A DNA stretch of 64,000 nucleotides from Sneathiella marina (GTDB lineage: Bacteria > Pseudomonadota > Alphaproteobacteria > Sneathiellales > Sneathiellaceae). Under the pieces are notes generated by a model. The model was not told where the DNA came from and did no database searches. It was given only the letters and a program-made list of their open reading frames with translations. The translations under genes were made by a program, and so were the position numbers. The stretch is from assembly GCF_023746535.1 (NCBI RefSeq), contig NZ_CP098747.1, forward strand, positions 1 through 64,000, in the 5' to 3' direction. Shown one piece after another: positions 1-64,000 of this stretch. Position 1 is the stretch's first letter, and every line of letters starts with the position of its first letter.

Positions 1-1
1 G

Positions 2-1414
2 ATGAGCCACGATGACTCACAGGGCATCTCCGCTGCTAATCAGGATATTTGGGGCAAAGTCCGAGAAAGATTGAGAGCGGAATATGGGGAAACAACCTTT
101 AATTCCTGGCTCAAGAATATTGAATTGGAAAAAGTCACCAAAAGCCATGTCAATATGACGTTACCTACCCGGTTTCTGCGAGATTGGGTAATTAATAATT
201 ATGCGTTGCGGATCCGCCAGCTTTGGTCCTCAGAAGATGCGCAGATTCAATCGATTGATATCCATGTGAAATCCTCTGCGAAACAGCTGTCGCCGAGACG
301 TAAACCTGCAACCATTGGTCTGGGTGAAGCAAAATCGTCGTTCACCGCCGATAGCAATGGACAGGATAAACTCGAGCAGAATGCAGCGCTGACGGCGCAG
401 CTCGATCCTCGATTTACGTTCGATAATTTTGTTGTCGGAAAATCAAACGAACTGGCGCATGCTGCGGCCCGGCGGGTCTCTGATGCCAAAGACACGGTGC
501 CCTTCAATCCTCTATATCTGTATGGGGGTGTCGGGCTTGGCAAAACCCATTTGATGCATGCAATTGGCCATGCTATTGCCGCCAACAGCCCCGACAAAAA
601 GGTCATGTATCTTTCGGCGGAAAAATTCATGTACCGCTTTATCCGGGCTTTGCGGTTCAAAGATACAATGACTTTTAAGGATCAGTTCCGCTCGGTCGAT
701 GTTCTGATGATTGATGATGTTCAGTTTATTGCCGGAAAAGATTCCACACAGGAAGAGTTTTTCCATACCTTCAATGCGTTAGTCGATCAAAACCATCAAA
801 TTATTATATCAGGTGACCGTTCGCCGACAGACCTGGAAGGAATGGAGGAACGCATGCGATCCCGGCTTGGCTGGGGATTGGTTGCGGATATTCATCCAAC
901 TGATTACGAACTCCGGCTTGGCATCTTGCAATCGAAAGTGGAAAACGCGAAAATCTCCATTGAACCGAGAATTCTTGAATTTCTTGCTCATCGGATCACC
1001 TCCAATGTCCGCGAATTGGAAGGAGCGTTAAATCGCGTCCTTGCTTACTCTGATTTGGTGGGCAGAACTGTTACCCTTGAGAGCACTCAAGAAGTCTTAC
1101 GCGATTTACTACGGGCCAATGATCGGCGCATCACCATTGAGGAAATTCAGAAGCGAGTGGCAGAACATTTCAATATCCGGATGTCTGAGATGCACTCCGC
1201 CCGGCGGGCGAGAGCGGTTGCCAGGCCGCGACAGGTCGCCATGTATCTGGCCAAGCAGCTAACATCCCGTTCTTTGCCAGAAATCGGTCGCAAATTTGGC
1301 GGACGGGACCATACGACAGTGATGCATGCTGTTAGAAAGATTGACGAGCTTTGCGAAGGCGACCAATCTCTATCGGAGGATATCGAGCTTCTGAAACGAA
1401 TGCTTGAAGGGTAA
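2..1414 (+). CDS. dnaA: Chromosomal replication initiator DnaA
   Basis: DnaA is the AAA+ initiator that binds DnaA boxes at oriC, melts the origin and loads the DnaB helicase. The 470-residue protein shows the family layout: an N-terminal oligomerisation domain (about 1-90), a variable linker, the ATPase with Walker A GGVGLGKT at 175-182 and Walker B VLMIDD at 234-239, and a C-terminal DNA-binding domain. That last domain carries the DnaA signature around 407-447 (GRKFGGRDHTTVMHA). The ATG at base 2 gives a normal length, but the window opens here, so its ribosome binding site and a possible longer start cannot be seen. The putative oriC is not beside it but some 36 kb away, upstream of hemE. 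Confidence 0.97.
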   Translation: MSHDDSQGISAANQDIWGKVRERLRAEYGETTFNSWLKNIELEKVTKSHVNMTLPTRFLRDWVINNYALRIRQLWSSEDAQIQSIDIHVKSSAKQLSPRRKPATIGLGEAKSSFTADSNGQDKLEQNAALTAQLDPRFTFDNFVVGKSNELAHAAARRVSDAKDTVPFNPLYLYGGVGLGKTHLMHAIGHAIAANSPDKKVMYLSAEKFMYRFIRALRFKDTMTFKDQFRSVDVLMIDDVQFIAGKDSTQEEFFHTFNALVDQNHQIIISGDRSPTDLEGMEERMRSRLGWGLVADIHPTDYELRLGILQSKVENAKISIEPRILEFLAHRITSNVRELEGALNRVLAYSDLVGRTVTLESTQEVLRDLLRANDRRITIEEIQKRVAEHFNIRMSEMHSARRARAVARPRQVAMYLAKQLTSRSLPEIGRKFGGRDHTTVMHAVRKIDELCEGDQSLSEDIELLKRMLEG

Positions 1415-1415
1415 C

Positions 1416-2060
1416 ATGTCCGTTAAGTTGGTTATCTTTGACTGCGACGGAGTTCTCGTCGACAGCGAACCCATTGCCAACAATATTCTTTCAAAAAGCC
1501 TCACACGCTATGGCTTGCCTGTTGCGCCCGAAGAGTGCCTCAAGCTTTTTTTAGGCGGCACCATGAAAACAGTGGCAAAAACTGCCATGGAAAAAGGCGC
1601 TACTCTCCCGCCAGAATGGATTGCGGAAATCTATGGCGAAATATACTCTGCCCTTGAAGAGGGAGTGCCGATTATTGACGGAATTATGGATGTTCTGGAC
1701 CATCTTGATAATGCGGGTATCCCGTATTGTGTTGCCTCAAATGGTAGCATCGAGAAAATGAAAATTACCCTTGGTCATACTGGCCTTCTATCCCGGTTTT
1801 ACGGACGATTGTTTTCTGCTCATGAAATTGGAATAGCAAAACCAGATCCCGGGCTGTTTTTATTTGCAGCGAAGCAAATGGGGGCGGCACCTTCGAACAC
1901 GGTCGTAATAGAAGATAGCGAGAACGGCGTAATGGCAGCCCAGCGAGCTCATATGAGATGCTATGGCTATTCGCCGCACGATGAGGGTGCACATCTAGCG
2001 GACAAGGACGCAGTTGTCTTTAAAAAGATGTCAATGTTGTCTCATATACTTGAAATTTAG
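1416..2060 (+). CDS. HAD-superfamily phosphatase, beta-phosphoglucomutase-like
   Basis: A 214-residue HAD subfamily IA hydrolase. Motif I is DCDGVLVDSE with catalytic Asp9 and Asp11, motif II contains Ser108 (VASNG), motif III is Lys142 (IAKPDP), and motif IV is EDSENG with acidic residues 166-167. Such enzymes dephosphorylate small sugar phosphates or phosphoglycolate; the substrate cannot be read from sequence. A TTG at 1404 would give a longer form, but the ATG at 1416 follows GAAGG in the last codons of dnaA and starts directly at the domain. It begins one base after the dnaA stop, so it is probably cotranscribed with dnaA. Confidence 0.85.
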   Translation: MSVKLVIFDCDGVLVDSEPIANNILSKSLTRYGLPVAPEECLKLFLGGTMKTVAKTAMEKGATLPPEWIAEIYGEIYSALEEGVPIIDGIMDVLDHLDNAGIPYCVASNGSIEKMKITLGHTGLLSRFYGRLFSAHEIGIAKPDPGLFLFAAKQMGAAPSNTVVIEDSENGVMAAQRAHMRCYGYSPHDEGAHLADKDAVVFKKMSMLSHILEI

Positions 2061-2113
2061 ACCGCTTGCTTTGACGAGAGCCAGTAGCATGGTCCAGTCA
2101 TTTGATTATTGAG

Positions 2114-3451
2114 TTATCTTTGGACCGAAAAAACCTCCCATTTGTCGGGAACACCTTTTAATACCTGTAGGCCTTTGCTAATAAACGTAAAACTTCTATT
2201 TCCCGTCATCAAATCGTTGACGGTTCGGGAAACAAGAACCTCATTACTTTTAGCAATGCTTTCAATTCGTGCGGCAATATGAACTCCCGTTCCGACGATA
2301 TCATCACCACGCCGTTCGATTTCACCGGTATGAATGCCAATACGTACCGGTAACCCCATTTCCCGCAACCGCTCACTAACTTGCAACGCACATTCAACGG
2401 CTTTACTCGGGCGTTCAAACGTCGCGACTATACCGTCCCCGGTTGAAGAGACGAAATTGCCTTCATATAACAAAACCTGTTCTTTACAAACATTGTCATG
2501 ACGGTCAAGAGTATCTCGCCAGACGTCATCCCCCTGCTGATTGAGTTTCTCGGTTGATCCAACGATATCCGTAAATAAGACCGTCGCCAGCATTCGGTTT
2601 TCCGCTTTGCCGTTTGCCTGAATCCCTGTTAAAAATTTACGGGTTTCAGAAATTGTCTGTTCTATGTCTCCGACCCAGAAAAGATGCCCGCCGTTACCTA
2701 CCTCAACGAAGAGACTGTCGGGCAGCAATTCCGCCAGCTGTCGGCCTGCTGCCATCGGAACCTGATTGTCATCCTGCCGATGCAGAACAAGCGTCGGGAC
2801 ACGGACGGCGGCCAGAATATCCAAAACGTCAATCTTGAAATTTACTTCGAAATACCGCGCCATTGCTGTCGGCGGACTGCCGTAACGTTCAATGCGGCCA
2901 TACATTTGCTGCATCGCCTTATCTTCTGCCAATTCCGGTGCCAAGACTTTTAGGGCCACACCACCGCTACCCCAATCTTCGAGCCATTTCCACAGATTAT
3001 TCCGCCGGATTTCGAGGTCAAACATTGAAGGGTATTTTTCTGATTTACAGGCCTTGCCATAAGACCCGAAAGTCACAATGTGGCTTACTCGAGATGGATG
3101 TGTCGCCGCAAGGACAAACGCCATTGGACCTCCTTCTGAATGTCCAAATACTGCGGCCCTTTTGCTGCCGCATGCATTTAAAACAGCCAGCATATCGTCT
3201 GCCCGTTCTTCAAGAGATGGAACGCCCTCAATGGCATCGGACAATCCCTGACCCCTTTTATCGAAGGTAATGACACGTGCAAATCCAGACAGGTGCCGCA
3301 GAAATCGGGTAAACCCGGGAAAATCATGAAGCATTTCTACGTGAGAAATCAGGCCATGTGCGATGATGATATCGATATCTCCATCCCCCATAACTTGATA
3401 GGCAATAGAAAGGCCGTGACTGACTGTATATTGGGTTTGAGAACGCTCCAT
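2114..3451 (-). CDS. Alpha/beta-hydrolase fused to class III adenylate/guanylate cyclase
   Basis: A 445-residue two-domain protein. Residues 1 to about 265 are an alpha/beta hydrolase with oxyanion region AHGL, nucleophile elbow GHSEGG (Ser105), a later Asp and the His of GGHLFW. Residues from about 280 to the end are a class III nucleotide cyclase domain with the metal-binding FTDIVGST segment, STGDG, and the conserved IGIHTGE and GVHIAARIE stretches. It may make cAMP or cGMP in response to a small-molecule ligand or substrate bound by the hydrolase domain; that link is inference. It is antisense to, and separates, dnaA/HAD and dnaN. No membrane segment is seen, so it should be cytoplasmic. 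Confidence 0.88.
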   Translation of the reverse strand: MERSQTQYTVSHGLSIAYQVMGDGDIDIIIAHGLISHVEMLHDFPGFTRFLRHLSGFARVITFDKRGQGLSDAIEGVPSLEERADDMLAVLNACGSKRAAVFGHSEGGPMAFVLAATHPSRVSHIVTFGSYGKACKSEKYPSMFDLEIRRNNLWKWLEDWGSGGVALKVLAPELAEDKAMQQMYGRIERYGSPPTAMARYFEVNFKIDVLDILAAVRVPTLVLHRQDDNQVPMAAGRQLAELLPDSLFVEVGNGGHLFWVGDIEQTISETRKFLTGIQANGKAENRMLATVLFTDIVGSTEKLNQQGDDVWRDTLDRHDNVCKEQVLLYEGNFVSSTGDGIVATFERPSKAVECALQVSERLREMGLPVRIGIHTGEIERRGDDIVGTGVHIAARIESIAKSNEVLVSRTVNDLMTGNRSFTFISKGLQVLKGVPDKWEVFSVQR

Positions 3452-3583
3452 TTGCAGGGACTATACCGGTTTTTTTGCACCGTTGACAAAAAAACACGCG
3501 CCTGGACAGAAAACATCCTGTAACGCATTGTTTTGTAACATAAATATATATCCTCCCGAAGCATTATATATGCCTCTAAAAAC

Positions 3584-3613
3584 TTGGCATACTCACCCTC
3601 TTTCTGCTATACT
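3584..3613 (+). promoter_or_regulatory. Possible sigma70-type promoter of dnaN, within the 341-bp cyclase-dnaN gap
   Basis: The gene-free stretch 3452-3792 is AT-rich. TTGGCA at 3584-3589 and TATACT at 3608-3613 are separated by 18 bases, a good match to a vegetative promoter, about 180 bases before the dnaN ATG. I see no perfect DnaA box in the gap. Spacing to dnaN implies a long leader; another start nearer the gene is possible. Confidence 0.45.
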
Positions 3614-3792
3614 ACATTGGATGATTTCGGAACATGTTGTTTGCGCCATAAATTCTGATTCAGGTTTACGAATCAAATTGTTAAGGCATCAGCAATAATT
3701 TCTAAAATCAAAGTAAGATATTATTGTCATTGGCCGCTATCCGCCTCGATAGGGGTCATTTTTAAGTTTTGCCTTTAAGCCTAGTTGAGCCC

Positions 3793-4911
3793 ATGAAACT
3801 GACCATAGAACGTAGCGCTTTGCTCACATCCTTGAACCATGTGCAAAGTGTCGTAGAACGCCGAAATACGATCCCCATCCTCTCTAATATTCTGCTAAAT
3901 GCACGAGATGGCTATCTGGGGTTGACGGCCACTGATTTGGACATCGCGATCAATGATAAGGTGGCTGCTGACATAACGACCGAAGGGTCGATAACCGCGC
4001 CGGCCCATCTTTTGTTTGAAATTATCCGAAAGCTGCCGGAAGGTAGCCAGGTGGAGCTGGATTATAAAAGCGAAGATGGACGAATTGCAGTACGCTGTGG
4101 GCATTCTCAGTTTGCTTTACCCTGTTTGCCGCACGATGATTTCCCCGTTATGGAAACGGGGGAACTGCCACATAATTTCACCTTGTCAGCGAGCGTCCTC
4201 AAGCGCCTTATTGATAAAACTCGGTTCGCTATTTCAACAGAAGAAACGCGTTATTACCTGAATGGTATTTATTTGCATGCGGCGGACGCTGGCGGTGTGC
4301 CTGTCCTTCGGGCGGTCGCTACCGATGGTCACCGGCTGGCTCGGGTTGAAACGCCTATTCCGGCGGATGCGCAAGGCATGCCCGGCATAATTATCCCGCG
4401 CAAGGCCGTGGTTGAAATTCAGAAATTGATCGACAACATGGATGGCGATGTAGCGATGTCGCTTTCTGACACAAAAATTTGCTTTTCTTTTGCAGACTCT
4501 TTGCTCACGACCAAACTCATTGACGGGACATTTCCGGATTATGAGCGGGTTATTCCTGCTGGTAATGACAAGGTACTCGAACTGGATGGTAAATCCTTTG
4601 CACAGGCTGTTGATCGTGTATCTACGGTCTCAACGGAAAAGACCCGGGCAATCAAATTAACGTTGAGCGATGACCGAATTACGTTGTCTGCGACAGGACC
4701 GGATGCAGGAAGCGCAACTGAGGAAATCACAGCAACATATACCTCTGGAGAAATGGAAATCGGGTTCAACGCGAAATATCTTTTGGATATTACCGGACAA
4801 ATTGAAGGAGATAATGCGCATTTCGTTCTTGCGGATGCAGGATCCCCGACAATCGTTAAGGATAGTGCCGATGACGGTGCGCTTTATGTTCTCATGCCAA
4901 TGCGCGTTTGA
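3793..4911 (+). CDS. dnaN: DNA polymerase III sliding clamp (beta subunit)
   Basis: The 372-residue beta clamp forms a dimeric ring that tethers DNA polymerase III and other repair and replication proteins to DNA. The sequence opens MKLTIERSALL and ends LYVLMPMRV, both typical of family ends, and three DnaN folds of roughly 120 residues fill the length. The in-frame TTG at 3769 is rejected because the ATG at 3793 matches the conserved N-terminus. It heads a compact dnaN-recF-gyrB run, with 32 bases to recF. Confidence 0.97.
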   Translation: MKLTIERSALLTSLNHVQSVVERRNTIPILSNILLNARDGYLGLTATDLDIAINDKVAADITTEGSITAPAHLLFEIIRKLPEGSQVELDYKSEDGRIAVRCGHSQFALPCLPHDDFPVMETGELPHNFTLSASVLKRLIDKTRFAISTEETRYYLNGIYLHAADAGGVPVLRAVATDGHRLARVETPIPADAQGMPGIIIPRKAVVEIQKLIDNMDGDVAMSLSDTKICFSFADSLLTTKLIDGTFPDYERVIPAGNDKVLELDGKSFAQAVDRVSTVSTEKTRAIKLTLSDDRITLSATGPDAGSATEEITATYTSGEMEIGFNAKYLLDITGQIEGDNAHFVLADAGSPTIVKDSADDGALYVLMPMRV

Positions 4912-4943
4912 TGCAAAGGGTGACTGCTTAACCGGAGTATTAC

Positions 4944-8557
<3,614 letters not shown>

Positions 8558-8661
8558 AGTTATACATCGAGCGCGGTAAAATCTCATTTTTGCCGCAAAT
8601 GAGGTGGATACTCGGGCGCGAAGACAATTTTTCAGTAGTTAGGACTTGAGTAAAACAACTC

Positions 8662-10767
8662 ATGAAAAAAGCCTCTAAAAGATCAGCCGGTAAACCTACC
8701 CTGACAGTGTCCGGACGCTCGACATATCCGCAGCGCGGCAGAAAGAAAAGCACCAAGAGGGCGACAGCGCGCAATAAGCCGGTTGCCCGGAAAAAGGCTG
8801 CGACTCCCAAACGCAAGCGCACTGCACCGCCGCCCTCTCGCGGTTGGGCCGGACCCATTCTGAATTGGGGCGGCACCTTTGTCGTATGGGGAATTCTGAT
8901 CCTTGGCGTGTTTCTGGGGTATTTTGCTTACACACTTCCGGATATATCGGGAATTGGTGTTATCGAAAAACGTCCGTCAATGGTTCTGCAAACAAAGGGC
9001 GGTGACCGGTTCACTACATATGGCGACTTGTATGGAGATATGTTGCCGATCGAAGAAATTCCCAGTTCCATGAAAGAGGCGGTTCTGGCAACGGAAGACA
9101 GTCATTTTTATGATCATTTTGGCATTAACCCTGTAAGTCTTACCCGGGCGGCATGGCGTAATTATCAAGCCGGGAAAGTGGTTCAGGGCGGTAGCACAAT
9201 AACGCAACAACTGGCAAAAAACCTGTTTCTTACGCCGGAACGCACCATGGGACGCAAAATCCGTGAGCTGCTTCTCGCTTTTTGGCTGGAAACGGATTAC
9301 ACCAAAGATGAAATCCTCGCCCTCTATCTAAACCGAATGTATTTCGGCTCCGGTACCTACGGTATTGATGCGGCGTCCCGAAAATACTTCTCGAAACCGG
9401 CCACTCAGTTGACGACAGCAGAATCCGCCATGCTTGCGGGGCTACTGAAAGCACCAACCTATTATGCGCCGACGCTAAGTCTTGAGCGTGCGCAAAATCG
9501 CGCGAGCGTCGTGGTCGGGCGCATGGTAGATGAGGACTATCTTAGCGAAAGCCAGGCGTTGGCCATTCTGGCCAAACCTGCGACATTAAAAAACGTATCC
9601 CGTGATTTTCGTAATGTCCGGTATTTTGCGGATTGGGCTGTCAGCGAGGTTCAATCCTACATTGGTCGGACTGACAAGGACCTGATCGTCACCACAACGC
9701 TGGATTTACAAATGCAGCGAGATGCGGAAATGGCACTCGAAACTCGTTTGAAGGCGGATAGTAAGCTAAAACATGTGGAGCAGGGTGCTTTCGTTGCGAT
9801 GCACCCCAACGGCGCAGTTAAGGCAATGGTTGGGGGCCGAAGCTATTCGAAATCCGTCTTTAACCGGGCAACAATCGCCCGCCGCCAACCCGGGTCCGTG
9901 TTCAAGACCATTGTCTATCTTGCCGGCTTTGAAAACGGTTTGTCACCAGATGACACTTTTACAGATGGGCCCATCGATATTGACGGCTGGAAACCCAATA
10001 ATTACACAAAAAAATATAATGGTGATATGAGCCTGCGCGAGGCTTACGCACGATCCATTAATACTGTGGCCATCAAGGTTACAGAAAGCGTCGGTCGGGA
10101 TAAAGTAGCGGATATGGCATCTAATCTCGGATTATCGGGTAATTTCCCGCTGCATCCTTCCATTTCCCTCGGAACAAATGAAGTTTCCTTGCTGGAAATG
10201 ACTACGGCACATGCCATCATCGCGAATGGCGGTACTCGGGTTTTGCCCTATGCCGTGCTTGAGATCAGGGAAAAAGGTGGGGATGTGCTCTATACCCGCC
10301 AGAGCTCTGGTCAGGGCCGCGTCATCAGCGCACGAACCATTAACAAAATGCAAGACGTGATGACCGCTGCCATAAAATGGGGTACCGGTAAGGCGGCCAA
10401 CCCAGGATTTGCGGCCGCCGGTAAAACCGGAACGACGCAAGACTATCGTGATGCCTGGTTTATCGGATTTACACCGGATTTGGTTGCCGGTGTATGGTTT
10501 GGCAACGATGACGGGTCAACAACCCAGCGGGTCAATGGCAGCAACCTGCCGGCTGTCGCCTGGAAGGATTTTATCCAGCATAGCAATACATCCCAGGCCA
10601 TCGCTTTTGCCAAGGTTGAAGAAGAGCCTGATACTTCCAGCTTGTGGCAAAAAATTGTCAGTTCTTTCAGCAAGAAATCCAGTTCCGATGACAGCAATGG
10701 AACCCGCACGACAGCCAATCGAATTAATACGAGTGATTACCCGGATCAACGAACGGACAGGCCCTAA
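8662..10767 (+). CDS. Class A penicillin-binding protein (PBP1A/1C family)
   Basis: A bifunctional peptidoglycan synthase of 701 residues. A very basic Lys/Arg-rich cytoplasmic tail (about 1-65) precedes one membrane segment near 72-92. The glycosyltransferase-51 domain follows, with EDSHFYDHFG near 144 and GGSTITQQLAKN near 178. The transpeptidase has the SxxK motif in QPGSVFK (Ser near 412), SIN near 465 and KTGTT near 588. It acts in the periplasm, polymerising lipid II and cross-linking stems. It is close to the usual length of PBP1A but lacks obvious OB-fold insertions, so the PBP1A/1B/1C choice is left open. Its stop overlaps the convergent MFS gene. Confidence 0.93.
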   Translation: MKKASKRSAGKPTLTVSGRSTYPQRGRKKSTKRATARNKPVARKKAATPKRKRTAPPPSRGWAGPILNWGGTFVVWGILILGVFLGYFAYTLPDISGIGVIEKRPSMVLQTKGGDRFTTYGDLYGDMLPIEEIPSSMKEAVLATEDSHFYDHFGINPVSLTRAAWRNYQAGKVVQGGSTITQQLAKNLFLTPERTMGRKIRELLLAFWLETDYTKDEILALYLNRMYFGSGTYGIDAASRKYFSKPATQLTTAESAMLAGLLKAPTYYAPTLSLERAQNRASVVVGRMVDEDYLSESQALAILAKPATLKNVSRDFRNVRYFADWAVSEVQSYIGRTDKDLIVTTTLDLQMQRDAEMALETRLKADSKLKHVEQGAFVAMHPNGAVKAMVGGRSYSKSVFNRATIARRQPGSVFKTIVYLAGFENGLSPDDTFTDGPIDIDGWKPNNYTKKYNGDMSLREAYARSINTVAIKVTESVGRDKVADMASNLGLSGNFPLHPSISLGTNEVSLLEMTTAHAIIANGGTRVLPYAVLEIREKGGDVLYTRQSSGQGRVISARTINKMQDVMTAAIKWGTGKAANPGFAAAGKTGTTQDYRDAWFIGFTPDLVAGVWFGNDDGSTTQRVNGSNLPAVAWKDFIQHSNTSQAIAFAKVEEEPDTSSLWQKIVSSFSKKSSSDDSNGTRTTANRINTSDYPDQRTDRP

Positions 10768-11963
10768 TTCCGTTGTTTCTGGCGGCCGACAACCGCCACT
10801 TGAAAAACAATAAATGACAGAATACCCATTAGCGCAATAGCGGAAACCATGGCCAGTTGTGTCCCGTCATACAGCAAGGCGATTACATAGCCTAACACTG
10901 CTGCAAACCCCATCATAAGAAACCCCATAAGTGCGGCGGCCAACCCAGCTTTTTCTGGAAATGGCGCCATGGCACCAGCTTGTGATTGCGGTAAAACCAG
11001 GCCGAGGCCAACAGAATACACAACCATCGGCCCCATCACTGCTGATACATGGTTAAATCCAAAAAGTACCGCCGCCAGCATCAAACAACTTCCGACCGCT
11101 GAGATTCTGGTCCCGATTTTTAACGAATGAATCAAGCCATGCCGCGCCGTTAAGGCCGGTCCAACCAATGTCCCGGCCATAAAGCCAAGCACGCCCATTC
11201 CGAAATAATATCCGAAATGATCAGCTGCGACGCCAAACACCTCAATTAGAACAAGTGGCGACCCGGAAATGAAGGCAAACAAGCCGCCAAAACAGAGGCC
11301 GCCTGAAACGGCAAATCCCATAAATTCCGGGTCTCTCGCCAGGCTTCGATAGTTTCGGTAGATATGTTCCGGGCGTAGCGCATTTTTATCCTTTGCCAAA
11401 TGAGACTCATCAACCAGAAATATCACCGCAAGCGCGACAAGAAGCGCGGCGCAGCCCATAAAGACAAAAACAGATTGCCATCCGTAGAAGGCTGCCAGAT
11501 ATCCTCCCAGAACCGGTGCAATTGCCGGCGCAAACCCCATTATCGTTCCCATGCGCGACAACTGTTTTGCGGCCATCTCCCGTTGATATAAGTCCCGCAC
11601 CATGGCCCTGGGCACGACAATTGCCGCACACACACCAAAAGCTTGGATGAAACGGTACAGGATTAGATCTTCGATATTTTGCGCAAACAGGCATGCGAAG
11701 CTGGCAATGACAAAAGCAAAGAGCCCTGATATCAGGATTGGTTTTCGCCCATACCGGTCTGTCAGGGGCCCGTAAATCAACTGGCACCCGGCAATGGTAA
11801 AGGTAAAAATACTTAACGTCAGCTGCACCTCAGAAACACTTGCGCCAAACACATCCGCCAACATCGGAAAGGTCGGCAAATACATATCAGTCGCCAAGGG
11901 CCCAATTGCAACGGCGGTTGACAGGAATATTGTAAAAGATATGGATTTCGGCGACAGACGCAT
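10764..11963 (-). CDS. Bcr/CflA-type MFS multidrug exporter
   Basis: An inner-membrane major facilitator of 399 residues with twelve hydrophobic segments. The N-terminus has the Bcr/CflA hallmark TDMYLPTFP, and the loop between helices 2 and 3 carries GPLTDRYGRKP, the MFS motif A. Homologues use the proton gradient to export drugs or small metabolites; substrates are not predictable here. It runs convergent to the PBP gene, the two stop codons overlapping. Confidence 0.88.
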   Translation of the reverse strand: MRLSPKSISFTIFLSTAVAIGPLATDMYLPTFPMLADVFGASVSEVQLTLSIFTFTIAGCQLIYGPLTDRYGRKPILISGLFAFVIASFACLFAQNIEDLILYRFIQAFGVCAAIVVPRAMVRDLYQREMAAKQLSRMGTIMGFAPAIAPVLGGYLAAFYGWQSVFVFMGCAALLVALAVIFLVDESHLAKDKNALRPEHIYRNYRSLARDPEFMGFAVSGGLCFGGLFAFISGSPLVLIEVFGVAADHFGYYFGMGVLGFMAGTLVGPALTARHGLIHSLKIGTRISAVGSCLMLAAVLFGFNHVSAVMGPMVVYSVGLGLVLPQSQAGAMAPFPEKAGLAAALMGFLMMGFAAVLGYVIALLYDGTQLAMVSAIALMGILSFIVFQVAVVGRQKQRN

Positions 11964-12010
11964 TCGTTCACTACTCTAAATTAAAGCGATTTCAAATGTT
12001 GCTTTGAAAC

Positions 12011-12757
12011 CTAGGGCCCATAGCGATGGACATCTGACCCATGTTGTATAAGCCATTTTTTTGCGGATTTTACATCTGAACTAAGGTCGTTTACCACGCC
12101 CCAGAATTGCGCGGAGTGATTCATATGGCGCAAATGGGCAACCTCATGGGCGACAACATAGTCCAAAACGAACTCCGGCATCAGAAATAATCGCCAGGAA
12201 AAATTTAGCCTGCCAGTTGATGAACAACTCCCCCATCTGGTTTTCTGGTCACGAAGCGTAATTCCCGTATGGGTGACATCGAGCTGTTTTGTATAGTCAA
12301 GAGCCCGCGGGGCTATTTCACTTTTGGCCGCTTTTTTTATCCAGTCCCTGATCCGGCGCGGGACATGTTCAATGTGACCCGTTACGAAGATCTTCCGATC
12401 CTCCGGCCAGACAAGTCCGCGTTCTTGCGGAGCATGTATTATGGTATGGGGCGTTCCAAGGAGAGGGATTATCGAGCCCGGCAAAAACGGTATTTTTTCA
12501 GGCACCTTCTCTATTTTTTTGATAACCCAGTGAAGTTCTCGTTTCAAGAAAGAAAGGCCCTCCCTTATGGAAGCGCGGGGCGGCAAAATCAACACAACGC
12601 CGGCATGCCGGTCAATACGCAATTTGAGGCGGGAGGCACGAGGGCTGCGTTTTATTTCAACGGGGACCTGCCGCTGTTCCAGTTGTAAATAAGGGTGGGG
12701 TCCGTCGATATATTCCGGGAAAAATTTGGAACCGCTTGTGCTGCGAAAATTAAACAC
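12011..12757 (-). CDS. YgjP-like (DUF45) metal-dependent hydrolase
   Basis: A 248-residue member of the YgjP/SprT-like zinc metallopeptidase group. The zinc motif HEVAHLRHMNH is near residue 200, with the family signature RWGSCSSTGRLNFSWRL upstream of it. The biological substrate of this family is not established. It is followed, in the opposite order of transcription, by the YcgN-like gene only 9 bases away, which suggests cotranscription with that gene and possibly phaZ. Confidence 0.82.
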   Translation of the reverse strand: MFNFRSTSGSKFFPEYIDGPHPYLQLEQRQVPVEIKRSPRASRLKLRIDRHAGVVLILPPRASIREGLSFLKRELHWVIKKIEKVPEKIPFLPGSIIPLLGTPHTIIHAPQERGLVWPEDRKIFVTGHIEHVPRRIRDWIKKAAKSEIAPRALDYTKQLDVTHTGITLRDQKTRWGSCSSTGRLNFSWRLFLMPEFVLDYVVAHEVAHLRHMNHSAQFWGVVNDLSSDVKSAKKWLIQHGSDVHRYGP

Positions 12758-12766
12758 AGCAACCTC

Positions 12767-13183
12767 TCACGTTATATCTTCTTCTGGCCAGTCAACAATA
12801 TGATCCTCAAGGTCTTGCGCCTTTCGTTCGGAGACCGCGCGGCCGCGCACCGAGATTCCGGCCTCATGCACGGTATTGGGATCATTGGACACAAGCGGAT
12901 GCCACCAGGCAAGGGGCTTACCTTCAGAAAGAAGACGATACGCGCAGGTTTTAGGCATCCACCTCAATGTCGGTACAATCTCCGGTGTCATGGTAATGCA
13001 GTCGGGCACAAGAACAGAACGTTCAGGGTAACGCGTACATTGACATGTTCCCATATCCAGAAGGCGGCAGGCGACATCCGTATAGGCAAGTTCGAGTGTA
13101 TCTTCGTCCTCCAGTTTCAGCAGGCAGCACTTGGCGCAACCGTCACACAAGGATTCCCACTGCGCTTTGGACATATCTTCCAA
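12767..13183 (-). CDS. YcgN/UPF0260 cysteine-cluster protein
   Basis: A 138-residue protein of the YcgN family. It has the N-terminal CDGCAKCC cluster and further cysteines in [11 protein letters not shown] and in the KTCAYRL segment, with the family block LPWWHPLV-like (here LAWWHPLVS). The cysteines suggest metal or Fe-S binding, but no function is established. ATGs at 13183 and 13174 are both possible starts; neither changes the domain. It lies 54 bases downstream of phaZ on the same strand. Confidence 0.85.
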
Positions 13184-13237
13184 TGCAACCGTTTCCCAAA
13201 ACGGTGCGTCTATGGTCGTCGTCTTCTTTGTCAGTCG

Positions 13238-14764
13238 TCAGGCTTTCTTTTTTGCCGGCGCTTTCACAGGCTTTTTGCGCACCGCAGGCGTTTTTAGAGC
13301 CTCAACCTTAGCTTTTTTCGGAGCAGCGGCAACTGGTTTTTTTTCCCCTGTTTTCTTCGTACCTGATGAAGATGGCTTAGCTGATTTCAGGGCTGGTGCC
13401 TCTTTCTTAGGGGCAGGTTTTTTCACCAGAGGGTCGGCTTTCGGGGCAGGGACGGCTAATTTCAAAGCCTTTTTTTGCACCTTTTTTCCAGGTTCAGGTT
13501 TTTTGGTCTCGTTTTGCACAAGTTTCAGGGTCGCAGAGGTGCTCTTTTCATGCTTGAGAATAAAATCTGATATTCGCGGGGCTATTTCGCTGTTAAAGCG
13601 GCGGCCGTTAAACACACCGTAATGTCCAACACCCTTTTGTTCGTAATGCGCTTTCTTACTTTGCGGTATATTGCTGCAAATATCGTGAGCGGCTACTGTC
13701 TGGCCAATACCGGATATATCGTCCAGTTCTCCTTCAACGGTCAACAACGCTGTTGACGTAATCGCAGATGTATCAACCGGTTGATTTCCCCGATACATCA
13801 TTTCACCCTTCGCCAACGCTTGTTTTTGAAACACTGTTTCGATGGTCTGCAAGTAATATTCCGCTGTCAGGTCCATCACCGCATTATATTCCGCATAAAA
13901 TGCACGATGTTTGTCTGCACTATCGCCATCCCCTTCGACAAGATGGTCAAACTGACGGGCATGCGCTTCCATATGGCGGTCAAGATTCATGCTCATAAAA
14001 CCACCAAGCTGCAAAAACCCGGGATAAACCCGACGAAAAGCGCCCGGATACCCAATGGGAACATGGTGGATAACTGTTTTTTCAAACCATTCAAGCGAAT
14101 GATCCATTGCCAGCTTGCACGGCGCCGTCGGGTGCCGCCTTGTATCAATTGGGCTCCCCATCAATGTCAATGTCGCGGGAATGTTAGGGTTGCTGCTTTC
14201 CGCCATCAAGGCGGTTGCCGCCAGTACAGGGATTCCTGGTTGACACACGGCCATGACATGCGTATTCGGCCCCAGAAACTCGAGAAATTCCCTTACATAA
14301 TCAATATAATCATCCAAATCAAAGCGCCCTTCGATCAAGGGAACGTTTGAGGCATCACGCCAGTCCGTAATATAAACATCATGGTTTTTAATCATGGTTT
14401 CGACGGTACCGCGCAAGAGCGTTGCGAAATGGCCTGACATCGGTGCAACAATCAACAATTTCGGGTCTTTGCGCGTTGTATCGCGTTTAAAATGTTTCAG
14501 CTGGCCAAAACATTTCCGCGACAGGATTTCTTCGGTCACCGCAACAACACGCCCATCAATTTCAGTCTGGCTTATGCCAAAAGCAGGCTTTCCGTGATAC
14601 TGGGTGGTTTCCGCAAACAACTCGTATGCCGCAGCCAATGTTTGAGCCTGCGGGGTCTCTGATAGCGGGTTAAACGGGCTTCTTAGGATCTGCGATTGCA
14701 TTTGCGCTGCCATGCGCAATGGAGAAAGAGCCATTCTCTGGAACTCGTTAAATTGGTAAAGCAA
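13238..14764 (-). CDS. phaZ: Intracellular polyhydroxyalkanoate depolymerase with Lys/Ala/Pro-rich tail
   Basis: Releases hydroxyalkanoate monomers or oligomers from intracellular PHA granules. Residues 1 to about 415 form an alpha/beta-hydrolase-type depolymerase; the nucleophile elbow is VCQPG with Cys174 rather than Ser, as in the Ralstonia PhaZ type, and the late His is in GVGHYGVF. After that comes an unusual tail of 88 residues (421-508) in which I count 28 lysines, otherwise mostly Ala, Pro and Val, with AAPKK, APAKKK and similar repeats. This resembles histone H1-like and PhaF/PhaM-like tails and could bind DNA or the granule surface. No other pha gene is in the window. Confidence 0.9.
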   Translation of the reverse strand: MLYQFNEFQRMALSPLRMAAQMQSQILRSPFNPLSETPQAQTLAAAYELFAETTQYHGKPAFGISQTEIDGRVVAVTEEILSRKCFGQLKHFKRDTTRKDPKLLIVAPMSGHFATLLRGTVETMIKNHDVYITDWRDASNVPLIEGRFDLDDYIDYVREFLEFLGPNTHVMAVCQPGIPVLAATALMAESSNPNIPATLTLMGSPIDTRRHPTAPCKLAMDHSLEWFEKTVIHHVPIGYPGAFRRVYPGFLQLGGFMSMNLDRHMEAHARQFDHLVEGDGDSADKHRAFYAEYNAVMDLTAEYYLQTIETVFQKQALAKGEMMYRGNQPVDTSAITSTALLTVEGELDDISGIGQTVAAHDICSNIPQSKKAHYEQKGVGHYGVFNGRRFNSEIAPRISDFILKHEKSTSATLKLVQNETKKPEPGKKVQKKALKLAVPAPKADPLVKKPAPKKEAPALKSAKPSSSGTKKTGEKKPVAAAPKKAKVEALKTPAVRKKPVKAPAKKKA

Positions 14765-14957
14765 CCTATTCTCCTTACAATCATGTTATCGTCCGCAGCG
14801 GGCAGCATCGGTCTTTTATTTCGCTGCACTGCAGCATAATACACGAAAGTTATGGAAACGTTAGCAATATTTGCAACTTTATCTCCAATCCTATAACAAT
14901 AAGTTTCATATTATACTTATGTATTCTTTGCAGATTGATTTTTTGAAGGCCGATTGT

Positions 14958-15500
14958 ATGAAACTCTACCTATGTATTTTCACTTTGTTATTGCTTGCGG
15001 CAACGTCGGCTTCAGCCCAATCGATTTTCGGCGGAGATGAAGTATTCACGGAAGCTGCGAGGGACAACGCGCAAGCCGTCGAAGAATATCTTCTTACTGG
15101 AAATAATGTAAACGCAAGAAATACCAGGAAAGTACCCTTACTCGTTGCTGCGGCCACAGCAGGAGCGGTCAAATCCGTGAAGATTTTGATCAAGCATAAA
15201 GCCCAGATCGATTTAGCGGATAATCTTGGAAATACGGCTCTTATGCAGGCCGCCGCCTATGGCTCCGTTGACGTATTGAACATCTTGCTGGAAAATAAAG
15301 CGAAAATTGATGCAGAAAACCGGCAAGGCGAAACCGCCCTGATAAAAGCCGCACAAGCGGGTCATCTTGATGCAGTCCAGCTGCTTCTGGATAATCAGGC
15401 GAACATTGAAATTTCGGATTTTACGGGACGAACGGCTCTGGACTATGCAGACCAGAACCGTCATCGTGCCGTCGCGAAACGATTGCGCGAAACCCCCTAG
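14958..15500 (+). CDS. Exported ankyrin-repeat protein
   Basis: A 180-residue protein beginning with a clear signal peptide (MKLYLCIFTLLLLAATSASAQ) and then about four ankyrin repeats, recognisable by DNLGNTALMQAAAYG, NRQGETALIKAAQAG and DFTGRTALDYA. Ankyrin repeats bind other proteins, so a periplasmic interaction or inhibitor role is likely. An upstream start at 14871 exists, but the ATG at 14958 follows GAAGG and begins exactly at the signal peptide. It is convergent with the SYLF-domain gene, one base apart. Confidence 0.78.
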   Translation: MKLYLCIFTLLLLAATSASAQSIFGGDEVFTEAARDNAQAVEEYLLTGNNVNARNTRKVPLLVAAATAGAVKSVKILIKHKAQIDLADNLGNTALMQAAAYGSVDVLNILLENKAKIDAENRQGETALIKAAQAGHLDAVQLLLDNQANIEISDFTGRTALDYADQNRHRAVAKRLRETP

Positions 15501-15501
15501 T

Positions 15502-16206
15502 TTACGGAGCTTCAGCTGCTTTCAAGGCTGCCCGCAACCCGTCAGACTGGGGATTGTTGACAGAACGGTCAATCACAACTGCAGTGGGCGATACTGCTTT
15601 TCCGTAATATAATTCATTCCACTCCTGTTTTGTGGACAACACCGAGCCCGCAACAGAAGCACCGATGAACAATCCTTTCGCATTGGCGAAGGAGAACACA
15701 TCTGAATTTAGATTTGTCGTCGTTGCGGCCCCGACTTGTGTACCAACAGGCCCAACAGCGGCACTTAAATCGGCCCCGAGTTTCACATTGTTATTGATAA
15801 TCGCCTTCAAGCCTTTTTCGGTCATGACCACCAGCACCAATTCTTTTGCCTGGGCCCCGAATTGCAGACCGATACTTCCCTGACCCATGGAGTAGAAAGC
15901 AGGGGACGTCCAGTTACCCTCACCGTCCTGGGCAAGCAACACGCCGCTGCCGCCCGCGCCGCCAATGAAAAACCCGGCTTCAAGAATTTGCGGGAAAACG
16001 ACAACGCCCTTGGCAACGGCCAAGAGTTTGCGAAATTCCCCCATATCCGGGTTTTTTGCCAAATTCTCGATGGTGAACTTCGCTCTTTCCACCAACTGGT
16101 CCTGATTATCTCCCGCTGTCGCCAACGAAGATGTTCCGGCAAAAAGAAGACCGGCTGCCATTAGTGATATAAATGACCGTCGAACAAGGTTGATCGTTTC
16201 CCGCAT
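15502..16206 (-). CDS. Secreted YSC84/SYLF-domain lipid-binding protein
   Basis: A 234-residue exported protein with an N-terminal signal sequence (FISLMAAGLLFAGTSSLATAG) followed by a full SYLF domain: AKGVVVFPQILEAGFFIGG, the GSIGLQFGAQAKELVLVVM block and NSDVFSFANAKGLFIGASV. SYLF proteins bind phosphoinositides or other lipids in eukaryotes; the bacterial role is not established but it probably sits in the periplasm or on the outer membrane. The ATG at 16206 is chosen over the one at 16242 because it follows AAGGA and starts the signal peptide. Confidence 0.85.
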   Translation of the reverse strand: MRETINLVRRSFISLMAAGLLFAGTSSLATAGDNQDQLVERAKFTIENLAKNPDMGEFRKLLAVAKGVVVFPQILEAGFFIGGAGGSGVLLAQDGEGNWTSPAFYSMGQGSIGLQFGAQAKELVLVVMTEKGLKAIINNNVKLGADLSAAVGPVGTQVGAATTTNLNSDVFSFANAKGLFIGASVAGSVLSTKQEWNELYYGKAVSPTAVVIDRSVNNPQSDGLRAALKAAEAP

Positions 16207-16344
16207 ATCTCTATCCTTAATTGGTCTATAACTATGTACCAAGGTTCATGAATAAGGTGATATCCAATAATGTCATTAGTATGGCTTCAGTAACCCGCAA
16301 TTAATAGTAGAAAAATCACATGATTATTAGAAAACCGTAAAATA

Positions 16345-17661
16345 ATGTCTGCCAATTCCGACAAAATAAGTGATTTCGATGCGATCATTGGCGCGTCCAA
16401 CGGGATGCGCCTGCAGACTTTGGTTTATATACGCTGGCTCGCGGTGCTGGGTCAGGCGCTTACCGTCTTTATTGTTCATTTTGGCTTCAGTTACGAGATG
16501 CCTGTTGTCCCGGTCGCCGCCCTTGTTTCCGCCAGCGCCATTTTGAACATTCTCGTCACCATAAGCCAGCCGACATCGCAGCGATTGTCGGATCGGGGCG
16601 CGATTTTGTATCTGGTTTATGATATTCTGCAACTGGCCGGACTGTTGTATTTCACCGGCGGTTTAACGAACCCCTTCTCGGTGCTCTTCCTTGTCCCCGT
16701 GACCATCTCGGCGACAAACCTGTCGCGACGCGGAACGCTTTTTCTGGGACTGATCACGTTGGTCTGCATTTCCGTGCTCGCCGTTATCCACGAAAGACTG
16801 CCACTGCCGCAAGGCTCATTGATGCTATCAACGACTTATATCCTCGCGATCTGGTCGGCTCTTGTCCTTGGCACCTTGTTTCTTTCCGGATATGCCTGGC
16901 TCATCGCCGCAGATGCGCGTAAAATGTCCGACGCGCTGACCATCGCCCGGTTTGAGCTTGCCCGTGAACAGCAATTGTCGGCGGTCGGCGGCATCGCCGC
17001 AGCGGCAGCCCATGAGCTTGGCACACCCCTTAACACCATCTTGTTGATTTCACAGGAACTTTCGCAAGACCTTGCCGAGGACAAAGCCCATGCCGAGGAC
17101 GCAAAATTGCTGCATAATCAGGCGAAAAAATGTGCAGAGGTGCTCGCTCAGCTGTCAAAGCGGCCGGATACGGAACGGTTTCTACAGGATGAAGCCCATC
17201 ATAACTATTTGTCCATTGACGATCTGTTCACCTTGATCGCGGAGAAATACCAGGGTTTCGGGAAAATCATCGAGGTTCTCAATCAAGGGAGCGAAGGAAC
17301 CAAGCCAAAGCTTTTCTCCACACCCGAGTTACGGCATGGCCTGGGCAACCTGATCAGCAACGCTGCAGAATTTGCCAAATCCAGTGTAACCATCAATCTT
17401 TTCTGGGATGACAAAAAGGTTCAGGCTGAAATCAGGGATGATGGCCCCGGGTTTTCGCCGGAGATACTGGCGCGGTTGGGCGAACCCTATATGTCAAGCC
17501 GGCGCGGCAAGGGCGGCATGGGGTTGGGGGTCTTTATTGCCGATATGCTGATTAAACGAAGCCGCGGAGAGGTTTCTTTTCGCAATGCAAAATCAGGCGG
17601 TGCTGTCGCCACGGTGGTGTGGTCACGGCAAAAACTTGAAAAATCCGACCCTTTCGCCTGA
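16345..17661 (+). CDS. regB: Redox-sensing histidine kinase RegB/PrrB/ActS
   Basis: A membrane histidine kinase of 438 residues with about six N-terminal transmembrane segments (to about 190). The RegB-specific loop GGLTNPF at 105-111 is implicated in quinone sensing. The H-box is HELGTPLN with the phospho-accepting His223, the redox-active cysteine region follows (KKCAEVL, Cys263), and the ATPase domain has N, G1 (DDGPGF) and G2 (GKGGMGLGVF) boxes. It autophosphorylates under reducing conditions and phosphorylates RegA. regA follows 71 bases later; no senC/prrC gene is present alongside. Confidence 0.93.
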   Translation: MSANSDKISDFDAIIGASNGMRLQTLVYIRWLAVLGQALTVFIVHFGFSYEMPVVPVAALVSASAILNILVTISQPTSQRLSDRGAILYLVYDILQLAGLLYFTGGLTNPFSVLFLVPVTISATNLSRRGTLFLGLITLVCISVLAVIHERLPLPQGSLMLSTTYILAIWSALVLGTLFLSGYAWLIAADARKMSDALTIARFELAREQQLSAVGGIAAAAAHELGTPLNTILLISQELSQDLAEDKAHAEDAKLLHNQAKKCAEVLAQLSKRPDTERFLQDEAHHNYLSIDDLFTLIAEKYQGFGKIIEVLNQGSEGTKPKLFSTPELRHGLGNLISNAAEFAKSSVTINLFWDDKKVQAEIRDDGPGFSPEILARLGEPYMSSRRGKGGMGLGVFIADMLIKRSRGEVSFRNAKSGGAVATVVWSRQKLEKSDPFA

Positions 17662-17732
17662 CGCAAAATGTGGTACTGTAGCAGAATAATATTAGCGCAC
17701 CGTTCCCCCGGCGCATAAAGCTAGAGGATGTA

Positions 17733-18260
17733 ATGGACGACAAGCCTTTATTGATCGTCGATGATGACGAAATCTTCCTGAACCGGCTCGGCCGATCCAT
17801 GGAAAGGCAGGGTTTCCAGCCAGTTCTGGCGAGCAGCGTTGCCGATGGCAAGAGATGTGCCGCAGAATCCGCGCCCGATTATGCGGTGGTCGATTTACGG
17901 CTGCAGGATGGCAACGGACTTGAAGTGGTAGAGGCCATTCGTCAGGTTAATGAGGATGCCAGTATCGTCATGCTCACCGGATATGGAAATATTGCCTCGG
18001 CTGTCGCCGCTGTTAAAGCCGGTGCCATCGATTATCTGGCAAAGCCGGCCAATGTGGAGGATATTGTCAGCGCCTTGCTCGCCGATAAGGACGCCAAACC
18101 ACAGCCGCCGGAAAACCCCATGTCCGCAGACCGTGTCCGCTGGGAACATATCCAGCGGGTCTATGAGCTTTGTGATCATAATATTTCAGAAACTGCCCGC
18201 CGCCTGAACATGCACCGGCGAACCCTTCAACGCATTATGGCCAAAAGGTCACCACAGTAG
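17733..18260 (+). CDS. regA: Response regulator RegA/PrrA/ActR
   Basis: The 175-residue partner of RegB. The receiver domain carries the acidic pair in VDDDE, the phospho-accepting Asp54 (VVDLRLQDGNG), Thr in LTGYGN and Lys in LAKPA. A Fis-type helix-turn-helix ends the protein (ISETARRLNMHRRTLQRIM). RegA controls energy metabolism genes such as respiratory oxidases, carbon fixation or nitrogen metabolism according to redox state. The methyltransferase start is only 7 bases beyond its stop, so the two are probably cotranscribed. Confidence 0.94.
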   Translation: MDDKPLLIVDDDEIFLNRLGRSMERQGFQPVLASSVADGKRCAAESAPDYAVVDLRLQDGNGLEVVEAIRQVNEDASIVMLTGYGNIASAVAAVKAGAIDYLAKPANVEDIVSALLADKDAKPQPPENPMSADRVRWEHIQRVYELCDHNISETARRLNMHRRTLQRIMAKRSPQ

Positions 18261-18267
18261 AGTATTT

Positions 18268-19068
18268 ATGGGTCTTCAAATTCCGCAGTCACAGTTAATT
18301 TGCGGCGACGCAGCAGACGAAATGTCGAAGCTTGCCAGCAATAGCATTGATCTTGTCGTCGCCGACCCGCCGTATAATCTGGGCAAGAATTACGGCAATA
18401 ATATCGACAGGAAAGATCGGGCTGACTACCGCGAATTTACGGAAAACTGGCTCGGTGAATGCCATCGGATCCTCAAACCGGGTGGCTCGCTCTATTGTTT
18501 TATGGGCGTGAAGTTTATCGCCTCCCTCTATGTCTTGCTGGAAGAAGAGCTGGAGATGACGGCGCAAGGCTGGATCACCTGGCATTACACGCAAGGCATG
18601 GGAAGAAAACGTGGTTTTTCACCCCGGCATGAAGATATTCTCTGGTTTTCGAAAGGCTCTGAGGCCACCTTTAATCTTGATGAGGTCCGGGTGCCTCAGA
18701 AATATTATCGCAAACGCAATAATATGAGCGGCGCCAATCCCGGGGATGTCTGGCAGTTCAGCCATGTGCATTATTGTGCTGCCGAACGCCTGCCACATCC
18801 CACACAGAAACCCGAAGCCCTGATCGAGCGGATCATCGCAGCCTCGTCCAACCCGGGAGAAACCGTCCTCGATCCGTTTTTGGGAAGCGGGACAACGGCA
18901 AGGGTGGCGCAGGTTTTGGGCCGCGCCGCCATCGGCATTGAGGTCAATCCGGACTATCTGGCCATGGCCACAGCCCGATTGGCGGAACCCTTCGACGGAT
19001 TTGACAGCGTTGACCCGCGGCGGGCGCGGACGTCCCGGGATCTGCCTAAAACGGCCGCAAAAGCGTAG
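18268..19068 (+). CDS. Orphan DNA methyltransferase (N6-adenine or N4-cytosine, beta class)
   Basis: A 266-residue site-specific DNA methyltransferase. Catalytic motif IV DPPY (33-36) precedes the SAM-binding motif FLGSGTT (near 204-210), the motif order of the beta class, with the target-recognition region in between (about 90-180). DPPY implies transfer to an exocyclic amino group. No endonuclease, specificity subunit or modification partner is nearby, so it is an orphan. It does not look like CcrM, the GANTC methylase of the class, whose DPPYNLQL context differs. Its target is unknown. It follows regA by 7 bases and precedes a glycosyltransferase by 9. Confidence 0.87.
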   Translation: MGLQIPQSQLICGDAADEMSKLASNSIDLVVADPPYNLGKNYGNNIDRKDRADYREFTENWLGECHRILKPGGSLYCFMGVKFIASLYVLLEEELEMTAQGWITWHYTQGMGRKRGFSPRHEDILWFSKGSEATFNLDEVRVPQKYYRKRNNMSGANPGDVWQFSHVHYCAAERLPHPTQKPEALIERIIAASSNPGETVLDPFLGSGTTARVAQVLGRAAIGIEVNPDYLAMATARLAEPFDGFDSVDPRRARTSRDLPKTAAKA

Positions 19069-19077
19069 TTTGGCCCG

Positions 19078-20328
19078 ATGCATGTGCTTTTCCTGCATAA
19101 CAATTTCCCTGCCCAATACCGGCATGTGGCCCGGCATCTGGCAGCGGACAAGGCCAACAAGGTGGTGTTCGCCTCGCATCGGGTACCGGAAAAAATCCCC
19201 GGCGTCATCAATATGCAGTTCAACCCACATCGGACAGGCAAATCGGAAACCCACCACTACCTGCGCAACTTCGAGAACGCCGTCATCAACGGCCAATCGG
19301 TCTTTCGTCTCTGTATCAAGCTGAAAAATCAAGGTTTTTCGCCAGATATTATCTGTTCACATTCCGGCTGGGGGAACAGCCTTTATGTGAAGGACGTCTT
19401 TCCCAAGGCCCGCCTGCTCAGTTATTTTGAATGGTATTACCACGCCCATGGCGCCGATGCCGACTTTTTGAAAGACTCCAACATCGGATTTGACGATGCC
19501 GGCCGGATCCGCACCAAGAACGCCGCTTTACTCATGGATTTGGCAGCCTGCGACTGGGGCCAGGTGCCCACACAATTTCAATTGTCGCAAATTCCAGACG
19601 TGTTTCACGGAAAACTGTCGCGGCTGCATGACGGCGTTGATACTGACTTCTTCAAGCCCAATCCTGACGCCTCGAAAATCATCGGTAATCTCGATTTAAG
19701 CGATGCGGCCGAAATCCTCACCTATGCCACCCGCGGAATGGAGCCTTACCGTGGCTTCCCCGAATTTATGCGGGCCGCGGCGCTGCTGATGAAAAAGCGG
19801 CCTAACCTTCACGTTGTCGTTGTCGGCGAGGACCGCGTCGCCTATGGCAAGAAGCTGCCGGATGGCGATGGCTGGGGCAAACGGATGCGTGAAGAGTTGC
19901 AACCGGATCCGGATCGCCTGCATTTTACCGGCCATCTTTCCTATGGGGAATATGTAAATATCCTGCAGATATCAACGGTTCAGGCGTATTTAACCGTTCC
20001 CTTCGTGCTCAGCTGGTCGCTGATCGAGAGCCTGTCTTGCGGCGCCTTGATCGTCGCGTCGGATACGGCCCCCGTGCAGGAGGTGGTGACAACGGGAAAA
20101 AACGGGTTTCTTGCGGATTTTTTTGATCATCAAGCCTTTGCCGAGAAAATTGAGACGGTTCTGGATACGGCGCCGGATCTGGATCATATCCGTGTTGCGG
20201 CCCGGCAAACTGTCCTCGACAGCTATGCCCATAAAGATCTGTTGCCGCGGCAGTTGCAACTGATCCATGATGTGGCCGCAGGGCGAATTCCGCCGGGTGA
20301 AAAATCAGCCCTGCCAGATCCGGAATAA
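19078..20328 (+). CDS. Family 4 glycosyltransferase
   Basis: A 416-residue GT-B glycosyltransferase. The C-terminal half has the GT4 block with ATRGMEPYRGFPEF, then VVVVGEDR, and the nucleotide-sugar binding stretch SWSLIESLSCGALIVASDT ending in the ExxxxGxxG-like EVVTTGKNGFL. It probably transfers a sugar to LPS, another surface glycan or a glycolipid at the cytoplasmic face of the membrane. The heptose genes downstream favour an LPS-core role, but donor and acceptor are unknown. Confidence 0.82.
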   Translation: MHVLFLHNNFPAQYRHVARHLAADKANKVVFASHRVPEKIPGVINMQFNPHRTGKSETHHYLRNFENAVINGQSVFRLCIKLKNQGFSPDIICSHSGWGNSLYVKDVFPKARLLSYFEWYYHAHGADADFLKDSNIGFDDAGRIRTKNAALLMDLAACDWGQVPTQFQLSQIPDVFHGKLSRLHDGVDTDFFKPNPDASKIIGNLDLSDAAEILTYATRGMEPYRGFPEFMRAAALLMKKRPNLHVVVVGEDRVAYGKKLPDGDGWGKRMREELQPDPDRLHFTGHLSYGEYVNILQISTVQAYLTVPFVLSWSLIESLSCGALIVASDTAPVQEVVTTGKNGFLADFFDHQAFAEKIETVLDTAPDLDHIRVAARQTVLDSYAHKDLLPRQLQLIHDVAAGRIPPGEKSALPDPE

Positions 20329-20399
20329 CTCCGGGTTTGCAGGGGCGGGCGGTTTATACTATTACCGCTTAAGGTAATTCTTTTTGAAAGCAGGCCAAA

Positions 20400-20978
20400 G
20401 TGGACCCGTTAGCATATTTCAACAGTGAACTGGACGATCATGCCGCCGTCGTTGCGCGGACACATGCCCAAATGGAGGCCCCGTTTCTGGCCATGCTGGA
20501 TGCCTGGGTTAAAGCCATCGAGGGCGGCCACAAAATCCTGTTTTTCGGCAATGGCGGCAGCGCCGCCGATGCGCAGCATCTCTCCGCCGAGCTGGTTATC
20601 CGCTTTATGGAGGATCGCAAGCCCATTGCCGCCATTGCGCTCAACACCGATACCTCCGCCTTGACGGCCGGGGCAAATGACCTGGGATATGACGCTGTTT
20701 TTGCCCGGCAGATCGAGGCGTTGGGCCAAGCCGGTGATATTGCTGTCGGTTTCACCACGTCCGGTACCAGTCCGAATATTGTCGCCGCACTTGAAATGGC
20801 ACGGAGCAAGGGACTGGTCACTTGCGCCTTTACCGGGCGCGACGGCGGGCGGATGCCGGATCTCGCTGATCATTGCCTGATTATTCCGGCCCAGTCGACC
20901 CGGCGCATACAGGAAATGCATATTACCCTGGGCCATATGCTGTGCGGTGCCCTTGAACAATCTTTGAAACTGGTCTGA
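20400..20978 (+). CDS. gmhA: Phosphoheptose isomerase GmhA
   Basis: Converts sedoheptulose 7-phosphate to D-glycero-D-manno-heptose 7-phosphate, the first step of LPS heptose synthesis. The 192-residue SIS-domain protein has FFGNGGSAADAQH, the catalytic region FTTSGTSPNIV and the C-terminal IQEMHITLGHMLC with the metal-binding Glu and His. The start is GTG with only a weak purine stretch upstream. hldE follows after 7 bases. Confidence 0.95.
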   Translation: MDPLAYFNSELDDHAAVVARTHAQMEAPFLAMLDAWVKAIEGGHKILFFGNGGSAADAQHLSAELVIRFMEDRKPIAAIALNTDTSALTAGANDLGYDAVFARQIEALGQAGDIAVGFTTSGTSPNIVAALEMARSKGLVTCAFTGRDGGRMPDLADHCLIIPAQSTRRIQEMHITLGHMLCGALEQSLKLV

Positions 20979-20985
20979 GGCTCCC

Positions 20986-22461
20986 ATGCAACATCGATCC
21001 CATCTTCTCGGCGCCCTGGATAGGTTCAAGGATATCAATGTCCTGGTTCTGGGTGATGTTATGCTGGACCAGTTTGTCTATGGCACCGCCGCGCGGATTT
21101 CGCCCGAAGCCCCGATCCCGGTATTAAAGACCTCCCATCAGGTGAAAATGCTCGGTGGCGCCGGGAATGTGGTGCGTAATATCGCCTCTCTTGGCGGAAA
21201 AGCGCAGCTGGTTTCCGTTGTCGGCAGTGATCCGGAAGGCACGGAAATCGAGCGATTACTGGCAGAAGATGGCGCTCTGACACCACATTTGGTTAAATCA
21301 GTCGGACGACCGACCACAGTCAAGACGCGGTTTGTGGCCGACGGCCAGCAACTCCTGAGAAGCGACCATGAGGCAACTCATTCCCTGCAGGCGGAAACCG
21401 CGGAAAAGCTGCTGGCTGGCTTTGATGAGGCCTTGAAAACCGCCCATATCATTGTTCTTTCCGACTATGCCAAGGGTGTTTTGTCCGATCCGGTTCTGTT
21501 TGAAGCCATCGAGCGGGGCCAGCAGGCGGGGATCCCCATCATTGCCGATCCGAAATCTGATGATTTCAGCCGATATTCCGGCGTTACCCTGATTACCCCC
21601 AACCGCAAGGAAATGATCGCCGCCAGCGGATTGCCCTGCGGCAGCAACGCTGAAGTGGAGCGGGCGGCGTTGGCCGTGCTTTCCGCCTCCGGGCTTGACG
21701 CGGTTCTGGTCACCCGTTCCGAAGCGGGCATGAGCCTGATATCCAACGCTGCCAGCCATCATATACCAGCGGAAGCGCAGGAAGTTTTCGATGTTTCCGG
21801 GGCCGGGGACAGCGTCATCGCCAGCTTAGCGCTGGCCCTTGGCGCCACGGCGCCACAAGCCGAAGCGGCGTATCTGGCCAACCTCGCCGGCAGCATCGCC
21901 GTCGCCAAATCCGGTACCGCTGCGGTCACAATGGGCGAGCTCCGCGATCGGCTGCATAGCGCAGAAGCCCACGGCATTGACCAGAAAATCACCAGTCTGG
22001 ACCAAGCGTTGGAGCGGGTCTCCAACTGGCGCAGCCGCGGCTTGAAAGTCGGCTTTACCAATGGCTGCTTCGATTTGGTGCATCCGGGACATATCTCCCT
22101 GATCGAACAATCCAAGGCGGAATGTGACCGCCTGATTGTCGGGCTCAATACCGATGACAGCATCAAGCGCCTGAAAGGGCCCGAACGCCCGGTCACATCC
22201 GAGAATTCCCGCGCCATTGTGCTGGCCAGCCTTAGCGCCGTGGATCTGGTTGTCCCGTTCAATGAGGACACTCCAATGAACCTGATCGAAGCCATCAAGC
22301 CCGATATTCTGGTCAAGGGCGCCGATTATACGGTGGAAACCGTGGTTGGCTCCGATGTGGTCAGCGCCTATGGCGGCCGCGTCCATCTGGCGGAACTGAA
22401 AGACGGCTTTAGCACCACCCGTACCATCCAGCGCCTGCTTGGCAAGGAAGAAACCTCATGA
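20986..22461 (+). CDS. hldE: Bifunctional heptose-7-P kinase / heptose-1-P adenylyltransferase HldE
   Basis: A 491-residue fusion. The N-terminal ribokinase-like domain (to about 315) has GGAGNVVRNIASLGG and the phosphate-binding DVSGAGDSV. It makes heptose 1,7-bisphosphate. The C-terminal nucleotidyltransferase domain (about 345-491) has FTNGCFDLVHPGH with the HxGH motif, and the RLKGPERPV loop. It makes ADP-heptose from heptose 1-phosphate. The intermediate phosphatase GmhB is not in the window. The stop overlaps hldD by four bases. Confidence 0.96.
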   Translation: MQHRSHLLGALDRFKDINVLVLGDVMLDQFVYGTAARISPEAPIPVLKTSHQVKMLGGAGNVVRNIASLGGKAQLVSVVGSDPEGTEIERLLAEDGALTPHLVKSVGRPTTVKTRFVADGQQLLRSDHEATHSLQAETAEKLLAGFDEALKTAHIIVLSDYAKGVLSDPVLFEAIERGQQAGIPIIADPKSDDFSRYSGVTLITPNRKEMIAASGLPCGSNAEVERAALAVLSASGLDAVLVTRSEAGMSLISNAASHHIPAEAQEVFDVSGAGDSVIASLALALGATAPQAEAAYLANLAGSIAVAKSGTAAVTMGELRDRLHSAEAHGIDQKITSLDQALERVSNWRSRGLKVGFTNGCFDLVHPGHISLIEQSKAECDRLIVGLNTDDSIKRLKGPERPVTSENSRAIVLASLSAVDLVVPFNEDTPMNLIEAIKPDILVKGADYTVETVVGSDVVSAYGGRVHLAELKDGFSTTRTIQRLLGKEETS

Positions 22462-23450
22462 CTTCGCGTATTCTGGTCACCGGCGGCGCCGGTTTTATCG
22501 GCTCCAACATTGTCGCAGCCCTCTCTGATCAGGGGAAATCCGTGGTCGTCTGTGACTGGCTGGAAGACGGGGAAAAGTGGAAAAACCTGGCAAAACACGT
22601 GATCAGCGACTTCGTTAATCCCGACGAGCTGGAGGGCTGGCTGGAAAGTAACGGCAAGGGCTTGCAGGCAATCATCCATATGGGCGCCATCTCGGCGACC
22701 ACGGAAAGTGATGGTGATTTGATCCTCAAGCGCAATTTCAAGCCCACGTTAATGCTGTGGAACTGGGCAACCGCCCATAAAACCCCGTTTATCTATGCCT
22801 CCTCCGCCGCCACCTATGGCGATGGCGGGGCTGGTTTTGACGATACCGAGACGGAAGACGCCCTGCAAAACCTGCATCCGCTTAATCTTTATGGCTGGAG
22901 CAAGCATGCCTTCGACAAGTATGTGGCCCGTGAAATTGCCAGTGGCGCCATGACGCCACCGCAATGGGCGGGGCTCAAGTTTTTCAACGTGTACGGCCCC
23001 AACGAATATCATAAGGGCAGCATGAAAAGCGTGATCGCCCAAAGCTATCCGCGTATCGCGGCGGGGGAGGCGGTGACCCTGTTCAAGTCCCATAACCCGG
23101 ACTATGAGGATGGCGGGCAGCTGCGTGATTTCGTCTATGTAAAGGACTGCGTCAGCGTTATCCTGTGGCTGCTGGACAACCGTGATATCTCTGGCCTGTT
23201 CAATCTGGGCACCGGAAAAGCCCGCAGTTTCAAGGACCTGGCCAGCGCCGTCTTTGCCGCCGCCGGGCAACAGGAAGACATCTCCTATCGCGATACGCCG
23301 ATCGAGATCCGCGATAAATACCAGTATTTCACCGAAGCCAATATGCAAAAACTCCGCGCCGCCGGCTTCGGCGGCAACTTCCACAGTCTCGAAGACGGCA
23401 TCATGGATTACGTCACCGAACATCTCGCCAAAGACGACCCCTATAGGTAG
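22458..23450 (+). CDS. hldD: ADP-L-glycero-D-manno-heptose-6-epimerase HldD
   Basis: A short-chain dehydrogenase-type epimerase of 330 residues that makes ADP-L,D-heptose, the donor for the LPS inner core. It has the Rossmann glycine motif GGAGFIG near 9-15, YASSAATYG for the catalytic serine region, and the catalytic pair Tyr145/Lys149 in YGWSK. The KFFNVYGPNEYHKGSM block is typical of the family. The ATGA overlap with hldE implies translational coupling. Confidence 0.95.
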   Translation: MTSRILVTGGAGFIGSNIVAALSDQGKSVVVCDWLEDGEKWKNLAKHVISDFVNPDELEGWLESNGKGLQAIIHMGAISATTESDGDLILKRNFKPTLMLWNWATAHKTPFIYASSAATYGDGGAGFDDTETEDALQNLHPLNLYGWSKHAFDKYVAREIASGAMTPPQWAGLKFFNVYGPNEYHKGSMKSVIAQSYPRIAAGEAVTLFKSHNPDYEDGGQLRDFVYVKDCVSVILWLLDNRDISGLFNLGTGKARSFKDLASAVFAAAGQQEDISYRDTPIEIRDKYQYFTEANMQKLRAAGFGGNFHSLEDGIMDYVTEHLAKDDPYR

Positions 23451-23459
23451 GAGCGAAAA

Positions 23460-24098
23460 ATGACCGAAATCAGCCAATTTCTGCCCGATCTGATCATTGC
23501 CTATTCCGCTTATCTGATTGCCACATTGAGTCCGGGGCCGGCGGTGTTGGCGATTATGGGGACGTCCATGGCGCGCGGGCGGCGGGCCGGGGTTTCCTTG
23601 GCGGCGGGGGTTTCGCTCAGCTCCTTTATCTGGTCCTTGCTGGCGGCCTTCGGGGTGACGGCATTTCTCGCGGCCTTTGGCTGGACCTTGGTTGCGGTAA
23701 AAGTCGGCGGCGGGTTGTATTTGTTGTGGCTGGCCTATAAATCCCTGCGCTCCGCTCTTCGTAAAGACACGGCCGCAGCAGGATCCATGCCCTCAGCCCA
23801 GAAGGATCGGCGGTTTTTCCTGCGCGGGGTGGCCGTGCATATGACCAACCCCAAGGCGGTATTCGCCTGGATCGCCATTATTTCCCTTGGATTGCGCCCG
23901 GAATCGCCGCTTTGGGTGACCTTCGCCATTATCGGCGGCTGCGCGGTGCTGGGTATTCTGGTGTTCGGCTTTTATGCCCTGGCCTTTTCCAGCGCGCCGA
24001 TGATCCGGCTGTACCAGTCGGGCCGCCGCCTGATCGAGGGCACGATGGCGGTGTTTTTCGGGGCCGCCGGCCTGAAACTACTCACCTCCCGGCTCTAA
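23460..24098 (+). CDS. LysE/RhtB-family amino-acid or metabolite exporter
   Basis: A 212-residue inner-membrane protein with about six transmembrane segments and the LysE/RhtB N-terminal signature TLSPGPAVLAIMGTSMARGRR. The middle VHMTNPKAVFAW block is also conserved. Relatives export amino acids such as lysine, threonine or homoserine lactone; the substrate is not determined here. A GGAG precedes the ATG, 9 bases after hldD, so it may share the heptose transcript without being functionally linked. Confidence 0.88.
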   Translation: MTEISQFLPDLIIAYSAYLIATLSPGPAVLAIMGTSMARGRRAGVSLAAGVSLSSFIWSLLAAFGVTAFLAAFGWTLVAVKVGGGLYLLWLAYKSLRSALRKDTAAAGSMPSAQKDRRFFLRGVAVHMTNPKAVFAWIAIISLGLRPESPLWVTFAIIGGCAVLGILVFGFYALAFSSAPMIRLYQSGRRLIEGTMAVFFGAAGLKLLTSRL

Positions 24099-24117
24099 TG
24101 TTAGGATAAGGACCGTC

Positions 24118-24405
24118 ATGAAAGGCTACTGGATCGTCAATATCACCATCACCGATGCGGAAAACTATCCGCAATATCTGGCGGCCGATGCGCTGGCGTT
24201 CGAAAAATATAACGCGAAATTCCTGGTGCGCGGCGGGCAATATTCCGCAGTCGAAGGCCCCGCCCGGGAACGCCATGTGGTCATCGAGTTTGACAGCTAC
24301 CAGACGGCGCTGAACTGCTATAACTCCCCCGAATATCAGAAAGCCGCCAAACTCCGGCAGAAATTCGCCGATTCCGAGGTGCTTATTCTGGAAGGCACGC
24401 CGTAA
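24118..24405 (+). CDS. DUF1330 domain protein
   Basis: A 95-residue cytoplasmic protein of the DUF1330 family, a ferredoxin-like dimeric alpha/beta-barrel fold. The family pattern is present: KGYWIVNITITD, the FLVRGGQY strand, and VVIEFDSYQTALNCYNSPEYQ. No enzymatic activity is established for the family. It lies 19 bases after the LysE gene and ends 7 bases from the convergent cupin gene. Confidence 0.85.
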   Translation: MKGYWIVNITITDAENYPQYLAADALAFEKYNAKFLVRGGQYSAVEGPARERHVVIEFDSYQTALNCYNSPEYQKAAKLRQKFADSEVLILEGTP

Positions 24406-24412
24406 AACCCGG

Positions 24413-24715
24413 TTATTTCAGGAATTCGGTTTCCATAAAGGCGCATTCAAAATCATTGCCGTTAAACACATCATGCTCAACGCCTTTTTCGCGGAAATAG
24501 GGGACACCATGCTTTAATTCGGCGCGGGTTTGCTCGCCGCCCGGCAATTTGATATCGAGAAACCCGTCGAACAGCGGCACCACCACATAATCATATTCAT
24601 GCACATGCCAGCCCGTATGCGATCCAACGGGAAACCGCCATTCGGTCACGCGGGTGCGGTCATTCTCGATAAACACGGTCGGGATGGCATCCCCGTCACT
24701 GCTGGCCTCACACAT
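24413..24715 (-). CDS. Small cupin-domain protein
   Basis: A 100-residue single-domain cupin. The metal-binding motif is visible as GWHVHEYDYVVVPLFDG and a second His at GVEHDVFN. The small size and lack of other domains suggest a metal-dependent isomerase, dioxygenase-like or binding role; no substrate can be proposed. It lies 11 bases downstream of mmcB and may be the last gene of the lut-smr-xre-mmcB transcript. Confidence 0.75.
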   Translation of the reverse strand: MCEASSDGDAIPTVFIENDRTRVTEWRFPVGSHTGWHVHEYDYVVVPLFDGFLDIKLPGGEQTRAELKHGVPYFREKGVEHDVFNGNDFECAFMETEFLK

Positions 24716-24726
24716 TGCTGCTCTCC

Positions 24727-25161
24727 TTATTTCGGGTTTTCCGCCGCGTTCAGGCGCCGGGCCGCTATTGTTGCAAAGCGCAGGATAACATTTTTGCGGC
24801 GGCTTGCATTCAGTTTGAAATCGGCCGAGGGCGTGACAATCGCCCCGCCAAAACCATCAGCAATGATCAGGCCCTGATCTGCCGGCAACAGGTCTTGCGG
24901 GAAGTCTTCATCGACGGCAAAATAATATTCGTCACAAAATTCCAGGTAATCCGTCCATTTCTCGTCCACCCGGAAATCCGCCGGGCCGCTTTTCACCTCG
25001 ACAACAAGGATCCGCCCCTTGGCATTGATCCCCATGACATCGACACGGCGGCGGGTTCGCAGCTTTACTTCGCGCAAACTCTCATAGCCCATGCTGGTCA
25101 GCAAAACCTGAACCCCTTTGGCGAGCCGGACGCCCTTATCGGATCGATCGGATGTCATCAT
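24727..25161 (-). CDS. mmcB: MmcB-family DNA repair protein
   Basis: A 144-residue protein matching the alphaproteobacterial MmcB family, named from a mitomycin C-sensitive, LexA-controlled gene in Caulobacter. It has a restriction-endonuclease-like core: RRRVDVMGINAKGRILVVEVKSG, with Asp and the E-x-K of EVKS as likely catalytic residues, followed by DEKWTDYLEFCDEYYFAV. The ATG abuts the stop of the upstream XRE gene (TAAATG). I saw no clear LexA box before it, but it may be controlled from further upstream. Confidence 0.82.
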   Translation of the reverse strand: MMTSDRSDKGVRLAKGVQVLLTSMGYESLREVKLRTRRRVDVMGINAKGRILVVEVKSGPADFRVDEKWTDYLEFCDEYYFAVDEDFPQDLLPADQGLIIADGFGGAIVTPSADFKLNASRRKNVILRFATIAARRLNAAENPK

Positions 25162-25530
25162 TTACCGGCGCGGCGGCGCGATCTCCTTGAGGTAATTCAG
25201 CATTTCCTCCAGCCGGGCCTTCGGCAGGTTGCGGACTTCGCGGGCCAGCAAATTGGCATATTCGGTGGCCGTCGGGCTCAATCCGCTGGTATCCAGGGTG
25301 ACTTTCGGGTGGGAGAGGGAGGCCAGACGCTGTAATTCCTCCGCATCGTCCCAGATAATATTGAAATAGACACATATCTGCTCGACCAGCGACCAGGAGG
25401 GGCGGCCGCGGTGACCATGTTCCAGCGCCGAGAGATAGGCGGCGCTGATATCCAGATCAGCGGCCATCTGCTTGAGGGAAATATGCCGTCCTTTTCGAAG
25501 TGCCCGCACCCGCAGGCCAAATGGTGTCAT
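25162..25530 (-). CDS. XRE-family helix-turn-helix regulator
   Basis: A 122-residue DNA-binding protein. The helix-turn-helix is at the N-terminus (ISLKQMAADLDISAAYLSALEHGHRG), and a C-terminal region of about 60 residues may mediate dimerisation. The ATG at 25530 follows AGGAG and begins at the domain; a longer in-frame reading to 25656 would overlap the smr gene and is rejected. It lies between smr and mmcB in an arrangement I associate with alphaproteobacteria; its targets are unknown. Confidence 0.85.
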   Translation of the reverse strand: MTPFGLRVRALRKGRHISLKQMAADLDISAAYLSALEHGHRGRPSWSLVEQICVYFNIIWDDAEELQRLASLSHPKVTLDTSGLSPTATEYANLLAREVRNLPKARLEEMLNYLKEIAPPRR

Positions 25531-25544
25531 GCTGATGTCTCCTG

Positions 25545-26204
25545 TTACGACCGGTCGCGGCGCAGCAATACATATAAGGCGCCGCTGCCGCCATGTTTCG
25601 GCTGGGCATTGCGAAAGTCTATGACCAGCCGCCGCATATCCGCCGCCGCCAGCCATTTTGGCACCGCCTCGCGCAAAATACCGCGGCGGTCGCTGCCCAT
25701 AAAGGCGGCGTCCTCGGTTTTCTGGCCGCGCGATCCCTTGCCGGTCACCACCAGCACGCAGCGCTTGCCCTGCATCTGCGCCGCGGAAATAAAGGTGCGC
25801 AGCCGCGTATGGGCTTCGGCTTGTGTCATGCCATGTAAATCCACCTTCCCGTCGATGGCCATCTGCCCCTTGCGCAAGCGTTCCGAGTTGCGACGATCAA
25901 GGCCCGGTACATTTTCCCGCTGAGACGGATTTCTGGGGGTGTTGTCGCGCCGCTCACTTGCTGGATCCACAGGCCGGCTGGCCATAGCCTTCGCCAGTTT
26001 TTCGGGGTTTATGGGCGGTTTACGCCCGGAAACAGGTGGGGGTGCCGGGGACACCCTGTTGGTGCCTGCACCCGTCCCGGCGGGGCGCACATCAAAGCCG
26101 ATAAAGCGGTTGCTGGCCTGACGGTCAATATTCCGGGTGACATAATCCCATAAATCCCGATCGGTTTTCGACAGGCCTTTCGGGCGGTCAGGCTTTTTGC
26201 TCAT
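25545..26204 (-). CDS. Smr-domain protein (MutS2/Smr endonuclease-like)
   Basis: A 219-residue protein with a disordered, basic and proline-rich N-terminal half and a C-terminal Smr domain: VDLHGMTQAEAH, then VLVVTGKGSRG and PKHGGSGALYVLLRR. Smr domains nick DNA or cleave RNA; in bacteria stand-alone forms are linked to recombination control or ribosome rescue. The ATG at 26204 lies inside the last codons of lutC (17-base overlap), which suggests coupling to the lactate operon. Confidence 0.88.
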   Translation of the reverse strand: MSKKPDRPKGLSKTDRDLWDYVTRNIDRQASNRFIGFDVRPAGTGAGTNRVSPAPPPVSGRKPPINPEKLAKAMASRPVDPASERRDNTPRNPSQRENVPGLDRRNSERLRKGQMAIDGKVDLHGMTQAEAHTRLRTFISAAQMQGKRCVLVVTGKGSRGQKTEDAAFMGSDRRGILREAVPKWLAAADMRRLVIDFRNAQPKHGGSGALYVLLRRDRS

Positions 26205-26874
26205 CTTCAACAATCACAATATGTAAACGGCGAGGACCGTGGGCCCCCATTATCAATTGTTGCTCAATATCCGCCGTCCGCGACGGTCCGGAAATGAAAT
26301 TCACGGTGCGCGGCAGTTCCGCTTCGCCATATTTCCGGCGCAGACTATCCCAGGCCTGCTCGAACGACCCCTGAATATCGCTGCTCTTCAGGACAGCAAT
26401 ATGATTTTCCGGCAGGAAGTTCAGGGTCGATGGTGTCTCCGGCCCCGAGGCCATGCAGAGGGTTCCGGTTTCCGCGATGGCGCCAAAGGCCGGAGTGATG
26501 CTGACCTCATCGGTGATCACCGCCGCGCCGCGGGTAATTTCCAGCATGGGAACATCGCCCCACGGTATCTCATCCAGCGAGGGGGAGGGGGACATCTTGA
26601 TCTGGCTTGGCAGGTTATGGTTGCTTAAGTAGTCGCGCACCTGGCCCGGCACCTCCTTCAGAGACGGCACCCGCACGACGGTGGCGGCCAGCGCTTCCAG
26701 CTTGTCCTGCAGCAAATTGACCTGACGGCCCGGGCTGATATCGGTGCGGGCCGGCACCAGATTGCGTTTATGGCCGGCGATGCGCTCGCGGACCACTGTC
26801 GCGGCCGCTTCATCCAGCGGGCCGCGCCCGAGGTTTCGGCGGATCCGGTCGAGGATTTTATCCCGTGCGGACAT
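26188..26874 (-). CDS. lutC: Lactate utilization protein C (LUD domain)
   Basis: A 228-residue LUD-domain protein, the third component of the LutABC lactate oxidase complex that converts L-lactate to pyruvate. The LUD block is visible as GAAVITDEVSITPAFGAIAETGTL and the later RTVNFISGPSRTADIEQQLIMGAHGP. The ATG at 26874 shares a base with the lutB stop (TGATG), so translation is coupled. The alternative start at 26904 would overlap lutB further and has no clear ribosome binding site. Confidence 0.9.
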   Translation of the reverse strand: MSARDKILDRIRRNLGRGPLDEAAATVVRERIAGHKRNLVPARTDISPGRQVNLLQDKLEALAATVVRVPSLKEVPGQVRDYLSNHNLPSQIKMSPSPSLDEIPWGDVPMLEITRGAAVITDEVSITPAFGAIAETGTLCMASGPETPSTLNFLPENHIAVLKSSDIQGSFEQAWDSLRRKYGEAELPRTVNFISGPSRTADIEQQLIMGAHGPRRLHIVIVEDEQKA

Positions 26875-28298
26875 CAAGAATTCCCCCGCTTCTGCTGTTT
26901 CCATTGATCCATGAAGGTCTTGCCCTGCGGCGCCGGAAGGTCACGGACCGACGTCCAGCCTTTCATCATGGGCAGGGATTTCAGGCGACCTTTTTTACCG
27001 GCCAGCAGACGGAGCGCCATGGCGCCACATCGGGTCACCAGCCTGTATAGGGCCGGACGTTTGGCGAAAAACGCCCAGAGACCAATGCCCCAGCGCTCCG
27101 GTTTCGGCGTCACCTGGGTTTCAAAAGATTTCTCCCGCCAGTGGCGCATGATTTTCGGCAGCGGAATGCGCACCGGGCAGACTTCCTCGCAGCGCCCGCA
27201 AAAGGTGGAGGCGTTGGGCAGATGCCGGGCCTCTTCCAGTCCAACCATCTGCGGATTGAGGGCGGCACCGATGGGGCCGGGATAGACCCAGCCATAAGAA
27301 TGACCGCCAACAGCCTGGTAAACCGGGCAATGGTTCATGCAGGCACCGCATTTCAGGCAGCGCAGCAAATCCTGTTTATCGGTGCCGATCAGCTCACTGC
27401 GGCCGCTATCCAGCAGGATCACGTGAAAATTGGCCGGACCATCTATGTCGTCTTTTCGCTTGGGCCCGGTGGAAAAGGTGGTGTAGACGGACATTTCCTG
27501 ACCGGTGGCAGAGCGGGCCAGCAACCGCATCAGGGTGCTGGCATCTTCCAGTGTCGGCACGATTTTCTCGATACTGGCAACGGCAATATGGGTTTTTGGC
27601 AGGCTCTGGGTCAGATCGCCATTGCCTTCATTGGTGACAATAACGGTAGAGCCGGTTTCCGCGATGAGAAAATTCGCCCCCGTAATACCCACATCAGCGG
27701 CAACATATTTTTCCCGCAGCACGCTGCGCGCTTCATTGACCAGGGCTTGCGGATCGGTTTGCCGCTCGGTCAATCCATATTCCTGATGTTTCACGTGAAA
27801 CAAATCACTGACCTGCTCTTTTGTTTTATGCAGGGCAGGGGCGATGATATGGCTGGGATATTCATGGGCCAGCTGGATAATATATTCCCCCAGATCCGTC
27901 TCTATGGGTTCAATATTGTTCTCGCTGAGGAAATCATTGAGGGCCATTTCCTCGGTGATCATGGATTTCCCCTTGGTCACCGTTTTTGCGTCCGCATCGC
28001 GGCATATTTTCAGCACCGCGTCCCGCGCCTCGGCGTAGCTATTGCACCAATGCACTTTGCCGCCTTGCAAAAGCACCTGATCCTCGAAATATTCCAGATA
28101 GTAATCCAGATTCTCAATGACGTGGTTCTTGATATCCACGGCGGTGTCGCGCAAGTCCTCAAATTCCGGCAGTTCCTCGACGCGGGCGGCGCGGGCCACG
28201 GAAAACCCGGTTTTAACCTTGGAAAATGCGGTCTGGATATCCTTGTCCTGCAGGGCCTCATGGGCCCCGTCCTTGAAATGGCGACTGGTGACCTGCAT
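26874..28298 (-). CDS. lutB: Lactate utilization iron-sulfur protein LutB
   Basis: The 474-residue Fe-S subunit of LutABC. A LUD domain occupies the first two thirds. Two 4Fe-4S motifs follow: CLKCGACMNHCPVY near 310 and FCGRCEEVCPVRIPLP near 365. It passes electrons from lactate to the respiratory chain on the cytoplasmic side of the membrane. A perfect 16-base parS site (27787-27802) lies inside the gene and is read through as VSDLFHVKHQ. It overlaps both neighbours by one base. Confidence 0.93.
   Translation of the reverse strand: MQVTSRHFKDGAHEALQDKDIQTAFSKVKTGFSVARAARVEELPEFEDLRDTAVDIKNHVIENLDYYLEYFEDQVLLQGGKVHWCNSYAEARDAVLKICRDADAKTVTKGKSMITEEMALNDFLSENNIEPIETDLGEYIIQLAHEYPSHIIAPALHKTKEQVSDLFHVKHQEYGLTERQTDPQALVNEARSVLREKYVAADVGITGANFLIAETGSTVIVTNEGNGDLTQSLPKTHIAVASIEKIVPTLEDASTLMRLLARSATGQEMSVYTTFSTGPKRKDDIDGPANFHVILLDSGRSELIGTDKQDLLRCLKCGACMNHCPVYQAVGGHSYGWVYPGPIGAALNPQMVGLEEARHLPNASTFCGRCEEVCPVRIPLPKIMRHWREKSFETQVTPKPERWGIGLWAFFAKRPALYRLVTRCGAMALRLLAGKKGRLKSLPMMKGWTSVRDLPAPQGKTFMDQWKQQKRGNS
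27787..27802. promoter_or_regulatory. parS site (ParB binding) inside lutB
   Basis: The 16-base palindrome TGTTTCACGTGAAACA, identical to the other three copies in the window and to the bacterial parS consensus. It lies in the coding sequence of lutB, about 8.3 kb on the left side of the putative oriC. ParB should nucleate here and spread. Confidence 0.9.
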
Positions 28299-29071
28299 CA
28301 GCGTTCCCCCTCACCAAGGCCGGGGACATCGGTCATCCCGGCCAGCACCTCCGCCACATGCAACACCTTCATATCCTCATCGCGGCGCTGCAGCCGTCCG
28401 GCGATATTCATCAGGCAGCCCAGATCTCCTGCCGCCAGAATATCGGCTTTCGTCGCGGCAATATTATCGACTTTCTTATCGACCATGCTGCCCGAGATCT
28501 CGGAATATTTTATGCAGAAGGTGCCGCCAAATCCGCAGCAGGCTTCCCGGTCTTCGGCCTCGCGAATTTCCAGTCCGTCAACGCTGGCCAGCAAGGCCCG
28601 CGGCTGGTCCCTGACCTTCATTTCACGCAGGCTGCTGCAACTGTCATGATAGGTCAGGCTGGCGTCAAGTGCTGTCGCCGCCGGTTGATGGTTCAGCACA
28701 TCACTCAGAAAAGCGACCAGCTCATATGTGCGCCCGGCCAGTTCCTCCGCTGCCACCAGCATGGTGGGATCGTCGGCGAACAGCTCCGGATAATGCTTTG
28801 AAATCATGCCGGCGCAAGACCCGGACGGGGCGACCACATATTGAAACCCCTTGAAGGCCTCAATCACAGCCGCAGCAATGGCTTTGGTGCTTTTTTTATC
28901 GCCGGAATTATACGCCGGCTGGCCACAGCATGTCTGGGTATCCGGCACCACGATGGTGCACCCGGCCTGTTCCAGTAGTTTGATGGCGGCAAAGGCGACG
29001 GAGGGACGGTTTATATCCACAAGGCAGGTCACAAATAAGGCAACTGTTTTTGATTCCGGCGTCTCGGACAT
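28298..29071 (-). CDS. lutA: Lactate utilization protein A (CCG-domain)
   Basis: The 257-residue LutA subunit with two cysteine-rich CCG domains, seen as QTCCGQPAYN in the first half and EACCGFGGTF in the second. Homologues resemble the glycolate-oxidase and heterodisulfide-reductase Fe-S subunits. Together with LutB and LutC it oxidises L-lactate. Its stop and the lutB start share a base (TGATG). It begins 59 bases downstream of mltA, which faces the same way, and is the first gene of the lut operon. Confidence 0.92.
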   Translation of the reverse strand: MSETPESKTVALFVTCLVDINRPSVAFAAIKLLEQAGCTIVVPDTQTCCGQPAYNSGDKKSTKAIAAAVIEAFKGFQYVVAPSGSCAGMISKHYPELFADDPTMLVAAEELAGRTYELVAFLSDVLNHQPAATALDASLTYHDSCSSLREMKVRDQPRALLASVDGLEIREAEDREACCGFGGTFCIKYSEISGSMVDKKVDNIAATKADILAAGDLGCLMNIAGRLQRRDEDMKVLHVAEVLAGMTDVPGLGEGER

Positions 29072-29130
29072 TTCTCTCTCCCTTTACTGGAACGGACTAT
29101 ACCCTCCACTTCCAGATTACGCCAGATACC

Positions 29131-30369
29131 TTACGCGGGATTTGCCGTCTTTCGTTTTTCGGCCACGGCATTGGGCAAAAAGATCCACAACCTGCCGTCA
29201 CTTTTCATGCCACCGGACATCTCATAGGCATGATCCCCATAGCCCCAGAACACATCCCCGCGGACGGGCCCGCGAATGGCGCCGCCGGTATCCTGTGCCA
29301 TCATCAATTTGCGAAAGGGTTTGGGCAGATCCGCCGTATCGGTGGTGGAGACTTCCGTTTCCAGGAAAACCGGCACGCCAAGCGGGAACCATTTGCGATC
29401 CACGGCCAGACTGCGTTCTGCGGTCAACTCCACCCCTTGCGCGCCGATGGGGCCGCCTGTGGTCAGTTCGCGGAAAAACACATAGGAGCCGTTCATCTGC
29501 ATGATCTCGTCGGCCTCATGGGGATTATCCTCCAGCCAGCTGCGGATTGCCTGCATGGACATTTTCTCCCGGGGAATATAGTCACGTTCAATCAGCGCCT
29601 TGCCGATGGCGAAATACGGATGGCCGTTTTGCCCGGCATAGCCCACACGAAGTTCACTGCCATCATCCAGCTGAACAATGCCCGACCCCTGGATCTGCAA
29701 AAAGAAGGCATCAATATCGCTATCCACCCAAACCAGTTCCAGATCACGGTTTTCCAGCGCGCCCTTGTCAATATCCGTGCGATGGGCAAAGGGCACCAGA
29801 TCGCCGCCTTTAACCTGACCGGCAATCCGCTGGCCTTTCAATTCATCCCGGAACCGGCCCAAATCGACCATGACAAGTTCAGGAGGGCGCAAATATAAAG
29901 GTGTTGTAAAAGGGTCTTTCTGGTCCCGGCTGCCTTTCAGGCTGGCTTCGTAATAGCCGGTGAACAGGCCGGTTTCCGCCTTGTTGTTCAAAACCTGAAA
30001 CGGCGTGAAATTGTCTTCCACATAGGACTTTAGAACATCCGACTGCGGCGGCAGGGTCAGGGCCGTCTGACATAACGCCTGCCAGTCGGCGGCGGTGCCC
30101 GCCAGATTATTGCCGCCAAGGGATCGCGTTTCCGGCAAGGTCAGGATTTTGCTACAGGATTTGAGCAGGGCCGGAAGAAATTCCGTTAAATCATCGCTGT
30201 CCCAGCCGGGAATATCGGCATAGCTGGTTTGTTCGAGGATAAGGTTATCGTCCATTTTGACGTCACTTTGCCAATACCATATACCGCCGGCAATCGCTGC
30301 AATAACAACAACCCCCAGCGTACCACCATATTTCTTCCAGATAGGAGAGATATTTCCCCAAGCCGACAT
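29131..30369 (-). CDS. mltA: Membrane-bound lytic murein transglycosylase A
   Basis: Cleaves peptidoglycan glycan strands to anhydro-muropeptides. The 412-residue protein has a single N-terminal membrane anchor (residues 16-33) instead of a lipobox. The MltA barrel domain carries LFTGYYEASLKG and DAFFLQIQGSGIV, and the C-terminal 3D domain has the three catalytic-region aspartates in AQDTGGAIRGPVRGDVFWGYGDHA. The enzyme acts in the periplasm. The timA stop is 9 bases before its ATG, matching the common timA-mltA pairing. Confidence 0.93.
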   Translation of the reverse strand: MSAWGNISPIWKKYGGTLGVVVIAAIAGGIWYWQSDVKMDDNLILEQTSYADIPGWDSDDLTEFLPALLKSCSKILTLPETRSLGGNNLAGTAADWQALCQTALTLPPQSDVLKSYVEDNFTPFQVLNNKAETGLFTGYYEASLKGSRDQKDPFTTPLYLRPPELVMVDLGRFRDELKGQRIAGQVKGGDLVPFAHRTDIDKGALENRDLELVWVDSDIDAFFLQIQGSGIVQLDDGSELRVGYAGQNGHPYFAIGKALIERDYIPREKMSMQAIRSWLEDNPHEADEIMQMNGSYVFFRELTTGGPIGAQGVELTAERSLAVDRKWFPLGVPVFLETEVSTTDTADLPKPFRKLMMAQDTGGAIRGPVRGDVFWGYGDHAYEMSGGMKSDGRLWIFLPNAVAEKRKTANPA

Positions 30370-30378
30370 GGAGCCGCC

Positions 30379-31059
30379 CTAGTTAGCGCTGCGGGTGGTG
30401 ATCAAGAGCCAGTTTGGATTACGGGATTTCAGGTTTCGCGCAAATGTCCATAGCTCCTGAACCCGGTGCGGCATCGGATCTCCGGCAACGACAACGCCGT
30501 CTTCATCCTTGGTCATGCTGATCATTTCCGCGTCGAACTTCACGGTCACTTCGGCTTCCTTATGTTCAAGTGTCGCATCGATGATATCGGCGGAATGAAT
30601 GGAGACAATATCTGTCGACATGTTGTATTCCTGATCTTCGCGATCCTGAATGGAAGTTTCAAAATTCTCATAGACATCGTCCGCCAGCAATTCTTTCAAG
30701 GTTGAGCGATCGCCGCGGGCGAAGGCAACAACGATGGCTTCATAGGCGGCCTGCGCCCCACTTGCGAAGGTGGTCTGATCAAAGCTTTTGTCGATCTGCC
30801 TGATTTGCGTCAGGGTCCGGCTGAGCTCGGTCCCGGCAAAGGGGCTTTCAAATGGTGACTTCGCCTTGCCGTCCAACGTCACCACGTTATCTTCATTGTC
30901 GGCGGATTTATCGTCTTTGATTGACCGCTGTTTCTGCTCTTCGGGGGGGGATTGTTCATGCCCCATGCGCCGGCCAAGTACACTTCGCAGGCGCAGGAAA
31001 ATAAACCCGGCAACAGCGGCAAGCAAAATAATGTCGAGGAACTGAAATCCGTTGTCCAT
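30379..31059 (-). CDS. timA: Tim44/TimA-family protein
   Basis: A 226-residue protein with one N-terminal membrane segment (residues 8-24), a charged linker rich in Gln, Lys and Asp (about 30-85), and a C-terminal Tim44-like domain (RSTLKELLADDVYENFETSI, then VQELWTFARNLKS). Tim44 is the mitochondrial import motor scaffold; the bacterial TimA is an inner-membrane protein of undetermined role. The linker holds a run of eight C residues on the coding strand (30943-30950). It is first in the timA-mltA transcript. Confidence 0.9.
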   Translation of the reverse strand: MDNGFQFLDIILLAAVAGFIFLRLRSVLGRRMGHEQSPPEEQKQRSIKDDKSADNEDNVVTLDGKAKSPFESPFAGTELSRTLTQIRQIDKSFDQTTFASGAQAAYEAIVVAFARGDRSTLKELLADDVYENFETSIQDREDQEYNMSTDIVSIHSADIIDATLEHKEAEVTVKFDAEMISMTKDEDGVVVAGDPMPHRVQELWTFARNLKSRNPNWLLITTRSAN

Positions 31060-31228
31060 ATTTCTATCTTCAGATTGAGTTTGGTAATTATTCCAATAAC
31101 CCTTATGTAAAGGGCAGCCTTAAAGAATAGGTTAACGAGTTCCAAGCGCAAGGTCCAGCGCCTTATGTGAAGTTCTCGTATTCCCTATGTATACTCGTTA
31201 CATAAACTTTTTAGAAGGATAAACAAGT

Positions 31229-31759
31229 TTGGCGTTGATAATTTTGGCATTGGTGATCGGTATCCCGCTTGTTGAGATTCTGGTCTTCATCGAGGTGGGA
31301 AGTGAAATCGGCGCGCTGAACACCGTCCTCATTACTGTCGTAACCGCTGTTATCGGCATGGCGCTGCTCCGGGTTCAGGGGCTGGGCGTTCTCATGCGCG
31401 CCCAACAGGCCATCGAGCGAAAGGAAGCGCCCGTCAATGAAATATTCGAGGGTGTTTTTCTGGCCATCGCCGGATTGTTCCTGCTGATCCCCGGTTTCGT
31501 GACGGATGCCATCGGGTTTTTGCTGTTTCTGCCGCCGCTCCGGCGCGCCCTTGCCTCCTATATGGCGAAGCATTCGAAATTTGCGGCACGGGCCAGCTAC
31601 CAACAAGGGGGTCAGCGTCCGCCCGGCGGCACCGGCCCTGTCATTGACGGGGAGTATGAAGTTGTTGAGGACGACGCACCGCAGCTGAACAACGATCCGG
31701 ACTCGCAAGGTGAGGGAACATCGAAAAACCCCGACAGTCCCTGGTCCGGAAAAAAGTGA
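31229..31759 (+). CDS. fxsA: FxsA-family membrane protein
   Basis: A 176-residue inner-membrane protein of the FxsA family, with hydrophobic segments near 1-20, 27-45 and 73-100 and the conserved stretch LLIPGFVTDAIGFLLFLPP. In E. coli FxsA suppresses exclusion of phage T7 by F plasmids; a general role is not established. The start is TTG preceded by AAGGA (31215-31219). The C-terminal 55 residues are polar and Gly/Pro-rich. secB follows 104 bases later. Confidence 0.88.
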   Translation: MALIILALVIGIPLVEILVFIEVGSEIGALNTVLITVVTAVIGMALLRVQGLGVLMRAQQAIERKEAPVNEIFEGVFLAIAGLFLLIPGFVTDAIGFLLFLPPLRRALASYMAKHSKFAARASYQQGGQRPPGGTGPVIDGEYEVVEDDAPQLNNDPDSQGEGTSKNPDSPWSGKK

Positions 31760-31863
31760 TCAATATTCTGGAATTTGCCAGACTTCTGCTTGTGACAGAG
31801 CGGCATCCATGTTAGCCACTCTGTCAATAGGGCCCTCGCGCCAATATCTTGGAGAAAACCTTA

Positions 31864-32373
31864 ATGACTGAGAATGGAAGTGATGCACCGGCAGCAGCAA
31901 CTACTGCAGGCCAGGCGCCAGACGATCAACCGTCCCTGGCGATTATCACGCAATATATCAAAGACCTTTCCTTTGAAAACCCCAACGCGCCGCAAAGCCT
32001 TAACCCGGAAAACGGCCAGCCGGAAGTCGAGCTGGGGGTCAATGTTCAGGCCCGTGCCGGAGATTCCGACATGTTTGACGTCGAACTGCGGATCAGCGCC
32101 AAGGCAACCCACGGAACGGAAGTCGCCTTTATAACGGAACTGGTCTATGGCGGCCTGTTTCAAATGCGCAACTTCCCGCCCGACGCCATGGAAATGATGT
32201 GCATGATTGAATGCCCGCGTCTGTTATTCCCTTTCGCCCGCCGGGTTGTCGCCGACGCCACACGGGATGGCGGGTTTTCACCCTTGCTTCTGGATCCCAT
32301 TGACTTCAAGACCCTGTTCCAGAATCACAAGGCGCAGGAAATGGCCAGCCAGCAGCCCATGGGCACCGCCTAG
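31864..32373 (+). CDS. secB: Protein-export chaperone SecB
   Basis: A homotetrameric chaperone that keeps secretory preproteins unfolded and hands them to SecA. The 169-residue product has an acidic N-terminus and the SecB core: QYIKDLSFENPNAPQSL, FITELVYGGLFQMRN and RLLFPFARRVVADATRDGGFSPLLLDPIDF. The ATG at 31864 follows GGAG; an upstream reading from 31849 is weaker. It is convergent with dnaQ. Confidence 0.95.
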   Translation: MTENGSDAPAAATTAGQAPDDQPSLAIITQYIKDLSFENPNAPQSLNPENGQPEVELGVNVQARAGDSDMFDVELRISAKATHGTEVAFITELVYGGLFQMRNFPPDAMEMMCMIECPRLLFPFARRVVADATRDGGFSPLLLDPIDFKTLFQNHKAQEMASQQPMGTA

Positions 32374-32387
32374 ACCGAAAAGCGGCT

Positions 32388-33056
32388 TTACTGTTTCCAG
32401 AGGGGGTCGGTAAGGGTTTCCACAAATGCGGCATGGGCGGCCCGTTCTTCGTCGCTTGCCGCATGGGGCCGGGCCGGGCGGACATCGGTCCGCATCTGGG
32501 CCTCCGCATCAAAGGCCGCCTTTTCTTCCAGTGTAAAGCCTTGCTGCCGCCCGCCGATAAGCTCCAGATATACTTCCGCCAGGAGTTCCGCATCGAGAAG
32601 CGCGCCATGTTTGGTCCGGGCCGAATTATCAATGGCAAAACGCCGGCACAGGGCATCCAGGCTGGCCTGAGCCCCCGGAAATTTCCGCCGTGCCATACTG
32701 ACCGTATCGATGGATTGGGACATGGGAAGCGGCGGCCGTTTCATGCGGATCAGTTCCGCATTGAGAAATTTCATATCGAACTGGGCATTATGGATAACCA
32801 GCTTGGCAGTGCCGATAAATTCCAGAAATTCGTCGATTTCCCGGGCGATGACGTTATGTGTCTTGAGAAATTCCTCACTGAGCCCATGCACCTTGAAGGC
32901 GCTCTCGGGCATATCCCGTTCCGGATTAATATAGCGATGAAATATATTTCCCGTCGGCAGGTGGTTGACCAGCTCGACACAACCAATCTCGACAATGCGG
33001 TCGCCGTTGGCCGGATCAAAGCCGGTGGTTTCCGTATCGAGGGCAATCTCACGCAT
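32388..33056 (-). CDS. dnaQ: DNA polymerase III epsilon subunit (proofreading exonuclease)
   Basis: The 3'-5' exonuclease of the replicative polymerase, 222 residues. The DEDDh catalytic pattern begins at residues 7-9 (DTETTG), continues through [10 protein letters not shown] and ends with [14 protein letters not shown]. The C-terminal 45 residues would hold the clamp- and DnaE-interaction region. It overlaps the preceding coaE by 8 bases and is the last gene of the ppsR-maf-aroE-coaE-dnaQ run. Confidence 0.94.
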
Positions 33057-33648
33057 GTTTCAAATCTTCCAGTAACGCCCTGACCTGCTCCAATGTCGCT
33101 TCTTTCGGGCAATTAGTATTGATCACATAATCGGCTTGCCGTCGTTTTTCCGCGTCCGGGACCTGCCGGGCCAGAATAGCCTCGAATTTCTCCGCTGTCA
33201 TGCCCTCCCGGGCCAGAACCCGCTTCCTCTGGACCTCCTCGGGCGCGCTGACCACGACAATCTTGTCAAAGTTCTTTTCGCCGCCCGTCTCGAAAATGAG
33301 CGGCACATCCAGGACAACAATCCTTGCACCCTGTTGCTCCGCCGCCGCGAAAAAATCCGCCCGGCCCTGACCGAGAAGGGGATGGGTTATGGCTTCCAGT
33401 TTCCTGATTTCCACCTCGTTACCGAGCACCATCTTGCTGAGCCGCGCCCGATCCACCTTATTGTCGACGACAGCCTCCGGAAATTGGGCGCGGATAGGTT
33501 CAACCGCCGCGCCGCCTTCCGCATAAAGCTTGTGAACATCTGCATCTATATCGTGAACCGTGACTTGCAACTGCCGGAACATCTCGGCGACCGTCGACTT
33601 GCCCATCCCGATGGATCCGGTGAGACCAACTACCAACATCTTACTCAT
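33049..33648 (-). CDS. coaE: Dephospho-CoA kinase
   Basis: Catalyses the final step of coenzyme A synthesis, phosphorylating the ribose 3'-hydroxyl of dephospho-CoA. The 199-residue protein has the P-loop GSIGMGKST at residues 11-19, DIDADVH, and the lid region [15 protein letters not shown] with QADYVINTN at the C-terminus. It overlaps aroE by 8 bases and dnaQ by 8, implying coupled translation. Confidence 0.95.
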
Positions 33649-34510
33649 TCCCTTTCAATCCTTCCAGAACATGATCCCGCAACCCTGCATCCACCTCAGG
33701 CCGGGTACCGAACCAGGCCTCAAAACCGGCTTTCGCCTGATGCAGCAGCATGCCGATCCCCTCAATGGTTTCATTGCCACGTAATTTTGCCGCTTTCAGC
33801 AATTCTGTCTGTTGCGGCGCATAAATAATATCGGTGACGATAGCTGTCGCCTTTAAGGCGTCCAGCGGCAGATCCAGCGACGGCTGGCCGGACATGCCAA
33901 GGCTGGTGGTATTGACCAGAAAATCCGCTTCCGCCAGACAGTCGCTGCGCGCATGCCAGTCAACCACTTCCGCTTTTTCTCCAATATGCGCGGCCAGGTT
34001 CTCTGCGCGTTCCCGGGTCCGGTTGGTCATCAGGATCCTTGCAAATCCCATATCAACCAGCGCAACCGCAACGGCGCGGGCCGCGCCGCCCGTCCCGACA
34101 AGAACCGCCGTCCCACCTTGCAAGGCGGCAACATCGGGATGTTCGTTCAGGGAGTCCATAAATCCGACGCCATCGGTATTACGACCGATCATCTCGCCGC
34201 TCTCACCCAGGACAATGGTATTGACCGCGCCGATACGACGGGCAGACGGATCCAGCACATCCACAATATCCATCGCCGTTTCCTTTAACGGAATGGTCAG
34301 GTTGGTGCCGCGAAAGATCTCGCCTTTTTGTAAAGATTCTGCCGGCAGGCGTCGCAACACCGCTTCCAGATCCTCCGGCCGGACCGGCAGGGCCGCATAT
34401 CCGGCATTGAGTTTGTATTTATCGATCCAGTAGCCATGCAGGCGTGGCGACAGGGAATGGCTGAGCGGCCATCCCATCACCCCGGCGGTTTTTTTCATTT
34501 CCGATGTCAT
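33641..34510 (-). CDS. aroE: Shikimate dehydrogenase
   Basis: Reduces 3-dehydroshikimate to shikimate with NADPH in aromatic amino-acid synthesis. The 289-residue protein shows the substrate-binding [16 protein letters not shown], catalytic Lys in [10 protein letters not shown], Asp in GRNTDGVGF, and the NADP Rossmann loop [13 protein letters not shown]. Start codons at 34510 and 34498 are both possible; the first overlaps the maf stop by four bases and is preferred for coupling. Confidence 0.95.
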
Positions 34511-35121
34511 ATAGTCAACCCGATTTTATGATTACGTAAAAAATCCAGAAGCGGCAGCAGCGGCAGCCCCAAAATCGAGAAAAAATCCCCCTCAACCCGG
34601 CTGAACAGATGGGCCCCCAGGCCTTCCAGATGATAGGCGCCAACGGACGATAATATGGCGTCCCCGGCCTCGGCCAGATATTTTTCCAGAAAGGCGTCGT
34701 CAAAGGGACGCATGGTCAAACTCGCCTGATTGACATGATGCCAGAGGATCGTCCCGCCTTTGGCGACACAAACCGCATTGCTCAACTGGTGGGACTTGCC
34801 TTTCAGGCTGAGGAGATGGGCCCGGGCATGATCCATATCCGGCGGTTTGTCGAACCAGATGCCATTGCAATCAAGGATCTGGTCCGCCCCGATGACGAAC
34901 GCCGCCGGATAATTGCGTGAAATCCGGCTGGCCTTCAACTCCGCAAGGGCGACGGCTGTGTCGGACGGTGGCGCCATGGCGCCGCGCAGGGCGTGCTTGA
35001 CCTCATCCTCGTCAATGGCCGCCGGTATTTTTGTAAAATCCAGTCCGGCATTGGTGAGCAGGCGGGCCCGCGAAACACTGGCGGAGGCAAGAACTAGCTC
35101 AGGCTGAGAGGCGTCGGCCAT
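34507..35121 (-). CDS. Maf-family nucleotide pyrophosphatase
   Basis: A 204-residue Maf protein that hydrolyses non-canonical or excess nucleotides to monophosphates. It has the family N-terminus LVLASASVSRARLL, catalytic IGADQILDC, and the late SSVGAYHLEGLG and FFSILGLPLLPLL blocks. YhdE and YceF subfamilies differ in substrate (dTTP/UTP versus m7GTP), and this protein cannot be assigned with confidence. It sits between ppsR and aroE in the order conserved near many alphaproteobacterial origins. Confidence 0.92.
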   Translation of the reverse strand: MADASQPELVLASASVSRARLLTNAGLDFTKIPAAIDEDEVKHALRGAMAPPSDTAVALAELKASRISRNYPAAFVIGADQILDCNGIWFDKPPDMDHARAHLLSLKGKSHQLSNAVCVAKGGTILWHHVNQASLTMRPFDDAFLEKYLAEAGDAILSSVGAYHLEGLGAHLFSRVEGDFFSILGLPLLPLLDFLRNHKIGLTI

Positions 35122-35124
35122 TTC

Positions 35125-35949
35125 CTATCGAACCCCTGCCTGTTCCTGGCGTTTGGTAAACAGGGTGATAATCTGAGCCGCCGTTTCCTCCACCGATCGG
35201 CGGGAAACATCAATAATCGGCCAGCTTTCGCGTGTGCATATTTTACGCGCCATAATCACTTCTTCCTTGATCCGCTCCCGGTCCACATAATCCGTATCAA
35301 CGGTTTCATGCAGGCTGAGCAAGCGGTTTTTACGTATTTCCGACAATCTCTCCGGACTGGTGGTCAAGCCAACAACAATGGGATTGCTGAGCGAGAACAG
35401 CTCCTGCGGCAAGGGAATTGCCGGGACAATGGGAACATTGGCGGTCTTGAATCCCCGATGGGCCAGATAAAAGGATGTCGGCGTTTTCGAGGTACGGGAA
35501 ACACCCACCAAAACAATATCGGCTTCATTCAGGCCTTCGGACATCTGGCCGTCATCATGGGCCATGGTATAATTCAGCGCTTCAATCCGGCCAAAGTAAT
35601 TCTGATCAAGAATATGTTGCCGTCCGGGCAGCTGTTGAATTTCCTGACCGAGAAAACTGGAAAAAGCGGCCAGCACCGGATCAAGCACCGAGGAGCAGGA
35701 GACGTTCAGTTTCTGGCAGCCTTTTTCCAGTACGTCCCGCATTTCCTTATTGACCAGTGTATAGAGGACCAAACCCGGTTTTTGTTCAATGGAATCAAGG
35801 ATATCATCCAGTTGACGAACGGTTCTTGTCAATGTCCATACATGCTCGATCGGCGCCACGCCCTCAAATTGCACGAGGGCCGCCTTGGTCATGGATTGCA
35901 ACGTTTCGCCGGTGGAATCCGAAACCAGGTGAAGATGAAATTGCGTCAT
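35125..35949 (-). CDS. ppsR: PEP synthetase regulatory kinase/pyrophosphorylase (PpsR, DUF299)
   Basis: A 274-residue DUF299 protein that reversibly phosphorylates PEP synthase or pyruvate phosphate dikinase, using ADP for the kinase step. It has HLVSDSTGETL at the N-terminus and the P-loop GVSRTSKT at 149-156, followed by LAHRGFKTANVPIVP. It is the gene immediately left of the putative oriC and is transcribed away from it, as in Caulobacter where the equivalent gene is numbered first on the chromosome. Confidence 0.92.
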   Translation of the reverse strand: MTQFHLHLVSDSTGETLQSMTKAALVQFEGVAPIEHVWTLTRTVRQLDDILDSIEQKPGLVLYTLVNKEMRDVLEKGCQKLNVSCSSVLDPVLAAFSSFLGQEIQQLPGRQHILDQNYFGRIEALNYTMAHDDGQMSEGLNEADIVLVGVSRTSKTPTSFYLAHRGFKTANVPIVPAIPLPQELFSLSNPIVVGLTTSPERLSEIRKNRLLSLHETVDTDYVDRERIKEEVIMARKICTRESWPIIDVSRRSVEETAAQIITLFTKRQEQAGVR

Positions 35950-35969
35950 AAAAGAACCGGCCTGCCCCT

Positions 35970-35987
35970 TGTGGAATATGTGAATAA
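35970..35987 (-). promoter_or_regulatory. Tandem DnaA-box-like nonamers in putative oriC
   Basis: Two nonamers lie end to end on the displayed strand: TGTGGAATA (35970-35978, near-match) and TGTGAATAA (35979-35987), the reverse complement of the DnaA box TTATTCACA. Confidence 0.6.
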
Positions 35988-36065
35988 CAGGGATAACATG
36001 ACCATCAGGAAAAGCCCAAAAATTTCCTCCCCGCAGACCGGTTTTTTTAAAAGCACTTACCCGCC

Positions 36066-36074
36066 TGTGAATAA
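36066..36074 (-). promoter_or_regulatory. DnaA box in putative oriC
   Basis: TGTGAATAA, the reverse complement of TTATTCACA, fits the TTWTNCACA consensus. It is followed 5 bases later by a related TTATCCGGT at 36080-36088 in the opposite orientation. Confidence 0.6.
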
Positions 36075-36345
36075 CTGTCTTATCCGGTGACCCGAAATGA
36101 GGAAGAATTCAGCAGCCGACGGACAGAATAAAGTTATCCCCGTTTTCCCTGTTTTTGGACAAAAACAAATCCGCCTTTATTCAGGCTTCGTACACAATGT
36201 CGAGAAGGACTGGATTTTATCCCCAGATTTTCTATAAAGGATGTGAATTGAATTTAATCCCCAGCTCTCACAGCCATAAACAACAACTACAACCTTTTTA
36301 TATAAATATATATAGAAGGGGATAGAAATTTAGAAGGTACAGTTC

Positions 36346-37392
36346 GTGACAACGACACCAGCGAAACTCATGCTCAGAGCTCTTTCCGGCGAGATAACCG
36401 AGCGACCCCCATTCTGGCTCATGCGTCAGGCCGGGCGCTATCTTCCTGAGTATCGGGCTACCCGGGCCCAAGCCGGAAACTTCCTCGATCTTTGCTACAA
36501 TCCCAGGCTTGCAGAGGAAGTGACTTTGCAGCCTCTGCGCCGCTACGGCATGGATGCCGCCATTCTCTTTGCCGATATCCTGCTGATCCCCGATGCCCTG
36601 GGACAGCCGTTGGATTATCTCGAAGGGGAAGGTCCGGTTCTCGATCCTGTTCGCTCGGCAGGGGAGTTGTCAAAACTGAACCCGGAGAATATCCATAAGA
36701 CACTCGAGCCGGTTTACGAGACGGTTTCCAGATTGAGTTCGTCCATTCCATCGGACTGTACCCTGATCGGATTTGCCGGGGCGCCCTGGACCGTGGCGAC
36801 TTACATGGTCGAAGGTCGGGGGTCCAAGGATTACGTCAATATCAAGAAATGGATGTATGGCGACCCAGCAGGATTCTCGGCGCTGATGGATATTCTGGTC
36901 GAGGCGACAATTGCCTATTTGCTGAAACAGGTTGAAGCGGGGGCGGAAGTCGTCCAGATATTTGATACCTGGGCCGGTGTTCTGCCCGATGACGAGTTCC
37001 GTAAATGGGTGCTGGGACCGACAAAACGCATTGTCGAGGGGTTGAGGCATCATCACCCCGATTTACCCGTCATCGGCTTTCCCAAGGGCGTTGGCGGCAA
37101 TATTATCGACTTTGTCGAGGAGACCGGCGTGACCGCTGTCAGTCTGGATACGGGAACGCCGCTGGATTGGGCGGCCCGAAATGTACAGACCCGGGTTCCG
37201 GTACAGGGAAATCTTGATCCTATTTTGCTGGTTCAGGGCGGCGCCGCCATGGAAAACCGAATTGCCGAGATCATCAATCGACTGAAGTCTGCGCCGTTTA
37301 TTTTCAATCTTGGTCACGGCATTATTCCGCAAACACCGCCGGAGCATGTGGGGGCCCTGAGCCAGCTGATCCGGGACGGGTCTCCCTCATAA
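36346..37392 (+). CDS. hemE: Uroporphyrinogen decarboxylase
   Basis: Decarboxylates the four acetate groups of uroporphyrinogen III to give coproporphyrinogen III in heme synthesis. The 348-residue protein has the signature PPFWLMRQAGRYLPEY near the N-terminus, the catalytic Asp of FADILLIPDALG, and IQIFDTWAG-like VVQIFDTWAG. The start is GTG preceded by AGAAGG, and the AT-rich oriC edge lies directly upstream. It begins a hemE-hemH-hemJ cluster. Confidence 0.97.
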   Translation: MTTTPAKLMLRALSGEITERPPFWLMRQAGRYLPEYRATRAQAGNFLDLCYNPRLAEEVTLQPLRRYGMDAAILFADILLIPDALGQPLDYLEGEGPVLDPVRSAGELSKLNPENIHKTLEPVYETVSRLSSSIPSDCTLIGFAGAPWTVATYMVEGRGSKDYVNIKKWMYGDPAGFSALMDILVEATIAYLLKQVEAGAEVVQIFDTWAGVLPDDEFRKWVLGPTKRIVEGLRHHHPDLPVIGFPKGVGGNIIDFVEETGVTAVSLDTGTPLDWAARNVQTRVPVQGNLDPILLVQGGAAMENRIAEIINRLKSAPFIFNLGHGIIPQTPPEHVGALSQLIRDGSPS

Positions 37393-37404
37393 AGGAGTGT
37401 TGCC

Positions 37405-38436
37405 ATGGCCCGCAAAGCAGTTGTGCTGTTTAACCTGGGAGGTCCGGACAGTCTGGAGGCGGTTCAGCCGTTTCTGTATAACCTGTTTATGGATCCGGCC
37501 ATTATCCGGCTGCCCAAACCCTTGCGGTTTCTTGTCGCCAAGCTGATTTCGTCGCGCCGGGCACCGGTGGCGCAGGAAATCTATGGCCATCTTGGCGGAT
37601 CCTCACCGCTTTTGCCGCAAACCGAGGCCCAGGCGGCTGCCTTGAAAACTGCCCTTTCGGACAGCAATCCGGTGGATGAATATGAAATTTTTATCTGCAT
37701 GCGCTATTGGCATCCGCTAAGTGCACAAACGGTTCAATCCGTGAAATCCTACGGCCCCGATGAAATTATTCTGGTGCCGCTATATCCGCAATATTCGTCA
37801 ACCACATCAGCCTCTTCCCTTGCGGACTGGCACGGCGCGGCAAAATCCGCGCAACTGGAGGTTCCCACGGCAACGCTCTGTTGCTATCCCCTGGAAAACG
37901 GCCTGATTTCAGCTTATTCGACCTTGATTGCCGAGAAAATTGAGGGCATGGACCTGAGCCGGACCCGGATTTTATTTTCGGCCCATGGGCTCCCGCAGAA
38001 AATCGTCGATGCGGGGGATCCCTATCAATGGCAGATCGAACAAACGGCAACCGGCATCGTTGAGAAGCTGGCCCGACCGGAGCTGGACTGGAAAATCTGC
38101 TATCAAAGCCGGGTGGGTCCCCTGAAATGGCTGCAGCCTTCTACCGATGATGAAATAGCGGCTGCCGGGGCGGCGGGTCTCTCGCTTGTGATTCTGCCCA
38201 TTGCTTTTGTCTCGGAACATTCTGAAACCCTGGTGGAACTGGATATTGAATACGCGGAACTGGCGAAAAAATCCGGTGTTCCCCACTATAAACGGGTTGA
38301 CACTGTCGGTGTGTCCGACGATTTTATTGCCGGACTTGCCGACGTGGTCCTGCGCCTGACGCCAGGCGCGGTAACCAGCGGGCAGGGTGGGCGCATCTGC
38401 CCGGGCAAATTTTCAGATTGCGCGTTGGCGTCGTGA
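37405..38436 (+). CDS. hemH: Ferrochelatase
   Basis: Inserts ferrous iron into protoporphyrin IX, the final step of heme synthesis. The 343-residue protein has VVLFNLGGPD, GGSSPL, PLYPQYSSTTSAS and the catalytic His region FSAHGLPQ, with the later SEHSETLVELDIEY carrying the conserved acidic residues. It starts 12 bases after hemE. The C-terminal 25 residues are a poorly conserved tail ending near a CPGKFSDC stretch. Confidence 0.95.
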   Translation: MARKAVVLFNLGGPDSLEAVQPFLYNLFMDPAIIRLPKPLRFLVAKLISSRRAPVAQEIYGHLGGSSPLLPQTEAQAAALKTALSDSNPVDEYEIFICMRYWHPLSAQTVQSVKSYGPDEIILVPLYPQYSSTTSASSLADWHGAAKSAQLEVPTATLCCYPLENGLISAYSTLIAEKIEGMDLSRTRILFSAHGLPQKIVDAGDPYQWQIEQTATGIVEKLARPELDWKICYQSRVGPLKWLQPSTDDEIAAAGAAGLSLVILPIAFVSEHSETLVELDIEYAELAKKSGVPHYKRVDTVGVSDDFIAGLADVVLRLTPGAVTSGQGGRICPGKFSDCALAS

Positions 38437-38455
38437 CGCCACGAAAGAGGATGTA

Positions 38456-38908
38456 ATGGGCGACATACTGGTTGATATCTATCCATGGGTGAAATCCCTG
38501 CATATCATTTCGGTGATTGCCTGGATGGCCGGCATGTTCTATTTGCCGCGGCTATTTGTCTATCATGCGGATGCGGAAATCGGCTCTGACAAATCGGAAA
38601 CCTTTAAGATTATGGAACGGCGGCTGCTTCGGGGTATCATCAACCCGGCGATGATGATGACATTTATATTTGGCGGCTTGTTATTGCTGACCCCGGGTGT
38701 CGTTCATTGGGGGGATGTCTGGATCTGGTTGAAACTGGCGCTGGTCTTCCTGATGTCCGGTTATCATGGATATCTATCGCGCTGGCGCCGGCAATTTGAG
38801 GCGGATGATAATCAGCGACCGGCAAAATTCTATCGCTGGGTCAATGAAGTTCCGACGGTTTTGATGGTTTTCATCGTTATCCTGGTTGTTGTAAAACCTT
38901 TTCAATAG
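38456..38908 (+). CDS. hemJ: Protoporphyrinogen oxidase HemJ (CopD-like, UPF0093)
   Basis: A 150-residue membrane protein of the HemJ family, which oxidises protoporphyrinogen IX to protoporphyrin IX in many alphaproteobacteria lacking HemG or HemY. Four hydrophobic segments are visible, along with the conserved His in VKSLHIISVIAWMAG, MFYLPRLFVYH and KLALVFLMSGYHGYL. The ATG at 38456 follows AAAGAGG and is preferred over the in-frame start at 38387, which would lie within hemH. Position after hemH fits the pathway. Confidence 0.93.
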   Translation: MGDILVDIYPWVKSLHIISVIAWMAGMFYLPRLFVYHADAEIGSDKSETFKIMERRLLRGIINPAMMMTFIFGGLLLLTPGVVHWGDVWIWLKLALVFLMSGYHGYLSRWRRQFEADDNQRPAKFYRWVNEVPTVLMVFIVILVVVKPFQ

Positions 38909-39110
38909 ACATTTCTTCACGATAAAGCAGTTGACTAAAAGAAGGAAAGCTGCAATAGACTATTAACTTCTTTGGAATATATCTGTTCCACTGTTTCATT
39001 GCCTTAATTAGTGAAAGAGCAATCTGTCGGCAGCCATACGCTGATTTTCCCCTAAACGTAAAATCTATTCGTTCTGATCTGTCATTATCCCAAACTCAAT
39101 AGAAAATTAT

Positions 39111-40370
39111 ATGAATCTTCAAGAACTTAAACTAAGAACCCCAGCGGAAATTCTGGCTTTGGCGGAAGAGCGCGAAATTGAAAACGCCTCCACATTACGA
39201 AAGCAGGAACAGCTTTTTGCCATCCTTAAATATGAGGCGGAAAATGGCGCGGAAATCACCGGAGGCGGGGTTCTGGAAATCCTGCAGGACGGTTTCGGAT
39301 TTCTTCGCTCCCCCGACGCCAACTATCTGGCCGGTCCCGATGATATTTATATCAGCCCGAGCCAGATCCGGCGATTTTCCCTTCGAACAGGGGATACGGT
39401 AGACGGGCAAATTCGCAGCCCCAAAGACGGCGAGAGATATTTCGCCCTTCTGAAAGTCCAGAACATCAACTTCGAAGACCCGGAAAAGGGTCGCCACAAA
39501 ATCAACTTCGATAACCTGACCCCGCTTTATCCAGATGAGCGCATCAAGCTGGAAACACCCGACCCCACCGAAAATGGTATAAACTCCGCCCGCGTGATCG
39601 ACCTGGTCTCACCGCAGGGCAAGGGCCAGCGGGCCCTGATCGTGGCCCCGCCCAGAACCGGTAAAACCGTTCTCCTTCAGAATATCGCCAATTCCATCAC
39701 CACCAATAACCCGGAAGTCTATTTGATCGTCCTGCTGATTGACGAGCGTCCGGAAGAGGTGACCGACATGAAACGCTCGGTCAATGGCGAAGTGGTGTCC
39801 TCAACCTTTGATGAGCCCGCCTCGCGCCATGTGCAGGTGGCGGAAATGGTCATTGAAAAAGCCAAGCGTCTGGTTGAACATAAACGCGACGTGGTGATCC
39901 TGCTCGACAGTATCACCCGTCTGGCCCGCGCCTATAACACGGTCGTGCCCTCCAGTGGTAAGGTCCTGACCGGCGGTGTGGATGCCAATGCGCTGCAACG
40001 GCCGAAACGCTTCTTCGGGGCCGCCCGGAATATCGAGGAAGGCGGCTCGCTGACCATCGTCGCCACCGCCCTGATCGAAACCGGCTCGCGCATGGACGAG
40101 GTGATCTTTGAAGAATTCAAGGGCACCGGTAACTCGGAAATCATCCTCGATCGCAAACTGTCCGACAAGCGGGTCTTCCCGGCCATCGACATTACCAAGT
40201 CCGGCACCCGCAAAGAGGAACTGCTGGTTGACAAGGGCACGCTGGCCAAAATGTGGGTGCTGCGCCGCATTCTCAACCCCATGGGCACCACCGACGCCAT
40301 GGAATTCCTTATCGACAAGCTGAAACAGAGCAAGTCCAACGACGACTTCTTCGACAGCATGAATACATAA
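39111..40370 (+). CDS. rho: Transcription termination factor Rho
   Basis: A hexameric RNA-dependent ATPase of 419 residues that terminates transcription. The RNA-binding OB fold is in the first third ([16 protein letters not shown]). The P-loop APPRTGKT lies at 179-186, Walker [17 protein letters not shown] near 260, the Q-loop at [18 protein letters not shown], and the secondary RNA-binding region is downstream. A rho-independent terminator follows. The 202-base leader (38909-39110) is AT-rich, and I see no clear promoter pair or riboswitch in it; Rho often autoregulates its leader. Confidence 0.98.
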
Positions 40371-40390
40371 ACAGAATCAACGAACTAAAG

Positions 40391-40421
40391 AAAAAGGCGC
40401 CCCCTGTGAGGCGCCTTTTTT
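40391..40421 (+). terminator. Rho-independent terminator of rho
   Basis: Perfect 11-base arms AAAAAGGCGCC (40391-40401) and GGCGCCTTTTT (40410-40420) with an 8-base loop, followed by more T. It lies 20 bases after the rho stop. Being symmetrical with A and T runs it could also end the convergent doc transcript on the other strand. Confidence 0.92.
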
Positions 40422-40818
40422 ATGTTGCGAAGGGGATTGAGTTTTCACGGCAATAAGTTACCAAATCCGCTTCGGATAAGGATCCGTCGGCAACTGCAAG
40501 TGTCATCTTGATTGCCTGTTCATTGCTGATATCCAGAACCCAGCCATTTTTTGACAGCGTCAGGAGCAACATGGCCAGGCCAACCCGCTTATTGCCGTCC
40601 GTAAAGGGATGGCGGTTCTTGGTAATGCTGTAGAGCAGGGAGGCGGAAATCCGGAAAATATCCATATCCCCATCGCTATAAGCGCTCAGCTGCATTGGCC
40701 GGGCGAGGGCCGCATCGATGCCGCCTTCATCGCGAATGCCCGTTGCTCCGCCAAACCGTTCCAGTTGTCGTTTATGGATGGCCAGCATTACCGGTTTCGA
40801 CGGTAATTCAAACGTCAT
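40420..40818 (-). CDS. doc: Doc-family toxin (Fic fold)
   Basis: A 132-residue death-on-curing family toxin. The Fic/Doc motif HPFTDGNKR is complete at 70-78, including the catalytic His, acidic residue and Asn-Lys-Arg. P1 Doc inactivates EF-Tu by phosphorylation; the same action is inferred here. The ATG overlaps the antitoxin stop by one base (TAATG). It runs convergent to rho across the shared terminator. Confidence 0.88.
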   Translation of the reverse strand: MTFELPSKPVMLAIHKRQLERFGGATGIRDEGGIDAALARPMQLSAYSDGDMDIFRISASLLYSITKNRHPFTDGNKRVGLAMLLLTLSKNGWVLDISNEQAIKMTLAVADGSLSEADLVTYCRENSIPFAT

Positions 40819-41072
40819 TATTCAGAGAGTTTCTTGAAAGCCGGGGCAAAACGATCTTCGATAACGTCATAAAGCGCCATATCCGCCTCGAAAGCCGGAT
40901 CGGATTTAACGATTTTTATGCCGTTCTCCTCGATCCGGACATTGACCTTGTCGCCGGCCTGCATATTAAGCTGACGCAGAAACTCTGCGGGGATCGTTGC
41001 CCCCACAGCGCTGCCGGTCTTGCGCAGTTTGGTTTCAAACAAGGCGGATTTATCCTTATAGCTGCTCGACAT
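40818..41072 (-). CDS. AbrB/MazE-type antitoxin partner of Doc
   Basis: An 84-residue protein with a SpoVT-AbrB swapped-hairpin DNA-binding fold: TKLRKTGSAVGATIPAEFLRQLNMQAGDKVNVRIEENGIKI. The C-terminal 30 residues, rich in acidic and aromatic residues (FEADMALYDVIEDRFAPAF), would wrap the toxin. Doc is classically paired with a Phd antitoxin, whereas this one has the AbrB fold. It precedes doc in the usual antitoxin-first order and probably autorepresses the operon. Confidence 0.85.
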   Translation of the reverse strand: MSSSYKDKSALFETKLRKTGSAVGATIPAEFLRQLNMQAGDKVNVRIEENGIKIVKSDPAFEADMALYDVIEDRFAPAFKKLSE

Positions 41073-41144
41073 CCTCTTTCCTCGTGTTTTATATACCCCT
41101 TATGTAATTACATATGTTATTACTGTCAAGGAAATTCGCCCTTT

Positions 41145-42119
41145 TTACAGCGTAAACACCGTTGAGCCGGTGGTTTTGCGCCCTTCCAGGTCTTCATGGG
41201 CTTTGCGCACTTCCGACAGGGGATAAGTCTGGCCGATATTGACGGTGACGGCGCCGCTCTCGACCATCCGGATCAGATCGCTGGCGGATTTTTCAAGATC
41301 GGCCCGGTTGGCGTTATAGTCCATCAGGCTGGGCCGGGTCACGTAAACCGATCCCTTGGCCCCCAAAATGGCCAGGTTGACATTCTCAACCGGGCCCGAT
41401 GAATTGCCGAACGAGACCATCAAGCCGCGCGGCGACAGACAATCGAGGGAGCCTTCGAAGGTATCCTTGCCGATGGCGTCATAGACAACCGGGACACCCT
41501 TGCCGTCGGTGATCTCCCGCACCCGGTCGGTGAAATTCTCGGTGCGGTAATTGATGGTATGGGCCGCGCCGTTGGCTTTCGCCAAGGCCGCTTTCTCGTC
41601 CGATCCCACGGTGCCGATCAGGGTCGCGCCCACATGCCGGGCCCATTGACAGGCCATCAGGCCAACACCGCCCGCCGCCGCATGGAACAGGATGGTGTCG
41701 CCTTTTTTCACCGGGAAGGTCCGTTGCAGCAGATATTCGGTGGTCATGCCCTGCAGCATCATCGCCGCCGCGGTCTGATCGTCAATGCTGTCCGGGATCT
41801 TGATCAGCCCGTCGGCGGGCATCACCCGGACCTCCGCATAGGCGCCGATGGGCCGGCCCGCATAGGCCACCCGGTCGCCAACCGCAAGGCCCGACACGCC
41901 GTCGCCCAGCGCCTCGATCACCCCGGCGCCTTCCATGCCCAGTCCATTGGGCAGCGGGGCAGGGTAGAGACCGGTGCGGAAATATACATCGATGAAATTA
42001 AGGCCCACGGCGCTATGCCGGAGGCGGACTTCACCGGCACCGGGGGCACCAACCTCGACATCTTCCCATTGCATCACCTCCGGGCCACCGGTTTCATAAA
42101 ATCGAACTGCTTTCGTCAT
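41145..42119 (-). CDS. NADPH:quinone oxidoreductase (zinc-independent MDR family)
   Basis: A 324-residue medium-chain dehydrogenase/reductase of the Qor/zeta-crystallin type. The N-terminus has the typical MTKAVRFYETGGPEVMQWEDV. The NADP-binding Rossmann glycines are in FHAAAGGVGLMACQWARHVGA, and VVYDAIGKDTFEGSLDCL is characteristic. Zinc-binding cysteines of alcohol dehydrogenases are absent. It reduces quinones by one or two electrons; the physiological substrate is unknown. It lies 72 bases upstream of the antitoxin gene and is not obviously linked to it. Confidence 0.9.
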   Translation of the reverse strand: MTKAVRFYETGGPEVMQWEDVEVGAPGAGEVRLRHSAVGLNFIDVYFRTGLYPAPLPNGLGMEGAGVIEALGDGVSGLAVGDRVAYAGRPIGAYAEVRVMPADGLIKIPDSIDDQTAAAMMLQGMTTEYLLQRTFPVKKGDTILFHAAAGGVGLMACQWARHVGATLIGTVGSDEKAALAKANGAAHTINYRTENFTDRVREITDGKGVPVVYDAIGKDTFEGSLDCLSPRGLMVSFGNSSGPVENVNLAILGAKGSVYVTRPSLMDYNANRADLEKSASDLIRMVESGAVTVNIGQTYPLSEVRKAHEDLEGRKTTGSTVFTL

Positions 42120-42163
42120 TGTTATTGGTCCTTTGTACCTGTCATTTACGCCCGTAAAAACTC

Positions 42164-42643
42164 TTATAAATCAAAGGCTTGCTGTTCCGGTGGCAGGGCC
42201 TTTTCCAGTTTCAGCAAGGCTCTTTTGGTGTCCAGACCGCCGAGGCCCGAATAGCCGCCCATTTGTTTGCCCGCCGCCAGCACCCGATGGCAGGGGATGA
42301 TAATCGGGATGGGATTGGCCCCGCAGGCCGTGCCCACCGGTTGCGCCGCCGTGGTCAGCGCTTTGGCCAGATCGCCGTAAGACTTGGTTGTCCCGGCCGG
42401 GATTTTCAGCATCTGGTCCCAGACCTGTTTCTGGAAATCCGTGCCCGGCGGGTCCAGCGGCAGGTCAAAATCACCGATCTCGCCATCAAAATACTGGTTG
42501 AGCTGGTCAATTGCTTTCCTCAGCAACGGTGTCTCCGTCTGCCACTCTACCGGGACCCATCCCCAATCAAGGGAAATGATGACGTTGTCTTCCTCGGTCA
42601 CTGTCAGATCGCCCACCGGGCTATGCATGCTAAGCTGGGCCAT
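42164..42643 (-). CDS. ogt: Methylated-DNA--protein-cysteine S-methyltransferase
   Basis: A suicide DNA-repair protein of 159 residues that takes the alkyl group from O6-alkylguanine onto its own cysteine. The active-site motif PCHR is intact with Cys118, and the surrounding [21 protein letters not shown] and [16 protein letters not shown] are typical. The long open frame reaches upstream to 42799, but the ATG at 42643 begins the domain. It overlaps the end of the upstream DUF255 gene by 14 bases. No separate AdaA-type domain is present. Confidence 0.93.
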
Positions 42644-44672
42644 GAACCTGTCCTTCCTCGAGCAGGGCGCGAAAGGCGACGGCGCTGTTGGCCGGGGCCG
42701 AGCAGACCGGGCCCGTACAGACATAAACGGTGGGTTTGCCGTCCTGTTTGGTTTTCCCCTTGGCCGGATGGTCAAAGGGCAGGTCTTCGGTTTCATCAAT
42801 CACATTGACGACCCGCGTCGGGATACTGAAATCCTTTAAAACAGCAATCAGATCAAGGGTTTGCGCATCACTGCGCTGGCCAACGACGACTATTTGCCGG
42901 GCATTGACCAGGGTTTCAAAATTATTCAGCAAGGTCGCCAGCGGGAAGAAGTTGCGGCCGATTTCCGCCGAGAAATGCCGTACCATATCCGTCGCCGCCT
43001 CGAACGGCGCCCTCTCCCCGGTCAGCAGATGCAGCTTGGCCAAGACTTCCAGCACCACACCATTGCCCGCCGGGACCGCATTGTCATGGGCGTTCTTGGT
43101 GCGGACAATCAGCGCTTCCGCATCATCGGCCGTATAGAAATAGCCGCCCACCGTATCGTCCCAGAAATGTTTATCCAGTAAACCGGTCCACCTCTGCACC
43201 CGCTCCAGGTAAAAGGCCTTGCCGGTAATTTCATACAGGGCCAGTCCGGCCCGGCTCATATTGGCGTAGTCATCGAGCACACCGCTATGCTGCGCCCGGC
43301 CCAGACGATAGCTGTGGAACAGCCGTCCGTCCGTCTCCATGGAATTGGTGGTGATGGCGACAAAGGCGGTTTCCGCCGCATCGATCCAGCGGGGCTCGCC
43401 GAAATAATCCCCGGCGCGGGCGAGGGTGGTGATCATCAGCCCGTTCCAGTCCGTCAGCACCTTGTCATCGAGACCCGGAGGGATGCGGGAGGCGCGCGCC
43501 GCAAACAGGATATCGCGGCATTCCTTCAGGCTGGCTTCCGTCTCCACATCCTGCATATCGGGGTAGTTCAGGCGGTTGAGAATATTGGTTTCTTCCCAGT
43601 TTCCCTCCTCACTGATGTCATATACCTCACAGAAATGCGAGGCATGATCGGGCAGAAGCGCCGTGACGTCACCCCTGGACCAGACATAGAACTTGCCTTC
43701 AACCCCTTCGCTGTCCGCATCAATGGTGGCGGCAAAGCCACCTTCATCGGTGACCATCTCGCGCAACAGCCAGTCGACAGTCTCATAAATCCGCGCCTCG
43801 AACAGCTCCGACTTGGTTTCATGATGGACAGTTAGCAGCAAATCGAGGATTTGCGCATTGTCATAGAGCATTTTCTCGAAATGCGGGGCGAGCCAGCGGG
43901 CATCGGTGGAATAGCGGGCAAAGCCGCCGCCCAGATGATCATAAATGCCGCCTTGTGACATCACCGTCAGCGCCTTGATAACGATTTCCGCCAATCCTTC
44001 ATTGCCGGTCCGCAGATAGCTGCGCCACAGGGTTTCCAGCACATAAGTCTGCGGAAATTTCGGTGCCGACCCGATGCCGCCATATTCCGGGTCGGCTTCT
44101 TCCGCATAGCGCGCGGCAATGCGGTCGAGAACTTCCAGGGTGAGCTTGGGACGGTCGCCGTCAAAGCCCTTGTTATGCTGTTGCAGGGCGGTTTTCAGCG
44201 CATCGCGGTTCTTGGTGACTTTCTCCGGCTCGTTTTTAAAGATGTCGGACACGGTTTGCAGCACATTGGTAAAGCCGGGCCGGCCATAGCTGTTGCCGGG
44301 CGGAAAATAGGTGCCGCCCCAGAACGGCTCCCCGCTGGAATTGAGGAACATGGTCAGCGGCCAGCCGCCTTGCTCTCCCAGCAGGGCGAGGGCGCTTTGA
44401 TAGATCTGGTCGATGTCCGGACGTTCCTCCCGGTCGACCTTGATATTGATGAACAGCTCGTTCATCACCGCAGCGGTGGCCGGATCCTCAAAGCTTTCAT
44501 GGGCCATCACATGACACCAGTGACAGGCGGCATAGCCGACACTGAGCAGGATCGGTTTGCCTTCGGATTTGGCCAGTGCCAGCGTTTCCTTGCTCCAGGG
44601 TTGCCAATGCACCGGATTGTCCTGATGCTGGAGGAGATAGGGGCTGGTTTCCTGGCCGAGTAAATTTTCCAT
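42630..44672 (-). CDS. DUF255 thioredoxin-domain protein (YyaL/SPATA20-like)
   Basis: A 680-residue protein of the YyaL family. The N-terminal thioredoxin-like DUF255 domain begins [19 protein letters not shown] and has the CxxC motif in [10 protein letters not shown] and DREERPDID. The rest is an alpha/alpha-barrel like N-acylglucosamine 2-epimerases and glycoside hydrolases ([30 protein letters not shown]-like LTDWNGLMI). Its function is not established. The ATG at 44672 is chosen over the one at 44780 because it begins the conserved domain. Confidence 0.88.
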
Positions 44673-44794
44673 GGCTAAACCCTGTTGTTCACCGGGTGAT
44701 CCGGTGTAAAAGAAACTATGACTTTTGTTGTACCCCACCCGGGACCGCTGGATCAATACGGCCAGAGCCATTCCGGACAAAAGGAGCGTTGGAC

Positions 44795-45037
44795 ATGAAG
44801 ATTAATGTAGATATTGATTGTACGCCACAAGAAGCAAGGACTTTTTTAGGGTTGCCCGACGTGGAGAAGATGCAGGAAGCCGTGATGGCACAATTACAGG
44901 CCAGGATGATGGAGAATATCAACAGTCTCGACCCGGAAAGCATGATGAAGACATGGCTGCCCGCCGGCATTCAGGGCATGGAGCAAATGCAGAAGATGTT
45001 CCTGTCGCAATTCGGCATGGATCCGACCAAGAAATAA
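44795..45037 (+). CDS. DUF6489 small protein
   Basis: An 80-residue protein that fits DUF6489, a family found in alphaproteobacteria next to mnmE. It starts [20 protein letters not shown] and then is strongly helical with methionine-rich stretches ([30 protein letters not shown]). No catalytic residues or signal are visible, so the function is unknown. AAGGAG stands 8 bases before the ATG, and mnmE follows 18 bases after its stop, suggesting an operon. Confidence 0.8.
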
Positions 45038-45055
45038 GCGGAGCAGGCGTCTTTT

Positions 45056-46375
45056 ATGTCCAATGATACAATCTTCGCCCTGGCCAGTGGCCGGGGCCGA
45101 TCCGGGGTTGCTGTGGTCCGTCTGTCGGGCCCTGGCGCCCTGGCGTCCCTTGCGGCAATGACAACCCGGGATTTACCGGAATCCCATCGTGCCGTGGTCC
45201 GAAATATCGTCACAATTGATAAAAAAACCGTTATAGATCAATCGCTTGCCATATTGTTCGCGGCCCCCAACAGCTTTACCGGCGAGGATGTGGTCGAGCT
45301 GCATTTGCATGGCGGACTGGCCGTTCTGCGGACCCTGTTTGATCAATTGGCGGCCTCAAAAGGCCTGCGTCCGGCGGACCCCGGGGAGTTTACCCGGCGG
45401 GCTTTCGAGAATGGCAAGCTGGACCTGACGGAAGCCGAGGGTCTGGCTGATCTGGTCAATGCGGAGACGGAGGCCCAGCGGCAGCAGGCCCTGCGGCAGA
45501 TGCAGGGGGCGCTGGGCGCCCTGTATGATGGCTGGCGCAACGAGTTGATCGGCAGCCTTGCCCATCTGGAAGCGGATATCGATTTCCCCGACGAGGATCT
45601 GCCGGGCGGTGTGGCCGAGGCCATCGCGCCCCGGATCACGGAGCTGACGGCAGAGCTGCAAAGCCATCTCGCCGATGGCCACCGGGGGGAGAAGATCCGC
45701 GATGGCCTGGATGTGGCGATTATCGGGACGCCCAATGTGGGCAAGTCCAGCTTGCTCAATGCCCTCGCCCGGCGCGACGCGGCCATTGTCTCCGAGCAGG
45801 CGGGCACCACCCGCGATATTGTCGAGGTGCATCTTGATCTCGCCGGGTATCCGGTGACCATTGCCGATACGGCGGGATTGCGCGATGCGGGCAACGTGAT
45901 TGAGCGCGAAGGCGTGCGGCGGGCCCTGGAGCGGGCGGAGCAGGCCGATATCCGGATCCTGATGACGACGGCCAGGCATCCTCAGATCCCCGCCGGTTTC
46001 GCCGATTTGCACCGGACAGGGGATATTCACGTGGTCAATAAAACAGATCTTGGCAGAAAGGGGTATGCCCCGGCGGGCAGTCTGTCGCTGTCGGTGAAAA
46101 CCGGGATCGGGGTTGACGGGCTTCTGAACGGGCTGGAAGCCGAGGTTGTACGCCGTCTCGATGTGTCCGGCGCCCCGGCCCTGACCCAGCTCCGCCACCG
46201 GATGGCGCTGGAGGAATGTGTCGCGGCGCTGCAGCGGTTTCTGCTGGCCGCCGAAGCCGAGCTGGCGGCGGAAGATGTGCGGCTTGCCGTGCGGGCTTTG
46301 GGACGGATCACCGGCCGCGTTGACGTGGAAGATATCCTAGATGTGGTTTTCGGCGATTTCTGTATCGGCAAATAG
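45056..46375 (+). CDS. mnmE: tRNA modification GTPase MnmE (TrmE)
   Basis: With MnmG it makes the 5-carboxymethylaminomethyl modification of wobble uridines in some tRNAs. The 439-residue protein has the N-terminal folate-binding domain (FALASGRGRSGVAVVRLSG), the inserted G domain with P-loop GTPNVGKS (224-231), QAGTTRDIVEV and DTAGLRD, and ends in the obligatory FCIGK with the catalytic cysteine at 437. The last 30 codons are repeated in decayed form downstream (46874-46963). Confidence 0.96.
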   Translation: MSNDTIFALASGRGRSGVAVVRLSGPGALASLAAMTTRDLPESHRAVVRNIVTIDKKTVIDQSLAILFAAPNSFTGEDVVELHLHGGLAVLRTLFDQLAASKGLRPADPGEFTRRAFENGKLDLTEAEGLADLVNAETEAQRQQALRQMQGALGALYDGWRNELIGSLAHLEADIDFPDEDLPGGVAEAIAPRITELTAELQSHLADGHRGEKIRDGLDVAIIGTPNVGKSSLLNALARRDAAIVSEQAGTTRDIVEVHLDLAGYPVTIADTAGLRDAGNVIEREGVRRALERAEQADIRILMTTARHPQIPAGFADLHRTGDIHVVNKTDLGRKGYAPAGSLSLSVKTGIGVDGLLNGLEAEVVRRLDVSGAPALTQLRHRMALEECVAALQRFLLAAEAELAAEDVRLAVRALGRITGRVDVEDILDVVFGDFCIGK

Positions 46376-46396
46376 GGGATTGCCTGAGGTTTTCAA

Positions 46397-46846
46397 ATGA
46401 CGATACGAAGGGCATGTAAGGCGGATGAGGAAAGTATTCGTGCTTGTGCAGAAGACGCTTATGAGAAGTATATTTCTGCAATTGGCAAAAAACCTGCTCC
46501 AATGATCGCGGATTTTGGGCTTCAGATATCCGAAGGGATTGTTCACGTTGCCGAAAATTTACGTGGCGAAGTTGATGGTTTTATCGTCTTTTTCCCAAGG
46601 AAGGATCACATGTTTCTAGAGAATGTGGCTGTGAAGGGATCGGCCGTCGGCAGGGGTGTTGGCAAACGCCTTATGGCGTTTTGCGAAGCTGAAGCCAGAC
46701 GGCTGGACCTCGGATCAATCCGGCTCTACACAAACGAGAAAATGACCGAAAACCTCGCCATATACCCTCATTTGGGATTTTCTGAAACAGATCGCAGAGA
46801 AGAAGAGGGGTTCCGTCGGGTCTTTTTTGAAAAGGTTTTGGAATAA
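46397..46846 (+). CDS. GNAT acetyltransferase, AT-rich insert between mnmE copies
   Basis: A 149-residue GNAT N-acetyltransferase with the acetyl-CoA loop VKGSAVGRGVGKRLM and the later NLAIYPHLGFSETDRRE. The substrate is unknown. A GAGG precedes the ATG by 7 bases. Two spot lines in this gene (46441-46500 and 46561-46620) each have 25 of 60 G+C, far below the mnmE and mnmG sequence around it. It lies between the true 3' end of mnmE and a decayed second copy of that end, so it is probably acquired cargo. Confidence 0.82.
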   Translation: MTIRRACKADEESIRACAEDAYEKYISAIGKKPAPMIADFGLQISEGIVHVAENLRGEVDGFIVFFPRKDHMFLENVAVKGSAVGRGVGKRLMAFCEAEARRLDLGSIRLYTNEKMTENLAIYPHLGFSETDRREEEGFRRVFFEKVLE

Positions 46847-46852
46847 CAGCCA

Positions 46853-46963
46853 ATGGCGGCTTTGTCCTGCGGTGCCGTCCGTGCTTTGGGGCGGATCACC
46901 AGCCGCGTTGAGGTGGAGGATAGTCTCGAGGAGGTGTTCGGCGATTACTGTATCGGGATAAAG
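46853..46963 (+). pseudogene. Decayed second copy of the mnmE 3' end
   Basis: Bases 46874-46963 align without a gap with the last 90 bases of mnmE (46286-46375); I count 74 identical. In the same frame the copy reads AVRALGRITSRVEVEDSL, the C-terminal sequence of MnmE, continuing to a degenerate CIG end whose stop codon has been replaced. An ATG at 46853 opens a short frame with it, but no promoter or ribosome binding site supports a gene. Similarity seems to extend, with deletions, back to about 46853. Confidence 0.88.
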
Positions 46964-47040
46964 GGGTTTATCTCCGTCGTTATTTGGGCTCGCTGGTGCG
47001 GGTTTTTTCAAAGGCCAGAAACTTAACTAATTGTTTTATA

Positions 47041-47559
47041 ATGGAATTTCTAGGATTGATACGGCTATCTACTAAGAATGATTTGCAATTTCTGGCCGCG
47101 GTCGAGAGATCCGCGGCGCAGGTTTTTGTGGATCATTTCGATGGTGATACCTCTTATACGGACCGGACACTGGCGGAGGATATCCTTCTGGAGTCCCATC
47201 GGCAGGGCAGCCTTTGGGTTGCTGCGGACGCGGGGAAACCCATCGCCTTTCTCGCCGCAACCCGCATTGAGGAGGCGCTCCATATTCAGGAAATATCCGT
47301 TGCCTTCGACCATCAGGGACAGGGTATCGGAGAACGGCTTGTCCAAGCCCTTATATCCGACGCGCGCCGGCGGGGCCATACGCATATAAGCCTGACAACG
47401 GACCGGAGCCTTCCCTGGAGCCGCAATTTCTACAGGAAGCTGGGGTTTCGGGTTGTTCCGATTGAAGACTGCTCGGCCGGTCTGGCCGCTCTGCTTCTTC
47501 AGGATAAGCAGGTCAGCCCTGTCGCCGGGAATAGAGTGGCCATGAAGTTGTGCCTGTAG
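47041..47559 (+). CDS. Second GNAT acetyltransferase
   Basis: A 172-residue GNAT enzyme with the acetyl-CoA binding signature VAFDHQGQGIGERLVQALISDAR and the C-terminal NFYRKLGFRVV. Substrate unknown. Its base composition is more like the host than that of the acetyltransferase before it. ATG 47041 is preferred over the TTG at 46984, although neither has a strong ribosome binding site. It stands between the mnmE remnant and mnmG; the relation between the two acetyltransferases is not close in sequence. Confidence 0.78.
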   Translation: MEFLGLIRLSTKNDLQFLAAVERSAAQVFVDHFDGDTSYTDRTLAEDILLESHRQGSLWVAADAGKPIAFLAATRIEEALHIQEISVAFDHQGQGIGERLVQALISDARRRGHTHISLTTDRSLPWSRNFYRKLGFRVVPIEDCSAGLAALLLQDKQVSPVAGNRVAMKLCL

Positions 47560-47621
47560 CCGCTGATATACGGCATTTTGGATTCCTTTTCAGGCTGTTT
47601 TTTGTGATTCCAAAGGGCCAA

Positions 47622-47637
47622 TGTTTCACGTGAAACA
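47622..47637. promoter_or_regulatory. parS site upstream of mnmG
   Basis: A perfect TGTTTCACGTGAAACA palindrome in the 218-base gap before mnmG (47560-47777), about 140 bases before its ATG and 11.3 kb right of the putative oriC. ParB bound here might also affect mnmG transcription. Confidence 0.93.
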
Positions 47638-47777
47638 TTTTCACAGGCGCAGAAAACAGCGGTTTTCCTGTTATATAAAAGACAAAATCGGTGAAAAAGA
47701 TCAAAAAATCCGGCACCGGGGCCGAATGCGCCCATGGTCCGTTGACATTTGGGGCAGGGGGTTTATATGAGGTCCCC

Positions 47778-49643
47778 ATGAAACATTATGATGTCATTGT
47801 CATCGGGGGCGGACATGCGGGCTGTGAGGCCGCGGCGGCCTCGGCACGCCTTGGTGCGGCCACCCTGTTGCTGACCCATAAGCTCGACACCATCGGCGAG
47901 ATGTCCTGCAACCCGGCCATTGGCGGCCTGGGCAAGGGGCATCTGGTGCGGGAGATTGATGCGCTGGACGGGGTCATGGGCCGGGTGGCCGATGCCGCCG
48001 GGATCCAGTTCCGGCTTCTCAACCGCCGCAAGGGCCCTGCCGTTCGCGGGCCGCGCGCCCAGTCGGATCGCAAGATATATCGCCAGGCCATGCAGGCAGC
48101 TCTTAAAAGTCAGCCCAATCTCGATCTGCAAGCCGGCGCGGTGGAAGATTTGAGGGTGGAGGGCGGCATTGTCAAGGGTGTGATACTGGCGGACGGTACG
48201 GAAATTCCCTGCGGCAAGGTGATCCTGACGACAGGCACCTTCCTGCGCGGCCTGATCCATCTGGGGGAAGTGAAGATCCCGGCGGGCCGCATCGGCGATG
48301 ATCCCTCCAATGGTTTGTCCAACACTCTGCAAGCGGCGGGATTTGAGCTGGGGCGGTTGAAAACCGGGACTCCGGCGCGGCTGGATGGCAAAAGCATTAA
48401 CTGGTCGATCCTACAGGAACAGCCGGGCGATGACCTGCCGGTCCCCTTCTCCTTCCTGACAGAGGCGATAACCACCCCGCAGATTTCCTGTCATATCACC
48501 CATACGACCGAGAAAACCCACGAGATTATTCGTGACAATTTGCATCGGGCGCCCATGTATTCGGGGCAAATCGATGGCACCGGGCCGCGCTATTGCCCGT
48601 CCATCGAAGATAAGGTGGTGCGCTTCGCCGACAAGGCCAGCCATCAGATCTTCCTGGAGCCCGAAGGGCTGGATGATGACACCATTTATCCCAATGGCAT
48701 ATCAACTTCGTTGCCCGAAGATGTGCAGATGGCGTTCCTGCGATCCATTCCGGGGCTGGAGAATGTTGAGTATTCCCGGCCGGGCTATGCCATTGAATAT
48801 GATTTTGTCGATCCGCGGGAGCTGAAACCCACATTGGAGACGCGCCGTCTGAAAAACCTGTACCTGGCCGGGCAGATCAATGGCACCACCGGATATGAGG
48901 AAGCGGCGGCGCAAGGCCTGATGGCCGGACTGAATGCCGCCCGGCGGGCCGGGGGCGGGACCGATGTTATCCTTGACCGCGCCGATGCCTATATCGGCGT
49001 GATGATTGATGATCTGGTCACCCGCGGCACCAAGGAACCCTATCGCATGTTTACATCGCGGGCGGAATACCGGCTGATCCTGCGGGCCGATAACGCGGAC
49101 CAGCGGCTGACCGACATCGGCGCGGATCTGGGCTGCATCGGGCCGGAGCGCCGGGAGAAATTCGCCGCGAAGAAGGAGGCCCTTGCCGCGGCCCGGGCGA
49201 TGTTCGATACGCTCAACCTGACCCCGACTGAAGCCCGCCGTCACGGCCTGAATGTCAATCAGGATGGTGTCCGGCGACGGGCGGCCGATTTACTGGCCTA
49301 TCCGGATATCGGCCTGGATGACATCACGGGGATCTGGCCACAAGTCGCTGAATTTAAAGCGGAAATTCTCGAGCAGATGGCCGTAGATGCGCAATATAGC
49401 GGTTACCTGGAGCGGCAGAGATCCGACATTCGCGACTTCCGCAAAGACGAAGCTTTGAGCTTGCCGGAGGATCTGGCCTATGGGGAAATTGGCGGCCTGT
49501 CCAACGAGGTCCGACAGAAACTGGAAGACACCCGGCCGACAACCTTGGGGCAGGCGGCGCGGATTTCCGGTGTGACCCCGGCGGCATTGACGGCGCTGCT
49601 GTCCTATGTAAAACGCGGCGAGCATCACAAGCGTGTCGGATAA
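47778..49643 (+). CDS. mnmG: tRNA uridine-5-carboxymethylaminomethyl enzyme MnmG (GidA)
   Basis: The FAD-dependent partner of MnmE, 621 residues. The dinucleotide-binding motif is [11 protein letters not shown] at the N-terminus. The GidA signatures [17 protein letters not shown] and [16 protein letters not shown] are present, and the C-terminal helical domain ends the protein. The ATG at 47778 begins [12 protein letters not shown]; the open frame extends back to 47691 but without the conserved start. It overlaps rsmG by 11 bases. Confidence 0.97.
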
Positions 49644-50262
49644 ACCAGCCCCCTTTACCGCTGAGGAATTTCAGGACCAGACAAATGTTTCACGTGAAAC
49701 ATTGGACCATCTGAGGCGCTATGCCGCCTTGCTGGAGAAGTGGCAAAAGGCCATTAACCTGGTGGGAAAGTCGACGCTCCCCGATCTTTGGCGGCGGCAT
49801 ATGCTGGATAGCTGGCAATTGCTGTCCGGTGTCTCCCTATCGAAAGGGAGTTGGCTTGACCTTGGTAGCGGGGCAGGCTTCCCGGCGCTGGTCGTGGCCA
49901 TTGCCACGGAATTCGAGGTTCATGCAGTGGAAAGTGACCAGAGAAAATGCCTGTTCATGCAAAATGTTTCACGTGAAACATTGGCCGGTCTGACAGTCCA
50001 CCGGGCCCGGATCGAGGAAATTCCGCCTTTTTCCGTCGATGTGATCTCGGCCCGGGCGCTGGCACCGTTGGAAAAGCTGCTGGATTACGCGGCGCCCTTC
50101 GCCCATGCAAAAACAGAATTTTTGTTTTTAAAGGGACAAGATGTAGATGATGAATTGACCAATGCGTCTAAATGTTGGAATATGCAGGTGGAGAAATATC
50201 GTAGTTTAACAAGTGATGACGGCTGTATCGTGAAATTGACCAAGGTCAGCCGTCACTCCTAA
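49633..50262 (+). CDS. rsmG: 16S rRNA (guanine-N7) methyltransferase RsmG (GidB)
   Basis: Methylates N7 of G527 of 16S rRNA; loss gives low-level streptomycin resistance. The 209-residue Rossmann methyltransferase has [12 protein letters not shown] near 75 and the family block [12 protein letters not shown]. The start is GTG, inside mnmG. Two parS palindromes lie in the coding sequence, so the protein contains the same peptide NVSRETL twice. The site constrains the protein more than the enzyme needs. Confidence 0.95.
49686..49701. promoter_or_regulatory. parS site inside rsmG (first)
   Basis: Perfect TGTTTCACGTGAAACA, read in frame as part of NVSRET in RsmG. About 1.4 kb before parB. Confidence 0.93.
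49965..49980. promoter_or_regulatory. parS site inside rsmG (second)
   Basis: Perfect TGTTTCACGTGAAACA, 279 bases after the first rsmG site, a multiple of 93 codons, so it is read in the same frame and gives the same peptide. Confidence 0.93.
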
Positions 50263-50278
50263 CCCAGGAGCGGATGGT

Positions 50279-51103
50279 ATGAACACACATGTAGGCACCC
50301 TGCATCAACGGACGACAGCCCGGATTTTGGCGATCGCCAATCAAAAAGGCGGCGTTGGCAAAACCACCACCACCATCAATCTGGCAACGGCCCTGGCGGC
50401 CATCGGCCAGACCGTCCTGATCATCGATACGGACCCGCAAGGCAATGCCAGTACAGGATTGGGGATCTCACGGGACAACCGGGAGAACAATGTCTATGGC
50501 GTGCTGATGGGAGAAACCCCAATAAAATCAGCAATTTACAAGACAGATATCCCACAGCTGGACCTGGTCCCCTCGACCGCGGACCTGTCCGGCGCCGAGC
50601 TGGAACTGGTGGAGCTGGACCGCCGCAGCCACCGCTTATATGATGCCATCTCGGAAATTAGTGACCGCTATGACTATATTCTGATTGATTGCCCGCCGTC
50701 GCTGAACCTGTTGACTTTGAATGCCCTGGTCGCCGTCCATGCGGTTGTGGTGCCGCTGCAATGTGAGTTTTTCGCCCTGGAAGGCCTGAGCATGTTGATG
50801 AAAACCATCGACCGGGTGCGCCAGACCCTGAACCCGCAGCTGGAAATCCAGGGCGTGGTCCTGACCATGTTCGACAAACGCAACAACCTGTCCCTGCAGG
50901 TGTCGCAGGATGTCCGCGACTTTCTCGGTGACAAGGTCTACCGGACCGTTATTCCCCGGAACGTGCGGGTTTCGGAGGCACCCAGCCATGGCAAGCCGGT
51001 GTTGATTTACGATCATCGCTGTGCCGGCAGCCAGGCTTATATCGGCCTCGCCAAAGAGGTCATCCGCCGTGAACGCCAGTTAAACGCGGCTGAAGTTGCA
51101 TGA
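50279..51103 (+). CDS. parA: Chromosome partitioning ATPase ParA
   Basis: A deviant-Walker ATPase of 274 residues that moves ParB-bound origins along the nucleoid. The P-loop KGGVGKTT is at 23-30, with the signature Lys at position 23, followed by DTDPQGNAST and the Walker B region YILIDCPPSLNLL. CAGGAG precedes the ATG, and rsmG ends 16 bases upstream. parB overlaps its stop by four bases. Confidence 0.97.
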   Translation: MNTHVGTLHQRTTARILAIANQKGGVGKTTTTINLATALAAIGQTVLIIDTDPQGNASTGLGISRDNRENNVYGVLMGETPIKSAIYKTDIPQLDLVPSTADLSGAELELVELDRRSHRLYDAISEISDRYDYILIDCPPSLNLLTLNALVAVHAVVVPLQCEFFALEGLSMLMKTIDRVRQTLNPQLEIQGVVLTMFDKRNNLSLQVSQDVRDFLGDKVYRTVIPRNVRVSEAPSHGKPVLIYDHRCAGSQAYIGLAKEVIRRERQLNAAEVA

Positions 51104-52125
51104 ATGAGATGATGATGACAGAAGAAAACCCGAAGAAAAAACTCGGACGCGGCCTTTCCGCCCTGCTTGGCGATGACAGTCCCGCGGATTACGCCGACCT
51201 GGACAAGGTCCGGGCCACCAAGGAAGTCCCTGTGGAACAGCTCCGGCCCAATCGGTATCAACCGAGGCAGGACTGGGACCAGGAAGCCCTGGAGAGTTTA
51301 TCCGCGTCCGTGCGGGAAAAGGGCATTCTGCAACCTATCCTTGTCCGCCGTGACCCCGATCAAGAAGTGGAGTTCGAAATTATCGCCGGGGAACGCCGCT
51401 GGCGGGCCGCACAAATGGCGCAGCTGCATGAAGTCCCGGTGGTGATCAAGGAACTGACCGATGCGGAAAGCATGGAAATCGCCATTATCGAGAATATCCA
51501 GCGCGAGGACCTGTCACCGATCGAGGAAGCGGAAGCCTATCGCCGCCTGATGGAGGAGTTCGACTATATTCAGGAGAGCCTGTCCAAGAAAGTTGGCAAA
51601 AGCCGGTCCCATGTGGCCAACCTGATGCGCCTTCTGGTCCTGCCGGAGGCTGTTCAAACCCTGATCCGCGAAGGGCGCCTGAGCGCCAGCGCCGCCAGAA
51701 CCCTGATAAATGCTGAGGATCCGGAGGCTTTGGCCCTGAAAATCGTTGAAGAAGGCTTGAGCGTTCGCGCGGCGGAGGAGCTGGGCAAGAAGAAAACGAA
51801 GAAAGCGGACAAGGGCTCCCATAACAGCGGCTTTCAGGTTTCCCGCTACAATAAAAGTGCCGATGTTCTTGCCCTGGAAGACGATTTGTCCCAGGCCATC
51901 GATATGGCCGTGGACATCCGCCATAATGACGACGGCAGCGGAACGCTGACCATCCGATATGAAGATCTCGACCATCTGGATGATGCCTGCCGCCGCCTGA
52001 CCCGGGAACCCCTGCATGGTCTGATCGAGGATCCGCTGACCGAGGATGAGGTGAAAAGCTATTCTTATGGGGATGAAATCCAGTCCGCACTGGATTCCGC
52101 GCTTGAAGATCCAAAAGAAGAGTAA
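51100..52125 (+). CDS. parB: Chromosome partitioning protein ParB
   Basis: A CTPase and DNA-binding clamp of 341 residues that loads at parS and spreads. The N-terminal CTP-binding region has the boxes GERRWRAAQ (near 97) and ENIQREDLSPIEEA. The central helix-turn-helix lies around 150-200 (KKVGKSRSHVANLMRLL), and the C-terminal dimer domain is rich in acidic residues. The start overlaps parA (ATGA); other ATGs lie 4-6 codons on. Confidence 0.97.
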   Translation: MNEMMMTEENPKKKLGRGLSALLGDDSPADYADLDKVRATKEVPVEQLRPNRYQPRQDWDQEALESLSASVREKGILQPILVRRDPDQEVEFEIIAGERRWRAAQMAQLHEVPVVIKELTDAESMEIAIIENIQREDLSPIEEAEAYRRLMEEFDYIQESLSKKVGKSRSHVANLMRLLVLPEAVQTLIREGRLSASAARTLINAEDPEALALKIVEEGLSVRAAEELGKKKTKKADKGSHNSGFQVSRYNKSADVLALEDDLSQAIDMAVDIRHNDDGSGTLTIRYEDLDHLDDACRRLTREPLHGLIEDPLTEDEVKSYSYGDEIQSALDSALEDPKEE

Positions 52126-52139
52126 TTCCCGTAATTCGA

Positions 52140-52159
52140 GTATAATTTGGCAATTATAC
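52140..52159. repeat. Perfect inverted repeat downstream of parB
   Basis: GTATAATT and AATTATAC separated by the four bases TGGC form a perfect 8-base-pair, AT-rich stem just after the parB stop. No T run follows, so it is not a typical rho-independent terminator; it could be an operator or a weak processing site. Confidence 0.5.
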
Positions 52160-52394
52160 CGCTCAAACCTGGTGCTTCGAATGATTTTGGTCAGCGGCGA
52201 AAACATCAGCTGAAACCGGCAGAAACCCTGACATCTCGCAGCCCAGCCGCCACAATATATGGAAACCAACCCGCGTTTTCAGGCCGCTCGACACATCATG
52301 TCGTGTATTGGGACAATGGCTTGTGTGAGATTCGGGCTTAGACGGACCGGATATTTGGCATTTATCAACCCGCGTCACAAAAAAGGAGTTGTAC

Positions 52395-52877
52395 ATGGAC
52401 ACATATATCATCAAGAAAACTGAAATCGAGGCTATGGAGGGATTGCAGAAAACCCATTTCCTGAATGAAAACGCGCAACGAACCAACAAGTCGTTAGGGG
52501 ACCTGACCGGACTTACCGGCTTTGGCTTCCATATTATTGAGGTCCCACCGGGGAAAAGCTCCACCGAGTTTCATGTTCACCAATATGAGGACGAATGCAC
52601 TTACGTGCTTTCTGGAAAAGGGCAGGTGATCATTGGCTCCGAGACCCATGCCATCAGCGAAGGTGACTTCATCGGCTATCGAAAAGCAGGAGAAGCGCAT
52701 ACCATGGTCAATTCCGGTTCCGACATTCTCAAATGCATCGTGGTGGGCCAGAGATTAGCCCATGATGTGGGCGATTACCCCAATCTTGGCAAACGTATAT
52801 ACAGGAACGACGGCTTGCCATGGGACGTTGTGGATCACCAGCATGTGGTCAATCCGGCAGATGCCGGGAAAAAATAA
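52395..52877 (+). CDS. Cupin-domain protein
   Basis: A 160-residue protein with a single cupin barrel: FHVHQYEDECTYVLSGKGQVIIG, then AGEAHTMVNSGSD. The histidines and glutamate of the metal-binding motif are present. Relatives bind small molecules or act as isomerases and dioxygenases; the substrate is unknown. AAAGGAG precedes the ATG at 52395. The upstream gap to parB (52126-52394) contains the inverted repeat and a possible long leader, nothing else I can identify. Confidence 0.8.
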   Translation: MDTYIIKKTEIEAMEGLQKTHFLNENAQRTNKSLGDLTGLTGFGFHIIEVPPGKSSTEFHVHQYEDECTYVLSGKGQVIIGSETHAISEGDFIGYRKAGEAHTMVNSGSDILKCIVVGQRLAHDVGDYPNLGKRIYRNDGLPWDVVDHQHVVNPADAGKK

Positions 52878-53147
52878 ATTTCCCCGGGGTATTTGTGGCG
52901 CCCAGGAGTGGTAAAACCGTCAAAACCAAATCTCCGGGATCTCTCCCAATTATTTTTGTCCACCACCGGCCTATGTGAAAATTCTATTTGATCCAGCTCC
53001 AATATTTTTATATTTTCAATATTATTTCTGCACCCTTTAAATAAGAATAATAAACCCCAATTAAGGACAAAATTTCAATTTATTTACATTGTATTCATTT
53101 GTCCTAATTGATTTGTATATTTGTAATGTCTTGACAGGAATAGCCCT

Positions 53148-53675
53148 ATGGTTGTCTCCACCGTTCGATACCGTTGGTTAAAGTCCCACTCCATGCCCCT
53201 GTATCCCTGCTTCACCATTCGCCCCTATTGCGCCTCCGATGCGCAGCAGACGGCGCGTGTCTTTTATGACTCAGTACATATCGGCGCTGCCAGCTTTTAT
53301 TCCCTGGCCCAGAGACAGGCCTGGGCCCCGGAAATTCCCAAACCACCATTATGGGGGCAGCGCCTGGCCAATGCCACCACTATGGTGGCAGTAAAGAACA
53401 ACCGGGTTGTTGGTTTTATGTCCCTGACCGGCGGCGGCATGCTGGATCTGGCTTATGTTCTGCCGGCTGTCATGGGCATGGGGGTGGCCGAGGATCTGTA
53501 CAGGAAGATCCTCGAGATTGCCCAGGACCGGGACCTTGTGGCACTTGGCACGGAGGCCAGCCATATGGCCCGGCGGTTCTTTCTGAAACATGGCTGGCGC
53601 GAGGTAACAGAGCAAACCGTGGAGCGCAACGGTGTCGAGCTGACCAATTTTTTGATGGCTAAGTATTTGAAATAA
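53148..53675 (+). CDS. GNAT acetyltransferase
   Basis: A protein of up to 175 residues of the GNAT superfamily. The N-terminal FTIRPYCASDAQQTARVFYDSVH and the middle VVGFMSLTGGGMLDLAYVLPAVMGMGVAEDLYRKI fit, but the acetyl-CoA loop is degenerate. The ATG at 53148 follows AGGA; a start at 53193 (MPLYPCF) is equally plausible. The substrate is unknown. The upstream region (52878-53147) is AT-rich, and I see no element in it. Confidence 0.7.
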   Translation: MVVSTVRYRWLKSHSMPLYPCFTIRPYCASDAQQTARVFYDSVHIGAASFYSLAQRQAWAPEIPKPPLWGQRLANATTMVAVKNNRVVGFMSLTGGGMLDLAYVLPAVMGMGVAEDLYRKILEIAQDRDLVALGTEASHMARRFFLKHGWREVTEQTVERNGVELTNFLMAKYLK

Positions 53676-53742
53676 AACAAGGTTACTAAATCTAACTATC
53701 GGTATCTTAAGGCCTCTCACAGCAATACGAAAGGGTGGCTAA

Positions 53743-54252
53743 TTGAAAATAATCGAATTTCTGATGGCCGGAAGCTTTCGGAACACCGACAAGGGCGACA
53801 CGCTCTATTTCCCGTGGGGCATATTTGGATCGGGCTACATTCTGGACACGGCTGCCCGGAAAAAGAAAATCCTTTATGTCTCCGCAGGTCAGTCTGTTCT
53901 TGCGGGTATCATCATATTAACCGTTTATCAAAAATTTGACTGGATGGCGATCTGGTTTCTCCTTCCACCATATTGGTTGTGTCACATGATTGCCACATTT
54001 TTGCTGACCCGGGGTTTGCAGAAAACTGACGAGAAATTGACGTATCGACAATCACTTGAAGAAGTGGCAAAAAAGGCTGGTTTTGGCTTGATGGTTGTAA
54101 TGGTTATGGCGTCCCTTGGCGGGCTGGCGATCGGCATCTGGATGATTGGAGCGGGCATAAATTTAGGCTTCGGCCTTTTGATGCTTGTGGCGTCTTTTGT
54201 ACTAGGGTTGATGTGGTGTTATCTGATTATAAGAAAAAGGACGCACACTTAA
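53743..54252 (+). CDS. Hypothetical multi-pass membrane protein
   Basis: Not recognised. A 169-residue protein with about four hydrophobic segments (near 45-63, 69-89, 112-132 and 137-158) separated by basic loops, ending in a basic tail (IIRKRTHT). It has no signal peptidase cleavage site or motif I recognise. A TTG start at 53743 follows AAAGGG; an ATG exists at 53764. It stands alone between the GNAT and phytanoyl-CoA dioxygenase genes, and its base composition is lower in GC than its neighbours. Confidence 0.6.
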   Translation: MKIIEFLMAGSFRNTDKGDTLYFPWGIFGSGYILDTAARKKKILYVSAGQSVLAGIIILTVYQKFDWMAIWFLLPPYWLCHMIATFLLTRGLQKTDEKLTYRQSLEEVAKKAGFGLMVVMVMASLGGLAIGIWMIGAGINLGFGLLMLVASFVLGLMWCYLIIRKRTHT

Positions 54253-54359
54253 AACGTTTAAAGCGGGTCGTTTCCCGGTATCGAATCCCTGCCATGCTTT
54301 GACCAATCAGCGCCCGCCGCTATAATAGGGAAAAGAAAATCTTCAGGCAGGAGAGGGCG

Positions 54360-55223
54360 ATGACGCAAACCTTACCCACAAAACTATCCCGGCAGATTAC
54401 GGCGGAGGAAATTGCGGCGTTCGAGCGGGATGGCGCCGCCGTTATCCGCGATGTGGTGCCTGCGGGGTGGATTGAGGTCATGCGCACAGCGATCGAGCGG
54501 ATCTTGAACGATCCCGGCGCGGCCTCGGTGGAATATACGCCCGACGGCAATAAAGGCCGCTATTACGGGGATTTCTTCGTCTGGATGCGCGATCCGGACT
54601 TCAAGCGCTTTATCTTAGGTAGTCCCATGCCGGAACTGGCGGTGCAGGTGATGCAATCCAAAACCGCGCATTTCTTCTATGATCAGCTATTGGTGAAAGA
54701 GCCCGGCACCATCGAGCCCACGCCCTGGCATCAGGATCTGCCCTATTGGCCGGTGCGCGGGAACCATATTCTGTCGCTGTGGGTGCCGTTTGACGACGCG
54801 ACCTTGGAATCTGGCGTGGTGCAATATATCCGGGGGTCGCATAAATGGGGCAAGATGTATGCGCCGGCGGCCTTTGGCAAGGATACGGGCTTTGCCGATA
54901 TCTATGCCAAGGCGGGGTTGGAGCCGTTACCGGATTTTGAGGCCATGCGCGATAACTTTGATATCCTGCATTGGGATGTGGGGCCGGGCGATGTCATCCT
55001 GCATCATCCGCTGACCGTGCATTATGCGGCGGGCAATGCCTCCTTGACCGGGCGGCGGCGCGGATTGGCGCTGCGCTATCTCGGGGATGATGCGGAATAT
55101 GACGACCGGCCCGGCACGTTCGTGGAGAACCAGAAGGTGATGGCGTTGCTGCCGGGGTTTGACATGAAAGACGGGGATCGCTTCGCCGCGCCGCATTTCC
55201 CGCAAGCCTGGCCGCGCCGGTAA
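54360..55223 (+). CDS. Phytanoyl-CoA dioxygenase family protein
   Basis: A 287-residue Fe(II)/2-oxoglutarate-dependent oxygenase of the PhyH family. The iron ligands are visible in WHQDLPYW (H-x-D) and HHPLTVHYAAGN (second His), and the 2-oxoglutarate Arg is near RRRGLALRYLG. Substrate unknown. The ATG follows GGAGAGG. It is likely monocistronic, since the downstream tandem lipoproteins have their own conserved leader. Confidence 0.85.
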   Translation: MTQTLPTKLSRQITAEEIAAFERDGAAVIRDVVPAGWIEVMRTAIERILNDPGAASVEYTPDGNKGRYYGDFFVWMRDPDFKRFILGSPMPELAVQVMQSKTAHFFYDQLLVKEPGTIEPTPWHQDLPYWPVRGNHILSLWVPFDDATLESGVVQYIRGSHKWGKMYAPAAFGKDTGFADIYAKAGLEPLPDFEAMRDNFDILHWDVGPGDVILHHPLTVHYAAGNASLTGRRRGLALRYLGDDAEYDDRPGTFVENQKVMALLPGFDMKDGDRFAAPHFPQAWPRR

Positions 55224-55339
55224 ACGACCCGGTATCCGGCCGTGGCGCCATGGCGCCAGCAGATAAGTCTCGCCATTGGTTTCCCACCATTCTATAGTGT
55301 TTAGAAAGAAGAATATTCCCCAATACCGATGGATTGATT

Positions 55340-56023
55340 ATGCGTCTATTTGCTCTCGTTATTGCCACCCTGATACCCCTAACCGCCTGCCAGACAACAG
55401 AAAAAGCCGGTAGCGGCCCGATTTCAGATATGCCGGATAATATTATTTCCTCCTATAAGAACTATCGCCAGATCATGGAAGAAACCGACCGCCAGAATAT
55501 GGTCTTTGCCTATAATAAAACCGACCGTAGCTCAGGCTGGGTCAGTCGACGCGAAAATGATGGCATTGGCCACGCAATCGAAGAAGCTTTGGAAATTTGT
55601 GGCAAGAACCGTACCATCGGAACCTGTGAAATACTTGATATTGATGGCCGTATCGTTTGGCAAGGGGTGGATGCGCACGTGCTCGCTCGCCTGCTGGAAG
55701 AGCTACCAGATTTCGTGGACACCCAGACCCATGAATATGACGGGAAGGAATATCGGATCACGGACCGTCAATTGAAGAAATTTAGGTTACGCAGTGATAT
55801 CCGTGAACAGTCTGATTTTTCGGCGTTTTTTGTGAGTGGGGACGGCGTCAACTATGGGGACGGGTATACGGATAGCCGCTCGCCATCAGGCCATTCATCA
55901 GCAGTCCACAATGCGAGAGGGAAATGTAAAATTGCCTCGCCAGAGAGGAAATGCTACCTTTTCACCACCAATGGCGAACCGGTCAACGACGATGCGCGCC
56001 GTGCCCTGGAACGGGATAATTGA
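55340..56023 (+). CDS. Tandem lipoprotein, copy 1 (unknown function)
   Basis: Not recognised. A 227-residue lipoprotein starting MRLFALVIATLIPLTACQTT with the lipobox LTAC. After the cysteine it is soluble, with conserved GTCEILDIDGRIVWQG, EYDGKEYRITDRQLKKF and SPSGHSS blocks shared with copy 2. Cysteines in GTC, ICGK, KCKI and KCYLF could form disulfides. It would be anchored to the outer or inner membrane and face the periplasm. The ATG at 55340 is preferred because it begins the signal peptide; the TTG at 55334 adds two residues. Confidence 0.75.
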   Translation: MRLFALVIATLIPLTACQTTEKAGSGPISDMPDNIISSYKNYRQIMEETDRQNMVFAYNKTDRSSGWVSRRENDGIGHAIEEALEICGKNRTIGTCEILDIDGRIVWQGVDAHVLARLLEELPDFVDTQTHEYDGKEYRITDRQLKKFRLRSDIREQSDFSAFFVSGDGVNYGDGYTDSRSPSGHSSAVHNARGKCKIASPERKCYLFTTNGEPVNDDARRALERDN

Positions 56024-56149
56024 TGCCCTGCAAGGACATGTGGGATCTGCAGATGTGATCCGGCGACCCCTGATTTTTCTCGCCATGACCGCACTACCAT
56101 TCTATAGTGTTTAGGAAGAAGAGTATTCCCGAATACCGATGGATTGATT

Positions 56150-56833
56150 ATGCGTCTTTTTGCTCTCGTTATTGCCACCTTGCTTACCCTAACCGCTTGC
56201 CAGACCACAGAAAAAGCCGGTAGCGGCCCGATTTCGAATATGCCCGGAAAATCTGTTCGTGCCTATCAGGCGTATAAATTGGCTATTGAAAAATATCCGC
56301 GTCATAACTTTGCCTTTGTCTATAATGCGTCCGGCTATTCATATGGATGGTCTGGTCAAAAGGAATCGCATGGCCAAGGCTATGCCGTGGAAAAAGCAAT
56401 GGAAAACTGCACAAAAGGAAGCTCGTCTGGAACGTGCAAGTTACTTGACCTTGATGGTCGCATTGTTTGGAAAGGGATGGATCCGCGGGTACTCGCCAGT
56501 TTGCTGGAAGAGCCACCAAAATTCGCTGACACCCGGACCCATGAATATGACGGGATGGAATATCGTATCACGGACCGTCAATTGAAGAGGTTTACGGCGC
56601 GAATAACAACACGTGAACGGTATGATTTTACGGCGTATTTTGTGAGTGGTGACGGTATCAACTATGGTGAAGGGTTTTCGACAGGCCGGTCGCCGTCCGG
56701 CCATTCATCAACTGTCCGAAATGCGAGGGAGGCATGCCAAATTGCCTCGCCAGAGAGGAAATGCTATCTTTTTGCTGCCAATGGCGAACCGATCAATGAC
56801 GATGCGCGCCGTGCCCTGGAACGGGAAAATTGA
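56150..56833 (+). CDS. Tandem lipoprotein, copy 2 (unknown function)
   Basis: Not recognised. The 227-residue paralogue of the gene before it, with the same signal peptide and lipobox (LTAC) and the same C-terminal block ERKCYLFAANGEPINDDARRALE. The middle region differs most (for example RHNFAFVYNASGYSYGW instead of RQNMVFAYNKTDRSSGW), so the two copies have evolved separately. It is transcribed from a repeated copy of the leader. A GNAT or other partner gene is not evident. Confidence 0.75.
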   Translation: MRLFALVIATLLTLTACQTTEKAGSGPISNMPGKSVRAYQAYKLAIEKYPRHNFAFVYNASGYSYGWSGQKESHGQGYAVEKAMENCTKGSSSGTCKLLDLDGRIVWKGMDPRVLASLLEEPPKFADTRTHEYDGMEYRITDRQLKRFTARITTRERYDFTAYFVSGDGINYGEGFSTGRSPSGHSSTVRNAREACQIASPERKCYLFAANGEPINDDARRALEREN

Positions 56834-56883
56834 TGAAAATGCCCCCTCAGGACCGCTGGGGTAGAAGAAGCTGGAGATAGAAT

Positions 56884-57501
56884 ATGACCGATCACACCGT
56901 AACAACTGTTGACGCCCTGTATGAGATCTACAAGCAGCCGAACGAGAAGGTGCAGCGCAAGGTGTTGAGCGCACTGGATAGCCATTGCCGGGATTTTATT
57001 AGCAATTGCCCGTTTCTGGTGATCGGCACCCATGGCATTGATGGCGGCACGGATACCTCGCCGCGCGGGGATGCGCCGGGCTTTATCGATGTTCTGGATG
57101 ATACCACCTTGCTGTTGCCGGACCGGCCGGGCAATAACCGGCTCGATACCCTGCGCAATATTGTTGTTAATCCGGCGGTCGGGCTATTGTTCATGATCCC
57201 GGGCCTGCGCGAAACCCTGCGCATTAACGGCAAGGCCGCAATCTCGACCGATCCGCAGCTGCTGGCCCGGGGCGTGGCCCAGGGCAAGACACCGGTGACC
57301 ACCCTCAAAATCGACGTGACCGAAGCCTATTTGCATTGCGGCAAGGCGCTTATTCGCTCCCGTTTATGGGATCCGGCGGCGCGCCTCGACGTGAACGCGC
57401 TGCCCTCACCCGCGAAAATATACGCCGACCAGATCGGCGGCCTCAATACGGCTGAAATGCAGCAGGTCCTCGATACATCCTATACGGAAACCCTGTATTA
57501 G
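56884..57501 (+). CDS. Pyridoxamine 5'-phosphate oxidase family (FMN-binding) protein
   Basis: A 205-residue flavin-binding split-barrel protein resembling the MSMEG_1061-type PPOX family. Visible blocks are FLVIGTHGIDGGTDTSPRGDAPGF, LLLPDRPGNNRLDTLRNIVVNPAVGLLFMIPG and TLRINGKAAISTD. It may be a flavin-dependent oxidoreductase or heme-binding protein; the exact reaction is unknown. GGAG precedes the ATG at 56884. It is convergent with the cytochrome b561 gene 10 bases away. Confidence 0.82.
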   Translation: MTDHTVTTVDALYEIYKQPNEKVQRKVLSALDSHCRDFISNCPFLVIGTHGIDGGTDTSPRGDAPGFIDVLDDTTLLLPDRPGNNRLDTLRNIVVNPAVGLLFMIPGLRETLRINGKAAISTDPQLLARGVAQGKTPVTTLKIDVTEAYLHCGKALIRSRLWDPAARLDVNALPSPAKIYADQIGGLNTAEMQQVLDTSYTETLY

Positions 57502-57511
57502 GCGTGATCCG

Positions 57512-58102
57512 TCAATCGGTGCTGCTCTTGCGGCGGAGGTTGAACATATCGGTTATCAGCTTGTGGCCGAACAGCTGATGGACAATGGCGGCGCTCGCAT
57601 GAACCGCCAGATATCCCCACATGACGGGACCGAGGAACTCGTGGATTTCCTTTACGAAATCCAGCCAGGGGGCAAAGGACCAGTTGTCGCCCACATTGAA
57701 GTAAATCAAGCTGCCGGTCAGGGCCATGATACTGGCAACGACCAGGCCGACACCCTGAATGGCGCCGGCCAGAGGGCTTGGCTCTGACGCATCGGGGAGT
57801 TTCAGCTTGCGCATATGATTGGCATAATGGCGGATATCCGCCAGCAGGGCGCGCCGCCGATCGCCGGAGAACCAGGGAAACAGCTGCGCCATCGGGACAA
57901 CGCCGCCTCTGACAAATGACCAGAGCCAATGCAGGATCAACAGGCCAAGCAGCGTCAGACCGAGATATTCATGCAGGTCATACAGAAAATTTCCCGGTTT
58001 CTCTGGTCGCGGGTGATGCATCCATTCGCTGACCAACAGCTGGGCCACTATTCCCGCTGCCAAAAAAACATGCAGCAACCGGGTGAAGCGATCGTAAAAC
58101 AT
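57512..58102 (-). CDS. Cytochrome b561-type membrane protein
   Basis: A 196-residue four-helix di-heme cytochrome b. Candidate heme ligands are His11, His44, His58, His154, His168 and His175, at the ends of hydrophobic segments. Relatives pass electrons between quinone and periplasmic partners. It lies 27 bases downstream of a secreted protein with four cysteines, probably in one transcript with it. Confidence 0.84.
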   Translation of the reverse strand: MFYDRFTRLLHVFLAAGIVAQLLVSEWMHHPRPEKPGNFLYDLHEYLGLTLLGLLILHWLWSFVRGGVVPMAQLFPWFSGDRRRALLADIRHYANHMRKLKLPDASEPSPLAGAIQGVGLVVASIMALTGSLIYFNVGDNWSFAPWLDFVKEIHEFLGPVMWGYLAVHASAAIVHQLFGHKLITDMFNLRRKSSTD

Positions 58103-58129
58103 ATATGCCCTCCCGATGGGTATTGCCGG

Positions 58130-58825
58130 TTATTTCAGCGACTTTTCAAGGCCATTTAAGGCAAACAGGGAGCCGTTGACCATCTGCCGGGCGCGGGCAT
58201 TGCATTCGTTTTCGGTGAATTTCTCCCGCTGGGCGTCGATCAGGCCCATGGCTTCCTTCATCAATTCGGGATTTTCCGCCTTAAGCTTGGCGGCGACGGC
58301 ATCGAAGGAGGTCTTGACCTCTGTCCAGCGGGCGTCGCTCATATCGAAATGCTTGCACACCTCCATGATCACATCGATGCCAAGGGCCGCCCGGGTGAAA
58401 CGCCGCATGTTATAGCGGGTCAGCGAGGAGGGGTGGGTATATTCGCCACCGGTCATTTCCCCGCCGAGGGAACGGGCCAAGGTCAGGGTATCCGTCGCGA
58501 TTTTGGAGGCGTCGGCATTGCAGTCCGCCGCCGCCGCGGCTCTGCTGGCGTGATTTTGCGCGGCCACGACAAACGGTACCCCGTTAAACCTGGCGATCCA
58601 TTCATTGATCCGCCAGACCTGCCATTCCAGCTCCTGATGCTCCTTGGCGGACAGGCTGTTGCATTTCTGTTCCAGATACCAGCCATCGGTTACGGTTGCA
58701 TAATCCCCCGAAACCTCGCTCAGCGCCACATGACCTTCGGCCCGGCTTTCAGAACTCATAAAAAGGGAGCTGGCGGTGGCAAGGCCGATCAGTACGGATA
58801 ACAGGTTTTTGCTTCGGAGCCTCAT
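58130..58825 (-). CDS. Secreted four-cysteine protein of unknown function
   Basis: Not recognised. A 231-residue protein with a signal peptide (about 1-29, cleaving after SRA) and four cysteines at 55, 102, 157 and 208, which could make two disulfides. There is no CxxCH heme motif. Most of the chain is helical, with an Ala-rich stretch (SRAAAAADCNADASKI). It precedes the cytochrome b561 gene on the same strand by 27 bases, so it may act with it in the periplasm. Confidence 0.72.
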   Translation of the reverse strand: MRLRSKNLLSVLIGLATASSLFMSSESRAEGHVALSEVSGDYATVTDGWYLEQKCNSLSAKEHQELEWQVWRINEWIARFNGVPFVVAAQNHASRAAAAADCNADASKIATDTLTLARSLGGEMTGGEYTHPSSLTRYNMRRFTRAALGIDVIMEVCKHFDMSDARWTEVKTSFDAVAAKLKAENPELMKEAMGLIDAQREKFTENECNARARQMVNGSLFALNGLEKSLK

Positions 58826-59045
58826 GGCGCATCCTTTCGCGGGAAATCAATCAAATCAATCATCTCTTCAGTGCTTTTTTATAAGAGAAACAGTTACAAA
58901 CTCTTTAAAGGCGATGTTTGGCCTAGTATTGTTTTCATCTTATTCCCTTAGGGCTGTTTTTCAAGAAAGAACTCGATTATTCCCCACTTTGCCCGTAAGC
59001 ATAGGCGGGATATAACATTTCCCGATACTGTCAGGGTACCCTTGC

Positions 59046-59498
59046 ATGATCCGAATATTTATAGATGCCGATGCCTGTCCGGTGAAAGACGAGATTTACA
59101 AAGTCGCCGGACGACATAACCTGGTCACCTGTGTGGTCAGCAACAGCTGGATGCGCCTGCCGCAAAGCCTGCTGATCGAGCAGGTTGTGGTCGATGACGG
59201 GTTTGATGCGGCCGATGACTGGATCGTGGAAAATACCGGGGCGGGGGATATTGTCGTCACGTCCGATATCCCGCTGGCCGACCGCAGCCTCAAAAAAGGC
59301 TCCGTGGTTATGGGGCCGACGGGCAAACCGTTTGACGAAAGATCCATCGGAATGTCCCTGGCCATGCGTGACCTCAACGCCCATTTACGGCAAACCGGGG
59401 AGATTTCAGGTCATAATGCGGCCTTTAGCAAAAAGGACCGGTCGCAATTTCTCAATAACCTGGAAAATGCCATCCAGAAGCTGAAAAAGCGGCGATAG
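59046..59498 (+). CDS. YaiI/YqxD family protein (UPF0178)
   Basis: A 150-residue protein of the UPF0178 family, related to the NYN/PIN-like nuclease fold. The conserved blocks are FIDADACPVKDEIY, the DDGFDAADDWIVEN strand, VVTSDIPLADRSLKKG and NRL-like GRSLFSxx region here read as KPFDERSIGMSLAMR. Acidic residues D7, D9 and others form a probable metal site. No function is established. The upstream 220-base gap (58826-59045) holds nothing I can identify. Confidence 0.88.
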   Translation: MIRIFIDADACPVKDEIYKVAGRHNLVTCVVSNSWMRLPQSLLIEQVVVDDGFDAADDWIVENTGAGDIVVTSDIPLADRSLKKGSVVMGPTGKPFDERSIGMSLAMRDLNAHLRQTGEISGHNAAFSKKDRSQFLNNLENAIQKLKKRR

Positions 59499-59507
59499 CA
59501 AGCCGCT
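59484..59507 (-). terminator. Rho-independent terminator, GFA gene side
   Basis: Read on the - strand, AGCGGC and GCCGCT with an 8-base loop are followed by TTTTT (complement of 59484-59488). The arms lie at 59488-59493 and 59502-59507 and overlap the ends of both convergent genes. It can stop the GFA transcript; on the + strand the A run precedes the stem, so it is not a good terminator there. Confidence 0.7.
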
Positions 59508-59922
59508 AGTCCGCCATACCGTCGCTCATCTCCAGATCTCCGTCAATATGCAGCCAGTCCGGCTTGCTGCGGGTGAACACATAGCGTTCCGGGGCAAACC
59601 ACATATTGGGGGCATCGAACGTGCCGCCCGCGATCCCGCGCTTGCCCGGATGAAATTCCAGGGTCCAGCTGACGGTGGTTCCGCAAGTGGGGCAGAATTC
59701 CGTCTGCAACCAGCGCCCGGCGTCGGAGGTAAGCCGGAAGAGCGTTCGTTTTCCGGCGTTAAAGGTAATATCCGTGTCGTCAAAATAGACGGACAGACCG
59801 AGCGCGCTGCCCGTGCGCTTTCGGCACCATTCGCAGGAACAGGCGGAGACACGAGTTGGTGCACCCGTCGCTTCATAGCGGATGGCACCGCAAAAACAGC
59901 CCCCCTTATATGTATCTGTCAT
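59506..59922 (-). CDS. GFA-family (CENP-V/Gfa-like) zinc protein
   Basis: A 138-residue protein of the glutathione-dependent formaldehyde-activating enzyme family. Zinc-binding cysteines are in KGGCFCGAIRYEATG, CSCEWCRKRTGS and FCPTCGTTVSW, the usual CxC, CxxC and CPxCG pattern. Most members are not proven Gfa enzymes, so the reaction is uncertain. It is convergent with the YaiI gene, sharing a terminator. Confidence 0.87.
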   Translation of the reverse strand: MTDTYKGGCFCGAIRYEATGAPTRVSACSCEWCRKRTGSALGLSVYFDDTDITFNAGKRTLFRLTSDAGRWLQTEFCPTCGTTVSWTLEFHPGKRGIAGGTFDAPNMWFAPERYVFTRSKPDWLHIDGDLEMSDGMAD

Positions 59923-60045
59923 CCCGCACCTCCCTCATAATGAGGGGCAACGGTAGGAAGGGATGGCGGCGTTGTCAATTGCTGGTGAAGACTATACTGC
60001 CGGGACCGCCCGTTCTATACTCGCAGAGGTAAAAGGGAGACGAAA

Positions 60046-60321
60046 ATGTGCCGAAATATCAAAACCCTGTTCAACTTTGAACCGCCCGCGACGGAGGCGG
60101 AAATCGAGGCGTCTGCGCTGCAGTTTGTGCGCAAACTCAGTGGTTTCACCCATCCATCGAAGGGAAATCAGGCGGCCTTTGATCGGGCTGTCGAGGAAGT
60201 AACGGAGGTGGCGTCACGGCTCCTCGCGTCGCTGGAAACCCAGGCACCGCCGCGAAACCGGGACGTTGAAGCCGCCAAACGCAAGGCAATTTCCGCCCGC
60301 CGGTTCGGGACGGCATCATAA
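60046..60321 (+). CDS. DUF2277 small protein
   Basis: A 91-residue protein of the DUF2277 family, beginning MCRNIKTLFNFEPPATEAEI with the characteristic CRNIKTL and a conserved FVRKLSGFTHPSKGNQAAFDRAVEEV. The C-terminus is basic. The function is unknown. AAGGGAG precedes the ATG. It is convergent with the cyclase gene, 12 bases away. Confidence 0.85.
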   Translation: MCRNIKTLFNFEPPATEAEIEASALQFVRKLSGFTHPSKGNQAAFDRAVEEVTEVASRLLASLETQAPPRNRDVEAAKRKAISARRFGTAS

Positions 60322-60333
60322 GGGAAAACGGAT

Positions 60334-62058
60334 TTATTTCGGTAAGCCGGCTTTTACAAGGGCGTCAACAAAATGACTGCGCGCCGCAATGTTATCGCCG
60401 AAGGGAACGGTGCGCCCGGCTTCACCGGCCGTATGGCCGGGCAGCAGGGCCAGAATTTTCTCGTTTACGACTTTCAGGGCCTCATCGGACCGGCCCAACA
60501 AGGCGTAACTGCTCGCCAGATGCCGCCAGCCCGTGGGCATGCCGGGAAAATCGCGGATCAGCACCTGGGCATTATCCAGCATTTCCTCGTGCTGTCCGGT
60601 CATCAGGAAAATAATACCGCGCACCGCCAGGGTGATGGATTTAAGCGGGTCATTGGGACTGAGGGCAAAAGCCTCGCCCACATGCTCAAGAGCCTCTTCA
60701 TATTCGGCGGTTTGAAACAAGGCCAGTGCCAGGACCGTATGGGCTGCCGCGAGGTTGTAATTATACTTTATGGCCCGGCGGGCCAGCGTGATGCCATAGG
60801 CGGAATCCCCGGAAAAAGAGCGGGCACCGCTGCCTGCGGCAAGAGCGTAGGCATCCGTTGGATCTGCGGCAATGGCCTTTTCCGAAGCGAGGATCGAATT
60901 ACGACCAACTTCCTCCAGGCTGCCACCCCAACCACAGAACCCCTGATACCCGTAGGACCAGGCCAGATCAGCCTGACCGAGGCCACTTTCCGGCTCCAAC
61001 TCGATGGCCCGGTGAAATAGTTTTTGCGCTGCGGCGATATCTTCTTCTGATATGCGCCAGAGCAGGCCGCGTCCCTGCATCATCAAATCCCAGGCGCTGC
61101 CATCTCCGCCGGTTTTTACGCGCTGGGTCTCGGCACCGACAATACGCGAGGTCAGCTCGGAGAGAATGGAGCGGGTAATTTTGTCTTCCAGTTCAAACGG
61201 ATCCTCCGCAGTCCCGTCAAAGCGGTCACTCCAGACAGATTTACCGGTCCGGGTATCCAGCAATTCCGCATTGACCCGGGCCCTGGCACCAGACGTTCTC
61301 AAACTGCTTTCCAGCACGTAGGAGACATGATGATCGCGGCGTAACTGGGCAATATCAACCGATTTGTCACGATAGCGGTTGCTGGTATTGCGGGGCAGGG
61401 TCAGGAACCAGGAAAAACGGGACAAGGCCGTAATCACGGCATCGGTCAGCCCTTCCGCCATCAGTTCGCCGTCAGCCGCACCGCCGGACACCGAGAAGGG
61501 GAGAACCATGACCGAAGAACGGTCACTGGGTTTGGTGACAGGATCTGGCGCAGGCGCGGCGTCCCCCCAGCCAAAAATCTCGATTTTCTGGGAAATATTT
61601 TTAAGCTTTGACGTACCCAGGCTTTGAAAGCCTGATCTCACCACCTCATCAAGACTGCCATGGGCGAAAGCGGAAATGGCGATCCCGCCGGGGGCCGCCT
61701 GTTCCTGCAGGCGGGAGGCAATATTGACACCGTCCCCGTAGATATCCTCGTCTTCATGGACAATATCGCCAATATGAATGCCCATGCGAAGCTTGATGAT
61801 GTCCTCATCAGCCAATTCCTTTTGCACTTCCATGGCGCAATTTACCGCATCGACAACTGAGGCGAATTCCACCAGCCAGCCGTCGCCCATGCGTTTCACC
61901 ACAGTTCCGCGCCAGGCCAGAATGACCGGCTCAAATGTTTTTTGCCGAAGCGACCGCAAAGCGGACAATGTCCGCACTTCATCCTGTCCCATCAGGCGGG
62001 AATATCCGACCACATCAGCGGACAGTATTGCGGCAAGTTTTCGGGAAGGTGACGTCAT
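60334..62058 (-). CDS. Class III cyclase with TolB-like and tetratricopeptide regions
   Basis: A 574-residue protein with an N-terminal class III adenylate/guanylate cyclase domain (LSADVVGYSRLM with Asp15, MGDGWLVEF with Asp59, GDGVNIASRLQE). A TolB-like segment (VMVLPFSVSGG to about 300) follows, then helical tetratricopeptide-like repeats to the C-terminus. The repeats probably bind a regulatory protein. It makes cAMP or cGMP from ATP or GTP. The window has a second cyclase, beside dnaA; the two differ in architecture. Confidence 0.88.
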   Translation of the reverse strand: MTSPSRKLAAILSADVVGYSRLMGQDEVRTLSALRSLRQKTFEPVILAWRGTVVKRMGDGWLVEFASVVDAVNCAMEVQKELADEDIIKLRMGIHIGDIVHEDEDIYGDGVNIASRLQEQAAPGGIAISAFAHGSLDEVVRSGFQSLGTSKLKNISQKIEIFGWGDAAPAPDPVTKPSDRSSVMVLPFSVSGGAADGELMAEGLTDAVITALSRFSWFLTLPRNTSNRYRDKSVDIAQLRRDHHVSYVLESSLRTSGARARVNAELLDTRTGKSVWSDRFDGTAEDPFELEDKITRSILSELTSRIVGAETQRVKTGGDGSAWDLMMQGRGLLWRISEEDIAAAQKLFHRAIELEPESGLGQADLAWSYGYQGFCGWGGSLEEVGRNSILASEKAIAADPTDAYALAAGSGARSFSGDSAYGITLARRAIKYNYNLAAAHTVLALALFQTAEYEEALEHVGEAFALSPNDPLKSITLAVRGIIFLMTGQHEEMLDNAQVLIRDFPGMPTGWRHLASSYALLGRSDEALKVVNEKILALLPGHTAGEAGRTVPFGDNIAARSHFVDALVKAGLPK

Positions 62059-62124
62059 TGACCGGACTGTACAGCTCGTCCTTTAAAACCGCAATCCCAT
62101 ATGTGGTTGTCGTATTTATTGTTC

Positions 62125-62439
62125 TCAGTCGGCGCAATTAATGCACAGTTGTGTATAAGGCAGCGCCGCCAGACGATTCTGACCGATGGGACCGTCACAT
62201 TTACTACACGCGGTGTAAGTATCTGATTCAATCCGGTCAAGGGCCGCGTTGATCTGGTTGATTTCAATCTCGATGCTTGCTTTCAATTGCTCTTTGACCT
62301 CATCGGATTCCCGTTCCATGGCCTGCTCTGAGAAAGACTTGCTATGTTCGGCCCTCAAGGACGTGGTGATTTTTTCAAGATGCTTGCTTTTACTGGCGAG
62401 GCGATCCTGTAAAAGAGATTTTGTCGCGCTGATATTCAA
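62125..62439 (-). CDS. TraR/DksA-family zinc-finger protein
   Basis: A 104-residue protein of the DksA/TraR type. A coiled-coil-like helical part (EEQAMERESDEVKEQLKASIEIEINQ region) precedes the zinc finger with cysteines of CSKC and CINC. DksA-like proteins bind RNA polymerase through the secondary channel, altering promoter choice. The TTG at 62439 follows GGGAGG and begins the domain; the frame continues upstream to 62520 without a ribosome binding site. It lies upstream of, and on the same strand as, the cyclase gene (66 bases). Confidence 0.8.
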   Translation of the reverse strand: MNISATKSLLQDRLASKSKHLEKITTSLRAEHSKSFSEQAMERESDEVKEQLKASIEIEINQINAALDRIESDTYTACSKCDGPIGQNRLAALPYTQLCINCAD

Positions 62440-62570
62440 TTTCTGCCTCCCTGAATGAAGAATGAAGATGTATTTTAGGCGGCTGTTTCCCCCCCCCGCA
62501 TTGCGTTCAATCAATTTCACAGGCGGTATTTTTGGCTATAAAGTCCTGAAGAATGGCAAAGAGGATCGAT

Positions 62571-63785
62571 ATGGCAAAACCGACCCTGCGGCGGGCATTG
62601 AGCCTGCCCCTCCTGACACTTTACGGGCTGGGCGTTACCGTCGGAGCCGGGATTTATGTCCTGATTGGCGCTACGGCCGCAAAAGCGGGGATCTATGCGC
62701 CGGTTTCGTTTCTGGTTGCCGCCGCAGTTGTGGTTTTTACCGCCCTGTCCTATGCGGAGTTCAGCACACGTTATCCTTTAAGTGCCGGGGAGGCGGCGTA
62801 TGTGGATGCCGGGTTTGCCCGCAAACATCTATCCTTGCTCATCGGTATTCTGGTAATGATGTCGGGTGTCGTATCAACAGCCGTTGTTTCCATTGGCGCG
62901 GCGGAATATGCATCGCGATTTCTTACCGCTCCTTCCTTTGTGCTGCTGATTTGCGTTGTTGCCGCAATTTCCGGATTGGCAATCTGGGGTATTTTTGAAT
63001 CCGTGCTGCTGGCGGGATTTATTACGCTTGTGGAAATTTCCGGATTGTTGCTGGTGCTGTTCGTCGGCTGGACGAACATCTCCATGGATCCGGGCCGGTT
63101 GCCGGACCTGATCCCGCCTTTTGACAGCTCTGTCTGGGCCGGTATTGCCAGCGGGGCGCTTCTCGCTTTTTTTGCGTTTATCGGATTTGAGGATATGGCC
63201 AATGTGGCGGAGGAGGTTAAAAACCCGCGCAAAACCTTGCCCCGCGCCATTCTTCTCACCTTGATCCTGTCGACGATCCTGTATCTGGCCGTGGTTATGG
63301 TCGTCGTCGCCAATGTTCCCCTTGATCAGCTCATCACATCGGCGGCCCCGCTGAGCTATTTGTTTTCCGGCGAGACGGCTTTTCTGTATGCGCCTTTTGG
63401 GATAATTGCCATTCTGGCCACGTTAAATGGCGGTCTTATTCAGATAATCATGGCGTCACGGGTATTGTATGGCCTGGCGGCGCAGGGGCATCTGCCGTCC
63501 GTTCTCTCATCCGTCAATGCCGTCACGCGAACCCCGGTTTTGGCGACAATCATTGTCGGGTCGGTGTCGCTTGGTCTCGCCTTATGGTTTCCCATCGAAG
63601 AGTTGGCCGCCTTCACATCGCTAATGGTTCTGGTGGTCTTTTTTACGGTCAACCTGTCGCTTATCCGGGTCAAACTGACGCGGCAAACCAGGCAGGCACA
63701 ACAGGATATTTTTGTCATCCCCCTATGGGTTCCGATCCTGGGAGCGGTCGCCGCTGTCGGTTTGGCGGTTACGCGCCTTATCTGA
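62571..63785 (+). CDS. APC-family amino acid permease
   Basis: A 404-residue inner-membrane amino acid transporter with about twelve hydrophobic segments and the APC N-terminal signature LTLYGLGVTVGAGIYVLIG. The conserved substrate-binding glycines in this first helix and the FFAFIGFEDMANVAEEVKNPRKTLPRAI loop are typical of the family. Substrate unknown. The ATG at 62571 with GAGG six bases upstream is preferred over 62553. Confidence 0.9.
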   Translation: MAKPTLRRALSLPLLTLYGLGVTVGAGIYVLIGATAAKAGIYAPVSFLVAAAVVVFTALSYAEFSTRYPLSAGEAAYVDAGFARKHLSLLIGILVMMSGVVSTAVVSIGAAEYASRFLTAPSFVLLICVVAAISGLAIWGIFESVLLAGFITLVEISGLLLVLFVGWTNISMDPGRLPDLIPPFDSSVWAGIASGALLAFFAFIGFEDMANVAEEVKNPRKTLPRAILLTLILSTILYLAVVMVVVANVPLDQLITSAAPLSYLFSGETAFLYAPFGIIAILATLNGGLIQIIMASRVLYGLAAQGHLPSVLSSVNAVTRTPVLATIIVGSVSLGLALWFPIEELAAFTSLMVLVVFFTVNLSLIRVKLTRQTRQAQQDIFVIPLWVPILGAVAAVGLAVTRLI

Positions 63786-63898
63786 TCAAAAAATTGCAGT
63801 GAAATTGCAGCGAAACCACTGTCTTCTTCGAAGGGATGCGGTATGATCGCCCCATGATCAATTATAATAAAAACACATATCAATGACCCTTTGTATCA

Positions 63899-64000
63899 AT
63901 GCCCCAGCTGACTAGGTTTCTCTGTTTGACAGGTCTGGCAATCGCCGCCTTGTGGCTGCCCGACCTGTTTCCCAATCCGGCGTCGATTTTGACGCTCAAT
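63899..64000 (+). CDS. Partial gene at the window edge, N-terminal signal-like segment
   Basis: An ATG at 63899 opens a frame that runs off the end of the window after 34 codons. It starts MPQLTRFLCLTGLAIAALWL, a basic residue followed by a hydrophobic run that resembles a signal peptide or membrane anchor. Too little is present to name the gene. The ribosome binding site is poor. Confidence 0.4.
   Translation, partial: MPQLTRFLCLTGLAIAALWLPDLFPNPASILTLN

Follow-up and report, generated by a model that had tools for sequence, protein, structure and literature searches.

The divergent ppsR/hemE gap of Sneathiella marina is very probably its replication origin and carries a phased trinucleotide module widespread among Alphaproteobacteria

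The origins of Caulobacter crescentus and Rickettsia prowazekii are reported to sit between hemE and the gene of the DUF299/COG1806 protein (PMC1914354), and hemE already serves as an indicator gene in origin prediction by Ori-Finder (PMC3794950). The W-box consensus TCCCCA has been described as a weak DnaA site in Caulobacter (PMC4285127). The published BUS of Bacillus subtilis consists of a DnaA box, a spacer, a trinucleotide array and an AT tract, all co-oriented (PMC8287927; PMC10721633). The published rule for DnaA-trios demands three consecutive 3'-NAN-5' units within 16 nt of a box; trios were missing in 15% of origins, for which deviant trios without the middle adenine were suspected (Pelliciari et al., PMC8287927). 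In the B. subtilis structure, Arg202 and Glu228 hold the trio G and Asn187 contacts the middle A; replacing this A with T or G impaired opening, whereas replacing it with C did not (PMC10721633).

We analyzed a 64,000-bp stretch of DNA (the window), comprising bases 1-64000 of the closed 4,067,215-bp chromosome of Sneathiella marina. Judged by HemE, the closest relatives with a name belong to Sneathiella. The genes and the gap concerned are the following.

2-1414, plus strand: dnaA (Pfam PF00308, PF08299)
35125-35949, minus strand: ppsR (DUF299/COG1806), left flank of the gap (NCBIfam NF003742, E 2.3e-102)
35950-36345: intergenic gap, very probable oriC, 396 bp, 41% GC, between the divergent ppsR (minus) and hemE (plus)
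36346-37392, plus strand: hemE, right flank of the gap, GTG start (TIGR01464, E 4e-122)

The gap has the same flanks as the Cori of Caulobacter crescentus and the ori of Rickettsia prowazekii (PMC1914354), and hemE marks the origin as it does in Ori-Finder (PMC3794950). The origin is thus ordinary in place and kind, at a location already known for the class. The first-pass annotation, made from the sequence of the window, had placed an oriC here, about 36 kb from dnaA, in a 396-base divergent gap; the coordinates and both gene strands proved exact. The neighbors it listed, maf, aroE, coaE and dnaQ, are present beyond ppsR, with hemH, hemJ and rho beyond hemE, and near the contig start we found dnaA, dnaN, a recF-like gene and gyrB, again as it had described. 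Between dnaA and dnaN, the opposite strand carries a gene with alpha/beta-hydrolase and adenylate/guanylate-cyclase domains (2114-3451, minus). The distance between dnaA and hemE is 33.7-39.8 kb in the window and in 12 other genomes of the genus carrying both genes on one contig, a count leaving out G007 with its partial dnaA. A divergent ppsR/hemE gap of about 267-718 bp was present in 102 of 109 loci.

We sampled the GC skew in 40 stretches of 20 kb in addition to the window, covering 864 kb or 21% of the chromosome. All 19 stretches from 0.124 to 2.1 Mb have a positive skew; of the 18 between 2.2 Mb and the chromosome end, 16 are negative and two positive. The three stretches in the interval 64-124 kb show mixed signs. 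Near the switch back of the sampled skew, at 2,147,331, there is a dif-like palindrome, whose distance from 2.070 Mb, the position opposite 36 kb, is 78 kb; the search pattern gave four matches with one mismatch, and its reversed control one. The chromosome contains eight perfect parS 16-mers, four of which lie within 14 kb of the gap.

27787-27802: parS, perfect 16-mer
47622-47637: parS, perfect 16-mer
49686-49701: parS, perfect 16-mer
49965-49980: parS, perfect 16-mer

The other four, at 211121, 3672979, 3690767 and 3882651, are 175-430 kb from the origin.

When the raw GC skew is cumulated over 224 contiguous kb spanning base 1, it is lowest at 122.6 kb and has a further, local minimum near 44 kb. 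These raw minima would suit an origin to the right of hemE, near either position, as would the changepoint estimate of 40-41 kb obtained from the third codon positions of non-overlapping long ORFs, where the minimum of the third-position skew also falls. However, only 39% of the long-ORF bases between 64 and 144 kb are on the plus strand, which pulls the raw skew down, so the minimum at 122.6 kb is displaced by gene-strand bias and misleads; we rejected the raw cumulative skew as an origin locator. Moreover, within the contiguous range from -80 to 144 kb no stretch other than the gap holds three or more box- or W-type sites. We consider an origin to the right of hemE highly improbable. The bootstrap 5-95% ranges of the third-position changepoint stay inside 34.4-50.3 kb at three ORF cut-offs, with ORFs chosen by length, some of which may not be genes. 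A split at 36 kb fits nearly as well as one at 40-41 kb, and splits at 0 and 122 kb fit worse. The cumulative skew around 36 kb, by which the first-pass annotation had proposed to check its origin, therefore gave a divided answer: the raw minimum lies elsewhere, at 122.6 kb, whereas the third-position changepoint includes 36 kb in its bootstrap range. The region 84001-124000 of the chromosome (L083, L084) has a lower GC content of 0.46-0.47 and a negative raw skew where a positive one is expected; it might be an insertion or inversion adding to the misleading raw minimum.

An origin beside dnaA, as in many bacteria, would reduce the hemE gap to a divergent promoter region. The nearby dnaN, recF-like and gyrB genes, the start of the contig at dnaA and the mixed raw skew between 0 and 36 kb are in line with this explanation, yet the 600 bp upstream of dnaA contain one box with one mismatch and no cluster, and 0 falls outside the bootstrap range obtained for the third-position changepoint. 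As for the promoter part, a simple sigma-70-like scan of 35850-36450 returned 0 sites versus 0.6 in shuffles, a model that alphaproteobacterial promoters may not fit, and the combined promoter and terminator scan of the same region found nothing. An Rfam scan of 34500-38200 gave zero matches at gathering scores.

Within the gap, we located the following elements; numbers of genomes refer to an alignment of 23 gaps of the genus, made up of the window and other genomes assigned to the genus, 23 of which were available.

35970-35987, minus strand: tandem DnaA boxes, TTATTCACA (35979-35987) and TATTCCACA with two mismatches (35970-35978)
35988-35996, minus strand: TTATCCCTG site adjoining the left box; TTATCCCTG in 22/23 gaps
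36066-36074, minus strand: second perfect box, TTATTCACA, poorly conserved; exact in 2/23 and with at most one mismatch in 13/23 gaps
36134-36142, plus strand: W-box-like TTATCCCCG; TTATCCCC in 23/23 gaps
36217-36225, plus strand: W-box-like TTATCCCCA; exact in 14/23 gaps
36254-36262, plus strand: W-box-like TTAATCCCC, on which the unwinding module is proposed to be anchored; TTAATCCCC in 11/23 gaps
36264-36272, plus strand: decayed trio-proximal DnaA box GCTCTCACA, matching at 4/8 positions; TTATNCACA in the sister clade
36281-36293, plus strand: trinucleotide array CAA-CAA-CTA-CAA-C, reading 3'-GTT-GTT-GAT-GTT-G-5' on the trio strand (minus)
36295-36314, no strand: AT-only tract of 20 bp, probable DNA-unwinding element by its sequence; AT-rich also across the alignment of the 23 gaps
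36318-36324, minus strand: TATCCCC on the hemE side of the AT tract and pointing towards it; at least 15/23 gaps have TTATCCC with T or C as the next base

The two perfect DnaA boxes named by the first-pass annotation are present, both on the minus strand with their starts 87 bp apart, and its AT-rich stretch corresponds to the AT-only tract. Of 2000 samples drawn from a first-order Markov model of the gap, none had as many exact boxes (two, mean 0.01) or boxes with at most two mismatches (15, mean 4.4), and the three boxes with at most one mismatch compare with a mean of 0.37 (P 0.007), so the near-boxes of that annotation are a genuine excess. Over the whole window, TTATNCACA with at most one mismatch occurs 37 times versus 36 by chance and is not enriched; it is therefore the clustering of the boxes that counts, not their number. 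The 4.07-Mb chromosome has 108 exact copies of TTATNCACA (and 75 of the pattern read backwards), and among the 100 of these 108 places that were listed, the pair in the gap is the closest, at 87 bp, the next spacings being 402, 504 and 651 bp. Counting box- and W-type sites together, the gap has six per 396 bp, and every other 396-bp stretch in the 864 kb of scanned genome has at most three.

The conserved core of the gap is not formed by the two perfect boxes; the W-box-like sites are better kept. The comparison with relatives upheld the box at 35979, exact in 16 and with at most one mismatch in 21 of the 23 gaps, and did not uphold the one at 36066, while the best-kept sites were ones the earlier annotation had left unnamed. 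The position of the 35970 box is exact in 10 and within one mismatch in 20 of the 23 gaps. TTATCCC at 35990 and the core ATCCCC at 36257 are found in all 23, and the site at 36134 is followed at 36144-36150 by AATCCCC or TATCCCC in 12. Since the genus keeps W-type sites better than consensus boxes, origin prediction in Alphaproteobacteria could be improved. The Caulobacter Cori likewise combines strong boxes with W-box matches, and the TTATCCCC sites resemble its W-box TCCCCA (PMC4285127), which occurs in the gap at 36220-36225 and 36258-36263, as putative DnaA-binding sites matched by sequence only. Unlike in Cori, the strong boxes of the Sneathiella gap are TTATNCACA, and none of the 23 gaps of the genus contains the exact CtrA pattern TTAA-N7-TTAA, the G-box TGATCCACA or an E. 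coli-type IHF consensus, the last being a pattern that a looser site would escape.

At its hemE-facing end, the gap shows a module of fixed order: ATCCCC, one base, a DnaA box, a short spacer, phased trinucleotides and the AT tract. We searched for it in 190 distinct alphaproteobacterial gaps. The first part of this set derives from 109 loci, minus seven without a usable gap and five exact duplicates, plus the window, and the second from 118 loci, minus 14 without PpsR, three with long gaps and nine duplicates. The second part draws on 309 genomes with HemE, from which the best 30 and 80 of the next places by rank were taken, omitting those already in the set or at contig edges. Because loci were taken in rank order, the set leans to genomes with a HemE like that of Sneathiella, and near-duplicates remain in it. 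A profile built from the genus only found the module at 12 bits or more in 113 of the 167 gaps outside the genus, always on the hemE-facing strand, and in none of the shuffled gaps (5 × 167). Across the 864 kb sampled from the Sneathiella marina chromosome, the gap is its sole match, with the next best at 8.3 bits; this match of a class-wide conserved module at the gap alone also speaks against an origin to the right of hemE. With an iterated profile (E < 0.01), the module is present in 162 of the 190 gaps and absent from 28, including five Hyphomonas or Hyphomonas-like loci.

Rearranged loci separate the module from one or the other flanking gene. In L042 (6184-10001), three ORFs of 208-460 residues, two of them overlapping, stand between PpsR and hemE, and the module still adjoins hemE. 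In three genomes (L262, L273, L276), it adjoins PpsR with hemE about 1.2 kb away. L043, a 21-kb locus without PpsR, also has the module, as does L294, which appears to come from the same genome. Because these rearrangements part the module from either flank, it is probably more than a promoter, and the persistence of the module where hemE or ppsR is displaced adds to the arguments against a promoter gap with the origin beside dnaA, which we regard as having only a very slight chance of being correct. The insert beside hemE in L262 contains overlapping ORFs of 365 and 408 residues on opposite strands.

Gene context, sampled skew, the third-position changepoint, parS clustering, the dif-like site and the conservation of the gap agree, and we therefore identify the gap as the oriC of this chromosome with a probability of about 0.95. 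The location between ppsR and hemE claimed by the first-pass annotation is thus favored over dnaA by gene context, third-position skew, parS and conservation. We are nearly as confident that an origin of the hemE/DUF299 kind is the best explanation of the locus.

The trinucleotide array follows a strict phase. On the plus strand, C occupies five successive phases in 22-23 of the 23 rows of the genus (0.96-1.00), and in 139 other rows the frequency is 0.92-0.99 at the first four phases and 0.67 at the fifth; hardly any G occurs, and the middle base is variable. As the profile itself could impose the phase, we added a plain pattern search, C-N-[AT] four times followed by C without any G, in the 167 gaps outside the genus and 20 shuffles. 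The pattern matched 73 gaps on the plus strand and one on the minus strand, compared with a mean of 1.6 and a maximum of four in shuffles. The corresponding A-phase control matched 41 (eight on the minus strand, 10.2 in shuffles) and the T-phase control 31 (18 and 8.0), excesses that are weaker and less strand-specific than that of the C phase. CTA repeated three times occurs in seven of the 167 gaps on the plus strand and in three on the minus strand. Among the 73 matches, the middle base on the trio strand is T in 117, A in 96 and G in 79 of 292 units, so the array keeps the trio-strand G and not the middle A. At the position of the proximal box, the published trio rule (PMC8287927) qualifies two of the 23 rows of the genus and 38 of the 139 others; the window does not qualify.

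The array shares with the B. subtilis BUS the order box, spacer, trinucleotides and AT tract in the same orientation (PMC8287927; PMC10721633). It differs in three respects: G at position 1 rather than A at position 2 is kept, a W-type site is the anchor kept best, the proximal consensus box being gone in Sneathiella marina, and in the DnaA of the genus Y or F takes the place of N187, which is essential in B. subtilis. One could argue that the site is oriC but the array is no DnaA-trio element, being conserved for some other role, for example in the hemE leader, in bending the DNA or in binding a different protein. The middle A read by B. subtilis DnaA is missing from most units, only two of the 23 members of the genus satisfy the published rule, middle T and G are the bases that impaired B. 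subtilis opening while the tolerated C is nearly missing here, and A- and T-phased runs are in excess as well. This view we nevertheless find unlikely, in light of the order and orientation shared with the published BUS, the conserved strand and phase, the C phase being the most lopsided of the three, the canonical CTA units interspersed in the arrays, and the persistence of the module where hemE is displaced.

We aligned the DnaA of the window to 8btg by phmmer and counted equivalent residues along the alignment. Asn187, Arg202 and Glu228 correspond to Y211, K226 and E252, respectively. The 187 position is N in Thermotoga maritima and Q in Aquifex aeolicus by the same alignments, and Q in E. 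coli. In the genus without the window, 16 of 20 DnaAs have Y and four F; among module-bearing Alphaproteobacteria (30 genomes queried, 29 matched, 28 covering the site), 24 have Y, three F and one N. The residue is thus aromatic in 47 of these 48 DnaAs, although rows of one lineage are not independent. A further 20 picked alphaproteobacterial DnaAs gave 11 Y, two F, three W, two H, one N and one S, while none of 50 sampled Pseudomonadota outside the class (the 30 best matches and 20 picked from the same list) is aromatic, with 16 A, 12 T, 11 Q, five N, four S, one L and one G. The Glu228 position is E in all compared DnaAs and the Arg202 position K or R. Given these residues and the mostly aromatic 187 position, the G pocket thus appears to be kept and the A contact replaced in DnaA, paralleling the array. 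Against such an altered reading stand the DnaAs outside the class, which mostly lack Asn at 187 as well, and the middle T and G, the bases least tolerated by B. subtilis DnaA. That the array works as DnaA-trios while mostly lacking the middle A, accompanied by the aromatic Y211, is therefore a tentative proposal.

The position, synteny and skew, the conservation of sites and the phasing of the trinucleotides come from computation; from the anatomy of the gap we infer the mechanism, including DnaA binding at the boxes and W-type sites. DnaA would occupy the boxes at 35970-35987, which face left, as well as several W-box-like sites of the form TTATCCC(C). Next to hemE, it would anchor on the W-type site at 36254, in the sister species together with the adjoining consensus box, and its filament would extend onto the minus strand across the array at 36281-36293. 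The AT tract at 36295-36314 would then melt and the helicase be loaded there, and ParB on the parS sites at both sides would segregate the origin region. This polarity of unwinding, from the anchor at the hemE end over the array to the AT tract, is probable. More speculatively, many Alphaproteobacteria may open oriC by a 3'-G-N-(T/A)-5' code instead of 3'-GAT-5', with a W-box anchor and an aromatic Y, F or W in place of Asn187; origin and initiator would then have changed their base reading together, and the clade of the window would have given up the consensus box on the array side. The slightly less than even chance we allow this scheme applies to it as a whole.

The variant combining G-phased trios of no fixed middle base with an aromatic DnaA residue looks new. 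Among open-licence PMC papers, we found no description of the module variant, no paper on a Sneathiella oriC as judged by title or start of the abstract, and nothing joining the DnaA-trio with Rhodospirillales. A conserved array here shows the suspected deviation from the middle A, in a class whose sampled DnaAs are mostly aromatic at 187. With short oligonucleotides and a single purified protein, variation in base reading by DnaA thereby becomes directly testable.

The trio-proximal box itself is exact in 11 of the 23 gaps of the genus, and two clades differ in box and prefix over 36254-36272 (the window versus L123-L144), with L004 and L005 as exceptions. In the clade of the window (12 rows), one row (L004) matches the box at 7/8 positions or more, and the W-type site has a TTA prefix in 11, all except L005. 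In the sister clade (11 rows), the box is exact in 11/11 and the prefix occurs in 0/11. Among the 162 rows, at least 7/8 box positions match in three of the 35 with the prefix versus 69 of the 127 without (Fisher 5.9e-7). When 161 of these rows are placed on a tree, however, independent pairs number about two for and 0.1 against a swap (median p 0.5), and the first set of 86 rows behaved alike (Fisher 7.5e-9; about 1.8 pairs for, 0 against, median p 0.5). Because tree pairing gives only about two informative contrasts, we do not claim an association between prefix and box loss beyond shared descent. A change in the helix-turn-helix of DnaA was also discarded as a cause of the loss as far as the stretch GRDHTTVMHA is concerned, since it is invariant in the 21 rows of the genus covering it, the window included.
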